Source of the DNA: Synechococcus sp. 1G10 | Lineage (GTDB): Bacteria > Cyanobacteriota > Cyanobacteriia > PCC-6307 > Cyanobiaceae | Direction of reading: 5' to 3' | Assembly: GCF_002252625.1 (NCBI RefSeq) | Contig: NZ_NQKW01000002.1 | Location: 124,001-188,000 of the forward strand | Length of the DNA stretch: 64,000 nucleotides | In this document: positions 1 to 64,000 of the stretch, one piece after another | How positions within the stretch are numbered: the first letter of the stretch is position 1 | How the letters are laid out: each line of letters opens with the position of its first letter | Notes under the pieces: model-generated | The model's database searches: none | Told to the model about the DNA's origin: nothing | Seen by the model: only the letters and a program-made list of their open reading frames with translations | Made by a program: the position numbers and the translations under genes

Positions 1-78
1 GGCGTCTTGTGGGATGGGGAAGATTCCTGCGGTGAGCTGGCCGCCCGGGGAACCGTTGGCACTCATCTCGGGCAGCAT
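1..78 (-). CDS. ftsZ: Cell division protein FtsZ, N-terminal fragment cut by the window edge
   Basis: The minus strand has an open frame from ATG at 78 to the window edge, 26 codons, with a second in-frame ATG at 66. The peptide ends in GIFPIPQDA, which resembles the short variable leader ahead of the nucleotide-binding core (RIEVIGVGGGG) in picocyanobacterial FtsZ. The core itself lies outside the window. The call also rests on position: the gene follows ftsQ on the same strand, the usual cyanobacterial order. FtsZ is the tubulin-like GTPase that forms the division ring. The choice between the two starts is open. Confidence 0.7.
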   Translation of the reverse strand, partial: MLPEMSANGSPGGQLTAGIFPIPQDA

Positions 79-198
79 TATGTCGGTGGAGGGCTGAGGA
101 AATCCTGTGCGATGCGGCACTTTTGCGTGAAATCGATTTTCTCGCAATGCTCCGGTGAGGGTTTGCGCTCCATTTGGGAGTCCCACTCCCCTGGCGCA

Positions 199-1038
199 TC
201 AGTCCACTCCTTGCCCTGCTCGTTTCGGCTGAGCGGAATCGACCGCCGGAGCCGGCAGCCCCAGTTCGGGTTGGTTGGGGTCGCTCAGATCGATGGAGCG
301 CACCCCCTGGCCCTTGACCTGCTTCGGCAGTTCTCCGGACAGATAACGCAACACATAGAGGCGGCGGGCGAGGTCGCCGTCAGGGCCACCGAGCTTGACC
401 TCTCCCAGAGTGCCGGTGCTCAGAAAGAGGGTGCCGTCCGGTTCGAATCGGATCGTCTGGAGCGGACTGCCCAGGTCGTTGCGGCGGCCGATGAGCTGCA
501 CGATGGTGGGCTTGAACCGGTCCTGCCAGCCCTGCACACGGATCGCCGTTTCGGGCTGGCTACCGCTGGACCCGATGGTCGTCTGACTGATGCTTATCCA
601 GTTGCCCAGGCGGTCGATGTAGCCCTGCTCGTTCCCACTGGCTGTGCGGCGCTCAGCCCGCGCCACCAACTTTCGGTCCATAAGCTCAATGCGCAGGCGG
701 GGCGGCAGGATCAGGCGCTGCACCGTCACCTGTTCCACCGGCAGGGCGCCCAGGAGTTCGGAGCGCAGCCGCCGGGGGTCGAGGGTCAGCAGGGGCATGG
801 GGAAGCGCAGTTCGGCTGCGGTGATCACCTGCTCACGGCTCACCCGTTCGCTGCCGCTCACCTCCACCTGGGACGGGCCGCTAAGGCTCCAGCCCTGGCG
901 CAACAGTCCGTAGCCAAGGCCCGCGGCTGCCGCTGAGAAGACCACAAGCCTCCAGAAGTTGCGAAGGCGTTCCTGCCGGCGCTGCAACCGCAGCTGCCGC
1001 CGTCTTTCAACCCCTGGCGCCAGAGGACCGGGACTCAC
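199..1038 (-). CDS. ftsQ: Cell division protein FtsQ-like (POTRA domain)
   Basis: This 279-residue type II membrane protein has an Arg-rich cytoplasmic N-terminus (residues 12-27). One hydrophobic segment follows (about 30-48), then an extracytoplasmic part with a POTRA-like region (VEVSGSERVSREQVITAAEL, about 58-77) and a beta domain. It links early and late divisome proteins at the septum. The start is GTG, overlapping the stop of the upstream gene by four bases (GTGA), which suggests translational coupling. The gene lies between ddl and ftsZ, the standard cyanobacterial order. Sequence conservation in this family is low, so context carries much of the call. Confidence 0.85.
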   Translation of the reverse strand: MSPGPLAPGVERRRQLRLQRRQERLRNFWRLVVFSAAAAGLGYGLLRQGWSLSGPSQVEVSGSERVSREQVITAAELRFPMPLLTLDPRRLRSELLGALPVEQVTVQRLILPPRLRIELMDRKLVARAERRTASGNEQGYIDRLGNWISISQTTIGSSGSQPETAIRVQGWQDRFKPTIVQLIGRRNDLGSPLQTIRFEPDGTLFLSTGTLGEVKLGGPDGDLARRLYVLRYLSGELPKQVKGQGVRSIDLSDPNQPELGLPAPAVDSAQPKRAGQGVD

Positions 1039-1445
1039 AGCTCACAACGGGATCGGGCCATCAGCTCATCCATCCAGCTCCGGGCTCGCTCGGCATCGGA
1101 GAAGGGCAGGTCCTTTTGCTGGCCATCTCCCACCAGCCGAACACGGCAGCTGCCCTGGCTTTCTTCAGTGAGGGGAGCATCACCTGATCCCAGTGACATC
1201 AGCTCCAGCAGTTCGAGCTTGCTGATGACAAACGATCCCTGGGGCTTGAGCACCCCGGCCTCAAAGGTGCTCCATGTCAGGACCCCATCGGCGAGCCGCG
1301 CCGCACCGCAGCCATCGAGTTTCGAGAGTTCCGAGCCGGCTGCCCAGTCGCGGAACAGTCGTTGACGGCGCCGCTCTAGCCAGCCGAGGGCCGTGAGCAG
1401 CACAAAAACCACCAGCAGGGGCAGCCAGAGCAAGCCGTGACTCAT
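1035..1445 (-). CDS. Conserved membrane-anchored protein of unknown function between ddl and ftsQ
   Basis: The gene encodes 136 residues. One N-terminal membrane segment (about 5-22) is followed by an Arg-rich turn ([13 protein letters not shown]) and a soluble domain of about 100 residues with no motif I recognise. It overlaps ddl by four bases at its start and ftsQ by four bases at its end, so it is embedded in the division and wall operon. The membrane anchor and context suggest an envelope-related role, but that is inference. Cyanobacterial genomes commonly have a short unknown gene at this position. Confidence 0.75.
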
Positions 1446-2563
1446 TCCGCCAGGTCCTCTCGAGATGATTCACCATCCCATTCTCCCGCGCTCTCCACCA
1501 ACTGGTGCACGAGGTCGGCCAGTGGCACCCCGCTGGCGGCCCACAGCATCGGATACATGCTCTGGCTGGTGAAGCCGGGCATGGTGTTGATCTCGTTCAG
1601 CCAGAGCCGCTGCGCCGCTTCGTCGTAGAAGAAATCCACCCGCGCCAGCCCCTCGGCCGCCACGGCGGCACAGGCCTGAAGCGCCATGGCGCGCAGGCTC
1701 TCGCTCACGACCTCGGGCAGCTCGGCGGGGATCACGGTGGAGCTCAGCCCTGCGGTGTATTTCGTCTCGTAGTCGTACCAGTCAGCTGAAAACTGGATCT
1801 CCCCCACCACTGAGGCCTGGAGGCCGCCCCGGCCTCCAGGCCCGTGACCGAGCACGGCACACTCCAGTTCCCTGGCCGTGACCCCCTGCTCCACCACCAG
1901 CCGTGGATCGAGGTCAGCAGCCAGTTCAAGCCCCTGCAACAGGGAGGCGCGGTCGCTGGCCTTGCTGATGCCCACCGAGGAGCCCATGTTGGCCGGCTTG
2001 ACGAAGCAGGGGTAGCCCAGATCGCTCTCCAGGCGCTGCAGAAGCCCCTCCGGGTCCTGGCGCAGGTCTGTTGCCTGAACGCCGGCGTAGGGCACCTGGG
2101 GCAGGCCTGCGGCGGCGAAGGCGGCCTTCATGGCCTGTTTGTCCATGCCGAGGGCCGAGCCGAGCACGCCAGAGCCCACGAAGGGCACCTGCATCAAGGT
2201 GAACAGGCCCTGGATGGTGCCGTCCTCGCCGTTGGGCCCGTGCAGCACCGGAAACCACACGTCAACGCCAGCGGCCTGGGGTGGAAGGCCCTTGAAGCCA
2301 GGTCCCTCCAGGGGCCGATGAGTTGCGGTGTCGAGCAACTGCTCGTCGGAGGCCGGTTCACCGCTGGAGAGAACGGTCTCGGCCAGCTCTGGGCCCCACC
2401 AGCGGCCCTGGCGATCGATGTAGAAGGGCCGAACCAGATAGCGCAGGCGGTTCTCGTCGTCCCTGAGGCCTGCCACCACGGTGATGGCCGAGCGGATCGA
2501 GACAGCGTGCTCATCGGATGCCCCCCCGAACACCAGGCCGACGCAGCGGAGGGAGCTGGGCAT
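1442..2563 (-). CDS. ddl: D-alanine--D-alanine ligase
   Basis: This 373-residue ATP-grasp ligase joins two D-alanines for the peptidoglycan stem peptide in the cytoplasm. The N-terminus has the family pattern [19 protein letters not shown] central ATP-binding region contains [16 protein letters not shown], and the C-terminal metal/ATP site reads [15 protein letters not shown]. Length is normal. The ATG at 2563 sits about 50 bases after the miaB stop, and the 3' end overlaps the next gene by four bases. Together with murA and murE elsewhere in the window, it belongs to peptidoglycan precursor synthesis. Confidence 0.95.
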
Positions 2564-2613
2564 GGGGTCGGTCAGATCCGGATCGGCGCCAAACGTATCA
2601 GCGCCACCACGTC

Positions 2614-4038
2614 TCAGCCCACCGCAACGCCGGTGAGGGAGAAGGCGCGCACCTCCTCGATCCTCACGTTCACCAGATCCCCCGGCCGGATGGCGCCGCC
2701 CTGGAGTTCGCTGTTATGGCTGGACGGGTCCCTGGCGGGGAAGAACGTCAGCCGATTGGTGCGCGTGCGGCCCATGCACTGGCTGGGATCACGGGGGTTG
2801 CTGCCTTCCACCAGCACCTGCTCGATCCGCCCCCGGTAACGCTCACTGCGCAGGCGGGCTGTGCGCTCCACCAGGGCGTTGATCTCCTGGAGCCGATCCA
2901 CCTTAACGGCCTCGCTCAGCTGATCGGGCCAGTCGGCTGCAGGGGTATGGGGCCTGGGCGAGTAGGCGGCGGTGTTCACCTGGTCGAAGCCGATCTCCTC
3001 AATCAGCGCAAAGGTGCGCCGGTACTGGGCTTCGGTTTCGCCGGGGAAGCCCACGATCACATCGGCGCTGATCGCCGCATCGGGCATGCGACTGCGGATG
3101 CGCTCGAGAATGCGCCGGTACCGCTCCACCGTGTAGCCGCGTGCCATCGCCTTGAGCACGTCGTCATCACCGCTCTGGAAGGGGATGTGGAAGTGCTCGC
3201 ACAGCTTGGGCAGCTCGGCGCAGGCCTCGATCAGGCGCTCGGTGAAGTAGCGGGGATGGCTGGTGGCGAAGCGGATCCGCTCGATCCCCTCCACGTCGTG
3301 GACGTGCTGGAGCAGGTCAGTGAGGGTGTGCTGACGGCGGCCCTCCGGGGTGATGCCGGGCAGGTCGCGGCCATAGGCATCGATGTTCTGGCCCAGCAGG
3401 GTGACCTCCTTGAATCCGCGCTCCGCCAGCCCCTCCATCTCCAGCCGGATCGCCTCGGGGCGACGGCTCTGTTCGGCGCCACGCACCGAGGGAACAACGC
3501 AATAGGTGCAGCGCTCGTTGCAGCCGTAGATCACGTTCACCCAGGCGCAGACCTGGGAATCGCGGCGGGCGGTGGTGATGTCTTCAAGGATGTGGTGCTC
3601 ACCAGTGGCCACCACCTGCTGACCGCTGGCCACCTGCTCCAGCAGGGTGCCCAGCCGGTTGGCGTGCTGGGGACCCATCACCAGGTCGAGTTCGGGCACC
3701 CGCCGCAGCAGCGACTCTCCCTCCTGCTGGGCCACGCAACCAGCCACCACCAGGGTGAGATGGGGGTTGGTTCGTTTGCGCTGGGCCTGACGGCCCAGGT
3801 AGCTGTAGACCTTCTGCTCAGCGTTGTCGCGAATCGTGCAGGTGTTGTAGAGCACCAGATCAGCGCTGTGCTCATCGCTTCCGGGCTGGTAGCCCATGCT
3901 TTCGAGGATTCCGGCCATGCGCTCGGAATCGGCTTTATTCATCTGGCAGCCGAAGGTGGTGATCCAGTAGCTGCCGCCCCGCCCAGTCAGTGCTGGGGCC
4001 GATGCTGTGGCACTCGCCGTTGTGGTGGTAACGCTCAT
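2614..4038 (-). CDS. miaB: tRNA-2-methylthio-N6-dimethylallyladenosine synthase MiaB
   Basis: This radical-SAM methylthiotransferase adds the 2-methylthio group to i6A37 of tRNAs reading UNN codons. Visible parts are the N-terminal UPF0004 domain with cysteines in [26 protein letters not shown] and [11 protein letters not shown]. The radical-SAM cluster motif is [17 protein letters not shown], and a C-terminal TRAM domain ends the protein (474 residues from the chosen start). I chose ATG 4038 (MSVTTTT) because homologues begin with a short Thr/Ser-rich leader. An in-frame ATG at 4056 lies in the centre of the palindrome and would add MVETCG. It is the first gene of the leftward ddl-ftsQ-ftsZ run. 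Confidence 0.95.
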
Positions 4039-4075
4039 CCCACAAGTTTCGACCATGGCCGAAACTTGTGGGATG
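4036..4075. repeat. Nearly perfect 40-bp palindrome between divergent genes
   Basis: The left arm CATCCCACAAGTTTCG (4036-4051) is the exact reverse complement of the right arm (4060-4075). The central CCATGG (4053-4058) is itself palindromic, so only the pair 4052/4059 fails to match. The palindrome begins with the complement of the miaB ATG (4038-4036) and ends with the ATG of the rightward gene (4073-4075). It therefore fills the whole intergenic space and contains both starts. A transcript carrying both arms would place the start codon at the end of a 16-bp stem. Regulatory function is inference. Confidence 0.85.
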
Positions 4076-5194
4076 CAGGTTCGTCTTCACTGGATCACGC
4101 TTACCAAAGCGGTGCCCCTGGCGATCAGCCGGGGCACCACGGCATCGGTGCGGCGGCTGGTGGTCGAGCTGGAGCACGAGGGGCTGGTGGGTCGCGGCGA
4201 AACCGGCGGCTTCGAGACCGGTCACCGGGCCTATGCCATCGAGGCGGTCGCGGCGGAGCTGGAAACCCTGCTGGCGCGCTTCGCCTCAGCCGAGGGTCTG
4301 GCCCTCGGCGATGACCTGCCGGCCTTTCAGGCCCTCGAGCCCTGGCTGACCCCGCTGTCGCCACCGGCCCGCTGCGCCATCGACCTGGCCCTGCACGACT
4401 GGTGGGGCCAGAAGCTGGGCCAGCCCCTCTGGCGCCTCTGGGGCCTGGATCGGGCCGCCTGCAGTCCCACCAGCGTCACCCTCGGCCTGGGCGAGGTGGA
4501 GCGGGTGCTCGCCAGGCTGGATCTGTGGCAGGAGCGCCTGGGCTGCTGGCCCCAGCGGGTGAAACTCAAGCTGGGCAGTCCTGATGGCCCAGCCCACGAC
4601 CGTGCCCTGGTGTTGGCGGTGGGGCGGCGGCTGCAGGAGCAGGCCGGAACGGTCAGTGAGCTGCAGGTGGATGCGAATGGCGGCTGGGACCTGGCCACCG
4701 CTCAGCAGCTGATCCCCTGGCTGGCGGAGCAGGGGGTGGTGCTGGTGGAGCAGCCGCTGCCCGCCCAGCTCGACCCCGACGCCGATGCAGCCAGCTTCGA
4801 GGCCCTCGATCTGAGCTGCCCGATTCCCCTGGTGGCCGATGAGAGCTGCTGGAACCTGGCCGACCTGCTGCGCCTTGCCCCCCACGTGGATGCGGTCAAC
4901 ATCAAGCTGCTCAAGAGTGGCGGCCTCACGGAGGCCCTGCTGATGGCCCAGACCGCACGGAGCCTCGGGCTTGATCTGATGCTGGGCTGCTACTCCGACA
5001 GCGCCCTGCTCAACGGGGCTGCCTCCCAGCTGCTGCCGCTGGTGCGCTGGCCCGACCTCGACAGCCACCTGAACCTGATCGACGACCCCTTCGAGGGCCC
5101 CGAGCTCCAGGGCGACAGGCTGTTGCCCTCCTCTCGTCCCGGGCTTGGGGTGATTGAGTCCTCAGATCCCGCTGCAGCGGCTGCCCCGTGCTGA
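4073..5194 (+). CDS. Enolase-superfamily epimerase/racemase (DgcA-like or L-Ala-D/L-Glu epimerase-like)
   Basis: This 373-residue protein has the mandelate-racemase/muconate-lactonizing fold. Its N-terminal capping domain covers about residues 1-120. The barrel carries the catalytic lysine pair RVKLKLG, metal ligands in VDANGGW, LVEQPLP and VADESC, and the second catalytic lysine in NIKLLKSGG. This pattern fits L-Ala-D/L-Glu (dipeptide) epimerases and the related N-acetyl-D-glutamate racemase DgcA. The next gene is DUF1611, the family of DgcN, overlapping by seven bases. That neighbour favours a role in D-glutamate turnover. MenC (o-succinylbenzoate synthase) is a less likely alternative. An upstream in-frame ATG at 4055 lies inside the palindrome. 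Confidence 0.8.
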
Positions 5195-6303
5195 GCGCCG
5201 ATGCGCCCGTGGTGCTGCTGCTCCACGGCGGCCTCGACAACCTTTCGGGCAAGACGGGCCTGGCGATGTTGCGCTACCGGCACGGTCCTGTGGTGGCCGT
5301 GGTGGATCCGGCCCATGCCGGCGCTGAGCTGGAGGCCATCTCCGGCATCTCCCGATCGGTGCCCATCGTGGCCGACCTCAACGCCGCACTGGCTTTCCGG
5401 CCGGAGGTGGCGGTGGTGGGGCTGGCCCCATCCGGTGGGCAGCTGCCGCCGGAGCTGAAGGCTGATCTGGCCGCTGCCCTGCGGGCCAGGCTTCACCTGG
5501 CGAGTGGTCTGCATACCCCCCTGGCCTCCGATCCGGAGCTGGCTGCCTTGCGGGGTCCTGGGCAGTGGATCTGGGATCTGCGTCAGGAGCCCCCTGGCCT
5601 GCAGGTGGCCGCGGCCCGTGCGGCAGATCTGCCCGGCGAGCGGCTGCTGGCGGTGGGCACCGACATGGCCGTGGGCAAGATGAGCGCCTGCCTGGAGCTC
5701 ACAGCGGCCGCCCGCAGGGCGGGGCTGGATGGCCGGTTCGTCGGCACCGGCCAGGCCGGCATTCTGATCAGCGGCAGGGGCGTCCCCCTGGATGCCGTTC
5801 GTGTCGACTATGCAGCCGGTGCAGTGGAGCGTGCCCTGCTGGAGGCGGCCTCTGACCCAGCCTGCACCGAGGAGAGCCTGTTATTCGTGGAGGGTCAGGG
5901 CTCCCTCTGCCATCCCGGCTCAACAGCCACCCTGCCCCTGATCCGCGGCAGCCAGCCGACGGCACTGCTGCTGGTCCATCGGGCTGGCCAGAGCCATGTG
6001 AACAAGCATCCCCAGGTGGCGGTACCACCCCTGTCAGAGCTGATCGGCGTTTTGGAGGGGTTGGCGGCCCTTGGCCGGCCCATGGGCACTCCACCGCCCC
6101 GGGTGAGAGCCGTGGCCCTGAACACCGCTGGATTGGCGGAGGACAGCGCGGCCAGGGCCTGTGGAGCCATCAGCGACTCCCTGGGGCTCCCCTGCGCCGA
6201 TCCGGTAAGAGATGAGCCAGCAGCCGATCGACTGCTGGCTTCAATGAGGGCGAGCGAGGGGATTCGAACCCCCGGATGGCGGCACCACAAGCCGCTGCCT
6301 TAA
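5188..6303 (+). CDS. DUF1611 protein, DgcN-like D-glutamate N-acetyltransferase family
   Basis: The gene encodes 371 residues from a GTG that overlaps the preceding stop. An N-terminal Rossmann-like part is followed by a P-loop-type region (LAVGTDMAVGKMSA, about 153-166). DUF1611 signatures follow: GTGQAGILISGRGVPLDAVR and FVEGQGSLCHPGS. A member of this family in marine bacteria, DgcN, acetylates D-glutamate so that DgcA can racemise it. The same gene pairing here suggests that pathway, or recycling of cell-wall D-Glu peptides. The last 18 or so codons run antisense through tRNA-His, an unusual 3' end. Family membership is firm; the exact substrate is inferred. Confidence 0.85.
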   Translation: MLSADAPVVLLLHGGLDNLSGKTGLAMLRYRHGPVVAVVDPAHAGAELEAISGISRSVPIVADLNAALAFRPEVAVVGLAPSGGQLPPELKADLAAALRARLHLASGLHTPLASDPELAALRGPGQWIWDLRQEPPGLQVAAARAADLPGERLLAVGTDMAVGKMSACLELTAAARRAGLDGRFVGTGQAGILISGRGVPLDAVRVDYAAGAVERALLEAASDPACTEESLLFVEGQGSLCHPGSTATLPLIRGSQPTALLLVHRAGQSHVNKHPQVAVPPLSELIGVLEGLAALGRPMGTPPPRVRAVALNTAGLAEDSAARACGAISDSLGLPCADPVRDEPAADRLLASMRASEGIRTPGWRHHKPLP

Positions 6304-6322
6304 CCACTTGGCGACGCCCGCC
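6249..6322 (-). tRNA. tRNA-His (GTG)
   Basis: Read on the minus strand, the 74-nt sequence folds as a cloverleaf. It has an 8-bp acceptor (GGCGGGCG with CGCTCGCC) that includes the histidine-specific G-1:C73 pair. The anticodon stem is GCGGC/GCCGC with loop TTGTGGT (anticodon GTG), and the T arm is GGGGGTTCGAATCCCC. CCA is not encoded. The 3' part overlaps, on the opposite strand, the end of the DUF1611 gene. Confidence 0.95.
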
Positions 6323-6363
6323 GTGGTCTTTGCCAATGTATCAAGCAGCCTTGCACCCTCGCC

Positions 6364-6813
6364 TTGCGGCCCGCCCCTTCAGTTCGCCTTGCCCGCTGGT
6401 CCTCCGCTCTGGCCGTGGCGGGAGGGGTAAGCGGGGTTGCCCTGGTCTTCACCAATCCCGGGCTGGATGAGTTCGAGAGCTTCGCGGGTGACCAGCTGGC
6501 TGAACTGGCGGTTGAGGAGGTGTGCGTCAATCGCCTGCCGATGCCCCTCAAGCTGGCGATCCAGAACTGTCCTGAGTTGGTTCGCAGTCAGCACAAGGTG
6601 CTCGGTGACCTGGCCCGGCGTAGCACTGGGCGGCAGAACTTCGGACTGTTCAGCGTCTACCGCACCCAGATTGGAGGCCCTTCGGTGCTGCCGTTTCTCG
6701 AGCTTCCTGTGTATCGCGTGCTCACGGTGGCGGCCGCCGGGCGCTTCAAGATCCTGAACACCTCCAGCGACAACGACCCAGAAAGCGCCTCAGCCGATCG
6801 TGGGCCGTGGTGA
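6364..6813 (+). CDS. DUF4359 protein, exported or membrane-anchored
   Basis: The gene encodes 149 residues from a TTG at 6364; an in-frame GTG at 6415 is an alternative. A hydrophobic segment near residues 12-29 looks like a signal anchor. Next come FTNPGLDEFESFAGDQL and a Cys-containing helix (VEEVC). The C-terminal part includes RRSTGRQNFGLFSVYRTQI and YRVLTVAAAGRFKIL. These features match my memory of the cyanobacterial DUF4359 family, which has no established function. The 3' end overlaps the amidohydrolase gene by 4-7 bases, so the two are probably co-transcribed. Confidence 0.75.
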   Translation: MRPAPSVRLARWSSALAVAGGVSGVALVFTNPGLDEFESFAGDQLAELAVEEVCVNRLPMPLKLAIQNCPELVRSQHKVLGDLARRSTGRQNFGLFSVYRTQIGGPSVLPFLELPVYRVLTVAAAGRFKILNTSSDNDPESASADRGPW

Positions 6814-8138
6814 GCGCGGTTGAGTCGCTGCCGCCGCTGCTGCTGCCGCGTGCCCTGATCGATCCCCAGCGCCGTGATCTGCCCCCGGCGGATGCGGCTG
6901 GCCTGGTGGCCGTGCGTCTGATCCATCAGCATGGGCGGATCACGGCGATCGAGACCCATCTCCGCGGCGATGGGGAGCAGTTGCCCCTGGCACTGACCCC
7001 CCTGGTGGAGCCCCATGCCCACCTCGACAAGGCCTTCAGCTGGGAGCGGCACCCGAACCCGGCGGGCACGATGAAAGGGGCTCTGGCGGCCAACTTGGCC
7101 GAGCACCAGGAACGCAACCTCGAGCAGGTGTTGGAGCGGGGTGAGCGAGCCCTGGAGCGGGCCTGGCGCTACGGCCTGAGAGCCGTGCGCAGCCACATCG
7201 ACAGCCTCGGTCCCGGTGCCGAGCCGGGATGGGAGGGATTGCTGCAGCTGCAACGCCGCTGGGCGCCACGGCTGGCGCTGCAGCTGGTGGCTCTGGTGCC
7301 GGTGCAGCACTGGGGCACGGCCGCGGGAGGCGCCCTGGCCCGCCGGCTCGTCAGCCGCGGTCCGCGGGGATCGGTGCTGCTGGGGGGTGTGCTGGGCGCC
7401 CCCATGGCCCCCAGCGGTGCCGATGGCGAAGGGCTGCTGGCCCTGCTCCAGCTGGCCGACAGCCTGGGAGCCCCGGTGGATCTGCACGTCGATGAAAGCG
7501 GCGAGGGGGGCGGGGCGGGAGTGGCCCTGGTAGCCAGGCTGGTGCGGCGGCACCGCATCGGCGTGCCGGTCACCTGCAGCCACAGCTGCTCGATGTCGCA
7601 GTTGAGGGCACCGCGCCTGAACCGGCTCGCCGAGGCAATGGCGGACGCGTCCCTTTCGGTGGTGGCCCTGCCCCCAACCAACCTCTGGCTGCTGGGACAT
7701 CACGCTCAAGACACCCCGGCCATCCGGCCCCTGGCCCCGATCCGCCAGCTGCAGCGCGCCGGCGTCACGGTGGCGGTGGGGGGCGACAACGTCCAGGACT
7801 CCTGGCATCCGGGTGGGGATTTCGATCCACTGGAGCTGCTGCGCTTCTGCCTGCCGGCGGCCCATCTGGCTCCCTGGCAGCGGCAGGGGCTGGCTCCGTT
7901 CACCACCTCCGCCTCCCGCTTGATGGGTCTGGAGTGGGACGGGGTGCTGCGCCCCGGGGCACCCGCTGATCTGGTGGTGATCGCCGCCGGCAGCTGGAGT
8001 GAGCTGCTGGCCCGCTCTCCCCAGCGGCGGGTGCTGCGCGCTGGCCAGTGGCTGCCGGCCCCGGCGCCGCCGCAGCTGGCAGCACAGCTGGAGATGATGG
8101 CTGGAGGCGATGGCCGCGGCTATGCCCAGCGGGGCTGA
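6807..8138 (+). CDS. Amidohydrolase, cytosine-deaminase-like
   Basis: This 443-residue metal-dependent hydrolase has the residue order of the CodA branch. The N-terminal metal site is VEPHAHLDK, followed by RSHIDS. The HVDE motif (DLHVDESGEG) matches the CodA HCDE motif. A further histidine is in TCSHSCSM, and the metal-binding aspartate is in VAVGGDNVQDSWHPGG. The C-terminal beta-sandwich segment reads LRPGAPADLVVI. It likely deaminates or hydrolyses a nitrogen heterocycle; the substrate cannot be read from sequence. Start is GTG at 6807 or 6810. It lies upstream of a GlcD-like flavoprotein, with a gap of about 50 bases. Confidence 0.82.
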   Translation: MVSAVESLPPLLLPRALIDPQRRDLPPADAAGLVAVRLIHQHGRITAIETHLRGDGEQLPLALTPLVEPHAHLDKAFSWERHPNPAGTMKGALAANLAEHQERNLEQVLERGERALERAWRYGLRAVRSHIDSLGPGAEPGWEGLLQLQRRWAPRLALQLVALVPVQHWGTAAGGALARRLVSRGPRGSVLLGGVLGAPMAPSGADGEGLLALLQLADSLGAPVDLHVDESGEGGGAGVALVARLVRRHRIGVPVTCSHSCSMSQLRAPRLNRLAEAMADASLSVVALPPTNLWLLGHHAQDTPAIRPLAPIRQLQRAGVTVAVGGDNVQDSWHPGGDFDPLELLRFCLPAAHLAPWQRQGLAPFTTSASRLMGLEWDGVLRPGAPADLVVIAAGSWSELLARSPQRRVLRAGQWLPAPAPPQLAAQLEMMAGGDGRGYAQRG

Positions 8139-8190
8139 GTAGACCGGACGGAGGTGAGGCCCCTGCCTGCCGTTCGCCGCTTCGGTCGCT

Positions 8191-9678
8191 TTGCCCCTCG
8201 ATCCAGTCACCAGGCCCCCTGCCCCGGCCATTGCCACCCAGCTGCCAGACGATCTTCCAGCGCCGCCCACGCAAGCCCAGCTGGAGGCTCTGGTGGCCGA
8301 GCTGAGTTCCGTGGCCGCCTCCTCTGCCGGGGAAGCCGGCAAGGGTCTGGTGCTGATTCGCGCCGGGTCTGAGCTGGAGCGGCTCTCCCGGGATTTCTTC
8401 AGCTACTCCCCGGTGCTGACGCCCCTGCTGCAGGACAGGCTGGCCCAGCTGGTGGTCAAGGCCAGCAGCACCGAGCAGGTGCAGCTGGTGGCAGGAGCCT
8501 GCGCCCGTCATCGGGTGCCGATCACGCTGCGGGGAAGTGGCACCGGCAACTACGGCCAGTGCGTCCCCCTGGCCGGGGGGGTGGTGCTCGACCTCAGCGG
8601 TCTCAACCAGGTGCGGCAGCTGGATCCCCTCAGTGGGGTGCTGACCGCGGAGGCGGGCTGCCTGCTGGCCGACCTGGAGCAGCAGCTCGCTCCCCATGGG
8701 CGGGAGTTGCGCCTCACCCCCAGCACCCGCCGCAGCGCCAGTCTGGGAGGGTTCATCGCCGGCGGCTCCGGCGGCATCGGCTCGGTGCGCTGGGGCTTTC
8801 TGCGCGACCCCGGCCATCTGCTGGGGCTCGAGGTGGTCACGGTGGAGCCGGAGCCAAGGCTGCTGCAGCTCGATGCCAGCGCCAGTGCCCCTCTCAACCA
8901 TGCCTACGGCAGCAACGGAATTCTCACGGCGGTGAGCGTGGCCACAGCCGCGGCGGTGGCCTGGCAGCAGCTGGTGATCGACTTCAGCAGCTGGAAGGCA
9001 GCGGTTGCGGCGATCCGCGCCCTCCCCGCCACGGCCATGGTCCTGAACGGCCTCTGCCTGCTGGAAGCGGCGGTTGCGAGGAATCTGCCCTGTCCGGGGG
9101 GGCATGGCCAGCCTCCGGATGGAAGCTCAGCACCCACCCTTTGCCCACCGGCCGATGGCCATCGCCTGCTGCTGCTGGCTGCACCCGATGCCCTGCCGGC
9201 GCTGGAGCCGCTGCTTGGGGCGATGGGCGGGCGGCTGGTCTGGCAGGCGCCGGAGCGGGGATGCCGCGGCGTGCCCCTGCGGGAACTCTGCTGGAACCAC
9301 ACCACCCTGCACATGCGTGCCCATGACCCCGGCTGGACCTACCTGCAGATGCTTCTTCCCCAACCGGAGCTCCCGGCGCTCGAAGCCCTCAAGCAACGCT
9401 GGGGGGATGATCTGCTCTGGCATCTTGAAGCCGTGCGCCAGCAGGGTTGCCAGCGGTTGGCAGCCCTGCCTCTGGTGCGCTGGCGCGGCCCCGAGGCTTT
9501 GCTGGAGCTGATGGAGCAGGCGCGGCAGCTTGGGGCCTTGCTGTTCAACCCCCATGTGCTCACGGTGGAGGACGGGGGCCTGGGGGTGATCGACGCCGAT
9601 CAGGTGGCGGCCAAGTACGCCCATGACCCGGCTGGTCTGCTCAACCCAGGCAAGTTGCGGGGCTGGAGCGAACGCTGA
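8191..9678 (+). CDS. FAD-linked oxidase of the VAO/PCMH family (GlcD-like)
   Basis: This 495-residue protein has an N-terminal FAD-binding PCMH domain. The stretch VVKASSTEQVQLVAGACARH leads into the pyrophosphate loop ITLRGSGTGNYGQ, and a second FAD contact is RSASLGGFIAGGSGGIGS. The C-terminal part has the family end pattern AKYAHDPAGLLNPGKL. Such enzymes oxidise hydroxy acids or alcohols. No covalent-FAD histidine is obvious to me, and the substrate is unknown. The proposed start is TTG at 8191, about 50 bases after the amidohydrolase, so the two may form a catabolic pair. Confidence 0.82.
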   Translation: MPLDPVTRPPAPAIATQLPDDLPAPPTQAQLEALVAELSSVAASSAGEAGKGLVLIRAGSELERLSRDFFSYSPVLTPLLQDRLAQLVVKASSTEQVQLVAGACARHRVPITLRGSGTGNYGQCVPLAGGVVLDLSGLNQVRQLDPLSGVLTAEAGCLLADLEQQLAPHGRELRLTPSTRRSASLGGFIAGGSGGIGSVRWGFLRDPGHLLGLEVVTVEPEPRLLQLDASASAPLNHAYGSNGILTAVSVATAAAVAWQQLVIDFSSWKAAVAAIRALPATAMVLNGLCLLEAAVARNLPCPGGHGQPPDGSSAPTLCPPADGHRLLLLAAPDALPALEPLLGAMGGRLVWQAPERGCRGVPLRELCWNHTTLHMRAHDPGWTYLQMLLPQPELPALEALKQRWGDDLLWHLEAVRQQGCQRLAALPLVRWRGPEALLELMEQARQLGALLFNPHVLTVEDGGLGVIDADQVAAKYAHDPAGLLNPGKLRGWSER

Positions 9679-9683
9679 ATGGC

Positions 9684-10358
9684 CTAAGGACAGTCGAGGC
9701 TGAGGCGGGTGCTGACTCCCGTGGTGGGATTGGTGCCCCGGGCCCGGCGGCAGAGGACGCGCTGATCGGAGCGATCAAGTAGGGCGTCGCTGAAGTCGGC
9801 GTCATCGATCACGGCATCACTGAAGCTGCTGCCGGCGGCGATCACGCCCCGCAGCAGGGCTCCGCTCAGGTCGGTGCCGGTGAAATCAGTCCGGTCCATC
9901 AGGGCATCGGAGAGGTCGGCGCCGCTGAAATCGGAGCGCAGAAAGGAGGCCTGGGTGAGGATCGCCCCGTGAAGATCCGCGCCACTGAAATCGGCATCCC
10001 GGGCGGTCACCCCGGCGAAGGAGCTGTTGGCCAGCTGCTGCCCGCTGAAATCCTTGCCGTCCTGATTGGTGAGGGTGTAATCGACCCGCTCCTGAGCCAG
10101 GGCAAGATCCTGTACTCCCCCCATTCCTGCGCCGGACTCAAGGGCGATTGCGGCAGAGATCCAGGGGCCGCCCAGCAGTGAGATCGCGAGCAGGGCCAGC
10201 GCCATAGAAGTCAGAGCCCCCGGCCAGCCGCGCCGCTGGCGTCGGTGGTGGAGTTGGTGCTGGTGGATCTGGTCGTGCATACCCCGGGGCTTGATCAGGC
10301 GCGTGGCATGGGTCATGACGCTGCTGCGGGGTGCGCTCTCCACTCTCTCCCGGATCAC
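9684..10358 (-). CDS. Exported pentapeptide-repeat protein
   Basis: A basic, His-rich N-terminus and a hydrophobic segment (about residues 51-71) suggest export or membrane anchoring. A run of pentapeptide repeats of the A(D/N)LxX type follows: ADFSGADLHGAILTQASF, then SDFSGADLSDALMDRTDF and TDLSGALLRGV. These form a right-handed quadrilateral beta-helix. Two cysteines lie near the C-terminus. The long frame starts with GTG at 10358, overlapping the folC stop by four bases. Internal starts at M15 or M27 are also possible. Function is unknown; thylakoid-lumen proteins of this type are common in cyanobacteria. Confidence 0.8.
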   Translation of the reverse strand: MIRERVESAPRSSVMTHATRLIKPRGMHDQIHQHQLHHRRQRRGWPGALTSMALALLAISLLGGPWISAAIALESGAGMGGVQDLALAQERVDYTLTNQDGKDFSGQQLANSSFAGVTARDADFSGADLHGAILTQASFLRSDFSGADLSDALMDRTDFTGTDLSGALLRGVIAAGSSFSDAVIDDADFSDALLDRSDQRVLCRRARGTNPTTGVSTRLSLDCP

Positions 10359-11581
10359 CCCGATTCCTGGAGGCTGCCTGAACGGATCAGGGCACCGATC
10401 AGGTAAAGAGATCCCGCCACGACCACCGTCCGTCCGCCGGCACTGGCTGTGGCGGCGCCGAGTGCCTCAGTCAGCGAGGCGCTCGCCTCCAGGCGTCCGC
10501 TCAGCTCGGGTGCCGCTGCCAGCAGCGCCTCCAGGCTCCAGCAGGGATGCTCAGGCACCGGGACCAGCCAGGCCCGATCGGATGGGGCCAGCAGGGCCCG
10601 GACCATCGCCGGCGCCGGCTTGTTGGCCAGCACCCCCAGCACCCAGCAGCGTCGGTGCTCGGCGGCCTCGGCCTGATCCAGTTCCCGGCGCAGGGCCTGG
10701 ATCGCCGGCAGGTTGTGGGCACCATCCAGCAACAGGGGCTGCCCCTGCCAGAGCACCGGTTGCAGCCGTGCCGGCCAGCGGGCGTTTTCGAACCCCTCAA
10801 CGATCGCCTGATCGGGGATTCTCCAGCCCCGCTGGCGCAGGGCACGCACCAGGCCGAGGGCCACGGCTGCGTTGTGGCGCTGGACCAGGCCGGGCAGACC
10901 ACTCCGCCAGCGCAGGTGGCCGGCCACCAGATCCCCTCCGTTCGTGCTGAGCGGGTCGACCCAGAGCAAGGTGCTGCCGCTTTCAACTGCGCGCCGGCGC
11001 AGCACGTAAGCGGCCTCTGGCTCCTGGGGGCCGCTCACTGCCAGGCTGCCTGGGCTCAGGATCCCCGCCTTCTCCGCGGCGATGGCCGCGATGGTGGAGC
11101 CGAGCACCTCCGCATGGTCCATGCCGATCGCGGCGAATCCCAGCACCTGGCGCTCGGGATGGACGGTGGTGGCATCCAGCCTTCCCCCCAGACCCACCTC
11201 CAGCACCACCAGATCGAGGCCGGCGTCGGCGAAGGCCTGGAAGGCCGCCAGGGTCACCAGCTCGAAGGGGGTGAGATCGTGGCGGCGGGCCAGGGGCTGC
11301 AGGTCGCTCAGCAGCCTGCGCAGGGCTGGGGCGGAGATCGGTTGGTCCCCCAACCGGATCCGCTCGCACCAACTCACCAGGTGAGGAGAGGTGTAAAGCC
11401 CGGCGTGCAGGCCACTGGCCAGCAGGGCCGCGTGCACCAAGGTGCAGATGGATCCCTTGCCGTTGGTGCCCGCCACCTGCACCGCCGCAAAGCGGCGCTC
11501 GGGATGGTCCAGGTCCGCCAGGGCGCTGCGCATCCGATCCAGGCCCAGATCAACGCCACGGCGGCTGAACGGCTCGATCAG
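10355..11581 (-). CDS. folC: Folylpolyglutamate synthase / dihydrofolate synthase with likely CTG start
   Basis: This enzyme adds glutamate to folates, and possibly to dihydropteroate, in the cytoplasm. It shows the Mur-ligase P-loop (QVAGTNGKGSICTL), LVVLEVGLGGRLDAT, the helix GMDHAEVLGSTIAAIAAEKAG and the C-terminal domain LLLDGAHNLPA. The first ATG (11533) would cut off a conserved segment, because the frame upstream encodes IEPFSRRGVDLGLDR, matching the IDLGLERV region of other FolC proteins. No ATG, GTG or TTG exists between that segment and the preceding in-frame stop. A CTG at 11581 overlaps the argD TGA as CTGA, like the ATGA/GTGA couplings elsewhere here. I chose it, giving 408 residues. 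Confidence 0.88.
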   Translation of the reverse strand: MIEPFSRRGVDLGLDRMRSALADLDHPERRFAAVQVAGTNGKGSICTLVHAALLASGLHAGLYTSPHLVSWCERIRLGDQPISAPALRRLLSDLQPLARRHDLTPFELVTLAAFQAFADAGLDLVVLEVGLGGRLDATTVHPERQVLGFAAIGMDHAEVLGSTIAAIAAEKAGILSPGSLAVSGPQEPEAAYVLRRRAVESGSTLLWVDPLSTNGGDLVAGHLRWRSGLPGLVQRHNAAVALGLVRALRQRGWRIPDQAIVEGFENARWPARLQPVLWQGQPLLLDGAHNLPAIQALRRELDQAEAAEHRRCWVLGVLANKPAPAMVRALLAPSDRAWLVPVPEHPCWSLEALLAAAPELSGRLEASASLTEALGAATASAGGRTVVVAGSLYLIGALIRSGSLQESG

Positions 11582-12813
11582 GTCGGCGAATGAATCGATG
11601 GCTCCTCAAGGATCGACAGCAGGGCCTGCTCCAGGAGCGCCACGGCCTGGCGAAGCTGGCGGGGCTTGATCACCAGGGGTGGCACCAGCCGCACCACCCT
11701 TGGACCGGCGGGAACCACCAGCAACCCCTTCTGGATCGCCGAGAGCACGATCTGGGGGGCGGTGGGTGCTTCCGGGCGCAACACCAGGCCCTGGAGCAGG
11801 CCCCAGCCGCGCACCCCCTCCAGGAGCTGGGGGTGTCGGCTCACCAGCTCAGCCAGCAACTGCAGCAGCAGCTCGCCCATCCGCTGCACGTGGGGCACCA
11901 GCAGTCGCCGCTCCAGCTCCTGGGCCACGGTGAGGGCGGCACGACAGGCCAGGGGGTTGCCCCCGAAGGTGCTGGCGTGGTCGCCGGGACGGAAGTGATC
12001 GAAGGCCTGCTTCACGGCCAGGGCGCCAATCGGGAAGCCCCCGCCCAGCCCCTTGGCCGTGGTGAAGGCATCAGGTTCGACGCCCAGCTTTTCGTAGCCC
12101 CAGAGGCAACCGCTGCGGCCCATGCCGATCTGCACCTCATCGAAGATCAGCAGGATGCGGTGCTGGTCGCAGAGCTGGCGCACCCGCTGGAAGAAGGCGG
12201 GATCGCCGGGGTTGACGCCCCCTTCTCCCTGCAGGGGCTCCAGCATCACGGCTGCCACGCGGGGACCGTCGGCTTCGCTGCGGCTCAGCAGCTCTTCAAA
12301 GGCGGAGGTGTCGTTGTAGGGGAAAAAGTGAAACCCCTCCACCATCGGCTCGAAGCCCTGGTGGTACTTGGGTTGGCCGGTGGCGCTCACGGTGGCGAGG
12401 GTGCGGCCATGAAAACTGGCCTGGGCCGTGAGGATCAGCGGGCGCTCGATTCCGCGGACCTGATGGCCGTGCTTACGAGCCAGCTTGATGGCGGCTTCAT
12501 TGGCTTCGGCGCCGGAATTGCAGAAGAAGACGCGATCGGCGCAGCTGCGCCCCACGATCCAGCGGGCCAGATCCTCCTGCTCGGGGATCCGGTAGAGGTT
12601 GGAGACGTGTTGAAGGCGGCCCAGCTGCTTGCTCAGAGCCCGGCGCATCACCCCATCGCTGTGGCCGAGGGTGCAAGTGGCAATCCCGGCGACACAGTCG
12701 AGGTAGCGGCGCCCCTGGCTGTCGCGCACCCACACCCCCCGGCCTTTGACAAGCTCCAGGGGCAGGCGGGCATAGGTGCCCATCACCGCTGAAAGCGGGG
12801 TGTGAGACACCGT
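11578..12813 (-). CDS. argD: Acetylornithine aminotransferase ArgD
   Basis: This class III PLP aminotransferase converts N-acetylglutamate semialdehyde to N-acetylornithine in arginine synthesis. Motifs are FFCNSGAEANEAAIKLARKH, SFHGRTLA, the PLP aspartate in LLIFDEVQIGMGR and the Schiff-base lysine in AFTTAKGLGGG. The open frame extends upstream through tRNA-Leu, so its first 27 residues are tRNA read-through and not protein. Possible starts are TTG 12858, GTG 12813 and ATG 12783. I give GTG 12813, which leaves a short N-terminal extension (411 residues). The 3' end overlaps folC. Confidence 0.92.
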   Translation of the reverse strand, partial: TVSHTPLSAVMGTYARLPLELVKGRGVWVRDSQGRRYLDCVAGIATCTLGHSDGVMRRALSKQLGRLQHVSNLYRIPEQEDLARWIVGRSCADRVFFCNSGAEANEAAIKLARKHGHQVRGIERPLILTAQASFHGRTLATVSATGQPKYHQGFEPMVEGFHFFPYNDTSAFEELLSRSEADGPRVAAVMLEPLQGEGGVNPGDPAFFQRVRQLCDQHRILLIFDEVQIGMGRSGCLWGYEKLGVEPDAFTTAKGLGGGFPIGALAVKQAFDHFRPGDHASTFGGNPLACRAALTVAQELERRLLVPHVQRMGELLLQLLAELVSRHPQLLEGVRGWGLLQGLVLRPEAPTAPQIVLSAIQKGLLVVPAGPRVVRLVPPLVIKPRQLRQAVALLEQALLSILEEPSIHSPT

Positions 12814-12863
12814 CAGCGGAGTCTGCGACTCCGGGGCCGGCTGGCTGGCCCGTGGCAACGTGA

Positions 12864-12945
12864 TGGGAGCGGTGGGACTTGAACCCACATGCCCGAGGGC
12901 GCTCGATTTTGAGTCGAGTCCGTCTACCAATTCCGGCACGCTCCC
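12864..12945 (-). tRNA. tRNA-Leu (CAA)
   Basis: This is a type II tRNA of about 82 nt on the minus strand. The acceptor is GGGAGCG with CGCTCCC, discriminator A. The anticodon stem is CTCGA/TCGAG around loop CTCAAAA (anticodon CAA), followed by a long variable arm (CGCCCTCGGGCAT). The T arm is GTGGGTTCAAGTCCCAC. CCA is not encoded. It lies between murA and argD on the same strand as both. Confidence 0.95.
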
Positions 12946-12977
12946 GCGGGAGTTAGCTTACTTGTGAAGGAAGAGGC

Positions 12978-14279
12978 TCATGGCTCCAGGCGCCGGATTG
13001 AGGCTCCGACCGCGTTGAGCTTGCCCTCGAAATCGGCGTAGCCCCGATCGAGGAACTCCAGGCCCTGAACGGTGGTGATGCCATCGGCGGCCAGGCCGGC
13101 CAGCACCATGGCGGCCGAGGCGCGCAGGTCGGTGCCCTGCACGGGAGCGCCGCTGAGGCGGGCCACCCCTTCCACCAGGGCGGTGTTGCCCTGCATGCGG
13201 ATGTCGGCACCCATGCGCTGCAGCTCAGCCACGTGCTGAAGGCGGTTTTCGAAGATGTTCTCCACCACCATGCTCGTGCCCTGGGCGGTGGCCAGCACGC
13301 TCATGAACGGGGCCTGCAGATCCGTGGGGAAGCCGGGGAAGGGCTGGGTGCGCAGGTCCACGGCCTGGATGTGTGAGGCGCGCAGGGTCATGCCTTCCCC
13401 GTCGGGGATCAGTTCGCAGCCCGCATCGACCAGCTTGGTGAGCACGGCACCGAGGTGCTCGGGAATCACCGGGGTGACGCGCAGGGCGGAGCGGGTGATG
13501 GCAGCGGCCAGCAGGAAGGTGCCGGCTTCGATGCGGTCGGGGATCACGGCGTAATCGGCGCCGTGCATCCGCTCGACCCCATCAATGACGATCGTGGGGG
13601 TGCCGGCACCCAGGACTCGTCCGCCCATGGCGTTGAGCAGACCGGCCAGATCCACCACCTCAGGCTCGAGAGCTGCGTTCTCGATCACCGTTTCGCCATC
13701 GGCCAGGGCGGCCGCCATCATCAGAGTTTCGGTGGCGCCGACGCTGGGGCATTCAAGATGGATGCGTCCGCCGGTGAGCCTTTGGCTGCGGCCAGGAACT
13801 GCGGCCGAGACCACCCCATGCTCAATGCTCACCTGGGCACCAAGGGTCTTGAGGCCCTTGACGTGCTCGATCACGGGCCTGGAGCCGATCTTGCAGCCGC
13901 CTGGAAGGGGAACCTTGGCCATGCCCAGCCGGGCAAGCAGGGGGCCGATGCAGAAGAAGCTCGCCCGCAGGCTGTTCACCAGCTCGTAGGGGGGAGTCGA
14001 TTGGCTCAGGTGGCTGGCATCGAGCTCAACCCAGTCTTGGCCCCGTCTGACGCGCACACCCAGCGCAGTGAGGATCTCGCCCATTCCGGCGATGTCGGTC
14101 AGGGGGGGGACGTTGGTCAGGCGCAGGGTGTCGCGACTGAGCAGGCAGGCTGCCATCAGCACCAGGGCGGAGTTCTTGGCTCCGCTGACCCGTACTTCGC
14201 CGGACAACCGTCGTCCACCCGTGATCTCCAACTGAGGCGCAACAATGGAGGTGGGTGTCGGTACGACGGTCAATGTCAT
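12978..14279 (-). CDS. murA: UDP-N-acetylglucosamine 1-carboxyvinyltransferase MurA
   Basis: MurA catalyses the first committed step of peptidoglycan synthesis, adding enolpyruvate to UDP-GlcNAc. The 433-residue protein has the EPSP-synthase-like double inside-out barrel. The N-terminal substrate loop reads [13 protein letters not shown], and [15 protein letters not shown] follows. The catalytic cysteine is retained in [12 protein letters not shown], so a fosfomycin-sensitive active site is expected. I chose ATG 14279 (MTLTVVP). An in-frame upstream start at 14321 would add 14 residues with no family support. Confidence 0.95.
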
Positions 14280-14475
14280 GGCGCTCGGTCCGACTTTTGG
14301 TCCCAGAATCTTGACAACCAAGACCGCGACCGTCTAGGCGTCCGCCCGAGGAACTGTCATGGTTGGTAGCAACTCTGGCTGATCACCACGAGCCGCCTTC
14401 AGCCCAGGGCCCGGAGTCAGGAGGGGTCGGCCCTCCGTGATTTAAGATTTTCTGGTCGCTTTTGCGGCACTGCCA

Positions 14476-14559
14476 GCGGATGTGGCGGAATTGGTAGACG
14501 CGCTAGTTTCAGGTACTAGTGGCAGCAATGTCGTGGGAGTTCAAGTCTCCCCATCCGCA
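14476..14559 (+). tRNA. tRNA-Leu (CAG)
   Basis: This is an 84-nt type II tRNA on the plus strand. The acceptor is GCGGATG with CATCCGC, discriminator A. The D arm contains GGCGGAATTGGTAGACGC. The anticodon stem is CTAGT/ACTAG around TTCAGGT (anticodon CAG), with a long variable arm and the T loop TTCAAGT. CCA is not encoded. A second tRNA-Leu (CAA) lies 1.5 kb away on the other strand beyond murA. Confidence 0.95.
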
Positions 14560-14636
14560 CTTTCCACCAGTTCAGCCCACGCTCCCCTCTCCCCCTTGCC
14601 GGGGCCAGTGCTTTCAGCCGTGGTGCCGCATCACCC

Positions 14637-14885
14637 ATGATTGTCATCAAGATCACAAATTCTTCTGAGGTTGTTGCCAAGAAGATCGGCAAGTTTCTGG
14701 AAAGTCTCACCCCTGATGGCATGGATGAATCCACCATCGAAGACATTGTGGTGAGCCGGTTGGTTGACAACCTCAGAAGCGAGGGCATAGAGGGTGAGGT
14801 GGCTTCGATCCGCGGCATCGATCTGGAGGATGCCGGGATTCTGATTCAGGCCCCCATGCATGTGCGCTGCCGTCAGTCGTTCTGA
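14637..14885 (+). CDS. Small conserved protein of unknown function (82 residues)
   Basis: The gene encodes a soluble 82-residue protein without signal peptide or membrane segment. It begins MIVIKITNSSEVVAKKIGKF and alternates predicted beta strands with amphipathic helices. Its acidic composition and ATG start make it a credible gene. It lies just after tRNA-Leu and 22 bases before the rRNA methyltransferase start, on the same strand. I recall similar short proteins in other picocyanobacteria but no named family, and I assign no function. Confidence 0.7.
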   Translation: MIVIKITNSSEVVAKKIGKFLESLTPDGMDESTIEDIVVSRLVDNLRSEGIEGEVASIRGIDLEDAGILIQAPMHVRCRQSF

Positions 14886-14907
14886 GGCCAGCGATGGGAC
14901 CGCTGCG

Positions 14908-15732
14908 GTGACCCAGACAGCTGAGCTGATCACGAGCCGCCGTAATCCACTCGTGGGCCGTTGCCGCGCCCTTCATCAGCCCCGGGGCCGCCGGGATCAG
15001 GGCCTGCTGCTGCTGGAGGGCACCCATCTGCTGGAGGAGGCTCTGCGCCTGGGCCTGCCACCCCGGCAGGTGCTTGCCACTCCTGGCTGGATCGAGCGTC
15101 ACCGCTCACTTCTTGAGGCCCACCCCCGGGTGGCCTCCGTGCTGCAACCGGTCGCTGAGCCGGTGCTGGAGGCGATGGCCACCACCGCCCATCCCGATGG
15201 GGTGCTGCTGACGCTGCCGTGGCCGGAGTTGCCGGCTTCCCCCCGCGTCGAGTTCGTGCTGGCGCTCGATCGCCTTCAGGACCCCGGCAACCTCGGCACC
15301 TTGATACGCACTGCCCTGGCGGCCGGGGTGGAGGAGATCTGGCTGGCGGAGGGGGCCGACCCCTTTCAGCCGAAGGTGCTGCGCGCTTCGGCCGGCGCGG
15401 CCCTGGCCATGCCCTGCCGCCGGTTCGAGCGGCTGCTGCCGCGCCTGGAGTCCGCCCGCACGAACGGCGCCCAGGTGGTGGCCTCGGTGGTTGCCGGCGG
15501 GATGCCCTACTGGCAGCTCGATTGGACCCGTCCCACGGTGCTTCTGCTCGGCAATGAGGGAGCGGGCCTCGCTCCGGATCTGCTGGCGGTCAGCAGCCAC
15601 CGGGTCACCATTCCCCACAGTGCGGCGGTGGAATCCCTCAATGTGGCGGTGGCCGCCGCACCGCTGTTGCTGGAGCGCTGGCGTCAGCTGACGGGGGAGA
15701 ATGCGGGGCAACAACCGCAGCAGCCCAGGTGA
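14908..15732 (+). CDS. TrmH/SpoU-family RNA 2'-O-methyltransferase
   Basis: This 274-residue SPOUT enzyme likely methylates rRNA or tRNA ribose with S-adenosylmethionine. The N-terminal substrate-binding domain contains ITSRRNPLVGRCRAL and LLEGTHLLEEALRLG. The C-terminal knotted domain has the three SpoU motifs: LALDRLQDPGNLGTLIRTA, VLLLGNEGAGLAPDLL and the closing IPHSAAVESLNVAVAAA. I chose GTG 14908, which has GGGA eight or so bases upstream. ATG 14860 would overlap the previous gene by 26 bases. The 3' end overlaps lpdA by four bases. The RNA target cannot be decided from sequence. Confidence 0.88.
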   Translation: MTQTAELITSRRNPLVGRCRALHQPRGRRDQGLLLLEGTHLLEEALRLGLPPRQVLATPGWIERHRSLLEAHPRVASVLQPVAEPVLEAMATTAHPDGVLLTLPWPELPASPRVEFVLALDRLQDPGNLGTLIRTALAAGVEEIWLAEGADPFQPKVLRASAGAALAMPCRRFERLLPRLESARTNGAQVVASVVAGGMPYWQLDWTRPTVLLLGNEGAGLAPDLLAVSSHRVTIPHSAAVESLNVAVAAAPLLLERWRQLTGENAGQQPQQPR

Positions 15733-17177
15733 GCGACGCCAGCGCAGCCAGCTTTGACTTCGATCTGATCGTGATCGGTGCCGGTTATGGCGGCTTTGAC
15801 GCCGCCAAGCACGCCGCCGACCATGGCCTGCGCACCGCGATCGTGGAGTCGCGCGACATGGGCGGCACCTGCGTGAACCGGGGCTGCGTGCCCTCCAAGG
15901 CCCTGTTGGCCGCCAGCGGCCGGGTGCGGGAACTGGCGGACGTCGAGCACCTGCGCGGCTTCGGCATCCATGCGGCTCCGGTGCGCTTCGAGCGCCAGAA
16001 GATCGCCGACCATGCCAACCAGCTGGTGGCCACGATCCGCACCAACCTCACCAAGACACTGGAGCGGGCCGGTGCCACGATCCTGCGCGGCAAGGGACGG
16101 TTGGATGGCTCCCAGCGGGTGGCGGTGCGAGAAGCCAGCGGCATCGAGCGGGTGTATTCAGCCCGTGACGTGATCATCGCCACCGGCTCCGACCCCTTCG
16201 TCCCCCCCGGCATCGAAACCGACGGGCGCACCGTTTTCACCAGTGATGAAGCCATCAGCCTGGAGTGGCTGCCGCGCTGGATCGCGATCATCGGCAGCGG
16301 CTACATCGGTCTGGAGTTCGCCGACGTCTACACCGCCCTTGGCTGTGAGGTCACGATGATCGAGGCCCTTGATCGGGTGATGCCCACCTTCGATCCCGAC
16401 ATCGCCAAGATGGCCGCTCGCAACTTGATCGATGGCCGCGACATCGACGCCCGCTCCGGTGTGCTCGCCAAGTCGGTCACACCTGGATCACCGGTGCGGA
16501 TCGAGCTGGTGGAGATGGCGAGCCGCGAGCCGGTGGAGATCCTGGAGGTGGATGCGGTGCTGGTGGCCACCGGCCGGGTGCCCGTGAGCAAGGACCTCAA
16601 CCTGGCCAGCGTCGATGTGACCACCAACCGCGGCTTCATCCCGGTGGATGAGGCGATGCGCGTACTGGTGGATGGCAACCCAGTGCCCCATCTCTGGGCC
16701 GTGGGCGATGTGACCGGCAAGATGATGCTGGCCCACACCGCCGCTGCCCAGGGGGGCGTGGCCGTAGACAACATCCTGGGCCACCAGCGCCTGATTGATT
16801 ACCGCTCGATTCCGGCGGCCACCTTCACCCATCCTGAGATCAGCTCCGTGGGCCTGAGTGAAGCCGACGCCAAGGAGCTCGCTGCCGCCGACGGCTTTGA
16901 ACTCGGGCTGGTGCGCAGCTATTTCAAGGCCAATTCCAAGGCGCTGGCGGAGCTCGAAAGCGATGGTCTGATGAAACTGCTGTTCAACCGCTCCAGCGGT
17001 GAGGTGCTCGGAGCCCATATCTATGGCCTCCACGCCGCCGACCTGATTCAGGAGATTGCCAATGCCGTGGCCCGCCGCCAGAGCGTGCGCGAGCTGGCCC
17101 ATGAGGTGCACACCCACCCCACCCTGAGTGAAGTGGTCGAGGTGGCCTACAAGCAGGCGGCCGCGACCCTGGTCTGA
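15729..17177 (+). CDS. lpdA: Dihydrolipoamide dehydrogenase (E3)
   Basis: This 482-residue flavoprotein reoxidises dihydrolipoamide in pyruvate dehydrogenase and possibly glycine cleavage, reducing NAD+. The FAD motif is LIVIGAGYGGFDAAKHA, the redox disulfide is GGTCVNRGCVPSK, and the NAD motif is IAIIGSGYIGLEFADVY. A second FAD contact is HLWAVGDVTGK. The interface catalytic His-Glu is in HTHPTLSEVVE. Start is GTG 15729, coupled to the methyltransferase stop (GTGA). Length and all key residues are normal. Confidence 0.95.
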   Translation: MSDASAASFDFDLIVIGAGYGGFDAAKHAADHGLRTAIVESRDMGGTCVNRGCVPSKALLAASGRVRELADVEHLRGFGIHAAPVRFERQKIADHANQLVATIRTNLTKTLERAGATILRGKGRLDGSQRVAVREASGIERVYSARDVIIATGSDPFVPPGIETDGRTVFTSDEAISLEWLPRWIAIIGSGYIGLEFADVYTALGCEVTMIEALDRVMPTFDPDIAKMAARNLIDGRDIDARSGVLAKSVTPGSPVRIELVEMASREPVEILEVDAVLVATGRVPVSKDLNLASVDVTTNRGFIPVDEAMRVLVDGNPVPHLWAVGDVTGKMMLAHTAAAQGGVAVDNILGHQRLIDYRSIPAATFTHPEISSVGLSEADAKELAAADGFELGLVRSYFKANSKALAELESDGLMKLLFNRSSGEVLGAHIYGLHAADLIQEIANAVARRQSVRELAHEVHTHPTLSEVVEVAYKQAAATLV

Positions 17178-17253
17178 TCAACCCGGTCTGGCTGTATCGG
17201 TCTGACGGCCCGCCGCTCCTACGATCACTTCATGCGTCCACTGCCGCCAGTCC

Positions 17254-18138
17254 TTGGAGATCCGTCGTCGCCCGCCCAATCCGCCCGTGCGGGTGGCCCA
17301 CCTGCAATTCGGCATTCCCCATGAGGAGGCAGCCCCGCGCCACATCCTCGAAGAGATCCTCTGGGAGAAGGACCGTGAGCTGACCGCCTCGCGCGATCGC
17401 GTGCCACTTGAGAAGCTCAAGCAGCAGGTGGCGGATCTCCCCTCCTGCCGTGACTTCGTGGCAGCCCTGCGGGCCAGTTGCCGCAAACCGGCCGTGATCG
17501 CCGAGGTGAAGAAGGCAAGCCCTAGCAAGGGGGTCATCCGCGAAGACTTCGATCCCGTGGCCATCGCCCGCGCCTACCAGGCGGGCGGGGCGAGCTGCCT
17601 TTCGGTGCTCACCGACAAGGCCTTCTTCCAGGGGGGGTTCGAGGTGCTGGTTGAGGTGCGCCAAGCGGTGGAGCTGCCTCTGCTTTGCAAGGACTTCATC
17701 CTCACCCCTTACCAGCTTTATCAGGCCCGCGCCGCCGGGGCCGATGCCGCCTTGCTGATCGCCGCCATCCTCTCCGACCAGGACCTCTCCTACCTGCTGA
17801 AGGTGGCCCATGCCCTTGGCTTGGCGGTGCTGCTGGAGGTGCACGACGGCGCCGAGATGGAGCGGGCACTGGCGCTTGAGGGGGTGGAGATGGTCGGCAT
17901 CAACAACCGCGATCTCACCAGCTTCCACACCGACCTGGCCACCACCGAGGAATTGATGGCCCGTTACGGGGAGCGTCTGCGCCAGAAGGGCGCTCTGCTG
18001 GTGAGCGAGTCGGGGCTGGGCAGCCGGGATGATCTCGATCGGGTGATGGGCGCCGGCGCCGATGCGGTGCTGGTGGGCGAGGCTCTGATGCGCCAGGCCG
18101 ATGTGACGGCTGCCCTGGAGACCCTGATCGGGATCTGA
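17254..18138 (+). CDS. trpC: Indole-3-glycerol phosphate synthase
   Basis: TrpC closes the indole ring from CdRP in tryptophan synthesis. The 294-residue TIM barrel shows [16 protein letters not shown] with the catalytic lysine, [39 protein letters not shown] and the phosphate loop ESGLGSRDD plus [11 protein letters not shown]. The start is TTG 17254. The leader [20 protein letters not shown] matches the conserved N-terminus of cyanobacterial TrpC, which supports this rare codon. It follows lpdA by 76 bases with the BNR-repeat gene five bases downstream. Confidence 0.95.
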
Positions 18139-18143
18139 GGCCG

Positions 18144-19355
18144 GTGGTGTCAGCGCGGCGCGACGCTCCCGCCGGTGCCGGCGGGATTCTGTCCAGGAGG
18201 GTTCTGCTGCGCCGGCTTGGTGGCCTGACAGTCGGGTCGATGCTGGCTTTCTCCCCCCGGCTCGGGGCCCAGCCCCGGGTCACCGGCATCCGTTTTGCTG
18301 TGGCGGCCGGCGAGGAAGGCCGTTTTCTGGCCTGGCCGGCCAACAACGGCTGCTGGTCATGGGATGGTGGTCGCGAAGTCCTGGTGGGCTACAGCGAGGG
18401 GCCGTGGGTTGAGAAGGAGGGGCACCGCATCGGCAGCCCCCAGACCAACCGGCTGGTCCGTTCCCGCGATGGAGGCCTGAGCTGGGTGTCGGAGATGCCG
18501 ACCCCGTTTGTGGGCCGAGCCGGCGGCCCGCAACAGCTGGAAGCCCCGATCCGCTTCGATGATTCTGATCTGGCGCTGCGGGTGGTGGCGGGAGACTCCG
18601 GCTCAGGCGAGGAGCGGCTGGGCGGTTTCTTCGTGTCCTCCGATCGTGGTCTGTCCTGGCGCGGGCCGTTCCCTTTCAAAGGCCTCGAGAGCGAGCCCGC
18701 GCTCAAGGGGCTGGTGCTCACCTCCCGCACCTGCTACCGGATCACCGGCGAACGCTCCGCCCAGGTCTTCCTCTCCGCCCAGGATCCACGGCTGGGCCGC
18801 CATTCCAGCCGTCTCGACAAGACCTTCGTGGCAAGCACCGAGGACGGTGGTCGCCGGTTCAGCTTTGTCGCCTGGGTGGTTCCCTGGAGCGATCCCTACC
18901 GCGCCGTGATGCCGTCCCTGGTGTCTCTGGGTGGCGGCGCGCTGATCACGGTGCTGCGACGCAAGGATCCACGCGCCGGCGAGGACAAGCCCAACTGGAT
19001 CGAGGCTTACGCCTCCGAGGATGGCGGCAGCAGCTGGTCGTCGCTCGGCCGTGTCGCACAGACGGGAATCCACAACGGCAATCCCGGCGCACTGGTGCGG
19101 CTGCGCGACGGACGCCTGGCCTGCGCCTATGCCAACCGCAGCCGGCAGCAGCTGCTGCTGCGCCTCAGCGGCGATCGTGGCCGCACCTGGGGACCCGAGG
19201 TGGTGATCCGCGACAACCCCTTCAGTTACGACATGGGTTATCCCCAGATGGTTGAGAATCACCGGGGGGAGCTACTGGTGCTCTATTACCTGGCCACCGA
19301 GCAGAGGCCGCACTCCTACATCGAGGCAGCGTTGGTGCCAATCACCGGAACATGA
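18144..19355 (+). CDS. Exported sialidase-fold protein with BNR/Asp-box repeats
   Basis: The gene encodes 403 residues beginning with a signal region: twin arginines in [12 protein letters not shown], then a hydrophobic stretch and a possible cleavage near AQP at residue 44. The mature part carries repeated Asp-box motifs: [33 protein letters not shown] and SGDRGRTW. These mark a six-bladed beta-propeller of the sialidase or Ycf48-like type. Whether it is an active glycosidase is unknown. It starts GTG five bases after trpC. Export by Sec or Tat is inferred from the leader. Confidence 0.75.
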
Positions 19356-19396
19356 AAAAGCCCCCGGCAAGGAGCCATGGGCTCTGTGCCGGGGGG
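19354..19396 (-). terminator. Rho-independent terminator of rpsD
   Basis: On the minus strand a hairpin with arms CCCCCGGCA and TGCCGGGGG, and inner symmetry around GAGCCCATGGCTC, is followed by a T run (complement of AAAAA at 19354-19358). It lies about 55 bases after the rpsD stop. It may also halt rightward transcription from the BNR-repeat gene, though the T run favours the minus strand. Confidence 0.8.
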
Positions 19397-19449
19397 TGGC
19401 TGTTGGGCCTGGCTGGTCCCTGGATGGGCCAGATCAGACGGGCGTGAAC

Positions 19450-20058
19450 TCAGACCTTGCGGCTGTAGAACTCAACCACCAGCAGTTCGTTGATCTCCAG
19501 GGCGACCCATTCGCGCTCGATCCGCCCGTTGACCTTGGCGGTGAACTTGTTCTTGTCGAGTTCGAGGTTGGGGGGGATGTTGGCCAGACCTGGAAACTCC
19601 AGGTTGCCTTCAGCGAGCTGGCGACTGGCCTTGCGTTCGCGCACGACGATCACGTCGCCGGCACGGCATTGGTAGCTGGGCACATCGACCACACGGCCGT
19701 TCACGGTGATGTGGCCGTGGTTCACCAGCTGGCGGGCACCAGGGACGGTGGGGCCGAAGCCGAGGCGGAAGCAGATGTTGTCGAGGCGGTTCTCCAGCAG
19801 CTTCAGCAGGTTGGTTCCAGTGGAACCCTCCTGGGCGCGCGCTTTCTTCACGTAGCGCACGAGCTGGCGCTCGGAGATGCCGTAGTTGAAGCGAAGCTTC
19901 TGCTTTTCTTCGAGGCGGATGGCGTATTCGGAGCGCTTGCGACGGGCTTGGCCGTGCTGACCGGGGGGATAAGCCCGCTTGGCGGACTTACGGGTGAGAC
20001 CGGGAAGGTCTCCCAAGCGCCGCGTCACCCTCAGGCGAGGACCGCGGTAGCGAGACAT
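19450..20058 (-). CDS. rpsD: 30S ribosomal protein S4
   Basis: This is a primary 16S rRNA-binding protein of the small subunit, 202 residues. The N-terminus [20 protein letters not shown] and the motif [20 protein letters not shown] are typical of cyanobacterial/plastid S4. An S4 RNA-binding domain follows, containing [13 protein letters not shown] and [15 protein letters not shown]. The open frame extends 36 codons further upstream, but those residues lack S4 similarity, so ATG 20058 is the start. It is monocistronic, divergent from yidD, and ends at a strong terminator. Confidence 0.97.
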
Positions 20059-20130
20059 GCAGACAGAAACAGAGGACGGGGTTCTGGAACGAAGCGCAGG
20101 CCAGCCCGTGGGCCGGACCTGCCGGGGAGC

Positions 20131-20427
20131 ATGCTGGAGGCGTCCTCCAGGCTTCCGGTCGTGCAACGCCAGTTGTCGATCCTATCCGTTGGCATCGCAG
20201 GCCTCAGCCAGGCGCTGCAGCTTGCCCTGATCGCCCTGATCACTGGCTACCGCCGCTGGCTCTCGCCCCTGCTGGGTCCCCGCTGCCGGTTCATTCCCAG
20301 CTGCAGCGCCTATGGCCTTGAGGCGATCCAGCGCCATGGCCCCTGGCGGGGTGGCTGGCTCACCCTGAGGCGCCTGCTGCGCTGCCATCCCTTCACCCCC
20401 TGCGGTTGCGATCCGGTGCCCGAGTGA
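20131..20427 (+). CDS. yidD: Membrane protein insertion efficiency factor YidD
   Basis: This small membrane-associated protein assists YidC-dependent insertion. The family core is complete: [36 protein letters not shown] and [17 protein letters not shown], with the invariant cysteines. The ATG at 20131 gives 98 residues; GTG 20161 or TTG 20173 would give a more usual length of about 85. In many bacteria yidD sits between rnpA and yidC. Here it sits beside rpsD, 25 kb from that operon. Its stop overlaps the next gene (GTGA). Confidence 0.9.
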
Positions 20428-20729
20428 ACCTGCCCGTGCCCCCCTGGCCGGCTCTGCTGCTCTACAGCCGGGACGGCTGCTGCCTGTGCGATGGCTTGGA
20501 AGAACGGCTGCGGGCACTGGAGCCACCTCCGCCACTGGAGGTGGTGAATGTGGATCACGATCCCCACCTCCAGGCCCGCTACGGCCTGGAGGTGCCACTG
20601 CTGGCGGTGGTGCGACAGGGGCGGCCTGAGCTCCTGCCGAGGGTGGGGCCGCGGCTGGCGGGCGATGGCCTGCAGCGCTGGCTGCGGAAGTGTCTGGTGG
20701 AGCTGCCTGGCCCGCCTCCCTGCGCCTAA
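20424..20729 (+). CDS. Glutaredoxin-like small thioredoxin-fold protein
   Basis: The gene encodes 101 residues from GTG 20424, coupled to yidD by a four-base overlap. A beta strand [10 protein letters not shown] leads into the redox-type motif [11 protein letters not shown] (CxxC read as C-L-C with an extra preceding Cys). Later parts include [15 protein letters not shown] and the cis-Pro-like VPLLAVV, giving the glutaredoxin/DUF836 fold. It may be a thiol-disulfide protein; the partner is unknown. It precedes murE by 51 bases. Confidence 0.8.
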
Positions 20730-20780
20730 AACAGCCCAAATCCAACCGCGCCGGCCCCCGTCCCTGGGGACGACCTCCTG

Positions 20781-22307
20781 ATGCCCCAGCTGCTCCATTC
20801 CCTCCTCCAGGACTGTGCTGTGGCGATTCCTGCCCAGCTGCCTGATGCCGTTGTCACCGGCCTGAGCTGTGATTCCCGCAGCGTCGCGGCCGGCACGCTT
20901 TTCATCGGTCTGCCGGGGGGGCAGGTGGATGGGGGCAGCTTCTGGCCCGCCGCCCTGAAGCAGGGAGCGGTGGCGGCGCTGATCGGGCCGGCGGCGGCGG
21001 CCCAGTGCCCCCCGGCGCCAACCGATCCTGTGCTGGTGCTGCAGGAGCCGGTGGCGGAATGGGCCGGCCGGCTGGCGGCTTCGTTCTGGCACGACCCCAG
21101 CCGTCGGCTGGTTCTGATCGGTGTCACCGGCACCAACGGCAAGACAACCACCACCTACTTGATCGAGCACCTCAGTGCCGGCTGCGGCCAGGCGACGGCC
21201 CTGTTCGGCACCTTGATCAACCGCTGGCCGGGGCACAGCGTCACGGCGTCGCACACCACGGCCTTCGCCGATGTGCTGCAGGGCCAGCTGGCCAGTGCTG
21301 TGGAGGCCGGAGCCCAGCTGGCTGCCATGGAGGTGAGCTCCCACGCCCTCGACCAGCGCCGGGTGGCCGGCTGCCATTTCGCCGGTGCAGTGTTCACCAA
21401 CCTCACCCAGGACCACCTCGACTACCACCCCTCGATGGAGGCCTACTTCGAGGCGAAGGCGCGTCTGTTCTCGCCGGAGCGCCTGGATGGCACGGCGGTG
21501 GTGAACATCGACGACCCCTGGGGCGCGCGGCTGGCCGAGCGGCTCTCGGGGCCGCTTGGGGAGGGTCTTTGGCGCAGTTCCCTGGCTGTGCCCGTTGATG
21601 GCGTGCGCCCCGAGGATCTGGCCGAGCTACGGCTTGAAGACCTGGTCTTCGCGGCCGATGGGGTGAGTGGCACCCTGATCACGCCCCTGGGGCGCGGGAC
21701 ATTCCGCTCACCCCTGGTGGGCCGCTTCAACCTGATGAACCTGCTTCAGGCGGTAGGGGTGCTGCAGCAGCAGGGATTGCCCCTGGATCAGCTGCTGGAG
21801 GCGATCCCCAGTTTCCGGGGCGTGCCCGGCCGGATGGAGCGGGTGCAGCTGCCCGAGGCCAGTGAGCTGCCGGCGGTGCTGGTCGACTACGCCCACACCC
21901 CCGATGGTCTGGAGAATGCCCTGGCGGCCTGCCGGCCTTTCGCCCAGGGCCAGCTGGTCTGTGTGTTCGGCTGCGGCGGCGACCGCGACCGGGGCAAGCG
22001 CCCCCAGATGGCCGCGATCGCCGCGCGGCTGGCCGACCGGGTGGTGGTGACCTCCGACAACCCCCGCACAGAGGATCCCCAGCGCATCCTTGACGACGTG
22101 GTGGCGGGCATTCCGACCGGCACCGACCTGCTGGTGGAGGTGGATCGGGCCGCGGCGATCGCGGCGGCCATCGCCGCGGCTGGCCCGGCCGATCTGGTGC
22201 TGATCGCGGGCAAGGGCCATGAGGATTACCAGATCCTGGGCACCACCAAGATCCACTTCGACGACCGGGAGCAGGCGGAGCAGGCGCTGCGCTCCAGGCT
22301 CGGCTGA
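20781..22307 (+). CDS. murE: UDP-MurNAc-tripeptide synthetase MurE (meso-diaminopimelate-adding)
   Basis: This 508-residue Mur ligase adds the third residue to the peptidoglycan stem. The N-terminal domain contains [15 protein letters not shown], the ATP loop is [18 protein letters not shown], and the metal and carbamate region follows [13 protein letters not shown]. The C-terminal domain has [14 protein letters not shown] and [14 protein letters not shown]. The DNPR motif in [10 protein letters not shown] indicates meso-diaminopimelate rather than lysine. ATG 20781 starts the protein and the length is normal. Confidence 0.96.
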
Positions 22308-22402
22308 GGGTCGGGCAGAGTCAGAAAGTGGCCGCTCATGGATTCCCCCCGGCGTCCTGACCCGTACCTTGGCCAGGTTTCAGCTCTTCGTTCCGCCTTC
22401 GT

Positions 22403-23143
22403 ATGGCTTCGTCCGTGCCCATGTCGAGGAAGTTCCTCGCTGAACTGATCGGCACCTTCTGGCTGGTGTTCGGTGGCTGCGGCAGTGCTGTGCTGGCTGC
22501 CGTATTCCCATACGCCCAGGCCGAGGCCAATCCTCTGGGTCTTGGTTTCCTGGGGGTGTCGCTGGCTTTCGGCCTCACCCTGCTGACGATGGCATACACC
22601 ATTGGCCACATCTCTGGCTGCCACATCAATCCCGCCGTCACCTTCGGCCTCTGGGCGAGTGGCCGCCATCCAGGCTCACAGCTTCTTCCCTACATCGTCG
22701 CTCAGGTGCTGGGGGGCCTGATCGCCGGCGGACTGCTTTTCGGCATTGCCAGTGGTCGACCCGGCTTTGCGCTGACCGGCAGCAACCCCCTGGCGACCAA
22801 CGGTTTCGGGGCCCACTCCCCCGGTGGCTATGGATTGCTGCCGGCGCTGGTGATCGAGGTGGTTCTCACCTTCATCTTCCTGCTGGTGATTCTTGGCACC
22901 ACCCACCGGGATGCGATCAAGGACCTGGCAGGCGTTCCGATCGGTCTGTCGCTGGTGCTGATCCACCTGATCAGCATTCCGGTCACCAACACCTCAGTGA
23001 ACCCCGCCCGCAGCACCGGCGTGGCCTTCTGGGTGGGAGGTGATGCCGTGGGCCAGCTGTGGCTGTTCTGGCTGGCGCCCATTGCCGGTGCCCTGTTGGC
23101 TGGCTGGGTGCACCGCCACCTTCTCGAAGGTCCCAGCGACTGA
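22403..23143 (+). CDS. aqpZ: Aquaporin Z-like water channel
   Basis: This 246-residue MIP-family protein has six membrane helices and two half-helices with the NPA motifs, HINPAVTFG and SVNPARSTG. The selectivity filter looks water-type: Phe in the first helix (GTFWLVFGG), His in helix 5 ([11 protein letters not shown]) and the Arg after the second NPA. It moves water across the plasma membrane, probably in osmotic adjustment. It lies 95 bases after murE with no terminator visible between them. Confidence 0.93.
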
Positions 23144-23147
23144 GCAC

Positions 23148-23534
23148 TCAGGCGTCTTCGTTGCCTTCCCGGCTACGCAGCACCAGGTAGCTGCCTGTGG
23201 CCAGCACGATCGGCACCAGCAGGCCCCAAAGCTTGCCGGTGTCGACCATGGGGGCAGAGGCAATACTCTCCTTGGGAGCTGCATAGGGCGATTCCTTTTC
23301 GCTCCCAGGCGCCTGGGTGCCTTCCATCGGCTCCACAGGTGTGGGGGCTTCCTTGGCCGCGGCGTAGGGGGATTGCTTCTCACTTCCTGGTGTGGCGGTT
23401 CCTTCCAGCTGCTTCGTGGGAGTGGTGGGATTGGCCCAGGCTGGTGTGGTCGATGCCATCAGACAGGAGGCACCGAGTATTGCCGCACCCAGCAGTGACA
23501 AGCACGGATGCATCGTCAGGTGAGGGGCACGCAT
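23148..23534 (-). CDS. Exported or membrane-anchored protein with a tandem GSEKxSPYAA repeat
   Basis: The gene encodes 128 residues. A signal peptide comes first (hydrophobic 12-28, likely cleavage after AWA at 34). A low-complexity region then carries two imperfect copies: LEGTATPGSEKQSPYAAAKE and MEGTQAPGSEKESPYAAPKE. A C-terminal membrane segment (about 100-119) ends in a basic stop (RSREG). This is the layout of a surface protein anchored at its C-terminus. It converges on aqpZ with a four-base gap. I recognise no family. Confidence 0.7.
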   Translation of the reverse strand: MRAPHLTMHPCLSLLGAAILGASCLMASTTPAWANPTTPTKQLEGTATPGSEKQSPYAAAKEAPTPVEPMEGTQAPGSEKESPYAAPKESIASAPMVDTGKLWGLLVPIVLATGSYLVLRSREGNEDA

Positions 23535-23638
23535 GGAAGGAGGGACGACAACCCAAAAAGTCTGATCGCCTTGCTTATCGCTTACAGCAAATGGTGACCA
23601 AATGATGTTCCTTGACCAAGCTGGCGCAAGCAGCTGAG

Positions 23639-24841
23639 TTAGGCCAGGGCATCAAGCAGCAACTCCACCTCTTCTTCGGTGGTGGTGATGTGGGTGCAGG
23701 CCCTGAGGCAATGGGGATCGTCGAGGGTGCGCAACCAGATGGCCCGCTGCCCCAGCTGGTGCACCAGCTCCCCTGGATCCGCTCCCTCCACCACGAAGCT
23801 CACCAGTCCCGCCGGTGGCGGCACGTCCAGAAGGGGATGCACCCCCGGCAGCTGGCCAAGCCCCTGCCAGAGCTGGTGGCTGCGCGCCTGGATCAGCTCC
23901 AGCCGTTGCGGCGCCGGCGCTACCGCCTCCAGTAGCTCCAGGGACTGTCTCAGACCCGCCAGCAGCGGAGCACAGGAGGTGGCCACTTCGAAACGCCGGG
24001 CATCGTGGTGCCAGGCACTGCTGGCGTCGCTGCTCCCAGCCATGTTCTCGTTGGCCAGGCTGCGCCAGCCGCCCATGGTGGGCTGCGACTCATGGAGCAG
24101 GCGTTCCGACAGCGCCACACCGCCCAGCCCCTCGGGGCCACAGCACCACTTGTGGCCGGTGAAGGCGTAGATATCGGCCACGGATGCCGCACCAGCGCCG
24201 AAGGCTTCCGCCCCGCCCTCCGCCAGCGGCAAGCTGCCCATCGACTGAGCCGCATCCACCAGTAGCCAGGGCCGACGCGGGTGCTCCCCCAGCCGCTGGG
24301 CCAGAGCCGCAATCGGCATCAACTGACCGGTGTTCCAGAGCAGCTGGGAGAGCACCACCAGGCGTGTGGTTGGTGTGAGGCTGTTCTCGAGGGCCTCCAG
24401 CACGGAGGCATTGGTGCTGGTCAGGTCGCCCCGCAGGGCCTTCACCTGCAGGGTGGAGATCGTCAGCTTTTCGCGGCGGGCGAGCTCACGGCAGGCGGCC
24501 ACAACGCCCGGATGCTCGCAATCGCTGATCAGCAGCTCATCGCCCGCTTGCCAGGGCAAGCCCCACAGGGGCAGCACACAGCCACTGGTGACGTTCTCGG
24601 TGAGTGCCAGGCGCTCGGGCGGCACCCCGCAGAGCGCGGCCAGCGCACCTCGCAGCCCCCTTGTCTCCTGCTCCAGCCAGGGCCAGATGTCGGCGGTGAA
24701 GGGCCCCAGCTCCTGGATCCGCTCCCAGCTGGCGGTGATCGCCTTCAGCGAGGGCGTGGGCAGCGGCCCCTGGCCTCCGTAGTTGAAGTAGGTCTTGTTG
24801 GCCAGGGCGGGCATCAGCTCTCGCAGCTGAACTGGGGTCAT
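23639..24841 (-). CDS. L-cysteine/cystine C-S lyase (C-DES type), class V aminotransferase fold
   Basis: This 400-residue PLP enzyme is related to NifS/SufS and isopenicillin-N epimerase. The N-terminus reads KTYFNYGGQGPLPTPSL. The PLP aspartate is in LLVDAAQSMGSLPL, and the Schiff-base lysine is in AFTGHKWCCGPEGLGG. That last motif matches the cyanobacterial C-DES enzyme, which cleaves cystine or cysteine to release sulfur for FeS clusters. The reactive cysteine loop of true desulfurases is not evident near the C-terminus. I chose ATG 24841 (MTPVQLRELMPALANK); the longer frame to 24901 lacks support. Confidence 0.83.
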   Translation of the reverse strand: MTPVQLRELMPALANKTYFNYGGQGPLPTPSLKAITASWERIQELGPFTADIWPWLEQETRGLRGALAALCGVPPERLALTENVTSGCVLPLWGLPWQAGDELLISDCEHPGVVAACRELARREKLTISTLQVKALRGDLTSTNASVLEALENSLTPTTRLVVLSQLLWNTGQLMPIAALAQRLGEHPRRPWLLVDAAQSMGSLPLAEGGAEAFGAGAASVADIYAFTGHKWCCGPEGLGGVALSERLLHESQPTMGGWRSLANENMAGSSDASSAWHHDARRFEVATSCAPLLAGLRQSLELLEAVAPAPQRLELIQARSHQLWQGLGQLPGVHPLLDVPPPAGLVSFVVEGADPGELVHQLGQRAIWLRTLDDPHCLRACTHITTTEEEVELLLDALA

Positions 24842-24870
24842 GGCCTGCCGGGCAGGATTGCCGTCGCTCG

Positions 24871-25056
24871 TCACAGGTCGGAGGTGATGGGCTGAAAGCA
24901 TCGCAGCCGGAACAGGACGCCTGGATCAGTAACCCTCTCGGCCAGGGGTCCCATCTGGCTGATCAGCTGCCGAAGCAGACGTTCTTCGTTGATGTCGTTG
25001 CGCCAGTCGCTCTGGGCATAGTCCACGCCCGCATTGTCTCGCCGCAGTGAAAACAA
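24871..25056 (-). CDS. Small protein of unknown function (61 residues)
   Basis: This soluble 61-residue protein begins MFSLRRDNAGVDYAQSDWRN and ends near DPGVLFRLRCFQP. Its charged, well-structured composition differs from the random translations of opposite strands in this GC-rich DNA. It lies directly upstream of the cysteine lyase on the same strand with a 29-base gap. I cannot name a family, and its reality rests on composition and position. Confidence 0.55.
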   Translation of the reverse strand: MFSLRRDNAGVDYAQSDWRNDINEERLLRQLISQMGPLAERVTDPGVLFRLRCFQPITSDL

Positions 25057-25139
25057 TGATGTCCTTGAGTGTGAGGGTCCTGAACAGCTGAGCGTGGATC
25101 AAGCGCCCTGAACGAAGCAGAGGCCGATGGGGCTTGTTC

Positions 25140-25403
25140 TCAGAGCTCCGGCGACCCAAGTGGTTCACCCAGTGGAGGCAGAGCCTGGGAAGGGTTCTGA
25201 GGTGGGAAGAGTTGCAACTCCGGCATTGATTCCTGCAGTTCCTCCGTGCTTTCTGGAGACAAAGGCGATGAGCCGGAGTCATTGAAGAATGGCGCTCCTC
25301 CCTCCATCTGTTGACCGAAGCTGAGATCCATGGATCCAAGCAGCAGGAGGCTGAGCATGAGGTTGAACAGCAAGTTCAGACGTAGAGCTCTGGGGAGCAA
25401 CAT
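25140..25403 (-). CDS. Small secreted protein of unknown function
   Basis: From ATG 25403 the frame encodes 87 residues. A clear signal peptide comes first (basic start, then NLLFNLMLSLLLLGSMDLSFG). The mature part is short, acidic, and rich in Pro and Ser, ending PPLGEPLGSPEL. ATG 25430 is an alternative start adding nine residues. The frame continues farther upstream, but those residues look unstructured. Divergent from the H+-ATPase gene, with 277 bases between. No family recognised. Confidence 0.55.
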   Translation of the reverse strand: MLLPRALRLNLLFNLMLSLLLLGSMDLSFGQQMEGGAPFFNDSGSSPLSPESTEELQESMPELQLFPPQNPSQALPPLGEPLGSPEL

Positions 25404-25680
25404 GATCGACTCGCGATGCCCCTCAACCATAGGGGAGCTGCCCCCAACGCAAGCAGCGTGGCGGGTAGAACAACATTCTGCGCGAATGAACTGGTTCTGC
25501 GTTGCTGAACTGTTGCGATGCTTATGAATGTCTCTGAAGACGGTTCTTGGCCAAATGATGGCCACTCCAGATTGCAGATTCGTTACGAGCGGACGGAAAT
25601 AGGTGGCATCGATCGCCACGATGCTGTCTGTCTACTGGCCTGGCCCGATTCCCCGCGGACCAGCATGCTTCTTTGGCTGT

Positions 25681-28146
25681 ATGACTAATGAAAAATTGCC
25701 GACTCTCCCCGAGCGGCTCAAGCAACTCGATACGAGCGGGGATGGCCTCAGCAGTACGGAGGCCACACAGAGGCTAAAGAAGACAGGGCCAAATGCGCTA
25801 CCTGAGAAGAAGCGCAGCAAGCTGGCGATGCTGCTCTCCTATCTCTGGGGCCCGATGCCCTGGATGATCGAGGCGGCGATCCTGCTCTGCGCCATCGTGG
25901 GCGACTGGGTGGATTTCGCAATCATCCTGGGGCTGCTGGTCGGCAACACCGTGATCGCCTACGTGGAGGAGTCGTCGGCCGGCGATGCCGTGGCGGCCCT
26001 GAAGGCGAAGCTGGCGCTGGAGGCGCTGGTGATGCGCGACGGCCAGTGGCAGAAGCTGCCCGCCCGAGCGCTGGTGCCCGGCGATCGGGTGCGCATCGCC
26101 ATCGGCGCCGTGATCCCCGCTGACATGGCGGTGCTCACCGACGATCCGCTGCAGGTGGATCAGGCGGCCCTCACCGGTGAATCCCTGGCGGTGAAGCGGG
26201 GCAAGGGCGATCTGCTCTATTCGGGCTCGGTGCTCAAGCAGGGCCGCGCCGAAGGGTTGGTCACCGCCACAGGGGCCAACACCTTCTTCGGCAAGACCGC
26301 CAAGCTGGTGGGAGAAGCGGAGAGCAACGACCACCTCCAGGAGGCGGTGGTGAAGCTCTCCGACTACCTGATCGTGATCAATATGGTGCTGGTGAGCAGC
26401 ATCCTGGTGGTGCGGATTCACCTGGGCGACAACATCCTGCAGGTGGTCAAGTACTGCCTGGTGCTCACCGTCGCCTCGATCCCGCTGGCCACCCCCACCG
26501 TGCTGGCCGTCACCATGGCGATCGGTGCCCAGGCCCTGGCCAAGAAGGGAGCGTTGGTGACCAAGCTCTCGGCCATCGATGAGCTGGCCAGTGTGGACAT
26601 GCTCTGCTCCGACAAGACGGGCACCCTCACCCTCAACCAGCTCAGCCTCGGCGCCCCCTTCACCCTGCCGGGCATAGGCGCCGATGAGCTGCTGCTGGGC
26701 GCGGCCCTGGCCAGTGAGCAGCAGGAGGGGGATGCGATCGATCAGACCGTGCTCAAGGGCCTCAAGGATCCGGCCAGCCTCAAGGACTTCAAGCGCGAGC
26801 ACTACACCCCCTTCGATCCCGTCGGCAAGCGCACGGAGGTGCAGGTGAGTGATCGCTCCGGCCAGCAGATCCGCTATAGCAAAGGGGCACCGCAGGCGAT
26901 CCTGGCGCTGATCAAGGATCAGAGCGCCATCGCCCAGCCGGTACAGGCCCAGATCGAGGCGCTGGCGGGCCGGGGCTTCCGGGCCCTGGGGGTGGCCAAG
27001 GCGGTGGGTGAGGGCCCCTGGCAGATGCTCGGCATCCTGTCGCTCTCCGACCCGCCCCGGCCCGATTCGAAGGCAACGCTGGCCGCCGCCGGCCAGCTGG
27101 GGGTGCCGGTGAAGATGGTCACGGGGGATCAGGTGCTGATCGCCCGGGAGATGTGCCACGAGCTGGGCCTGCCTGACAACGTGCTCGACGCGGGGATCTT
27201 CCGCCAGACCCCCGCCAGCCAGATGGGTGCGCTGGCCCAGCAGATCGAGCAGGCCGACGGCTTCGCCCAGGTGTTTCCCGAAGACAAGTTCCACATCGTC
27301 GAGACGTTGCAGAGCCACAACTACGTGGTGGCGATGACCGGTGATGGCGTCAACGACGCCCCGGCGCTCAAGGAGGCGAACTGCGGCATCGCCGTGTCGG
27401 GAGCGACCGACGCCGCCCGCGCCGCCGCCGACATCGTGCTGCTGACGCCGGGCCTCTCGGTGATCATCGATGCGATCCGGCTCAGCCGCAAGATCTTCCT
27501 TCGCATGGACAGCTACTGCTTCTACCGGGTGGTGGAAACGGTGCGCATCTTGATCTTCACCACCCTGGCGATTCTCTGGTTCGGCAACTATCCGGTGACA
27601 GTGATCATGCTGGTGATCCTGGCGTTGATCAACGACGGCTCGATGGTGACGATCGCCTACGACAACACCCTGACACCGTCCAAACCGCTCCACTGGGACA
27701 TGCCGCGACTGCTGATCATGTCGAGTGTGATCGGCTTGGTTGGGGTGGTTGAAACGATGCTGCTGTACGACTTCGTCGCCAACCGGCTGGCCATGCCGCT
27801 CAATCAGGTCCAGACGCTGATCTATCTGCAGCTGGCCATCGGCGGCATGCTCACGATCTACTGCACCCGGGTGAGGGGTCCGTTCTGGTCGATCAAGCCG
27901 GCGGCGAAGATGCTCTGGGCCACCGGAGCCTCAGTGGCGCTCTCCACCTTGATGGGCACCTACGGCTGGCTGATGAGCCCCGTGGGCTGGAGCTGGGCCG
28001 CCGCCAGCTGGGGCTACGCCTTCCTCTGGTTCCTGATCTTCGATGCGGTGAAGCTTGCGCTCTACAGGCTGATGGACCCGGAGCGCTCCGTGCTGCTGGG
28101 GCGCACTCGCCGTTTCTTCTCCAGGCCCCTGGCGGCCCAACTCTGA
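25681..28146 (+). CDS. P-type (type IIIA) H+-ATPase, plasma-membrane proton pump
   Basis: The 821-residue pump begins with a cation-ATPase N-terminal region (LKQLDTSGDGLSSTEATQRL). The actuator domain contains the TGES loop (DQAALTGESLAVKRG). The helix 4 motif is LTVASIPLATPTVL, the phosphorylation site SDKTGTLTLNQ, the nucleotide-binding KGAPQAIL and the hinge MTGDGVNDAPALKEANCG. About ten membrane helices are visible. The Pro-Leu-Ala-Thr-Pro helix 4 sequence fits the proton-exporting IIIA branch rather than calcium or heavy-metal pumps. ATG 25681 (MTNEKLP) is chosen. PPK2 follows 66 bases downstream. Confidence 0.92.
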   Translation: MTNEKLPTLPERLKQLDTSGDGLSSTEATQRLKKTGPNALPEKKRSKLAMLLSYLWGPMPWMIEAAILLCAIVGDWVDFAIILGLLVGNTVIAYVEESSAGDAVAALKAKLALEALVMRDGQWQKLPARALVPGDRVRIAIGAVIPADMAVLTDDPLQVDQAALTGESLAVKRGKGDLLYSGSVLKQGRAEGLVTATGANTFFGKTAKLVGEAESNDHLQEAVVKLSDYLIVINMVLVSSILVVRIHLGDNILQVVKYCLVLTVASIPLATPTVLAVTMAIGAQALAKKGALVTKLSAIDELASVDMLCSDKTGTLTLNQLSLGAPFTLPGIGADELLLGAALASEQQEGDAIDQTVLKGLKDPASLKDFKREHYTPFDPVGKRTEVQVSDRSGQQIRYSKGAPQAILALIKDQSAIAQPVQAQIEALAGRGFRALGVAKAVGEGPWQMLGILSLSDPPRPDSKATLAAAGQLGVPVKMVTGDQVLIAREMCHELGLPDNVLDAGIFRQTPASQMGALAQQIEQADGFAQVFPEDKFHIVETLQSHNYVVAMTGDGVNDAPALKEANCGIAVSGATDAARAAADIVLLTPGLSVIIDAIRLSRKIFLRMDSYCFYRVVETVRILIFTTLAILWFGNYPVTVIMLVILALINDGSMVTIAYDNTLTPSKPLHWDMPRLLIMSSVIGLVGVVETMLLYDFVANRLAMPLNQVQTLIYLQLAIGGMLTIYCTRVRGPFWSIKPAAKMLWATGASVALSTLMGTYGWLMSPVGWSWAAASWGYAFLWFLIFDAVKLALYRLMDPERSVLLGRTRRFFSRPLAAQL

Positions 28147-28212
28147 TCACTCGGCGCCAAGCACGCTCCAACACCGCTCCGCCACCGCTCCTCCTCCCAC
28201 CTGGTCCGTCCC

Positions 28213-29115
28213 ATGAACCCGAACGACATCCTCAAGCAGGCCAACCACATCAGCGCCCCGTTCAAGGTGAGTGACGGCAAGGGGTTTCAGCTGAAATCGG
28301 TGGATCCCGGCAGCACCCTTCACTTCAGCTCGGGTGACAAGCCGGAGGCGAAAGAGGCGTTGGCGGATGGGGTGACGATGCTCTCAGCCCTGCAGGACAA
28401 GCTCTATGCCCAGGACCGCTGGGCCCTGCTGCTTGTGTTTCAGGCGATCGATGCCGCCGGCAAGGACGGCACGATCAAGCACGTGATGAGTGGAGTGAAC
28501 CCGCAGGGTTGTCAGGTGAGCTCCTTCAAGATGCCCTCCTCGGTCGATCTCAACCACGACTACCTGTGGCGTTGCAACGGCTCCCTGCCGGAGCGTGGCC
28601 AGATCGGGATCTTCAACCGCAGCTACTACGAGGAGACCCTGGTGGTGCGAGTGCACCCCGAGCTGCTCGCCAAGGAGACGATTCCGCCGGCGCTGGTGGG
28701 CAAAGACATCTGGAAGGAGCGCTTCACGGACATCCGCAACTACGAGGACTATCTCGGCCGCAACGGCGTTGTGGTGCGCAAGTTCTTCCTGCATCTCTCC
28801 AAGCAGGAGCAGAAACGGCGCTTCCTGGAGCGGTTGAATACCCCTGAGAAGAACTGGAAGTTCTCCGCCAACGACATCAAGGAGCGCGCCTACTGGGACG
28901 ACTACATGACGGCCTATGAGGAGATGATCCAGCACACCTCCAGCCCGGGCGCCCCCTGGTATGTGGTGCCGGCCGACAACAAGTGGTTCACCCGGCTGGT
29001 GGTGGCGGCTGCGGTGATCGACACGCTCGAATCACTCAACCTGGCCTATCCCGAGCTGAGCGACGCTGCCCACAAGGAGCTGGAGGAGGCCAAGCAGAAG
29101 TTGCAGGCGGAGTGA
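28213..29115 (+). CDS. ppk2: Polyphosphate kinase 2 (PPK2)
   Basis: This 300-residue P-loop kinase transfers phosphate between polyphosphate and nucleotides. The Walker A region is VFQAIDAAGKDGTIKHVMSG. Further PPK2 motifs are SVDLNHDYLWRC, GQIGIFNRSYYEETLVVRVH, VRKFFLHLSKQEQKRRFLER and the C-terminal WYVVPADNKWFTRL. Single-domain length fits class I/III enzymes that use polyphosphate to make ADP or ATP. Same strand as the H+-ATPase and probably co-transcribed, so it could supply ATP to the pump; that link is inference. Confidence 0.93.
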   Translation: MNPNDILKQANHISAPFKVSDGKGFQLKSVDPGSTLHFSSGDKPEAKEALADGVTMLSALQDKLYAQDRWALLLVFQAIDAAGKDGTIKHVMSGVNPQGCQVSSFKMPSSVDLNHDYLWRCNGSLPERGQIGIFNRSYYEETLVVRVHPELLAKETIPPALVGKDIWKERFTDIRNYEDYLGRNGVVVRKFFLHLSKQEQKRRFLERLNTPEKNWKFSANDIKERAYWDDYMTAYEEMIQHTSSPGAPWYVVPADNKWFTRLVVAAAVIDTLESLNLAYPELSDAAHKELEEAKQKLQAE

Positions 29116-29143
29116 GGGCTGCTGGCGGACGAACAGCCTTGCC

Positions 29144-30433
29144 TCAGCGGCCGCGACGTAGCACGGTTGTGAGCGCAAAGCTGCCAGCCAGCACTGCCAG
29201 AAAGGTGATCCAGGTGGCGGGCGATCCGGTGCGGATCGTGTCGATCAGCAGCGACACGAACAGGGCGGCATTGATCACCACCGCCAGCAGCAGCGGCCAG
29301 GCGCGGGCGCCGGTCTTGCCGCGCACGCGCAAGTGGGCGGCGCTGACGGCCCCATAGACGATCAGGAACGCCAAGCTGGTCATCTGCCCGACGGCATCGA
29401 GCGGGAAGAACAGAACAAGCAGGATCACTATCCCTGCCGAGACGGGCAGCGAGACGTTGGCGCTGCGCAGGAAGGGTCGGGCCAGGGTGCCCGGCAGCTG
29501 GCGGCTGCTGGCCAGGTCGGCGCCGATGTTGGCCGAGGCGAACAGGGTGGCGTTGACCGCCGAGGCTGTGGCCAGGATGGCGGCGGCGGCAATCACGAGA
29601 AAGCCGGTGCGGCCCAGCACGGCACCACCGGCGTTGGCGAGCACATGGCCGGCGACCCGCTCGATCTCGGCCAGGGGCAGCAGGGTCACCACCAGGGTGC
29701 TCACCAGCAGATACACCACCAGCACAATGGCGAGCGCCATGAACATCGCTTTCGGCAGCTGGGTTTTCGGTGAGCGCATGTCCTGGGCGGCATTGCTCAC
29801 CACCCCGAAGCCCTGGAAGGTCACATAGAGCAGGGCCGCAGCCGTCACCACGCCGGCGCCGCTGGGCCATGGGGTGGCGGTGAGGCGGGCCGGATCGATG
29901 TGGGCACTGCCCAGCAGCAGCAGCAGGGCCAGGATCACCAGCTCGGCGGCGATGATCAGCTTCTGGGAGCGATCCACGAGCTGCGCCCCCACCAGGTTGA
30001 CCACGGTGAACACCACCACCGCCGCCGCCCCGATCAGCCGCAGGGCGACCGTGGGCAGCTGACCGCCGGCCAGGGCCCCCACGTATTCCGAGAAGCCCGC
30101 CCCATAGAGCGAGGTGGCGATCAGATAGGCGACGTACTGAAAGACGTTGAGGGAGGCGCAGAGGTCGGTGTCGCCCAGGGCGGCCAGCAGGAAGTGGGCG
30201 CCGCCACCGCGGCTGGGGAAGGCCGTGCCCAGCCGGGCATAGGAATAGACCGAGAAGCAGGCGGCAACACCGGCCAGCAGGAAGGCGAGCGGCAGCAGCA
30301 CCCCGGAGCTGCGGGCGGCCAGGCCCAGGAGCGTGTAGAGGCCAGCCCCCATCATCCCGCCCACCCCGAGGGCGGTGGCTCCGATCAGGTCGATGCTGGC
30401 CGGAGCACTGGGGGAAGCGTTGGAAGAACTCAT
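29144..30433 (-). CDS. APC-superfamily amino acid permease
   Basis: This 429-residue transporter has about twelve membrane segments. It opens with the APC pattern IDLIGATALGVGGMMGAGLY (helix 1 unwound region) and SSGVLLPLAFLLAGVAACFS. Another conserved region is YVTFQGFGVVSNAAQDMRSP, matching the helix 6 F-x-G-F/D-x-x segment. It likely imports an amino acid or amine; substrate unknown. ATG 30433 was chosen because the frame upstream lies opposite the MFS gene and gives no transporter sequence. It follows the MFS gene by five bases. Confidence 0.87.
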   Translation of the reverse strand: MSSSNASPSAPASIDLIGATALGVGGMMGAGLYTLLGLAARSSGVLLPLAFLLAGVAACFSVYSYARLGTAFPSRGGGAHFLLAALGDTDLCASLNVFQYVAYLIATSLYGAGFSEYVGALAGGQLPTVALRLIGAAAVVVFTVVNLVGAQLVDRSQKLIIAAELVILALLLLLGSAHIDPARLTATPWPSGAGVVTAAALLYVTFQGFGVVSNAAQDMRSPKTQLPKAMFMALAIVLVVYLLVSTLVVTLLPLAEIERVAGHVLANAGGAVLGRTGFLVIAAAAILATASAVNATLFASANIGADLASSRQLPGTLARPFLRSANVSLPVSAGIVILLVLFFPLDAVGQMTSLAFLIVYGAVSAAHLRVRGKTGARAWPLLLAVVINAALFVSLLIDTIRTGSPATWITFLAVLAGSFALTTVLRRGR

Positions 30434-30438
30434 TGCCT

Positions 30439-31908
30439 TCAGGTTGGGGTGAGGGTGGTGGCCAGCGAACCGGTGCCCCGGGGCAGGTGGCGGGAGAACA
30501 GCACGGTCACGAACCAGGCCAGCAGCGACACCGCCACCATCAGCACCAGCACGGTGGTGATGCCGGCCCGCTCCCGCACGATCGGCAACAGGAAGATGCC
30601 CAGGGTGGCGCCCACCTTGCCCGTGGCGGCGGCGAATCCGGCGCCGGTGGCGCGCACGCTGGTGGGGTAGAGATGCGCCGGCAGCAGGAAGGTGGTGGAG
30701 TTCGGCCCGGCGTTCATCAGCAGGTTGAAGACGATGAAGCCCAGGAACACCAGGCCGATGCGGTGGGCGTTCGCCTCCGGCAGCAGCGATCCGAAGGCGA
30801 GGATCGCCATGCCGGCCGCCATGCCGAGGAAGCCGATGCTCTGCATCCTGATCGGGCCGAAGCGCGGCACCAGCACGATGCCGAGCCCGAAGCCCAGCAG
30901 CAGGAAGCTGTCCACCAGAGCGGTGCCCGAAATCGTGCTGAACTCGCTGGCGATCACGGATCGGCCAGCACCTGCAGGCCCCGCCGGGCTTCCCAGCAGC
31001 GCCGCCAGGATGATCGGGGTGAACAGCCCCACCCCATAGGTGGCGATGTCCATCAGGAACCAGCTGCCCGCCGTGAGGGCGGTGGTGCGCCGGTAGGCGC
31101 CGGTGAACAGCAGCCCCCAACCGCTGGCGGTCGTGGCTGTGGCACCGGAAGCCGTGGCGCCTGGGGCCGCTTCCAGCTGCTCGCCCGCCTGGCGCCCGAG
31201 GGCGAGCACGGACTCGCGGGGCTGGTCGCTGAGGCTGGCGATGATCTGGGCGGCCTCCCGGTTGCGGCCCTGCTCCATCAGCCAATGGGGGCTTTCGGGC
31301 ATGCCGAGCCGGGCCAGCAGCAGCAGCAGGGCGAATGCCGCCCCCGAGCCCAGCAGCCAGCGCCAGGATTGCGGCTCGGGCCAGCGTTGCAAGAGCAGCC
31401 AGGCCGTGGCGGCTCCCACCAGTTCACCGACGGCCTGGAAGCTGATCGTGGCGGTGAGCAGGCGGGTGCGCAGGCGGGCGGGCATCAGCTCCGAGACGTA
31501 GGCGCTGCTGACCGGAAAATCCATGCCGATGCCGAGGCCCACCAGCAGCTGGAAAGCGATGGCGGAGAGCGGATTCCAGGCCACCGCCAGCAGCAGGAAG
31601 GCCACCGCCAGGATCGCCATGTCGAGGCGGTAGACGAAGCGCCGCCCACGGCGATCCCCAAGGTGGCCGCCGAGGATCGCCCCGACCACCGCCCCCAGCA
31701 CCAGGGCGGCGCCCAGCAGCCCCACCTGCACCGGGTCGGGATCCTCCCGCAGCTTGAACAGCGGCAGGGCGACGCCGGTCATCAAGGTGGCGTAGCCATC
31801 CATGAAGGTGCCGCCGATCGAGATCAGAAACAGGCGGAGATGACGGCCCCGGAAGGGTGCCTGGGCGGCCAGTTGCTCCAGCGCCTGCTGCGGAGAGATG
31901 TCGGCCAT
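30439..31908 (-). CDS. MFS transporter (sugar-porter / metabolite:H+ symporter type)
   Basis: The 489-residue protein has twelve membrane helices. The loop 2-3 signature is GGHLGDRRGRRFVYR. In helix 4/5, DFPVSSAYVSELMPARLRTR resembles the sugar-porter PESPR region, and GMPESPHWLMEQGRNREA follows helix 6. The second-half signature is LYPTSVRATGAGFAAATGKVG. These features fit the SP, PHS or AAHS groups (sugar, phosphate or aromatic acid). It begins the leftward pair with the APC permease. Confidence 0.87.
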   Translation of the reverse strand: MADISPQQALEQLAAQAPFRGRHLRLFLISIGGTFMDGYATLMTGVALPLFKLREDPDPVQVGLLGAALVLGAVVGAILGGHLGDRRGRRFVYRLDMAILAVAFLLLAVAWNPLSAIAFQLLVGLGIGMDFPVSSAYVSELMPARLRTRLLTATISFQAVGELVGAATAWLLLQRWPEPQSWRWLLGSGAAFALLLLLARLGMPESPHWLMEQGRNREAAQIIASLSDQPRESVLALGRQAGEQLEAAPGATASGATATTASGWGLLFTGAYRRTTALTAGSWFLMDIATYGVGLFTPIILAALLGSPAGPAGAGRSVIASEFSTISGTALVDSFLLLGFGLGIVLVPRFGPIRMQSIGFLGMAAGMAILAFGSLLPEANAHRIGLVFLGFIVFNLLMNAGPNSTTFLLPAHLYPTSVRATGAGFAAATGKVGATLGIFLLPIVRERAGITTVLVLMVAVSLLAWFVTVLFSRHLPRGTGSLATTLTPT

Positions 31909-32417
31909 GGGCCTGGGCTGTGACGACTAAATGTAGAGGTTAAGGACAGTCCTACAAACAACTTGGTCGCTCAATCGATCCATAATGTGATCAGTTGACG
32001 CCCTTGGATCGTGCGGCGCAAACGGGATTCAGGCGCGCAATTCTGCTCAGTCATTCATCCTCATGCTGGCCAACAGCCTTAACCTTCTCATCATCCTGCA
32101 GCTGGTCTGAGCTGTGGTGCCTGACGTCAGAACAACCATCCCAGCCTTGGGCCCAGCCGTGACCGGTGCGTCTAACTCCATCGTTCCGCGAAGCCTCACC
32201 CAGCCGGCACCCCTGCGCTGCCATGCCAGCCTGCTGGCCTGTCCGCCACCGCCGGACGCACCAGCCCTGCTGCGCTCCCTGCCAGGGATCCGTTGCGATC
32301 AGGCCGATCCCTCGCGCTGTCAGTGGTGCATTCATCCCAGCCGTGAGGCGGACGCACCCATGGACCAACCACCCCGACGGGCGCGATTGTTTTTCTGAAC
32401 TCTGATCAATCGGTGGA
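31909..32417. other. 509-base intergenic region between the MFS and AraC genes
   Basis: No convincing gene. The first 150 bases, upstream of the leftward MFS gene, are A+T-richer than the surroundings and probably hold its promoter. Both strands have open frames of about 100 codons in 32050-32400, but neither translation resembles a protein I know. No tRNA, clear terminator or repeat is visible. Confidence 0.6.
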
Positions 32418-33509
32418 TCAGCTGCTGCGCCGCTGGGAAGCTCGCAACAGCTCCGAGGGCGTCTGTCCGAAGCTGATCTGAAAAAGCTTCGCGAAGCTCG
32501 ATGAACTGATGAAGCCGAAACGGGTGGCGATCGCTCCGACCGTGTCGCCCGGCACCCCCTCCCGCAGACGGCGGCAGACGGCCTGCAGGCGTTGCTGACG
32601 TAGCCATTGCATCGGGCCCAGCCCGAAGCGGGAACGGAACATGTACTGCAGCGAGCGACGCGAATAGCCGCTGCGCCGCTCCAGCTGCGAGAGGGTGAGC
32701 GGCCGGGTGAGATCGGTCTGGATCCACTCGATCAGCTCATCGAAGATCCTGTCCCGGCCCGTACTGCCCAGCCTGGCCACCACCCGATCGGCTTCGGTCT
32801 CGGCGAGAAGTTCCGGACAGAGCAACAGGATCACCAGCCGCTGGAGAGCATCCTCCAGGGCAAGGCTGTGGATACCGGAGCCGCCCAGCAGCGCTGAGCC
32901 GTTGTACACGGAGAGCAGGCGGCGCAGATTTAGCAGCAGCTCGGCACGGAGCGAAGTGTCGTTCGCCAGGAGCTGCGGCCGTTGCAGGGTGAGGCGGCAG
33001 TGGCGAGCGGCCCCCTCACCACCGGCGATCGCCTGGGCCGTGCGCGCCAGGCTCTGGTGCGGCAGGTTGAGCATCACACCTGCATAGGCGTTCGTGCGGC
33101 CGCTGAAGGCTTCGCCCGGCATGTAGATCGCCGTGGCACCGGGCTGCATCAAGCGTTCTCGCCCCTCGATCGTGATCGTGGTGTTCCCGGCATAGGGAAG
33201 GGCCAGGGAGGCGAAGGGATGCTCCCCGAGCTCGATCTCCAGGGCGGAGTGGACGGTGCTGCTTATGGTGAGCTCCCCACAGGTGAGGGCGGTTCCGCTC
33301 TGTACGAAGCCTGCCGCCTCGCCCAGTTGCGCGAAGTGATTCAGGGGAAGCAGCGCGCTCACGCGCTCCGCGAACGCCTGCGGATCGTTGTCGAGGTTCA
33401 CCAGATCGTTCTGCAATGGCAGATCCAGCAGCGGGGCACCGGCGAGGCCCAGGCTCCGGCACATGCTGGTGAACAGGGCGGGTTCGGGGGTGAGCAACTG
33501 GCTCTCCAT
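32418..33509 (-). CDS. AraC-family transcriptional regulator
   Basis: This 363-residue regulator has an N-terminal sensor domain of about 230 residues of the AraC-binding-like type (EHPFASLALPYAGNTTITIEG). The C-terminal double helix-turn-helix is clear: LTLSQLERRSGYSRRSLQYM, then FRSRFGLGPMQWLRQQRLQA and IATRFGFISSSSFAKLFQIS, then FGQTPSELLRAS. It may control the transporter genes upstream or the chaperone genes, but nothing here shows its operator. It is one base after the cbpM-like gene on the same strand. Confidence 0.88.
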   Translation of the reverse strand: MESQLLTPEPALFTSMCRSLGLAGAPLLDLPLQNDLVNLDNDPQAFAERVSALLPLNHFAQLGEAAGFVQSGTALTCGELTISSTVHSALEIELGEHPFASLALPYAGNTTITIEGRERLMQPGATAIYMPGEAFSGRTNAYAGVMLNLPHQSLARTAQAIAGGEGAARHCRLTLQRPQLLANDTSLRAELLLNLRRLLSVYNGSALLGGSGIHSLALEDALQRLVILLLCPELLAETEADRVVARLGSTGRDRIFDELIEWIQTDLTRPLTLSQLERRSGYSRRSLQYMFRSRFGLGPMQWLRQQRLQAVCRRLREGVPGDTVGAIATRFGFISSSSFAKLFQISFGQTPSELLRASQRRSS

Positions 33510-33510
33510 C

Positions 33511-33819
33511 TCAGCGGGGCTGGCTGGCTTCCAGCACCCGCAGGCGATGTTCCAGCTGCTCGATCCGCTCCAGGTAGGTGAGCGCCAGGGCCATGCCGGG
33601 GGTGTTGAGGCCGAAGTCGTCGCGCAGGCGGGCGGCGCGGCGGGCCTGGACCACGGTGCGGGAATAGAAGAGGAAGCCCGTGCGGCCGTCGCAGGTTTCG
33701 AGCACGCCCAGCTCCACCAGCTCGATCACCTCGGCCTGCACCAGGCCGGTGCTCGCGATCAGATCGTCGAGGTCGATCGCCTCCTCGGGGCTCGACGGAT
33801 TCAGGGGAAGGTCAGACAT
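33511..33819 (-). CDS. cbpM: CbpM-like chaperone modulator (MerR-type HTH)
   Basis: The protein has 102 residues from ATG 33819. The segment DLDDLIASTGLVQAEVIELV is a MerR-like helix-turn-helix. A Leu/Ala-rich helical region follows (RTVVQARRAARLRDDFGLNTPGMALAL) and a C-terminal coiled coil (YLERIEQLEHRLRVLEAS). This matches CbpM, which binds and inhibits the J-domain protein CbpA. It overlaps the upstream cbpA-like gene by eight bases, the expected pairing. Confidence 0.85.
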   Translation of the reverse strand: MSDLPLNPSSPEEAIDLDDLIASTGLVQAEVIELVELGVLETCDGRTGFLFYSRTVVQARRAARLRDDFGLNTPGMALALTYLERIEQLEHRLRVLEASQPR

Positions 33820-34735
33820 GGCTGGGCTCTCCGGTGAGGTGGGCACGGGGATCGAAGCTGGAGCTGGCGGCGAGTTCCTCGAACAGCTGCTTCTCCTTCT
33901 CACTGATCACGCTGGGGGTGACGATCTGGAGCACGGCGTAGAGGTCGCCGGCGCCCTCGCCACGCCGGGGCAGACCCTTGCCCGACAGGCGCAGCTTCTG
34001 ACCGCCGCGGGCGCCGGGTTTCACGGTCAGCTTCAGGCGCCCATCGAGGGTGGGCAGCTCGATCTCGGCGCCGAGCACCGCCTCCCAGGGGGCGAGGGGC
34101 ACCTGCAGATAAAGATCGTGACCGGCCACCTCGAAGCGGGGATGGCGGGCCAGGCGGATGTCGATGTAGAGATCACCGGGTTTGCCGCCCCCCAGCCCCG
34201 GGCCGCCCTTGCCCGGCACGCGCAGGCGCTCACCATCGCTGATGCCCTTGGGTACGCGCACCCGGGCGGTGTGGGGGCGGCGCTGCACCCGGCCGTCATC
34301 CCCCAGCTCCTGGACGCTGAACTCCACGCTCACCTCGGTGCCCGTGGCGGCGTCCTCGAGGCTGAGGCTGGTGGCGATCTCGAAATCCTGGCCGCGGCGG
34401 GGGGCGCCGCCATGAAAGCCGATGCGCTCAAGCAGTTCGGCCAGGTCGATGTCTTCGCCGGGGGCGCCCTGCCAGAAGCGACTGTCCCATTCGGCGCTGG
34501 GCTGGACGCTCTCGCCCGTGCGGTGGCGGCCGAGCTGGTCGTAGGCCTCGCGTTTCTCGGGATCGGAGAGGGTTTCGTTGGCCTCGCTGATCGCCTTGAA
34601 GCGCTCCTCGGCGTCAGCCTCCTTGGAGACATCCGGGTGGTAGCGGCGGGCCAGGCGCCGGTAGGCCTTGCGGATCTCCTCGGCCGTGGCGCCGCGCTCC
34701 ACCTCCAGGGCGGCGTAATAGTCGACGTAGTTCAT
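33812..34735 (-). CDS. cbpA: Curved DNA-binding protein / DnaJ-type co-chaperone CbpA
   Basis: The 307-residue protein has an N-terminal J domain: YYAALEVERGATAEEIRKAY, then the HPD tripeptide in RRYHPDVSKEAD. A linker and two DnaJ C-terminal beta domains follow (TARVRVPKGISDGERLRVPG and KLTVKPGARGGQKLRLSGKG). No zinc-finger CxxCxGxG repeats exist, which identifies the CbpA (type II) form. It stimulates DnaK ATPase. ATG 34735 (MNYVDYYAALEVERG) is the natural start. Divergent from the VIT-type gene. Confidence 0.93.
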   Translation of the reverse strand: MNYVDYYAALEVERGATAEEIRKAYRRLARRYHPDVSKEADAEERFKAISEANETLSDPEKREAYDQLGRHRTGESVQPSAEWDSRFWQGAPGEDIDLAELLERIGFHGGAPRRGQDFEIATSLSLEDAATGTEVSVEFSVQELGDDGRVQRRPHTARVRVPKGISDGERLRVPGKGGPGLGGGKPGDLYIDIRLARHPRFEVAGHDLYLQVPLAPWEAVLGAEIELPTLDGRLKLTVKPGARGGQKLRLSGKGLPRRGEGAGDLYAVLQIVTPSVISEKEKQLFEELAASSSFDPRAHLTGEPSHV

Positions 34736-34867
34736 GGCGCCTGGGCGGGAGTGAGCTGCTGCCCGGCGAGCGGCTGGGCGATCAGGGTCACGACAGGATC
34801 CAGGCGGGGCACCCATCCTTGCCCCCCGGCAGGATGGCTGCACAGGTCCGACTGAATCCCGCTCTCC

Positions 34868-35569
34868 ATGCCACGGCAGAACCTCATCAGTGCACTCAGG
34901 TCCTCGTTCGAGGCCTCGATCGGGGATGTCGTCTTCGGGATGGAGGACGGAACCGTGTCGATCTTCGGCCTGGTGGCCGGGGTGGCACTCACAGCCAGCT
35001 CCGGCAAGAGCGTGCTGATTGCGGGTGCCTCCGGGGCCGTGGCCGCCGCCGTCTCGATGATGGCGGGGGTGTTCCTCGACCTGCAGTCGGAGCAGGACCG
35101 GGAGCGGGTGGACAGCCGCCGCCGCCTGAGGGCCGTGGGGGCTGATCCATCGGGCGAGATCACCGCGCTGATGGGACGCCTGGGCCGCACGGGGCTGCAG
35201 CCGGCCACCCTGGCGGCGATTGAGAGCGACCTGCAGCAGCGGCCGGCGACGCTGCCGGAACTTGAGCGCCGCGCAGCGGTGCCCTCCGCCTCCAGTCGCC
35301 AGCAGCCGTGGGCCCATGCGCTGTGGATGTTGGTTTCGGATCTGTTCGCGGGGCTCACGCCGGTGCTGGCCTTCGCGCTGTTGCCGCTGGAGCAGGCCCG
35401 GCCGGTGTCGTTGCTGATGACCCTGGCGCTGCTGGTGCTGCTGGGCTACGGCCGCGCCCGGATCGGTGAGCGAGCGGTGCTTCCCACGGTGCTGACCACG
35501 GTGTCGATCGCCGGTTGTGCCGCCCTGGCCGGGGTGGCGATCGGCCTCTGGTTGAACCGAATCGGTTGA
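34868..35569 (+). CDS. VIT1/CCC1-family iron/manganese transporter-like protein
   Basis: The 233-residue protein opens with the VIT signature SIGDVVFGMEDGTVSIFGLV and AGVALTASSGKSVLIAGASG, giving the first two helices with the Asp/Glu metal residues. The third segment is MMAGVFLDLQSEQDRERVDS, with acidic residues lining the hydrophilic region. The C-terminal half has three helices. Plant and yeast relatives load iron or manganese into vacuoles; a bacterial member probably exports metal. ATG 34868 is used. Confidence 0.8.
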   Translation: MPRQNLISALRSSFEASIGDVVFGMEDGTVSIFGLVAGVALTASSGKSVLIAGASGAVAAAVSMMAGVFLDLQSEQDRERVDSRRRLRAVGADPSGEITALMGRLGRTGLQPATLAAIESDLQQRPATLPELERRAAVPSASSRQQPWAHALWMLVSDLFAGLTPVLAFALLPLEQARPVSLLMTLALLVLLGYGRARIGERAVLPTVLTTVSIAGCAALAGVAIGLWLNRIG

Positions 35570-35635
35570 AGGGGCCAATGGCGGGCTGAATTGTTGGTGT
35601 CCTCAGGTTCAATCCCCCTGATCAAGTCGCATACA

Positions 35636-36345
35636 TCAAGCGGCAACAAGGATGATCAGATTGTTCAGGTCCACCAGGGTGAAAACCTCATTGCTGTTTT
35701 AGATTATCCTTCGCAACAAGGGGTTGCGGAACCGAGATCGCTGCTTAATCGCCCGGAATGGATGTTCCAGTTTGACCGTGCTTTGAGCCCTGGCTCATTC
35801 GCGCAACCTATCTACCCATAATCAAGGTGTCTTGGATGGGAGCTTCCGCTTTGTAAGTGCATTGCGGTGTCGAATCTCGACAGCTAGAATGCGGCCATTT
35901 GATTTGGCGGTGGTGGCATCAGGCCTGTAGATAAGGCCTGTGTTCTTGTCAAAATCAGTATGTAGCTTCATAGCGTAGGCGAACCCTTTTGCGAAGTGCT
36001 TGATCTACTGGTTTCCACCCTTGGTCGGTTCATCACGGGATGCCGCTCTCCTCTCTTGTTCTTGAAGAATCTGGCCGTAGCGATCAATGTGGCACCACGA
36101 TTGCGCTCTGGTGCATCATCACGCCTAGACGCTTCAGGTGGACCTTGACCCTTTGAAAGATCAGCTCGCCGAGGTTGTGTTTCTCCGGCAGCTGCCTGTA
36201 GCGGAAGCCTTCTCAGAAGGAGTGGCTCAGGATCGTGGTCTCATCCGGGATGCGGTCGCTGATCAGGTCGATGCCGGCAAACCTGCCCATGGTGGACTCC
36301 TTGATCAACACCCATTCATCGATCGCAAGGTTCTGGCCCGGGAGG
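35636..36345 (-). pseudogene. Decayed IS5-family transposase
   Basis: Reading the minus strand across frames recovers an IS5-type transposase in order. First MGRFAGIDLISDRIPDETTI, then an in-frame TGA and FRYRQLPEKHNLGELIF. In another frame GATLIATARFFKNKRGERHP, then PTKGGNQ, a TAG and YAMKLHTDFDKNTGLIY. Near the end VKLEHPFRAIKQ and, after another stop, NEVFTLVDLNNL. These match FRHLLEKHDLG, VDATLIAAPSSTKNKRGERDP, KKGNQWYFGMKAH and VEHPFRVIKRQFG of intact elements. At least one frameshift and several stops, plus missing middle sequence, make it non-functional. Terminal repeats were not identified. Confidence 0.82.
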
Positions 36346-36363
36346 GCCTGGCCCCGAGAAACT

Positions 36364-37912
36364 TCAGGGCGTGAAACTCCGGAGCTGACCAGTGACGTCC
36401 GCCAGGGCGACGCTGGCATCCCCCCAGCCGTCAGGCGGCAACAACGCGGGGGACTTGGAGCCGGGGGCTACGACGGCCCCAGCTGCAAAGGCCCCGTTCA
36501 CCCAGGCCAGCAACAGACCCCGCAGGGGACCACCCCCTTCCTCGTAGCGGGCGCCGAGGTTGAAGTGGTCACCGCCCTTGGCCAGCACCAGTCGATAGCC
36601 ACCGACGCCATTGCGGACCTCAGCGGCCATGGGCCAGATCGCCTCCGGTCCCGGCGGCACCACCCAATCGCGGCTACCGCTCACCACCAGCACCTGGCCG
36701 TTCATACCTTGAATCGCCTCTGCATCGAACAGCAGCGACATCGGCGGACTGACCGCCACCACCGCCTTGACCCGGCGATCAGCCAGGGCCGCCTGGTCGG
36801 CGGAGTTCAGGAAGCTGCACTGGAGAACCCAGCTCAGGTTGCGGGACGGATCATTGAGATCGCTGCATCGCTTCTTCAGCCGGGCGGAGCTGGGCCGGGC
36901 TCCCGCCAGTTGCAGGGCGGTGGTGCCCCCCCAGGACTGGCCCAGCACCACCACCTCATCGGTGCGCAGGCCCGGTGCGAGAGCCAGTTGGCCGGCTGCG
37001 GCCGCATCTATCAAGGCCGACACGTCGAGGGGCCGCAGGCGCAGTTCAGCGGGACCCGGCGGCGGCACCTTGCCGGAGAGCATCTCCTGCTGCTGTCTCT
37101 GGTCGCTGCCGGGGTGATAGGGCAGCAGCACGGTGTAGCCGTAGCTGGCCAGGTGACTGGCCCAGCCCTCGAAGCTGGCGGGGCTATCCCAGAGGCCATG
37201 GGAGATCACCACCAGTCGGCCGTTGCTCCCCTGGGTGGGACTGATCACCACCAGTCGCAGGAGGTCCGGCCGGTAGGGCACCGGGATGGTGGTTTCGCCG
37301 CGCTGCACCTTGAGGGGGCCAGCCTGGCTGAGCGACGGGCTCACTGTGGCCGCCGACTGGGCCGCCAGCAGTCGATCGGCTGGCTGAAGCTGGCGGGCGA
37401 GGCGCTGGACGGCGGACAGGGCCCGATCCAGATCCACCGAGGCCGTCTTGCCTGGAAGCGCCTGGAGCACGGTCAGCATGGTGAGCGGACCCTTGGCGGC
37501 GGAGGTGTCGAGCGCCCGCGAGATCTCTTTGCCACCGAGGCTGGAGGGCAGGCCATCGATGCCCCCGAGCGAGGAGACCAATAGCAGGGCCTGGGTGAGC
37601 AGGGGGGAGCCCACAGCCTGGTTGACCACCGCCTTGGTCTGCAGCGGCAGGGGGGGCGTTGAACAGCTCGACCAGCTTGCGTCCGACGGCCCCGTTGGTG
37701 GCCCGGTCAAGCTCAGCCAGATCGCTGTTGCCCGCAAACAGCTTGCTGGTGCTGGTCAGTTCCTTGAGCTGGATATAGAGGCTCGTCTGCAGGATCGGTA
37801 GCCGCAGATCGATCTCCTGCAAGGCGGCCGCCGGCTGGGCGGCGGCGGTGAGCACGGCCCCCGACGCCAGCGAGAGGGCCAAGGCGCGGCAAAGGAACGG
37901 GAGCGGCGACAT
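36364..37912 (-). pseudogene. DUF1400-type alpha/beta hydrolase, disrupted by a homopolymer frameshift
   Basis: The 5' part, from ATG 37912, encodes a signal peptide and the start of a DUF1400-like domain (LRLPILQTSLYIQLKEL). At a run of seven G on the plus strand (37650-37656) the frame is lost. The rest continues in the frame ending at 36364, with QTKAVVNQAVGSPLL and the hydrolase core. Core residues are intact: nucleophile Ser in VVLGQSWGGTTAL, Asp in SGSRDWVVPP and His in GGDHFNLG. The product would be an exported lipase/esterase-like enzyme. A sequencing error, a true mutation or slippage-based switching would all look like this. Confidence 0.82.
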
Positions 37913-38531
37913 GGGGAGCGAGAAGCGAAAGCGGCCCCGGGGGGATGCTGGGCAATCATCGGCCGGAGTTGAAGCACCAGTGTGTCTGCTGGGCGATCCC
38001 GCGCCTACAGGGCATTCCTGAAAACCCCAACCTTGCCAGCCTCGCTAATTCCACCTCATGTGAGCAAGTCCCAAAATGAGGACAAATCTGAATGGTGAGC
38101 ACGGCTGGATAGCCAATGGCGCCAAACGACGTGGTACCACTCCGATGGTCCGAGCAGTCTATAACTCAGGGCAGTTGATACTAGAGGAGCTCTATATCCT
38201 AACCAAGATGGGGCGAGATGGACTCAAATCGTCGAACATCGACGGTATCAGGAGGTTGTGGACGGCAGTCGTCGCGTCCGCGTTTATGGCGACATAAGGC
38301 TTGCATGGAAGATCAGCATGCTCAAGTAAGGCGACGTGGGAGTGCTCGAGTTCGCCGAGGGGGTCTGAAGTTTGCCGTCTGCCCCTAAACCCATAGCGAT
38401 AACTACTGGAAGAACTAACCAACGCCAACCGCATGATCGTGGAAATGCAAGGCAGCAATGGCTTCCCAACTCCCAGAATTCCTGTGGAGATGGTTGGCAA
38501 CGCTCCGAACTGGTTCCGCGCCACCTCACTG
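37913..38531. other. Gene-free region between the hydrolase and a small membrane protein
   Basis: About 620 bases of lower GC than the neighbours. Short open frames (up to 124 codons on the minus strand) give no recognisable protein. Next to the IS5 remnant, this may be degraded sequence, but I find no residual motif. The right end holds a terminator for the small gene at 38596. Confidence 0.55.
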
Positions 38532-38560
38532 AAAAGCCCGCCCGGAGTTCCGAGCGGGCT
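38532..38560 (-). terminator. Rho-independent terminator
   Basis: On the minus strand the arms AGCCCGC and GCGGGCT, extended inside by TCCG/CGGA, form a strong hairpin followed by TTTT (complement of AAAA at 38532-38535). It is about 35 bases after the stop of the small membrane-protein gene, which supports that gene being expressed. Confidence 0.8.
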
Positions 38561-38595
38561 ATTCAATCCATGGTGCTTAACGAAATCTGTGCCTG

Positions 38596-38754
38596 TCAGA
38601 GCACCTGGCCCACCATCACCGCTGCCACGGCGGAGAAGAGGGTGATGCCGAGGGCGGTGAGGGGATTCTGTCCCTGGGCCACGGCGAAGCTGGTGACGAC
38701 ACCAGCCCCAAGGCAGGCGACGACGATCTGGGTGGCGGTTGAGGGACGATCCAC
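38596..38754 (-). CDS. Small two-helix membrane protein of unknown function (52 residues)
   Basis: From GTG 38754 the frame encodes 52 residues with two hydrophobic segments, IVVACLGAGVVTSFAVA and TALGITLFSAVAAVMVG, joined by a short turn (QGQNPL). The frame is open upstream to 39153, but that part is Pro/Arg/Ser-rich with no order and lies in the xfp leader, so the short form is preferred. A strong terminator follows. Composition resembles small thylakoid or envelope proteins; no family recognised. Confidence 0.6.
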   Translation of the reverse strand: MDRPSTATQIVVACLGAGVVTSFAVAQGQNPLTALGITLFSAVAAVMVGQVL

Positions 38755-39151
38755 AGGACAGGGTTCAACTGAGGAGCAACGTAGGGAACCTTCTTGAAGC
38801 CACCAGCGGGGATCGGGGGTTTCGTTACCGGCGGTTGGGCTTCGTAACAGGCCGAAATCGTCCGGGCGCCGCTGGCTCAACCAGGTTCGCTGACGAATGG
38901 TGGCGGTCTGGGGGGGTGTGGAGGGCATCCCAACGCCAGGCTGGATGTGATCGAGGCGGTAGTCAATGAAGCCCGTGCCCTGGTCGCGGGGCGGCGTCTG
39001 CTCAGCTTCGAGTGGTAATGAGACCAACCCTGGGCCAGGCCAAGGCCTGCCGTCGCTGTGCTGACTCACTGCTGTCAGGGTCGATACACCTCGCGTTGGC
39101 AAAGCCCAAGGCTCATGTGAGCCTGCACTGAACAGGCGATGGGCATCAGGC
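38755..39151. other. About 400-base leader region upstream of xfp
   Basis: No convincing gene. It separates the leftward small membrane protein from rightward xfp and should contain promoters for both. Several overlapping open frames exist but give unstructured translations. No riboswitch or clear hairpin was recognised by eye. Confidence 0.5.
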
Positions 39152-41539
39152 ATGGCTATGGATCACGAGCAGGAACTCCAGCTTCTCGATGCCTGGTGGC
39201 GTGCCGCCAACTACCTGGCGGTGGGGATGATCTATCTACGGGAGAATCCCCTCCTGGCCGAGCCGCTCCGGCCTGAGCACATCAAGGCCCGTCTGCTGGG
39301 GCACTGGGGATCAAGCCCTGGCCAGGCGTTCATCTGGGCCCATGCCAACCGGGTGATCCGCCACCACGATCTGGAGATGATCTACCTGTCGGGGCCAGGG
39401 CATGGAGCCCCCGGCGTGATGGGCCCCACCTACCTCGACGGCAGCTACAGCGAGGTCTATCCCGACAAGTCGCAGGATGCGGGCGGGATGCAGCGCTTTT
39501 TCAAGCAGTTCTCGTTCCCAGGCCACATCGGCTCCCACTGCACCCCCGAAACCCCCGGTTCGATCCATGAGGGCGGTGAGCTCGGTTACGTGCTCTCCCA
39601 TGCCTGCGGTGCCGTTTTCGACAACCCTGATCTGATCGCCCTGGCCTGCGTGGGGGATGGCGAGGCCGAGACCGGTCCCCTTGCCACCTCCTGGCACATC
39701 AACAAATTCCTCAACCCGATCACTGACGGGGCGGTGTTGCCAGTGCTGCACCTCAACGGCTACAAGATCGCCAACCCCACCCTGCTGGCCCGCATTCCCA
39801 GGGAGGAGCTGGTGAGCCTGATGCGGGGCTACGGCTGGGATCCGATCCTGGTGGAGGGGAGTGAGCCGGCGGAGATGCACCACGCCATGGCCGCCGCCAT
39901 GGACCAGGCCATCGCCACCATCCAGCGGGTGCGCCAGGACTGTCGCCAGAGCGGAGAGGCCGTGCGGCCTGCCTGGCCGATGATCGTGCTGCGCTCCCCC
40001 AAGGGTTGGACCGGCCCCCGCGAGCTCAACGGCAAGAAGCTGGAAGATTTCTGGCGCTCCCACCAGGTGCCCCTGCCGGCACCGAACAAGGATCCCCAGC
40101 AACTGACCATGCTCCAGGACTGGCTGCGCAGCTACCGCCCCGAGGAGCTGTTTGATGCCAACGGCACCCTCAGGCCCGAGCTGCAGGCCCTCTCACCGAC
40201 GGGCGCGCGGCGGATGGGCTCCAGCCCCCATGCCAATGGCGGCCGTTTGCGCCGCAGTCTTCGGCTCGCACCGATCGAGGACCATGCCGTGCACATCGAA
40301 CGGCCAGGCCAGAGTGAGCACGAGAACACGGCACCACTGGGAGCCCTGCTGCGCGACACCATCGTGCGCAACCCCGACTCCCTGCGGGTGTTCGGCCCCG
40401 ATGAAACCGCCTCCAACCGGCTGCAGGCCATTTATGAGGTCAGCAAGAAGGTCTGGATGGAGGAGTTCCTCCCCGAAGACCTCAATGGCAGTGAACTGGC
40501 CCGCGAGGGACGGGTGGTGGAGATGCTCTCAGAGCACACCCTGGTCGGAATGATGGAGGGCTATCTGCTCACCGGCCGCTACGGCTTTTTCCACACCTAC
40601 GAGGCCTTCGCCCACGTGATCGCCTCGATGTTCAACCAGCACGCCAAATGGCTGGAATCCTGCAAGCTCCATGCCACCTGGCGTGCGCCGATCGCGCCCT
40701 GGAATTGCCTGATCTCCTCCACCGTCTGGCGCCAGGATCACAACGGCTTCACCCACCAGGACCCGGGCTTCATCGACCTTGCCGGCAACAAGAGTGGCGA
40801 TGTGGTGCGCGTCTACCTGCCGGCCGATGCCAACTGCCTGCTGGCGGTGGCGGAGGAGGCTCTCGTGGAAACGAACGTCTGCAACATCATCGTTTCCGAC
40901 AAGCAGAAGCATCTCCAGTACCTCACCCTTGAGGAGGCCCGCAGTCACGTGGCCAAGGGTATCGGTCTCTGGGGCTGGGCCAGCAACGATGACCAGGGGG
41001 ATGAACCCGATGAACCCGATGTGGTGATGGCCTGCGCCGGCGACATCCCCACCAAGGAAGTGCTGGCGGCGGTGGAGATCCTCCACCGTGAGGTTCCCAA
41101 GCTGCGGATCCGGGTGATCAATGTGGTGAAGCTGTTCGCCCTGACCCAGCCGAGCGAGCACCCCCATGGCCTCTCGGATCGGGATTTCGACAGCCTGTTC
41201 ACCACCGACAAACCGGTGATCTTCAACTTCCACGGCTACCCGTGGCTGATTCACCGGCTCACCTACCGCCGCACCAACCACCCCAACATTCATGTGCGGG
41301 GCTACAAGGAGAAGGGCAACATCAACACGCCGCTGGAGCTGGCGATGAACAACCAGATCGACCGCTTCAACCTGGTGATCGATGTGATCGACCGGGTGCC
41401 AGGCCTCGGCTCCCGCGCCGCCCACGTCAAGGAGCGGATGAAGGAAGAGATCCTCGGCCACCGCCGCTATGCCCACACCCACGGCATGGATTCTCCCGAT
41501 GTGACCGGCTGGCGCTGGTCCTTGCCAAGCCCGCACTAG
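39152..41539 (+). CDS. xfp: Xylulose-5-phosphate/fructose-6-phosphate phosphoketolase
   Basis: This 795-residue thiamine-diphosphate enzyme splits Xu5P or F6P to acetyl phosphate plus GAP or E4P. Hallmarks are [20 protein letters not shown] and [20 protein letters not shown]. The ThDP/Mg site is [19 protein letters not shown], with [14 protein letters not shown] following. Later come [25 protein letters not shown] and [16 protein letters not shown]. Length is typical. Two bases after its stop begins ackA, so acetyl phosphate can be turned directly to acetate and ATP. Confidence 0.96.
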
Positions 41540-41541
41540 GG

Positions 41542-42648
41542 ATGAACGCCCGGGAATCGGTGCTGGTGCTGAACGCGGGCAGCTCCAGTCTCAAGGCGGG
41601 GCTGTTCGCGGCGGATGGCCGCTGCCAATGGCGCGAGCAACGCAGCTGGCAGCCGGCCTCCGGCACCATGGAGGAGGTCCTCGACGGCTGGCTGCCAGCC
41701 GCCCTGGAGTCCTGGAATGGGGAACCGCTGTTGGCGGCCCACCGGGTGGTCCATGGCGGTGAGCGCTTCACCGCCCCCACCCTCTTGAGCTCCCCGGTGC
41801 TGGACGCTCTGGAGGCCATGATCGCCCTGGCACCGCTGCATAACAGACCTGCCCTGGCCGTGATGCGCTGGCTGAGCTGCTGGAATCCCCAGTTGCCCCA
41901 GTGGGCCTGCTTTGACACGGCCTTCCACAGCACCCTGCCGCCGGAGGCCCGCACCTATGCCCTGCCGGCGGCCTGGCGGGAGCTGGGCCTGCGCCGTTTC
42001 GGTTTTCACGGCCTCAACCATCAGCACGTGAGTGAAACCGTCAGTCGTCGCTGGTCTGACAAGCACCAGCCCCCTACTCGGCCGCTACGGCTGATCAGTT
42101 GCCACCTCGGTGCCGGCTGCTCGCTCTGCGCCATCCGGGATGGGCGCAGTGTGGCCACCACCATGGGTTACACGCCCCTGGATGGTCTGGTGATGGCAAC
42201 CCGCAGCGGCTCGATCGACCCCGGTCTGCTGCTGCATTTGCTGCGGCAAGGGCTGACGCCCGAGCAACTGGAGCAGGGGCTGCAGGGGGCGAGTGGCCTG
42301 CTGGGGCTCTCCGGTGGCCTCAGCTCCGATATGCGCCAGCTGCGCCAGGCCGCCAGCGACGGTCACGACGGCGCCAGCCTCGCCCTTGCCGTGTTTCGCC
42401 ACAGCCTGCTGGAGGGCATCGGGGCGATGGCGGCAAACCTGGGTGGTGTGGATGTGATCGCCCTCAGCGGCGGTATCGGTGAGCATGATCACGCCCTGCT
42501 GGCGGATCTTGAGTTGTCCCTGGGCTGGCTCGGGCCCATTGAGCTGGTGCGGGTCCCCGCCGATGAGGAGGGCCTGATCGCACGCGAGTGCCTCAGCGCA
42601 GCAGGCGGGATGCAGGTCGGGCCCGGCCGCTGCTGGCCCACTGCTTGA
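41542..42648 (+). CDS. ackA: Acetate kinase
   Basis: AckA interconverts acetyl phosphate and acetate with ADP/ATP. The 368-residue ASKHA-fold protein shows VLVLNAGSSSLKAGLF, AHRVVHGGERF, FDTAFHSTLPPEARTYALP with the catalytic Asp, FHGLNHQHVSE, SCHLGAGCSLCAIRDGRSV and the C-terminal IALSGGIGEHDHALL. It is shorter than E. coli AckA but retains the catalytic residues I can place. ATG 41542 follows xfp by two bases. The 3' end overlaps ycf46 on the other strand by 56 bases. Confidence 0.94.
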   Translation: MNARESVLVLNAGSSSLKAGLFAADGRCQWREQRSWQPASGTMEEVLDGWLPAALESWNGEPLLAAHRVVHGGERFTAPTLLSSPVLDALEAMIALAPLHNRPALAVMRWLSCWNPQLPQWACFDTAFHSTLPPEARTYALPAAWRELGLRRFGFHGLNHQHVSETVSRRWSDKHQPPTRPLRLISCHLGAGCSLCAIRDGRSVATTMGYTPLDGLVMATRSGSIDPGLLLHLLRQGLTPEQLEQGLQGASGLLGLSGGLSSDMRQLRQAASDGHDGASLALAVFRHSLLEGIGAMAANLGGVDVIALSGGIGEHDHALLADLELSLGWLGPIELVRVPADEEGLIARECLSAAGGMQVGPGRCWPTA

Positions 42649-44074
42649 GCGCATCGAGCTGTTCGCGGGCCGTGCGCGAGAGGGGAACCAGGTCACTGGC
42701 GGCGGCGATCAGATCCGCCTCGCCGAATTCGCGGTGCACCGCAAAGGCCAGGTGCATCGCCTCCACCACCGTCTGCTCCAGTTCGGCACCGGAGAATCCC
42801 GCGGTGCGGTCCACCAGCACCTCAAGGGGAATGCGGTGCTCGGGGCGGCGGCGGCGCAGCTGCAGGTCGAGAATCGTGCGCCTTTCGGCGGCATCGGGCA
42901 GATCCAGCAGGAAGATCTCATCGAAGCGCCCCTTGCGCATCAGCTCCGGCGGCAGGCTCTCCACCCCGTTGGCGGTGGCCACGACGAACACCGCCGAGCG
43001 CTTCTCCGCCATCCAGGTGAGCAGGCTGGCCAGCACCCGCTGGCTGGTGCCGCCATCGCTGCGGCTGTCACCGCCGAATCCCTTGTCGATTTCGTCGATC
43101 CAGAGCACGCACGGTGCCATGGCTTCGGCGCGGCGAATCATGTCGCGGGTACGGGCTTCGCTGGCGCCCACCAGGCCGGCGAACAGCCGCCCCACATCCA
43201 GGCGCAGCAGCGGCATGGCCCAGCTGTGGGCGATCGCCTTGGCGGTGAGTGACTTACCGGTTCCCTGGGGACCCACCAGCAACACTCCCCGTGGCAGGGG
43301 CAGGCCATAGGCGGCGGCCTCATCGCTGAAGGCCAGTCGCCGCTGCTCCAGCCAGTGCTTCAGCGCCTCCAGCCCGCCGATGTCGGCGGGGCTGGCCTCT
43401 GTGGGGCAATACTCCAGCAGCTCGCTGCGGGCGATTGCCTGGCGCTTCTCCTCCAGCACCTCTGCCAGATCGGGCTCCCCCAGCTGGCCGCGCCGAGCCA
43501 GGGCCCGCGCCGCCACCTGACGGATGCGCTGTTCGCTCAGGCCGCTGCAGCAGTGGGTGAGCTGCTCGAGCACACCGGGGCTCAGGGGGTGGCCGCAGGC
43601 CTGAGCGATGCTCTCCAGCAGAGAGCTGATCTCACCGGCATCGGGCAGGGGCAGGTCGAGGATCGTGAGGCACTCTTCCAGTTCCCGCGGCACCTGCCAT
43701 TCCGGGGCGGTGATCACCAGGGTGCGCGGTTTCTGGCGCAGGCTGGTGGCCAGGTTGCGCAGCCGGCGGCCGATGCCGGGGTCGTCGCAATAGCGGTGGA
43801 AATCGAGCAGCAGCAGGATCGCCGCCTGATCCGGGGGCAGGCTCTCGATCGCCTCCAGGGCTCCCATTGGATTGCGGGTGGCCTCACCCTCGCGGTTCGG
43901 CAGCCCCTGGAGCCCCTCGACGAAATCCCAGCGCAGCAAGGTGCGCTGGCCCAGGCGCTGGGCGGCGCGCTGGAGCAGAGCAGCGATGCGCTCCTCCTCG
44001 GGGCTGCGAATCCAGAGGATCGGCGCGCGGGCACGGATCAGCAGATCAAGCTGGTCGGCCCACTCCTCGCTCAT
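42593..44074 (-). CDS. ycf46: AAA ATPase Ycf46
   Basis: The 493-residue protein has an N-terminal degenerate P-loop-like domain (ILWIRSPEEERIAALLQRAA, ILLLLDFHRYCDDP). A full AAA domain follows: Walker A LLVGPQGTGKSLTAKAIA, Walker B CVLWIDEIDKG, sensor-1 VFVVATANGVESLPPEL and arginine finger RKGRFDEIF. It matches Ycf46, a plastid- and cyanobacteria-conserved ATPase linked in Synechocystis to carbon-uptake regulation. ATG 44074 overlaps the upstream gene by four bases (ATGA). Confidence 0.9.
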   Translation of the reverse strand: MSEEWADQLDLLIRARAPILWIRSPEEERIAALLQRAAQRLGQRTLLRWDFVEGLQGLPNREGEATRNPMGALEAIESLPPDQAAILLLLDFHRYCDDPGIGRRLRNLATSLRQKPRTLVITAPEWQVPRELEECLTILDLPLPDAGEISSLLESIAQACGHPLSPGVLEQLTHCCSGLSEQRIRQVAARALARRGQLGEPDLAEVLEEKRQAIARSELLEYCPTEASPADIGGLEALKHWLEQRRLAFSDEAAAYGLPLPRGVLLVGPQGTGKSLTAKAIAHSWAMPLLRLDVGRLFAGLVGASEARTRDMIRRAEAMAPCVLWIDEIDKGFGGDSRSDGGTSQRVLASLLTWMAEKRSAVFVVATANGVESLPPELMRKGRFDEIFLLDLPDAAERRTILDLQLRRRRPEHRIPLEVLVDRTAGFSGAELEQTVVEAMHLAFAVHREFGEADLIAAASDLVPLSRTAREQLDALKQWASSGRARPASRLLR

Positions 44075-44613
44075 CGCCAATGGCGCAGGGCCGACCAGCG
44101 GGGATCGATGGGGTCTCCCCCGCCGGTCGTGGAGGAGGCTTCCTGTCTGGCCTCAGGTTGCTCTGGCAGGTCCGGTCCGGGGCAGCCCGGGCCGCAGTCG
44201 TTCCGCAAGGGCAGCTGAAGGCTGAGTTGCTCAAACAGCCACCGGGCCGGATCGAAGCTGCCGCGGGGATCGAGAGCCTCGATCAGCTCGCTTGCGTCGA
44301 GGTCATCGCCGAGTTGATCGGCATCTCCGAGCCAGAGTCGCTCCTCCCCCCGGAAGTGCAGGGTGTGGTTGTAGGTGCTCAGGCAGCGGTCGCAGCAGAG
44401 GGTGACGATGGTTTCGGCTTCCCCCTCCACTTCCAGCACGGGCTCGCCGTGGCGGACGCTCAACCAGCCCCGCACCGGCGTGAGGCTCTCGAGATCCTCC
44501 AGCTGCTGGTCGACAGCCCACAAGCGTGGTTCCTGCAGCAGGCGTAGCTCCTGCAGGGGCATGGGCCGCAGCAGGGATGGTTCAGGCAACGGCGAGGGAC
44601 GCCGCGTCATCAC
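44071..44613 (-). CDS. YceD/DUF177 family protein
   Basis: The 180-residue protein has an N-terminal beta domain ([20 protein letters not shown]). The conserved cysteine pair [20 protein letters not shown] is followed by acidic stretches and a second Cys motif [12 protein letters not shown], probably binding metal. DUF177/YceD proteins take part in 23S rRNA maturation in bacteria and plastids. The gene is within the yidC-ycf46 run, overlapping both neighbours by four bases. Start is GTG 44613 or ATG 44610. Confidence 0.85.
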
Positions 44614-45746
44614 TTCTTGCCTTTGGGCTCAAAGGGCAGCCGCTCAGACCCACCAGCGGTGGCCGCCACCGCCACTGTCTGCTGGGCGAGCTGTTGATTG
44701 AGGATGTCCTGGAGGTTCTCAGGCAGGGCCTCCCGGCTGAGCAGGAAGGTCTGCAGGGCCTGGAAGATGTTGGCAACCACCATGTAAAGCAGCACCCCAG
44801 CAGGCAGCGGGAAGAAAAGGAACATGCCGGTGATCATCACCGGCGTGATCTTGTTGGCCGTCGATTGCTGAGGGTTAGGCGGCATCCCAGATCCAGAGAG
44901 GATCTGGGAAATGAACAGGCTGGCTCCGAAGGCCCCCACCAGGATGGCGATGTCCCAGTTGATCGCACCATCGGTGTAAAAGCCCACCTGACCGAGGGCC
45001 TTGATGAACAGGAATCCACTGCGGGCCGCCAGGCCGGGCACCGATGCTTCCACCGTTGCATCACCAGGGGCGATCGCCTCGATCAAACCTGACTCGCTCA
45101 CTCGCACCACGCCCTCGCCTTTGCTCACACGCCAGGACGGCGTGTACTTCGAGCCGTTCTCCACGCCCTCGAGCACGCTGCTGAAGGGTTGCCCGTCCTT
45201 GGTGTGCAGGTTCACCTGGGCTGAGTCGCCGATGCCCAGCTTGGTGCCGCCCTCCAGGCTGGCAACGACTGGCACGTGACTGGTTTCGGTGATGAAGATC
45301 GAGTGACTGGCACTGTTGAACGGCTTGATCTCCACCGCAGCGATCTGATCGGCCGGTAACACCTTGAGATTGAGGGTGTAGGGCACATCGGCGAAGGGTG
45401 AGCCGCGCAGGGTGGCGAACAGAGCGAACAGGATCGGCATCTGGACCAGCAGGGGCAGACAGCCGGCCAGGGGGCTGCCGAACTCCTTCATCAGCTTGCC
45501 CAGTTCCTCCTGTTGTTTCTGGGGATTGCTGGCGTACCGGCTCTTGATCTCAGCCTGACGCTTCTGCATCACGGGCTGAGCGATGCGCATGCGCCGTGCA
45601 CTACGGATCGAGCCTGCGCTCAGGGGGAAGAGGGCGAGCCGGATCACCACGGTGAGGGCGATGATCGCCAGCCCGTAACTCGGCACCAGCCCATAGAAAA
45701 AATCGAGGATGGGCAGAAGCAGGTTGTCGGAGATGTAGCCGATCAC
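44610..45746 (-). CDS. yidC: Membrane protein insertase YidC with an Ig-like insertion
   Basis: This is the insertase for thylakoid and plasma membranes, 378 residues from GTG 45746. Helix 1 is about 22-42 with [20 protein letters not shown]. The cytoplasmic loop includes [20 protein letters not shown], and the second helix follows [16 protein letters not shown]. Between helices 2 and 3 (about 163-238) lies a segment resembling a BIG2 Ig-like domain: [38 protein letters not shown] and [18 protein letters not shown]. Helices 3-5 contain [20 protein letters not shown]. The coupled gene order with rnpA and rpmH is standard. Confidence 0.94.
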
Positions 45747-45866
45747 AGCGGGGAGGCGGCAGAAGGGTGAGGGTTTGAACCAGTGTGCCCGAGCAGCTGA
45801 TCGGAGTGACGCCGATGCGGGCAAATCCCGTCCGGAGGCCTCGAACTGGCGGCCTGGGCCTGGGGG

Positions 45867-46295
45867 TCAGGCACTGGCCGGCTGGGAGTCAGCGAATCCT
45901 TTGTTTTCGGTTGGGGCCTTGGCGCCGCCACGGCGGGCCATCTGCTCGAGGATGTAGGCCTCGGTTTCACGGAAGCGGGGCATGGAGCGCATCTCGAGCT
46001 TGGCCCCGTCGCTGAGTACCAGCACCATGTCGCCCCAGGCGCCGAAGCCCCGGGGCACCGAGCGCACCTCCCGCACCTGGCTGTAGACCACCTGGGTCCG
46101 GTCACGGCCAAGCCAGCCACCGCTGACCGAAATCCGCCTGCTGGTGATGCGGAAGCGCAGCCAGAGGGCCCGCACGATCGCGCCGACCGCGAAGGGGATG
46201 CCGATCAGGGTGAGACCGAAGAGCAGGTTGAACAGCAGATCCCCCCGAGCCGGTCCCCCTTCGTAGAACGTGGTCTCGGTCACCTCGATGGTCAT
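45867..46295 (-). CDS. PH-domain (bPH2/YdbS-like) membrane protein
   Basis: The 142-residue protein has an N-terminal tail and two close hydrophobic stretches (LLFNLLFGLTLIGIPFAVGA). A bacterial PH-like beta domain follows: LRFRITSRRISVSGGWLGRD, then TQVVYSQVREVRSVPRGFGA, WGDMVLVLSDG and a C-terminal helix (RFRETEAYILEQMARR). ATG 46295 overlaps the rnpA stop by four bases. It sits between rnpA and yidC, where many bacteria have yidD. Function unknown. Confidence 0.85.
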   Translation of the reverse strand: MTIEVTETTFYEGGPARGDLLFNLLFGLTLIGIPFAVGAIVRALWLRFRITSRRISVSGGWLGRDRTQVVYSQVREVRSVPRGFGAWGDMVLVLSDGAKLEMRSMPRFRETEAYILEQMARRGGAKAPTENKGFADSQPASA

Positions 46296-46681
46296 CGACT
46301 CAGGCCTGCCTTGCGGAACAGCTCCGAACATTCTCCCAGCAAGGCCTCAGGACTGGCCTCAACGGAGCCTGGCTTGAGGCTGAGCAGCAGCCACAGGCCG
46401 TTGGGGTCAGCGGGCAATTGGCCGCAGCGCTCGTTCAGCCAGCCGTGCAGCAGGCGTCTGAGCCGGTTGCGCCTTACTGACCGCTTGCTCACTTTGGTAC
46501 TCACCACGACGGCGCAGCGGCAGCCCTGGAGCGGCACCTGGCCGAGGGGAGCACGCAACAGGGAGGGCTCACCGACCACGGAGCGAAGCACCAGGTAGGT
46601 GCCGTGAAAACGGCGGCCCTTGCGATAGAGGTGGTCAAAGGCTTTCTCGCCCCGCAGGCGCAGATCCCTGGGAAGGGCCAT
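46292..46681 (-). CDS. rnpA: Ribonuclease P protein component
   Basis: The 129-residue basic protein assists the RNase P RNA in tRNA 5'-end processing. The core has LRGEKAFDHLYRKGRRFHGT, then CRCAVVVSTKVSKRSVRRNR with the RNR motif, and a C-terminal helix (LLGECSELFRKAG). It lies 25 bases after rpmH and overlaps the PH-domain gene by four bases. This rpmH-rnpA pairing is nearly universal. Confidence 0.95.
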   Translation of the reverse strand: MALPRDLRLRGEKAFDHLYRKGRRFHGTYLVLRSVVGEPSLLRAPLGQVPLQGCRCAVVVSTKVSKRSVRRNRLRRLLHGWLNERCGQLPADPNGLWLLLSLKPGSVEASPEALLGECSELFRKAGLSR

Positions 46682-46706
46682 GGGGCGGGGAATCTCCCTT
46701 CAGGCC

Positions 46707-46844
46707 TCAGACGGCCAGGCGAGCACGGCCGCGGCGACGGCGGGTGCGGATCACGCGCCGGCCGGTGTGGGAACGCATCCGTACGCGGAATCCCGACACC
46801 CGCTTGCGCTTACGACTTGTTCCTTCCAGGGTTCGCTTGGTCAT
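46707..46844 (-). CDS. rpmH: 50S ribosomal protein L34
   Basis: This 45-codon gene was found by translating the minus strand upstream of rnpA. The product begins [19 protein letters not shown], continues [20 protein letters not shown] and ends RARLAV before TGA. These are the canonical L34 features: a basic helix-turn with the RMRT/S-x-x-GR segment. L34 binds 23S rRNA in the large subunit. It starts the rpmH-rnpA-PH-yidC-yceD-ycf46 run. Confidence 0.97.
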
Positions 46845-46897
46845 GGTGCGTCTCGGCGTCTGGCCTGGTCTCGATCGATCAACTTAACAGCCAGGGG

Positions 46898-47530
46898 TCA
46901 ATCGATCCCCGGATCGATCTGGATCAGCCAGCTGCCCAGGTAGCCGCCGAAGGGCACATCGCCAGGTGCCTGGGCCAGAGCATTGAACTGGTACATGCCG
47001 ATGTTGAACGGATTGAAGATCGACATGAACACGCCGATGGTGCCATCAACGGGCACGGGCCGCTCCGGAAAGATCTCGATTGACTTGCCGTTGGCATTCA
47101 CTTCAATGACGGCAGGAATCGTTTCCTTGCAGCGGGTGCGGGAGAGCATCCCGCCTTCCTTCATCACGCAGAGCTTGATGTCTTTGGGATCGATTTTTGC
47201 GTCGAAGTTATCGGGAACTGAAATGGTGAGCTTGAGCATGGCCGTCTTGCGATCCTTTGGCCTCAGGATCAGGTAGTAATCCGATCGCTTCAGCCGTGAG
47301 GTGTCGGTCATGAAGAAATAGAGCCGCCGGTAGTCTTTGTTGTTGTCCCAGCGGAACTCCAGCAGCCCGGGCGTGCCCTGGGCCAGGCTGGCCACCGGAG
47401 CGATTCCGGCGCCAGCACCGGCCATCAAGGCCCCCAGGCCCATGCCCGCGGCAGCCATTAGCAGGCCGGTGCGTCTGGGCAGGGAGGCCGTCATTCGGCG
47501 CAGCCGTTGTTGCAGGGTCGGAAGGGTCAT
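46898..47530 (-). CDS. Exported DUF2808 protein
   Basis: From ATG 47530 the gene encodes 210 residues. A signal peptide (basic start RLRRMTASLPRR, hydrophobic core LLMAAAGMGLGALMAGAGAG) ends near SLAQG. The mature domain has LEFRWDNNKDYRRLYFFMTD, then LTISVPDNFDAKIDPKDIKL and later VFMSIFNPFNIGMYQFNALA. This is the pattern I associate with cyanobacterial DUF2808, of unknown function. ATG 47494 (M13) is an alternative start. It lies 104 bases after aroH. Confidence 0.82.
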   Translation of the reverse strand: MTLPTLQQRLRRMTASLPRRTGLLMAAAGMGLGALMAGAGAGIAPVASLAQGTPGLLEFRWDNNKDYRRLYFFMTDTSRLKRSDYYLILRPKDRKTAMLKLTISVPDNFDAKIDPKDIKLCVMKEGGMLSRTRCKETIPAVIEVNANGKSIEIFPERPVPVDGTIGVFMSIFNPFNIGMYQFNALAQAPGDVPFGGYLGSWLIQIDPGID

Positions 47531-47634
47531 GGAGAGTGGATCAGGGGTGGCCGGCGCAAGCGGGCCCGGGTGTTGTCTGGATTGTCGGCCGGCGCCATCG
47601 GGGCCAGCCCCTCGTGGGGGCAGCGGCACAGCTG

Positions 47635-48015
47635 TCAGTTGTGACCGGATCTGTCCGGCCGCAGCCGGGCCGCCTCCCTCAGATAGGGGTGCAGGGGCTG
47701 CCTGCCTGGCTCCATCCAGGCGTGTGCCAGCAGGCGGATGCAGCGGGGCAGGTCGCCGGCCACGGCCATCTGCTGACAGTCGAGCAGCGCCACTCCGTCC
47801 CAGCCGGGCTGCCGCCGGGCGATGGCCGCTGGGAACCCGGCGTCGAGATCGGCGGTCACTGAAAAGGTCACCGACAACACCCACGCTCCACTGAGGCCGT
47901 TGCCGTCGATCAGGCTGGCGAGCAGTTCGCTCACCGCCTCCTCGATGGCGGCCGTGGTGTTGGCTGTGGCGGTGGTGGCGCCCCTCAGCGCCCGCAACTC
48001 CCTGTCCTCGTTCAT
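47635..48015 (-). CDS. aroH: Chorismate mutase, AroH type
   Basis: This 126-residue enzyme converts chorismate to prephenate for Phe/Tyr synthesis. It matches the trimeric Bacillus-type AroH fold: RALRGATTATANTTAAIEEA with the active-site Arg, LSVTFSVTADLDAGFPA, and RCIRLLAHAW with a second Arg. ATG 48015 (MNEDRELRALRG) overlaps the sppA stop by four bases; ten codons upstream are likely untranslated. With trpC, it shows aromatic amino acid synthesis in this window. Confidence 0.9.
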   Translation of the reverse strand: MNEDRELRALRGATTATANTTAAIEEAVSELLASLIDGNGLSGAWVLSVTFSVTADLDAGFPAAIARRQPGWDGVALLDCQQMAVAGDLPRCIRLLAHAWMEPGRQPLHPYLREAARLRPDRSGHN

Positions 48016-48824
48016 GGCCGCCAGAGCCACAGCGGTTGGCCGCACCAGGCCAGCTCCAGGCTGAGGGCCTGCTGCAGACCTCCCAGCAGGTTGCGGCCGG
48101 GGATCAGGCCCGCCAGCCGCTTCTGGGGTTTGCCGAACATCACCGGCTGGGTCTTCTCCTCATCCAGACCGGCCAGGCGAGCGGCCAGCCGCCGGGCGTG
48201 TTCCTCGTCGCCGAGTTCGTCGATCAGCCCGAGTGCCAAGGCCTGGGCACCGCTGAACACCCGTCCGTCGGCGAAGCCGCGCACCTCGCTGTCGCTCAGT
48301 CCTCGGCCCTGGGCCACCGCCTCGACGAACTGGCCGTAGCTGGAGTCGATCAGACCCTGCAGCAGCTCCCGTTCGTCGGCGGTCAGGGCCCGGTCAGGCG
48401 AGAGGATGTCCTTGTAGAGGCCGCTCTTGACGGTCTCGAAGCTGATGCCGATGCGCTCAAGCAGCTTTGAAATGTTGTTGCCGCGCAGGATCACGCCGAT
48501 CGAACCCGTGATCGTGCCCGGGTTGGCCACGATCTTTTCGGCGGCCACCCCCACATACACGCCTCCGGAGGCGGAGATATTCCCGAAGCTGGCCACCACG
48601 CGGCAGCCCTTGCTGCGCAGGCGACCGATGGCCGCATGGATCTCCTGGCTGTCGCCCACGGTGCCGCCGGGGCTGTCGATGCGGAGCAGCAGCGCCGGGA
48701 ATTCCCTGTCCTCCACTTGCCGGAGGGCTTTGACCACCCGCTCCCGGGTCGGGCCGGCGATTGCCCCCTCGATCACGATCCTCGCCATGCTCTTGCGGGA
48801 CTTGCGGCGCCAGGGCCAGGGCAT
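48012..48824 (-). CDS. sppA: Signal peptide peptidase SppA (short form)
   Basis: This 270-residue membrane-associated serine protease degrades cleaved signal peptides. The single-domain short form has MARIVIEGAIAG near the start, then LLLRIDSPGGTVGDSQEIHA. The catalytic serine is in SFGNISASGGVYVGVAAEKI and the lysine lies in the following TGSIGVILRGNNISKLLERI to VKSGLYKDILSPDRALT region. ATG 48824 is chosen; the frame extends 13 codons farther. It is divergent from the EamA gene with 53 bases between. Confidence 0.9.
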   Translation of the reverse strand: MPWPWRRKSRKSMARIVIEGAIAGPTRERVVKALRQVEDREFPALLLRIDSPGGTVGDSQEIHAAIGRLRSKGCRVVASFGNISASGGVYVGVAAEKIVANPGTITGSIGVILRGNNISKLLERIGISFETVKSGLYKDILSPDRALTADERELLQGLIDSSYGQFVEAVAQGRGLSDSEVRGFADGRVFSGAQALALGLIDELGDEEHARRLAARLAGLDEEKTQPVMFGKPQKRLAGLIPGRNLLGGLQQALSLELAWCGQPLWLWRP

Positions 48825-48877
48825 GCGATGCAGATCGATGTCGCTGGATCTTAAAAAGGTCACCGACGACCGTTTCG

Positions 48878-49849
48878 ATGACGCCCCAGCTCCGATGGCT
48901 GTTGATGCTGCTGCCCTTCGCCCTCTGGGGCACGGCGATGGCGGCGATGAAACCCCTGCTCGAGTCAGCCGGCCCGCTCACGATCGCCTGGATGCGCCTG
49001 CTGCCGGCAGCCCTGGCGGTGCTTGTGGTGGCGCGGCTGCAGGGGCGTTCCCTGGCGGTGGCGGCCTCCGACCGGTTCTGGTTGCTGGCCTTCGCCCTGG
49101 TGGACGGCACTCTGTTTCAAGGGCTGCTGGCCCGGGGTCTGGAGAGCACCGGTGCGGGCCTCGGCTCGGTGTTGATCGATTCCCAGCCCCTGCTGGTGGC
49201 CCTGCTGGCCCGCAGTCTCTTCGGTGAGGCCATCAATCCGGTGGGCTGGTCGGGTCTGCTGCTGGGACTGGCCGGCATCGCCTGCCTGGGCCTGCCGGCG
49301 CCGCTGCTGCGGCACTGGTGGCTGGATGGACCGGAGGCCCTGGGATTGCATCCCTGGAGCCATGGCGAGACCTGGATGCTGGGGGCGGCGGTGGCCATGG
49401 CGGTGGGCACCGTGCTCTGCCGATACGCCAGTCGCGGCAGCGACCCGGTGGCCGTCACCGGCTGGCACATGCTTATCGGCGGGGTGCCCCTGCTGATCGG
49501 ATCGTTGGGCGTCACTCGGCTGGATCCGGCCGCGGCGCCCTTCTGGCCTGCCTGGAGCCCCCTGGAGTGGGGGCTGATGGCCTATGCCAGCCTGCTGGGC
49601 AGCGCCCTGGCTTACGGATTGTTCTTCTGGTTCGCCAGCCGCGGCGACCTCACCGGCTTCACCGCGCTGACCTTTCTCACGCCCGTGTTCGCCCTGCTCT
49701 GCGGCCTGCTGCTGCTGGAGGAACGGCTGCGGCCGCTGCAGTGGTTCGGCTCGGTCCTGGCGCTTGGCTCGGTGCTGCTGATCAACCAACGCCAGCGGCT
49801 CTGGAGCCCGGCGCTGCCCGAACCGGAACCGCCGGGCCTGCCCCCATGA
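48878..49849 (+). CDS. EamA/DMT-family transporter
   Basis: The 323-residue protein has ten hydrophobic helices in two EamA repeats. The first begins LLMLLPFALWGTAMAAMKPL and contains GLESTGAGLGSVLIDSQPLL. The second contains AVAMAVGTVLCRYASRGSDP and ends with FTALTFLTPVFALLCGLLLL and EERL. Such proteins export amino acids or other metabolites; substrate unknown. Its ATGA overlap with the next glycosyltransferase suggests co-translation. Confidence 0.88.
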   Translation: MTPQLRWLLMLLPFALWGTAMAAMKPLLESAGPLTIAWMRLLPAALAVLVVARLQGRSLAVAASDRFWLLAFALVDGTLFQGLLARGLESTGAGLGSVLIDSQPLLVALLARSLFGEAINPVGWSGLLLGLAGIACLGLPAPLLRHWWLDGPEALGLHPWSHGETWMLGAAVAMAVGTVLCRYASRGSDPVAVTGWHMLIGGVPLLIGSLGVTRLDPAAAPFWPAWSPLEWGLMAYASLLGSALAYGLFFWFASRGDLTGFTALTFLTPVFALLCGLLLLEERLRPLQWFGSVLALGSVLLINQRQRLWSPALPEPEPPGLPP

Positions 49850-50937
49850 CGGCCCCCTTGAGCCTGCTCGTGGTGAGCACGCCGGTGGGAACGCTCGGCT
49901 CAGGTGCTGGCGGCGGCGTGGAGCTCACGCTCGAGAGCCTGGTGGCCGGTCTGCTCGGCCGCGGTCACCAGCTCACGGTGCTGGCCGCTGAGGGGTCGCG
50001 GCTCTCCAGCAGCTGCCTGGCCGCCCGGCTCTGGACGGCGGCCGGCGTCGATCAGCCCAGCTGGCAGCACCAGCTCCGTGACGCCCCCGTTCAGATTCCC
50101 GCTGCCGGTTTGCTGCCGGCCTTCTGGCAGCAGGTGCATGCTCGCCAGGGGGAGTTCGATGCGGTGTTGAACCTTGCCTACGACTGGCTGCCCTTCTGGC
50201 TCACCCCCCTGCTGCCCACGCCGCTGTTCCACCTGGTGAGCATGGGCTCGGTGGCGACGGTGATGGATGAGGTGATCGAGGCGGTGGCCCTGAGTGACCA
50301 GCGCCGGCTGGCCTTTCACAGCAGGGCCCAGGCCAGCGACTTCCGCCTGCCCGCCCCGCCGCTGGTGGTGGGCAATGGCTTCGACCTGTCGGCCTACAGC
50401 TTCCGCGAGCGGCCGGATCCCGAGCCCCTGCTCGGCTGGGCTGGCCGCATCGCGCCTGAGAAGGGGTTGGAGGACGCTGCGGCGGTGGCGGCCAGCCTGG
50501 GTGAGCGGCTGCTGGTCTGGGGGGTGCGTGAGGACCCGACCTATGCCGCCGCTGTGGAGGCTTCGGTGCCCTCAGGCACCATCGAATGGCGTGGTTTCCT
50601 GCCTACCAGTGCCCTGCAGGCGGAGCTGGGCCGCTGCCGGCTGCTGCTGAACACGCCCAAGTGGAACGAGGCCTACGGCAATGTGGTGGTCGAGGCGATG
50701 GCCTGTGGCGTGCCTGTTGTGGCCTACGCCCGTGGCGGCCCCGGCGAACTGATCGTGCCGGGTGTCACCGGGGTGCTGGTGCCCCCCGACGATGTGGCCG
50801 CTCTGACGCTGGCGGCGCGGGGCGCGGTGGGGCTGGAGCGCTCCGCCTGCCGCCGCTGGGTGGAGCGCCACGCCTCCAGGGAGGCATTCGCCGAGCGGAT
50901 CGAGACCTGGATCCGGGAGGGTCTGCGCCCGGCCTAA
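49846..50937 (+). CDS. GT4-family glycosyltransferase
   Basis: The 363-residue GT-B protein has an N-terminal acceptor domain with the glycine-rich loop STPVGTLGSGAGGGVELTLE. The C-terminal donor-binding half shows LLGWAGRIAPEKGLEDAAAV and the EX7E-like motif WNEAYGNVVVEAMACGVPVV, then YARGGPGELIVPGVTGVLVP. It transfers a sugar from a nucleotide donor; the acceptor is unknown. Start ATG 49846 overlaps the EamA stop (ATGA). It precedes a GT39 gene by 25 bases. Confidence 0.9.
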   Translation: MTAPLSLLVVSTPVGTLGSGAGGGVELTLESLVAGLLGRGHQLTVLAAEGSRLSSSCLAARLWTAAGVDQPSWQHQLRDAPVQIPAAGLLPAFWQQVHARQGEFDAVLNLAYDWLPFWLTPLLPTPLFHLVSMGSVATVMDEVIEAVALSDQRRLAFHSRAQASDFRLPAPPLVVGNGFDLSAYSFRERPDPEPLLGWAGRIAPEKGLEDAAAVAASLGERLLVWGVREDPTYAAAVEASVPSGTIEWRGFLPTSALQAELGRCRLLLNTPKWNEAYGNVVVEAMACGVPVVAYARGGPGELIVPGVTGVLVPPDDVAALTLAARGAVGLERSACRRWVERHASREAFAERIETWIREGLRPA

Positions 50938-50962
50938 GTTCGCAGCGACTCAGGCGCCACCC

Positions 50963-52816
50963 GTGTCCCCGTCCCCTTCCCGTTCCCCGGATGGGGCTCA
51001 ACGTGCCACTGGTCGCTGGGCGGTGCTGGGTCTGATCCTGGTGCTGGGCATCGCCCTGTTTCTCTGGCAGCTCGGCGCCACAGGGCTGGTGGATGAGACA
51101 CCTCCCCTGTTCGCCGCTTCCGCCCGGGCCATGGCCGAAACCGGCCAGTGGCTGATTCCCCACGTCAATGGACTGCCGCGCTACGACAAGCCGCCGCTGA
51201 TCTACTGGCTGATGGGAGTGGGCTACATGATCCCCGGCCAGGAGCAGTGGAACCCCCTGGGCACCTGGGCCGCTCGTCTGCCCTCGGCCCTGTCTGTGAT
51301 CGCCGTGATGCTCAGCCTGGGTTATACCCTGCTGCGCTGGCCACAGTCGAGCGGCGGGCTGCGCTCCGTCAGCACCGCCCTCGGTGCTGCTCTGGCCTTT
51401 GCCCTCTCGCCCTTGATCCTGCTCTGGGGGCGGATTGCCGTCAGCGATGCCCTGCTCACCGGCTGTCTGGCCGTGTCGCTGTTGCTGTTCTGGCAGAGCT
51501 GGGCTGAGCCTCGCCGAGCGGTCTGGCCCGCCTGGATCGTGCTCGGCCTGGCGGTGCTCACCAAGGGGCCGGTGGCCCTGGCCCTTGCGGCCCTGACCCT
51601 GCTGGGGTTCGGACTCAACCAGCGCCGCCTGGGGGCGCTCTGGCGACGGCTGCGGCCCCTGCCTGGTCTGGCACTCACCGCTCTGGTGGCTCTGCCCTGG
51701 TATCTGGCGGCTCTGGCGATGGAGGGCGAGCCTTTCTGGGCCAGCTTCTTCGGCTACCACAACCTGCAGAGATTCACATCGGTGGTGAACCAGCACCTTC
51801 AGCCCTGGTGGTACTTCGCGCCGGTGCTGCTGCTGGCCAGCCTTCCCTTCTCCCCCCTGCTTCTGCTCAGCTTGTTCAGGGCCCTGGGCCGCTGTTGGCA
51901 CCGCTGGCGTGAGCAGGTGCCCCCCGCTGCCGCCTTGCTCGAGCCCGCCGGCTCCCTGGCCAGCTACGCCGCCTGCTGGCTGCTGGCCGTGTTGATCTTC
52001 TTCACCCTGGCCGCCACGAAACTTCCCAGTTACTGGCTGCCGGCCACACCGGCCGCCGGCCTGCTGATCGCCCTAACCGCCGCCGAAGGGGGTAGGGCCA
52101 GCCGCTGGGCCCTGGGGGCCTCCGTGGCGCTGATGGCGGCGCTCACCCTGGTCCTGGCGCTCTCGCCCAGCTGGATTCCCCTGATCAACGATCCGGAGAT
52201 GCCCACCCTGCCGGCGGAGTTGCTGGCCAGTGGCCTGGTGCTGCGGGCGGCGGTCTGTTATGCCCTGGCCACCCTGGCCGGGCTCTGGCTCTGCTGGACG
52301 CCGAAGCCGCGGCCCTGGGGGCTGGTGCCAGCCCAGCTGGCTCTGGTGCTGTTTCACCTGCTGGCGGTCCTGCCAATGTGGAATCTCGGGGACCGGGTGA
52401 GGGGGCTGCCGGTACGGACGGTGGCCCAGCAGGTTCGGCTGCAGCGCCTGGGCGCCGAGCCCCTGGCGATGGTTGGAATCCTCAAACCGTCGCTGCACTA
52501 CTACACCCGTCAGGTGGTCCTCTACGAGGGGATATCCCGCACCGCGCTGGTAAACCTGGCCGACCGCCTCGAGCGGGAACACCGCCTGGGTCTGAGCCCC
52601 AGCTCCGCTGAGGTTCAACCCACCGTGCTGGTGGTGATCGATCAGGGCACGGCCAGGAAGCCCCACTGGCAGGGCCTCGCTCCAGTCGAGCTGGGCCGCT
52701 CTGGGCTGTACCGGCTCTGGCGCCTCGATCGGGGCCGGCTCCAGCGACGGGCCGCTGAGCTGCGGGCCGCTGGAGTGGCGCCCACCTGGCAGCTGCCGGT
52801 GCCCGAGCGTTACTGA
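50963..52816 (+). CDS. ArnT/GT39-like polyprenyl-phosphate glycosyltransferase
   Basis: The 617-residue membrane protein has about twelve helices and a C-terminal soluble part. The family DE motif is at the start of the first periplasmic loop, GLVDETPPLFAASARAMAET, followed by PRYDKPPLIYWLMG. These match the dolichyl-phosphate-mannose/ArnT group (GT39/GT83), which transfers a sugar from a lipid carrier outside the membrane. Start GTG 50963. The C-terminal end overlaps the dciA gene on the other strand by seven bases. Likely works with the preceding GT4 enzyme on a surface glycan or lipid. Confidence 0.87.
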   Translation: MSPSPSRSPDGAQRATGRWAVLGLILVLGIALFLWQLGATGLVDETPPLFAASARAMAETGQWLIPHVNGLPRYDKPPLIYWLMGVGYMIPGQEQWNPLGTWAARLPSALSVIAVMLSLGYTLLRWPQSSGGLRSVSTALGAALAFALSPLILLWGRIAVSDALLTGCLAVSLLLFWQSWAEPRRAVWPAWIVLGLAVLTKGPVALALAALTLLGFGLNQRRLGALWRRLRPLPGLALTALVALPWYLAALAMEGEPFWASFFGYHNLQRFTSVVNQHLQPWWYFAPVLLLASLPFSPLLLLSLFRALGRCWHRWREQVPPAAALLEPAGSLASYAACWLLAVLIFFTLAATKLPSYWLPATPAAGLLIALTAAEGGRASRWALGASVALMAALTLVLALSPSWIPLINDPEMPTLPAELLASGLVLRAAVCYALATLAGLWLCWTPKPRPWGLVPAQLALVLFHLLAVLPMWNLGDRVRGLPVRTVAQQVRLQRLGAEPLAMVGILKPSLHYYTRQVVLYEGISRTALVNLADRLEREHRLGLSPSSAEVQPTVLVVIDQGTARKPHWQGLAPVELGRSGLYRLWRLDRGRLQRRAAELRAAGVAPTWQLPVPERY

Positions 52817-53343
52817 CCTGGGGCCTCCTCCAGGTTGCGGTGGCAAAGGCCGCAGTGGCCCCAGCGGGCCAGTTCACCGGCTGGGGCGGGGCTGCAACAG
52901 GCGGGGCAGAGTCCCAGCCCATGCACGTCCACCCGGCTGGGATGGGCAGCCCAGACCTGGGCGATGTCCTCACTGCCCGGCAGCCCGGCGGCATGGGCCT
53001 GGTGTTGACGAAAGCGCAGGTCGCGGACGGGAAAACCGGACCCCCGCAGGGCGCCCAGCAACTGATGGCGGTTGTAGCGGAGGGCCTGCAGCCATTGGGG
53101 ATGCTGGGCGCCCACGGTCAGCACGCCGCCGCGGAGGCTGAGAGGGCGGCAGTGGGGGGCGAGCTGGTCGCCGGCGATCCGAGGCCAGGCCTGCCACAGG
53201 GCGGCCAGGCTGCCGGCCCGCCGCCACTCCTGCTGGATCTGATCCAGGCAGGAGCCCACAGCAACGATCGGCGCCGGAGGTGCCGGCATCAGCACGCTCA
53301 CGTTGCCGATCCGGCGCACCTGATCCTGCGGAGCCTTGGCCAT
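52810..53343 (-). CDS. DciA/DUF721 protein with C-terminal zinc ribbon
   Basis: The 177-residue protein has a DUF721 domain (about 28-107): VGSCLDQIQQEWRRAGSLAA, WPRIAGDQLAPHCRPLSLRG, GVLTVGAQHPQWLQALRYNR and HQLLGALRG. DUF721 defines DciA, the ancestral DnaB helicase loader, supported by this neighbourhood-free gene. The C-terminal extension carries cysteine pairs CPACC and HCGLC spaced like a zinc ribbon. ATG 53343 starts it. It converges on GT39 and diverges from vipp1. Confidence 0.82.
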   Translation of the reverse strand: MAKAPQDQVRRIGNVSVLMPAPPAPIVAVGSCLDQIQQEWRRAGSLAALWQAWPRIAGDQLAPHCRPLSLRGGVLTVGAQHPQWLQALRYNRHQLLGALRGSGFPVRDLRFRQHQAHAAGLPGSEDIAQVWAAHPSRVDVHGLGLCPACCSPAPAGELARWGHCGLCHRNLEEAPGQ

Positions 53344-53433
53344 GACCTGAGATTAGGGAGTGAGGGTGCGGGCAACCGTCCGTGTTCCGGTGAGCCACAG
53401 CGGCTACCCTCCGGATTGCCCCCACCTCGACCC

Positions 53434-54207
53434 ATGGGCTTCTTCGACCGGCTCAGCCGCCTGCTGCGGGCCAACCTCAACGATCTGGTCAGCAAGGCCG
53501 AGGATCCTTCCAAGATCCTGGATCAGTCCGTGGCGGACATGCAGTCCGACCTGGTGAAACTGCGCCAGGCGGTGGCCACCGCTATCGCCAGTCAGAAACG
53601 GCTTCAGAACCAGGCGGAGCAGGCGGACTCCCAGAGCAAGTCCTGGCTGAACAAGGCCGAGCTGGCGCTCAAGGAGAACAGGGAGGATCTGGCCCGCGAG
53701 GCCCTCAGCCGCCGCAAGACGTACCAGGACACCGCCACGGCTCTCAATGCCCAGCTCAACAGCCAGGCCGGTCAGGTGGAAACGCTCAAGAAGAGCCTGA
53801 CCGCCCTTGAGGGCAAGATCGCCGAGGCGAAGACCAAGAAGGACATGCTCAAGGCCCGCTCCCAGGCGGCCCAGGCTCAGGAGCAGCTTCAGAGCGCCGT
53901 GAGCGGTCTGGGCACCAACAACGCCATGGCCGCTTTCGAGCAGATGGAGGAGAAGGTTCTGCAGCAGGAGGCCCGCAGCCAGGCGGCTGCCGAGCTGGCC
54001 GGCGCCGATCTCGAAAGTCAGTTCGCGGCCCTTGAAGGCACCGACGTTGATGACGAGCTTGCCGCTTTGAAGACCCGCCTCGAGGGAGGCGCCAATCCGA
54101 TCGCCCTGCCAGTTGAGAACGGCCCGGTTCCCCAGCTCGAACCGGTGAAGGTGGCTGAGGTGGACGCCGAGCTCGAGGAACTGAAACGCTCGATCGACAA
54201 GCTCTGA
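53434..54207 (+). CDS. PspA/IM30 family protein (Vipp1-like)
   Basis: The 257-residue ESCRT-III-related protein is almost all coiled coil. The amphipathic membrane-binding helix is MGFFDRLSRLLRANLNDLVS, followed by KAEDPSKILDQSVADMQSDL. Long Ala/Gln/Lys helices follow, with ELDGTDVDDELAALK-like acidic stretch near 205-225. The C-terminal tail VAEVDAELEELKRSIDKL is the Vipp1-type helix missing from plain PspA. It maintains thylakoid and plasma membranes. ATG 53434 is clear. Confidence 0.92.
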   Translation: MGFFDRLSRLLRANLNDLVSKAEDPSKILDQSVADMQSDLVKLRQAVATAIASQKRLQNQAEQADSQSKSWLNKAELALKENREDLAREALSRRKTYQDTATALNAQLNSQAGQVETLKKSLTALEGKIAEAKTKKDMLKARSQAAQAQEQLQSAVSGLGTNNAMAAFEQMEEKVLQQEARSQAAAELAGADLESQFAALEGTDVDDELAALKTRLEGGANPIALPVENGPVPQLEPVKVAEVDAELEELKRSIDKL

Positions 54208-54281
54208 GCTCAACCAGGAGGATCTGATCCCCCTGGCGACCCCGGCCGGCTCCATACAATCCTTTCAGCTGAACCGGGTCC

Positions 54282-54602
54282 GTGGCCGTTGCTGTTTTCA
54301 CCGATGCCAACTTCGAGGCTGACGTGCTTGCCGCCCCCGGCACGATTCTGGTCGATGTCTGGGCCAGCTGGTGTGGCCCCTGCCGGCTGATGGCTCCCCT
54401 GATGGACTGGGCCGCGGCCGAGTACGGCGGGCGGCTGCTGGTGGGCAAACTCGAAGCTGATCCGAATCCCTGCGTCCGCGACAGCCACAAGATCCAGGGT
54501 CTTCCCACCCTCATCCTGTTCCGCGACGGCAAGGAACTGGCTCGCCACGAGGGCGCCATGGCCAAACCCCAGCTCAAGGCCTTCCTGGATGCCCATCTCT
54601 GA
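54282..54602 (+). CDS. Thioredoxin
   Basis: The 106-residue protein has the complete fold with active site VDVWASWCGPCRLMAPLMD and the cis-Pro loop KIQGLPTLILFRDGKEL. It reduces target disulfides in the cytoplasm. The segment LEADPNPCVRDSHKIQG has an extra cysteine not found in E. coli TrxA. Start GTG 54282. It overlaps the following aminotransferase by 14 bases and follows vipp1 by 75 bases. Confidence 0.93.
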   Translation: MAVAVFTDANFEADVLAAPGTILVDVWASWCGPCRLMAPLMDWAAAEYGGRLLVGKLEADPNPCVRDSHKIQGLPTLILFRDGKELARHEGAMAKPQLKAFLDAHL

Positions 54603-55818
54603 ACGGGTCACCCGCCTGGGTCAGGGGGTCTTCGCACGCAACGACCAGCGCAAGATCGCCTACAGCGAGGGTCTGCTGAATCCGGAGCGGCCCCCCGGCC
54701 GCCCCACTCTGCTGGATCTCTCCCTCGGCTCCACCGACCTGCCCCCTCCGGCGGTGGCGCTGGAGGCCATGGCCGCGGCCATGAAACTGCCCAGCAGCGC
54801 CTCTTACTGCCTCCACGGCGCCACCCTGCCGTTCAGGGAGGCAGTGGCGGCCTGGGCCGGGCGCCGCTTCGGCGTGACGGTTGACCCTGAGGCTGAGGTC
54901 CTGCTGCTGGTGGGCTCCCAGGAGGGCACGGCCCACCTGCCCCTGGCGGTGCTGAACCCCGGCGAGCCGGCCCTGCTGCTGGATCCTTACTACCCCTCTC
55001 ACAACGGTGGGCTGCAGCTGGCCTCAGCCCGCACCGAGTTGCTGCCCCTGCGCGCCGACCAGGGCTGGCAGCCCCAGTTCGAGGCGATCTCCCCGGCCGT
55101 CTGGGATCAACTGAGGCTGATGGTCCTCGGCTTTCCCCACAACCCAACCGCCACGGTGGGAGAGCAGGAGTGGCTGGATCAGGCCGTCGCGCGGGCCCGG
55201 CGCCATGGCTTCGTGCTCGCTCATGACAACCCCTATGTGGACCTGGCCCTCGAGGGCGAGGCACCGGCGCTGCTGCGCAATCCCCACTGGCGCAGCTGTG
55301 GCATTGAGTTCTTTTCCTTTTCCAAGAGCTGGTGTCTGGGTGGCTTCCGCCTGGCCTTCGCCATCGGCGCCGAGCCCCTGATCACAGCCCTGCGTCAGCT
55401 CAAGGGCGTGGTGGATTTCAACCAGTCGCTGGCCCTCCAGACCGGGGCGATCGCTGCCCTGGAACAGGCGCCCCAGTGGCCGGCGCAGCTGCGTGAGGTG
55501 TACCGGCTGCGCCGCGACCGCATGGCGGCGGCCCTGGAGGCCCAGGGCTGGCCGTTGCAGCGGCCCTCGATGGCGCTCTACCTCTGGCTGGGCCTGCCGG
55601 AGGTGGCCCGGGCCCGGGGTCTCGATTCGGAGTCGTTCTGCGCGGCCCTGCTGGAGGCCACCGGCGTGGCGCTGACCCCCGGCAACGGCTTTGGCCCCAG
55701 CGGCGAGGGCTGGATGCGACTGGCGCTGGTGCACCCGGTGGAGGAGCTGGAGGCGGGTGCCGAGCGGATTGGCGACTGGCTGCGCCGCCTCGATGATGCA
55801 CTGGGCCCAAGCCATTGA
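54589..55818 (+). CDS. Class I/II PLP-dependent aminotransferase
   Basis: The 409-residue fold-type I protein has LLDLSLGSTDLPPPAVALEA, YCLHGATLPFREAVAAWAGR and LLVGSQEGTAHLPLAVLNPG. The Asn/Pro region is LGFPHNPTATVGEQEWL, the PLP Asp-Tyr AHDNPYVDL, and the Schiff-base lysine FSFSKSWCLGGFRLAFAIG. It resembles aspartate or LL-diaminopimelate aminotransferases; the substrate cannot be fixed. It overlaps the thioredoxin gene and is followed at eight bases by the biotin ligase. Confidence 0.88.
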   Translation: MPISERVTRLGQGVFARNDQRKIAYSEGLLNPERPPGRPTLLDLSLGSTDLPPPAVALEAMAAAMKLPSSASYCLHGATLPFREAVAAWAGRRFGVTVDPEAEVLLLVGSQEGTAHLPLAVLNPGEPALLLDPYYPSHNGGLQLASARTELLPLRADQGWQPQFEAISPAVWDQLRLMVLGFPHNPTATVGEQEWLDQAVARARRHGFVLAHDNPYVDLALEGEAPALLRNPHWRSCGIEFFSFSKSWCLGGFRLAFAIGAEPLITALRQLKGVVDFNQSLALQTGAIAALEQAPQWPAQLREVYRLRRDRMAAALEAQGWPLQRPSMALYLWLGLPEVARARGLDSESFCAALLEATGVALTPGNGFGPSGEGWMRLALVHPVEELEAGAERIGDWLRRLDDALGPSH

Positions 55819-55825
55819 GAAAGCC

Positions 55826-56584
55826 GTGATCGGCAGGGTTCAGGCGGCGCGACGACAAGCGTGCGCCACGCCGGGTTTGGACCTACCGGTGCCGCGGCTG
55901 CCCTGGCGGCTTACGTGGTGGCCCTGCTGCGGCAGCACCGAGCAGCGGCTGGAGCAGGAACTGGCCTCCGGAGGCCAGCCACCGCTGGCGGTGCTGGCCG
56001 GCCACCAGCGTTTCGGTCATGGCCAACGGGGGCGGCCCTGGATCTCCCCACCGGGGGGGGTGTGGCTGAGCGCGGCCCTGCCCTGGCCGGCGGAGCCTGG
56101 TGCCAGCTCGGCGCTGGGGCTGGCCGTGGCTGTGGGCCTGGCCCAGCAGCTGGAAGCACTCGGTCTGACCGTTCAGCTCAAGTGGCCCAACGATCTGCTG
56201 GTGAACGGGCGCAAGCTGGCTGGCCTGCTGCCGCGCCTGAGCCTGCGGGGGCCAGCGATTCGCCTGGCCCGGGTGGGGGTTGGTCTCAATAGCCGCAACC
56301 GGGTGCCGGCCGGTGCCATCAGCCTGCGCGAGGCTCTCGGCCGTCAGACCACGGCCAGCGATGTGCCTGCCCTGACGGCTCGCGTGCTGGCCGCACTGGA
56401 GTGGGCGGTGTTCCGCAGCACCAGCCCCGAACTGGTGCGCCGCCTGGCTGAGCGCCGCCTGCTGGTGCCCGCCGAGGTGATGACCTACCGCCAGGAACGC
56501 TGGCAGGTGGAGGGTCTGAGCGTGGATGGCGGCCTGCTGCTGAGTCGCGCTGGCGAGCGGATTGTGCTCAGGCGCAGCTTCTGA
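55826..56584 (+). CDS. birA: Biotin--[acetyl-CoA-carboxylase] ligase (monofunctional)
   Basis: The 252-residue ligase attaches biotin to AccB. Family motifs are TEQRLEQEL, the biotinyl-AMP loop GQRGRPWISPPGGVWLSAAL, and VQLKWPNDLLVNGRKLAGLL with the catalytic Lys. No N-terminal helix-turn-helix exists, so it is not a repressor. The start is uncertain: GTG 55826 lies eight bases after the aminotransferase stop, ATG 55796 would overlap it. I chose GTG. Confidence 0.9.
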   Translation: MIGRVQAARRQACATPGLDLPVPRLPWRLTWWPCCGSTEQRLEQELASGGQPPLAVLAGHQRFGHGQRGRPWISPPGGVWLSAALPWPAEPGASSALGLAVAVGLAQQLEALGLTVQLKWPNDLLVNGRKLAGLLPRLSLRGPAIRLARVGVGLNSRNRVPAGAISLREALGRQTTASDVPALTARVLAALEWAVFRSTSPELVRRLAERRLLVPAEVMTYRQERWQVEGLSVDGGLLLSRAGERIVLRRSF

Positions 56585-56639
56585 GGGGCCCACTTGCCGA
56601 GGGGGTCAGTTGTGTGGCTGAACACAGGCAGAGTTTCTT

Positions 56640-57833
56640 ATGCTCCTGCCAATCAACTCTGATTCCGGTTTGCGTCGCTACTTCTGGTACAACCGCCTGC
56701 TGCTGGGCTCCCTGGTGCTGGTGTCAGCTCCCCTCAGCCTGGCTCAGTTGCAGCCTCCGGCAGAGCTGACGGCCCCTGTTGAGCCTGCTGCACCGGCCGC
56801 ACCCCAGACCCTTGCTGCTCCGGCTTTGCCCCCCCCGGCGCCAGCTCCCCGCGCCCTTTCACCTCGCCTGGCCAACGATCCCCCGGCGCCGCTGAAGCCG
56901 AGTTTCGATCAGGTTCCCCAGGGCCGGCCTCGCCGCTTTGATCAGTCGCTGGACGAACTGGTTCGCCAGGGGGTCGTGACCCCTGCTGAGCGCAGCCGGG
57001 TTCAATCCTCCGGTGCCCTGCGGCCCGGGGAATTGCCTGCCCACCAACAGGCTTGCAGCAGTGGAGCTCTCTCGGAGCAGGAGTGCCGCACCGGCGTGTC
57101 CGTGCGCTGGCGCGGGCGCAATCCCCTGGAGGAGGAGCGCCTCGACAACGGAGACAAGACCAGTGGAACGCTCATGGCCGGTATGGGCCGCTTCGGTAGT
57201 GACGGCCTGCCACTCCCTCCGATCACCGTGCCCGTCTCGGCTCTGCTCTCCGGTGCAGGCGGCAGTTTTCGCCTCAGTGATGTCTTCGGTGTGACGCCCC
57301 GCCCAGCTCCCCTGGCGGGTAATGGCAACCGGGGCCTGCTCTTTCCCCTGATCGGCTCCGCCGTCACCACCAGCGGCTTCGGCTGGCGATTGCACCCGGT
57401 GCTGGGCAGCTGGCTGATGCACGCCGGCAAGGATCTGGCAGCCCCGGAAGGCACCCCCGTGGTGGCAGCTCTCGCCGGGCGGGTGGTGAGCAGCGGTGTG
57501 GAGGGCGGCTACGGGCTGGCGGTGGAGATTGAGCACAGGAATCCCCTGCGCCGCACCCTCTATGGGCACCTCTCTGAGCTCTACGTCAAGGAAGGCGAAC
57601 AGGTGAAGCAGGGCGCCGTGATCGGACGGGTGGGCAGCACTGGCCTTAGTACGGGTCCTCACCTCCATTTCGAACTGCGGCTGCCGGAGAACGGCGGCTG
57701 GGTGGCTGTGGATCCCGGCATGCTCGATCCCGGCGGTTCGGTGGTCGGTGGCCCCGATGCCATCGCTCTGCTGATGGGCCAGCTGTTGCAGAGCCTGGAG
57801 CGGCCTGTTGCCCCGGCCCCGGCGGCAGGCTGA
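56640..57833 (+). CDS. Exported M23-family peptidase (LytM domain)
   Basis: The 397-residue protein has a signal or anchor segment (about 20-36, LLLGSLVLVSAPLSLAQ), then a Pro/Ala-rich linker to about 100. The C-terminal zinc endopeptidase domain contains TTSGFGWRLHPVLGSWLMHA (His ligand), GKDLAAPEGTPVVAALAGRV (Asp ligand), LYGHLSELYVKEGEQVKQG and STGPHLHFELRL (His ligand). It likely cleaves peptidoglycan cross-links, or activates amidases, in the periplasm. It is rightward and precedes the leftward ABC gene. Confidence 0.92.
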   Translation: MLLPINSDSGLRRYFWYNRLLLGSLVLVSAPLSLAQLQPPAELTAPVEPAAPAAPQTLAAPALPPPAPAPRALSPRLANDPPAPLKPSFDQVPQGRPRRFDQSLDELVRQGVVTPAERSRVQSSGALRPGELPAHQQACSSGALSEQECRTGVSVRWRGRNPLEEERLDNGDKTSGTLMAGMGRFGSDGLPLPPITVPVSALLSGAGGSFRLSDVFGVTPRPAPLAGNGNRGLLFPLIGSAVTTSGFGWRLHPVLGSWLMHAGKDLAAPEGTPVVAALAGRVVSSGVEGGYGLAVEIEHRNPLRRTLYGHLSELYVKEGEQVKQGAVIGRVGSTGLSTGPHLHFELRLPENGGWVAVDPGMLDPGGSVVGGPDAIALLMGQLLQSLERPVAPAPAAG

Positions 57834-57869
57834 TTCGGCGTTTTGGTTGATCCTTGGTGAGTGGATCAA

Positions 57870-58601
57870 TCAGTCGGCGATGCGGCCGTCGCGGAAATGC
57901 ACCACCCGCTGGGCCCGCGCGGCCACGTCGTCTTCGTGGGTCACCAGCACCACCGTCATCCCCTGACGATGGAGGTCGTCGAAGATCTCCAGCACTTCCT
58001 GGGTGGTGTGGGAATCAAGTGCACCGGTGGGCTCATCGGCCAGCAGCAGGGCTGGCTGGTTGATGATCGCCCTGGCCACAGCCACCCGCTGTTGCTGGCC
58101 TCCTGAGAGTTCGTTGGGCTTGTTGCGCAGGCGCTGGGCCAGCCCAACCCTCTCCAGTGCAGCCACGGCCCGCTCACGACGCTCCTTGGCGGGGATGCCG
58201 GCATAGACCATCGGCAGGATCACATTGTCGAGCGCACTCATCTGGGGCAGCAAGTGGAACTGCTGGAACACGAAGCCGAGACTGCGGTTGCGCAAGTCCG
58301 CAAGGGCGTCGTCATCGAGTTGCTCAACTGGAGTTCCCCTCAGCAGGTAGCTGCCGGAGGTGGGGCGATCCAGGCAGCCAATGATGTTCATAGCTGTACT
58401 TTTCCCCGACCCTGAGGTGCCCATCACGGCGAGATAGTCGCCGGGCTGGACCGTGAGGCAGAGGTCGTCGAGAGCTCTTACCTCCGTATCACCGGACCCG
58501 TAGATCTTGGTGATGTGCTCGAGACGAGCAACCGGTTCCTGATCGGCCACCGGACCTGTGCCGGGCCGAGTTGAAGAGGCTGGGGCGCTCAGTCCGCTCA
58601 T
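57870..58601 (-). CDS. ABC transporter ATP-binding protein (MacB/LolD/DevA type)
   Basis: The 243-residue ATPase has Walker [22 protein letters not shown]-loop [12 protein letters not shown], signature [16 protein letters not shown], Walker [14 protein letters not shown] and switch His in VLVTHEDD. The first motif [17 protein letters not shown] is typical of the MacB/LolD group, acting on lipoproteins, peptides or glycolipids across the envelope. The partner permease is not in the window. It overlaps ndhB by four bases. Confidence 0.92.
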
Positions 58602-60166
58602 CCAAGGGCCGCGGCGGCTGATTCACTGGCCGCGATCGCGTGCTGGAGCATCGGCGTGCCCGCCACGGCGGCATTGGCCCAGGTGAACAACGGACTGGAG
58701 AGGACTCCTCCGATGGCCGTCACCAGCACGCAGCCCACCAGAGCGGTCCGCAAGGGTTGCATTCCAGCGAGATTCCAGCTGATCTCCGGATAAGCCTTCA
58801 CCACATCGGAGGCTTCTTGCGGTTCTTTCACCACCATCATCTTGATCACAGAGATGTAGTAGTAAATCGATACCACCGACGTGATCAGGCCGACCACCAC
58901 GAGAAGATATTGCTGATCGGCCCAGCCGGCGAAGAAGAGATAGATCTTGCCGAAGAATCCCAGCATCGGCGGGATTCCGCCCAGGGAGAGCAGGCAGAGG
59001 CTCAGGCCCAGGGTGATCAGGGGATCCTTCTGGTACAGACCGGCGTAATCGGAGATGCGGTCGCTGCCGGTGCGCAGGGAGAAGAGAATGATGCAGGCGA
59101 AAGCGCCCAGGTTCATGAACAGGTACGCCGCCATGTAAAGCACCATGGCGGCGTAGCCGTCCTCGGTGCCGCAGACCAGGCCGATCATCACGAATCCGGC
59201 CTGACCGATGGAGCTGTAGGCCAGCATCCGTTTCATCGAGGTCTGGGCCAGTGCCACCACGTTGCCCAGGGTCATGCTCAGGATCGCCAGCACCGTGAAG
59301 AGCACCTTCCACTGGGCATCGAAGCTCTCGAAGCAGCCCACCAGCAGTCGCAGGGCAAGGGCGAAGCCTGCTGTCTTCGAGCCCACCGAGAGGAAGGCCA
59401 CCACAGGGGTCGGCGAACCCTCGTAGACATCCGGTGTCCACTGGTGGAAGGGCACCGCCGCGATCTTGAAGGCCACCGTGGCCAGAACGAACACCAAGGC
59501 CAGGGCCGTGACGGGGGTGGCGCTGGTCTGCAGGGCCAGGCCCACCGCCTCCAGGCTGGTTTCGCCACCGGTGAGGCCGTAGAGCAGGGAGGCGCCATAG
59601 AGGAAAACCGCAGCGGCTGCTGAACCCACCAGCAGGTACTTGAGGGCGGCTTCTCCCGAGCGGGCATCACGCTTCATGTACCCGGAGAGCAGATAGCTCG
59701 AGACCGACAGGGTTTCCAGTGAGATGAAAATGCTCACCAGGTCTGTGGCTCCGCAAAGGAACATGGCCCCGAGGGTGGCCGCCAGCAGGATCGCTGCGTA
59801 CTCCCCAACCGGCGTGCCGCTGCGTTCCACATAGCGCCAGCTGATCAGCAGGGACAGCAGTGTTGACGCGGCAACGACGCCGCGGAAGGCGATCGCGAGG
59901 TTGTCGGCCAGGAACGATCCCAGGAAGGAGGGCTCCAGGGGTGCGTTCCACTGCAGGGCCAGCAGCAGCAGGGCAGTGCTCAGCCCCGCGTAGCAGATGG
60001 GAGGCACCCAGCGGCTGGCGGCTTCCTCTCCGGCCAGATCCACCAGGAGACAGACCAGCAGGGCAACCAGTACGGCGCTTTCTGGAGCAATGGCACCGGC
60101 GTTGAGCTGCAGAGCCGTGATGGCCGGAGATCCCCCAGCGGTCAAGGCGGAAAACACCGTCATCAC
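58598..60166 (-). CDS. ndhB: NAD(P)H-quinone oxidoreductase subunit 2 (NdhB)
   Basis: The 522-residue membrane subunit of photosynthetic NDH-1 takes part in cyclic electron flow, respiration and CO2 uptake. About fourteen helices are visible. Conserved antiporter-like regions include ALNLL-type [20 protein letters not shown] (Lys), [40 protein letters not shown] and [16 protein letters not shown], then [20 protein letters not shown]. Start ATG 60166 (or 60163). It and topA diverge with about 107 bases between. Confidence 0.95.
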
Positions 60167-60273
60167 TGGTCTTCAGCAGGTCGTGATGCTGCGGAGTGTA
60201 GCCGCGATGGCAGGACTTGTTTGGCAGTGCGGGCCCCCGATGCGATAAAGAGGGAACCGGTTCATGCCTGCCT

Positions 60274-63009
60274 GTGGCGCACACGCTGGTCATCGTCGAG
60301 AGCCCCACCAAGGCCCGCACCATCCGCGGCTACCTGCCGAAGGAGTTCCGGGTCGAGGCGTCCATGGGACACGTGCGTGACCTGCCCAACAACGCCAGTG
60401 AGATTCCGGCTGCCCACAAAGGGGAGAAGTGGGCCAACCTCGGCGTCAACACGGCCCACCAGTTCGAACCGCTCTACGTGGTTCCGAAGGACAAGAAAAA
60501 GATAGTCAAGGAGCTGAAGGAGGCCCTCAAGGGTGCCGATCAGCTGCTGCTGGCAACGGACGAGGACCGGGAGGGGGAGAGCATCAGCTGGCACCTTCAG
60601 GAGCTGCTCAACCCCAAGGTTCCCGTCAAGCGGATGGTGTTTCACGAGATCACCAAGGAGGCGATCGGCCGCGCCCTTGAGGAGACCCGTGATCTGGACA
60701 TGGAGCTGGTCCATGCCCAGGAGACCCGCCGGATCCTGGATCGGCTGGTGGGTTACACCCTCTCACCCCTGCTCTGGAAGAAAGTGGCCTGGGGTCTCTC
60801 CGCCGGTCGGGTGCAGTCGGTGGCCGTGCGGCTGCTGGTGCAGCGGGAGCGTGCCCGCCGAGCTTTCCGCAGTGGTTCCTACTGGGACCTCAAGGCCAGG
60901 TTGAAGCACGACGGCAGTGAGTTCGAGGCCAGGCTCACCCATGTCGGTGGGGAAAAGATCGCCGGCGGCTCTGATTTCGACGAAACCACCGGCGCGCTCA
61001 AGGCCGGCAGCAAGGTGCGGCTGCTGGAGGAATCGGAAGCCCGCGGCCTGCGTGAAACGGTGCTCAGTCAGCCCTGGCGCGTGGCTGAGGTGGAGGCCAA
61101 GCCCACCACGCGCAAGCCGGTGCCACCGTTCACGACCAGCACCCTGCAGCAGGAGGCCAACCGCAAGCTGCGCCTCTCCGCCCGCGACACCATGCGCACC
61201 GCCCAGGGGCTCTACGAGCGCGGCTTCATCACCTACATGCGCACCGACTCGGTGCATCTCTCCGATCAGGCGATCAACGCCGCCCGTGCCTGTGTCAGGG
61301 AGAAGTACGGCCCCGACTACCTCAGTCCTGCACCGCGGCAATTCAGCACCAAATCCCGCAACGCCCAGGAGGCCCACGAGGCGATCCGCCCCTCTGGCGA
61401 TGCCTTCCGCACCCCCAGGGAAAGCGGACTGGATGGCAAAGATCTGGCCCTCTACGAGCTGATCTGGAAGCGCACCGTGGCCTCTCAGATGGCTGAGGCA
61501 CGGCTGACCATGCTGAGTGTGGAGCTGCAGGTGGCGGAGGCCAGCTTCCGAGCCAGCGGTAAGCGCATTGATTTTCCCGGCTTCTTCCGGGCCTACGTGG
61601 AGGGCAGCGACGATCCCGATGCCGCTCTCGAAGGCCAGGAAGTGCTCCTGCCTTCCCTCGCTGTCGATGATCGGCCCGCTTGCTCCGGGGTGGAGGCCCT
61701 CGGCCATCAGACCCAGCCGCCGGCCCGCTACAGCGAGGCCGCTCTGGTGAAGATGCTGGAGAAGGAGGGCATCGGCCGCCCGTCCACCTACGCCAGCATC
61801 ATCGGCACGATCGTCGACCGCGGCTACGCCACCCTCGCGGGCAACGCTCTCACTCCCAGCTTTACGGCCTTCGCCGTGACCGCCCTGCTGGAGGGCCATT
61901 TCCCCGACCTGGTGGACACCAGCTTCACCGCCCGGATGGAGTCGAGTCTGGATGAGATCTCCACCGGCAAGCTGGAGTGGCTCCCTTATCTCACCGAGTT
62001 CTACAAGGGGGAGAAGGGCCTGGAAACCCAGGTGCAGCAGCGGGAGGACGACATCGACCCCACCGTCTCGCGCACAATCGAGCTGGAGGGACTCCCCTGC
62101 GTGGTGCGGATCGGCCGTTTCGGCGCCTACCTCGAGGCCAAGCGGGTGGATGACGACGGCAACGAGGAGCTGATCAAGGCCACCCTTCCCCAGGAGATCA
62201 CCCCGGGAGAACTCGATAGCGAGCAGGCCGAGCTGATCCTGCGCCAGAAGAGCGAAGGACCGGAATCCATCGGTGTCGATCCGGAATCCGGCGAAGCCAT
62301 CTACTTGATATTCGGCCAGTACGGCCCCTACCTGCAGAGGGGGCAGGTGAGCGATGAGGTCCCCAAGCCGAAGCGAGCCTCCCTGCCCAAGGGCGTCAAA
62401 CCCGAGGAACTCAGCCTTGAAGATGCCCTCGGCCTGCTGCGGCTGCCGCGCCAGCTCGGGGAGCACCCGGACGGCGGCAAGGTTCAGGCGGGTCTAGGCC
62501 GCTTTGGCCCCTATGTGGTGCACGACAAGGGCAAAGGCGAAAAGGATTACCGTTCGCTCAAGGCCGAGGACGACGTGCTGGCAGTGGACCTGTCGCGGGC
62601 CCTGGAGCTGCTGGCCATGCCCAAGCGCGGCCGGGGCGGGCGCACCGCCCTGCGCGATCTCGGCACTCCCGAAGGCGCGAGCGAAGCCATCCAGGTCTTC
62701 GATGGCCCCTACGGCCTCTACGTAAAGCAGGGCAAGGTCAATGCCTCCCTGCCCGAGGGCACCGGCGCCGAGGCCGTCACTCTCGAGCAGGCCGTCGAGT
62801 TGCTGGCGGCCAAGGCCACCAGCGGCAAGAGCAAGACCGGTAAAACCGGTGCGACGAAAGCAGCCGCCAGCAAGGCAGGCTCGTCAAAGGCCAAGCCCAA
62901 AGCCCAGCCCAAGGCAGCCGCTGCCGGCAAGCCCAAGGTCCCCTCCACCACCAAGACGGGCCGCCCCAGGGCCAGCTCGGTGCGCATCATCCAGGCTGGC
63001 TCGGGCTGA
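60274..63009 (+). CDS. topA: DNA topoisomerase I
   Basis: The 911-residue type IA topoisomerase relaxes negative supercoils. The Toprim domain starts [20 protein letters not shown], and the acidic motif is [18 protein letters not shown]. The active-site Tyr is in [15 protein letters not shown]. Central domains include [19 protein letters not shown]. The C-terminal half has several TopA repeat segments ([45 protein letters not shown]) but none of the four-cysteine zinc fingers of E. coli. It ends with a Lys/Ala-rich tail. Start is GTG 60274. Confidence 0.96.
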
Positions 63010-63596
63010 TGGCCCGCCCCCTGATCCATGGCCTCAGCCTGGCGGGGTTGGCGGGCGTTCTGCTCGCTGCCCTGTCCGCCTGCAGCGGCACTCCTCTCGG
63101 TGATCGTCTCTCCGGCAGTTTCGGAGCACCGGCCACCCCTGCCGCTGCTCCGGGGAGTTCCACCGACACCAGATCAGAGGCCGGCGCCGGCAATGCCACT
63201 GGAGCGGCAGGGACCAGTCCTGCCGCCGGAAAAGCCGCCGCGCCGCCCCCGTCCCCTTCGCCCACCTCGCCGGCAGGCACGGCCGGGGCGAGCGGATCTG
63301 CCAAGCCTGGTGAGGCGGCTCCCACCAAGCCCGCCAAGCCAGTCGCCAGCCTCCAGGGGGCAGGGTCCGCCCCACGCTCCCCCGCCAGTTCTGCTGCTTA
63401 CCGAATCACCATCAAGCTGCCCGGGGCTGATCCCTCCGCCCCCGCCGAGCTGGTCACGGAGGCCCTGCGGGCAGCGGGGGTGAGTTTCGAAGTGGAGACG
63501 ATCGAGCGGATGCCATCAGAGGGCGGCCGTGCCACCGCTCCTGCGGGTGCCAATGCGGCCGCTCCGGCCTCCAGCCCTGCCCCGGCCCCCCGCTGA
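63009..63596 (+). CDS. Lipoprotein of unknown function
   Basis: The 195-residue protein starts with a lipoprotein signal, LAGLAGVLLAALSACSG, where the lipobox LSAC puts the lipidated Cys near residue 25. A long Ala/Pro/Ser/Thr-rich region (about 35-128) is probably disordered. A small domain follows (YRITIKLPGADPSAPAELVT to VSFEVETIERM, about 130-167), then another Ala/Pro tail. It overlaps the topA stop (TGATG). The folded part is unassigned. Confidence 0.75.
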   Translation: MARPLIHGLSLAGLAGVLLAALSACSGTPLGDRLSGSFGAPATPAAAPGSSTDTRSEAGAGNATGAAGTSPAAGKAAAPPPSPSPTSPAGTAGASGSAKPGEAAPTKPAKPVASLQGAGSAPRSPASSAAYRITIKLPGADPSAPAELVTEALRAAGVSFEVETIERMPSEGGRATAPAGANAAAPASSPAPAPR

Positions 63597-63607
63597 GCCT
63601 GCTGCGA

Positions 63608-64000
63608 TGCATCCCTCGTCTCCCCCCACCACCAGCCTCAGCCCCCGCCAGGCCCGCCAGTTGGTGGAAACTGCCTATCTGGCCTCAGCCACCGCCCTGC
63701 TCTGGGCGGGCCTCTACTACCTGCCCGTGGGGGGAGCCCTGTTTCGACTGGCCCTGCCCCTCCCCCTGGCCCTTCTGCAGGTGCGTCAGGGCTGGAGGTC
63801 CGGTTGGGAGGGGGCGGTGGTGGCGTCTCTGCTGCTGGTGGCGCTGATGGGCCCGATCCGTGGGCCCCTGGTGCTTTTCCCCTACGGACTGCTGGCCCTG
63901 TGGCTTGGTTGGGGCTGGGGTGCCCGGCGCAGCTGGTGGCTCACCTGGGGCGTGGGCCTGCTGATCGGCAGTGGTGGCTTTCTGGTGCGGGTGGCAGTTC
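63608..64000 (+). CDS. DUF2232 membrane protein, truncated by the window edge
   Basis: From ATG 63608 the frame is open for 131 codons to the window end. An N-terminal segment of about 20 residues (SLSPRQARQLVETAYLASAT) leads into at least four hydrophobic helices, including YYLPVGGALFRLALPLPLAL and WEGAVVASLLLVALMGPIRG. The start of DUF2232 proteins, near-universal in cyanobacteria, looks like this. They are YbbM-like membrane proteins of unknown function. It follows the lipoprotein by 11 bases. Confidence 0.75.

Follow-up and report, generated by a model that had tools for sequence, protein, structure and literature searches.

The window analysed here, a 64,000-nucleotide stretch of the Synechococcus sp. 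1G10 genome, carries on its minus strand the gene for the membrane insertase YidC, whose product contains a large extracytoplasmic insert within its five-helix core. The features to which we refer throughout are as follows (residue numbers are those of the 378-residue protein; numbers given for P0001 are 26 higher).

46292-46681: RNase P protein gene, a neighbour of yidC
45867-46331: gene for a bacterial PH-domain protein (bPH_2, 3.5e-14), flanked by the RNase P gene and yidC
44613-45746, minus strand: YidC membrane insertase gene, 378 amino acids, with the start codon GTG at 45744-45746 and the stop codon at 44610-44612
45357-45389, minus strand: leading beta strand of the insert, residues 120-130 (DSSP strand 121-130 in the full-length model; block mean pLDDT 87)
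45015-45392, minus strand: extracytoplasmic insert of about 126 residues (119-244), placed between core transmembrane helices 2 and 3 by loop alignments
45276-45278, minus strand: His157, present in 99% of 77 aligned rows and without conservation in nine Gloeobacterales-like rows
45033-45284, minus strand: predicted BIG2-type Ig-like domain, residues about 155-238 (ten-residue block pLDDT 74-90; VIA-align)
45144-45191, minus strand: short helical hairpin, residues 186-201 (DSSP helices 188-193 and 198-201), reduced in Gloeobacterales-like YidC
45003-45041, minus strand: [13 protein letters not shown], residues 236-248, the conserved junction leading from the Ig-like domain to the core
44071-44613: YceD-like gene, a neighbour of yidC
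42593-44080: AAA ATPase gene, a neighbour of yidC

The listed start of the PH-domain gene overlaps the end of the RNase P gene. YidC, of which this genome has a single copy, is encoded by the open frame 44610-45824 (minus strand), and comparison with its relatives makes the GTG listed above most likely its start. The protein matches the Pfam family PF02096 (60KD_IMP) at 5e-36 over P0001 positions 50-363 and passes the curated cut-off (35) with 124.6 bits. It also matches NF002734, the NCBIfam equivalog for cyanobacterial YidC, at 1.4e-190 over model positions 4-379 of 384; since this match is near full length, the insert already lies within the curated family and the gene is an ordinary one for a cyanobacterium. 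The full-length AlphaFold2 model superimposes on E. coli YidC (6al2_B) with a Z score of 17.3 and an rmsd of 2.8 over 196 residues. As judged from alignment and model, then, the gene product is an ordinary five-helix-core YidC plus an insert.

The preliminary description of this DNA had placed a BIG2-like Ig domain between helices 2 and 3 of YidC, and the insert does lie in the loop joining core transmembrane helices 2 and 3, where 143 residues separate the aligned flanking points (154/298 of P0001) versus 13 in E. coli (456/470 of 3wvf). The stretch that it gave for the domain, 45033-45260, corresponds to residues 163-238, the Ig-like part being about 155-238 and the whole insert larger (119-244). 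The sequence landmarks that it cited are likewise present on the minus strand, namely GDSAQVNL (residues 173-180, 45207-45230), the tryptophan of the following strand (W205, 45132-45134) and [21 protein letters not shown] (residues 214-234, 45045-45107).

The full-length AlphaFold2 model, computed with 57 sequences, is of moderate confidence overall (mean pLDDT 69), with block means reaching 74-90 across residues 121-240; modelled by itself, the insert has a pLDDT of 75.6. In both models, a leading strand and a linker are followed by a beta sandwich resembling BIG2, together with three short helices, two of which form one hairpin; a model lacking an Ig-like fold, which would have told against the preliminary description, did not appear. 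The Foldseek match of highest probability for the domain model was the Big_2-CBM56 protein 7quz (prob 0.99, E 0.15, 27% identity over 67 columns), and none of its Foldseek matches reached E<=0.001. VIA-align placed the phage SU10 tail and the Douge capsid in its top rows (Z 6.0-6.4, 6.4 being the best Z of any row). The rows with Z between 3.6 and 5.5 include the Big_2-CBM56 structures 7quz and 7r3t (Z 5.4-5.5), the Ig-like xylanase 4hu8, the Leptospira Big domain 2mh4, and chains of LigA, intimin, invasin and SbsC, which we take to be Ig-like; nuclear pore chains stand amid the Ig-like rows, at ranks 5 and 7. In the comparison list of the full model, residues of the insert match phage and bacterial Ig-like chains, and a search of solved structures returned no chain that matches YidC across the insert.

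At the level of sequence, profile A1, built from 12 inserts, matches the Hoc-like phage protein ORF90 (7x30_P) at 9.7e-5 over 49 positions, and, of the Pfam families, Big_2 (PF02368) alone has matches in two or more of the 12 insert sequences (4/12, best E 0.0028). The Big_2 match is confined to model positions 37-66 of 79 and scores 14.7 bits with the whole protein and 17.0 bits with the insert alone. The Big_2 profile search suggested in the preliminary description therefore left the insert under the curated gathering cut-off of 22.8, and for that reason we name the domain Ig-like and not a member of Big_2. A separate match, that of P0001 229-260 (residues 203-234, 45045-45140) to NCBIfam NF053514 (BLB8/JUQZ-1 family protein), has an E value of 1.2e-5 and 25.5 bits, below its cut-off of 40.

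It could be argued that the insert is not Ig-like at all and that its likeness to such domains reflects a common beta-sandwich arrangement. The moderate confidence of the model, the Foldseek E values above 0.001 and the unrelated proteins among the top VIA-align rows would all fit this view, as would the fact that VIA-align warns of a merely common arrangement for any Z below 8, the best Z of the domain included. Against it, profiles and fold comparison converge on bacterial Ig-like domains over overlapping residues, and we consider it very unlikely. Because the sequence and fold lines agree on overlapping residues, we accept that the main part of the insert very probably adopts an Ig-like, BIG2-type fold. 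The fold assignment made in the preliminary description thus stands, backed by the predicted structure, the fold comparison and the 7x30 profile match, but its kinship to Big_2 falls short of the Pfam cut-off and no single fold score is decisive.

In the source organism's class (the cyanobacteria proper; the class names are inferred), 377 of 388 genomes give a match to the insert profile, and on these sequence comparisons the extracytoplasmic insert is a standing feature of cyanobacteria and not a quirk of one genome. In eight of the 11 unmatched genomes, neither the full-length query nor PF02096 nor the second insert profile found a YidC at E<=0.001. Two others (G346 and G473) have matches to the full-length query (1.4e-13 and 5.2e-10) without a PF02096 match, and in the last (G557) the PF02096 match is limited to positions 1-61; a complete YidC was thus found in none of the 11, three of which have a weak or partial YidC alone. 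The stretch from SPF to FLFI measures 120-137 residues in 78 of at least 80 named loci, and the Prochlorococcus loci examined carry the insert. The preliminary description had framed its survey around picocyanobacteria; the class survey rules out that the insert is specific to them. That the insert is both Ig-like and class-wide we hold with high confidence.

As to the sequence sets used, A3 comprises 56 of the 80 named loci listed plus the window, 20 loci having been left out by choice, mostly as near-duplicates, and L119, L164, L165 and L170 being absent on account of a stop within the matched range; A4 comprises 55 named loci plus the window, L129 having been dropped for its variant motif. 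The in-frame stop in the YidC of L119 is probably a sequencing error, and sequencing errors probably also underlie the YidC pieces that lie in two frames in G323 (L104/L106). L135, whose contig title names a Chloroflexaceae MAG (SM1_2_4), carries a cyanobacterial-type, insert-bearing YidC, probably as a result of a binning error.

Three families (f47, f55 and f54, nine genomes) fall outside the other class members on the core tree, which was built without the insert and without L104-L106 and whose midpoint root serves for drawing only. Reaction-centre genes were found in all seven of these nine genomes that were tested and Psb27 in none of the seven, versus four of four other class members. 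The absence of Psb27 fits the statement in the available parts of PMC13174344 (a 2026 preprint) that Gloeobacterales lack this protein, and we infer that the three families are Gloeobacterales-like and name them so. All nine of their YidC sequences carry the insert, found at E 1.8e-14 to 7.7e-24 by a profile built without those rows, and its absence in Gloeobacterales is ruled out for these nine Gloeobacterales-like sequences. Their loops are 148-155 residues long versus 160-176 in the other class members compared, and the shortening falls largely in the two-helix hairpin 186-201, where all nine have gaps. Excerpts of PMC13174344 speak of 'missing amino acids' in Gloeobacterales and of 'two additional helix loops' in thylakoid-bearing cyanobacteria, one of which presumably corresponds to hairpin 186-201. 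Our data thus agree with the preprint on the hairpin difference, yet the domain itself is common to Gloeobacterales-like YidC as well.

Elsewhere in the phylum, among non-photosynthetic relatives, 31 loops were examined. Fifteen lack any insert, their whole loop measuring 44-85 residues; in 11 others the inserted sequence follows the FLFI motif, and the remaining five carry an insert at the cyanobacterial site. The 11 belong to families f31 and f39 (L065-L070, L073, L083, L086, L087 and L091). Homology of their insert to the cyanobacterial one is not supported, given its position after FLFI and an hhalign probability below 1% (8 of the 11 inserts used), and it appears to have entered the same loop independently. 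One f31 genome has, in addition, a second PF02096 match (L092, G173:C12:25192-25752; 5.8e-18) inside a 916-aa open frame.

The five inserts at the cyanobacterial site belong to family f38 (L060-L064), with reaction-centre genes in 0/5 of its genomes. By hhalign, the f38 insert matches the Gloeobacterales-like inserts with a probability of 79% (E 1.5e-5) and the other cyanobacterial inserts with one of 38% (E 3.5e-4), and when f38 rows are left out of the profile the five score E 6e-4 to 0.44, the weakest on a par with a chance hit on the insert-free L082 (0.5). The f38 matches with the second insert profile are not independent, because A1 holds two f38 rows. Probably, the f38 insert is related to the cyanobacterial one, and a single gain before the split of f38 from the class is possible. 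On the core tree a branch (99/89) separates f38 together with the class from the other sequences; f38 itself sits on a long branch (1.2), and its place in the tree is therefore unsure.

Conservation and dN/dS were assessed on 76 loci plus the window (77 rows). The dN/dS values, which come from 71 overlapping and non-independent pairs, are 0.148 for the insert, 0.206 for its Ig part and 0.047 for the core, a ratio of about four between Ig part and core; by this measure, the insert is under purifying selection that is weaker than that on the core and evolves faster. Invariant in the 77 rows are glycines 167, 210, 220, 228, 238 and 244, A240 and the segment F245-F247, and G238, A240, F245, L246 and F247 also stand at 100% in the nine Gloeobacterales-like rows; the positions conserved at 85% or more are chiefly glycines, prolines, H157 and the junction. 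This looser constraint and this set of conserved positions speak for the main rival to a specific function, namely that the domain is a structural spacer, there only to stabilise YidC on its extracytoplasmic side or to shield that side, without a specific partner. So do the 15 insert-free sequences among the 31 from non-photosynthetic relatives, and so does E. coli, which, as told in excerpts of PMC13174344, tolerates deletion of 90% of its own, different periplasmic domain with biogenesis and viability unimpaired. A spacer is, however, harder to reconcile with the retention of the insert across the class, where none of the genomes that miss it shows a complete YidC, and with dN/dS values well under 1, and we find this explanation rather unlikely.

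We propose instead that the Ig-like domain would sit over the lumenal or periplasmic mouth of the substrate groove and serve as a docking platform, with the unchanged core carrying out insertion. Such a platform might hold on to the lumenal parts of membrane proteins still being made, with D1 and other photosystem subunits as its obvious clients, or it might alternatively recruit extracytoplasmic assembly factors or SecDF. An extracytoplasmic location next to the groove would suit the domain for retaining such lumenal parts or assembly factors. In Synechocystis, YidC copurifies with ChlG, HliD and Ycf39, according to excerpts of PMC6175206, and a 2025 proposal, in the accessible part of PMC12142464, has nascent D1 attach to nearby Ycf39 on leaving SecY/YidC. 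The docking role is weakened by the tolerance of E. coli to loss of its periplasmic domain and by the limited room in chloroplast Alb3 (see below), and we advance it tentatively. Taken as a whole, the proposal of a class-wide insert whose BIG2-type Ig-like part would form a docking platform over the groove mouth seems to us moderately probable.

Binding by the domain of peptidoglycan, which the preliminary description raised beside binding of substrate proteins, or of carbohydrate is, by comparison, hardly credible. The thylakoid lumen holds no peptidoglycan, and no result of this analysis points to sugar or peptidoglycan binding. Such a role could be read from the near solved match 7quz, in which Big_2 is joined to the sugar-binding CBM56, but the title of that entry gives sugar binding to CBM56 and not to Big_2. 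Also counting against peptidoglycan is the location of YidC, said in parts of PMC13174344 to be the PratA-defined membrane and the thylakoids.

One joint reading of the comparative data would be that the Ig-like domain entered YidC before cyanobacteria proper and a non-photosynthetic sister family split and was refitted as thylakoids arose, the thylakoid-bearing lines gaining a fuller hairpin 186-201 and a near-invariant H157, and that YidC would thus act in the lumen as a receptor for photosystem assembly, responding to pH or metal and without counterpart in Gloeobacterales. We regard this reading as distinctly improbable. Because the domain is common to Gloeobacterales-like and thylakoid-bearing lines, its presence alone cannot explain thylakoids; the hairpin and H157 could be contributors.

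The YidC protein, the presence of the domain and the Gloeobacterales difference are already known, the latter two from PMC13174344 in the parts available to us. The survey of the insert and its identification as Ig-like appear to be new; apparently it had not been recognised as such before. In the literature searched, the scope of which excluded most subscription papers, the 2008 Slr1471 paper among them, no paper calls the cyanobacterial YidC insert Ig-like or BIG2, and the terms Ig-like, BIG2 and immunoglobulin do not occur in the main text of PMC13174344 as accessible to us. Cyanobacterial YidC contributes to the assembly of photosystem II, and a module that is compact, cleanly bounded and probably Ig-like lends itself to a precise deletion or swap experiment. 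The survey also refines the published proposal, found in excerpts of PMC13174344, of a domain difference between Gloeobacterales and thylakoid-bearing cyanobacteria, in that only the hairpin and some residues differ.

The present YidC and that of E. coli (3wvf, 6al2) have the five-helix core in common. In E. coli the P1 domain precedes this core, as stated in the accessible part of PMC8675477, whereas the cyanobacterial insert does not occupy that position and follows the second core helix (residues 119-244); judged by aligned position, the insert is the P2 loop in E. coli terms and not P1, which is the label that parts of PMC13174344 attach to the 'periplasmic domain' of cyanobacterial YidC that they describe. 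This bears on a further alternative, according to which the insert is a functional stand-in for P1 that docks SecDF or holotranslocon parts from another position in the chain. Both are extracytoplasmic YidC domains, and excerpts of PMC13174344 point to the E. coli YidC-SecDF interaction and to extra extracytoplasmic loops in phycobacterial SecD, but the preprint itself calls the interaction unconfirmed; with the difference in position also against it, we deem a P1 stand-in unlikely.

Chloroplast Alb3 is, like cyanobacterial YidC, a homologous insertase of the thylakoid membrane. Its fusion points, as given in the available part of PMC8733628, lie in two stromal loops (186 and 304) and in the first lumenal loop (231), which leaves 118 residues for two helices plus that lumenal loop and therefore too little for an Ig-like domain; Alb3, in comparable work, seems to manage without one. 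Excerpts of PMC2706819 report no close tie between Alb3 and cyanobacterial YidC, with a test that cannot significantly reject one. Either plastids lost the domain or, in the view of PMC2706819, Alb3 is not derived from cyanobacterial YidC. From Slr1471-type YidC (NF002734/PRK02654) the protein described here does not differ, being itself a member. Pfam Big_2 and the solved structures 7quz/7r3t, 7x30 and LigA 8gyr probably resemble the YidC domain in its predicted fold, with partial sequence matches to Big_2 and to 7x30, and the YidC domain differs from Big_2 in that it scores under the Pfam cut-off, matches part of the model and occurs as a single insert inside a membrane insertase.
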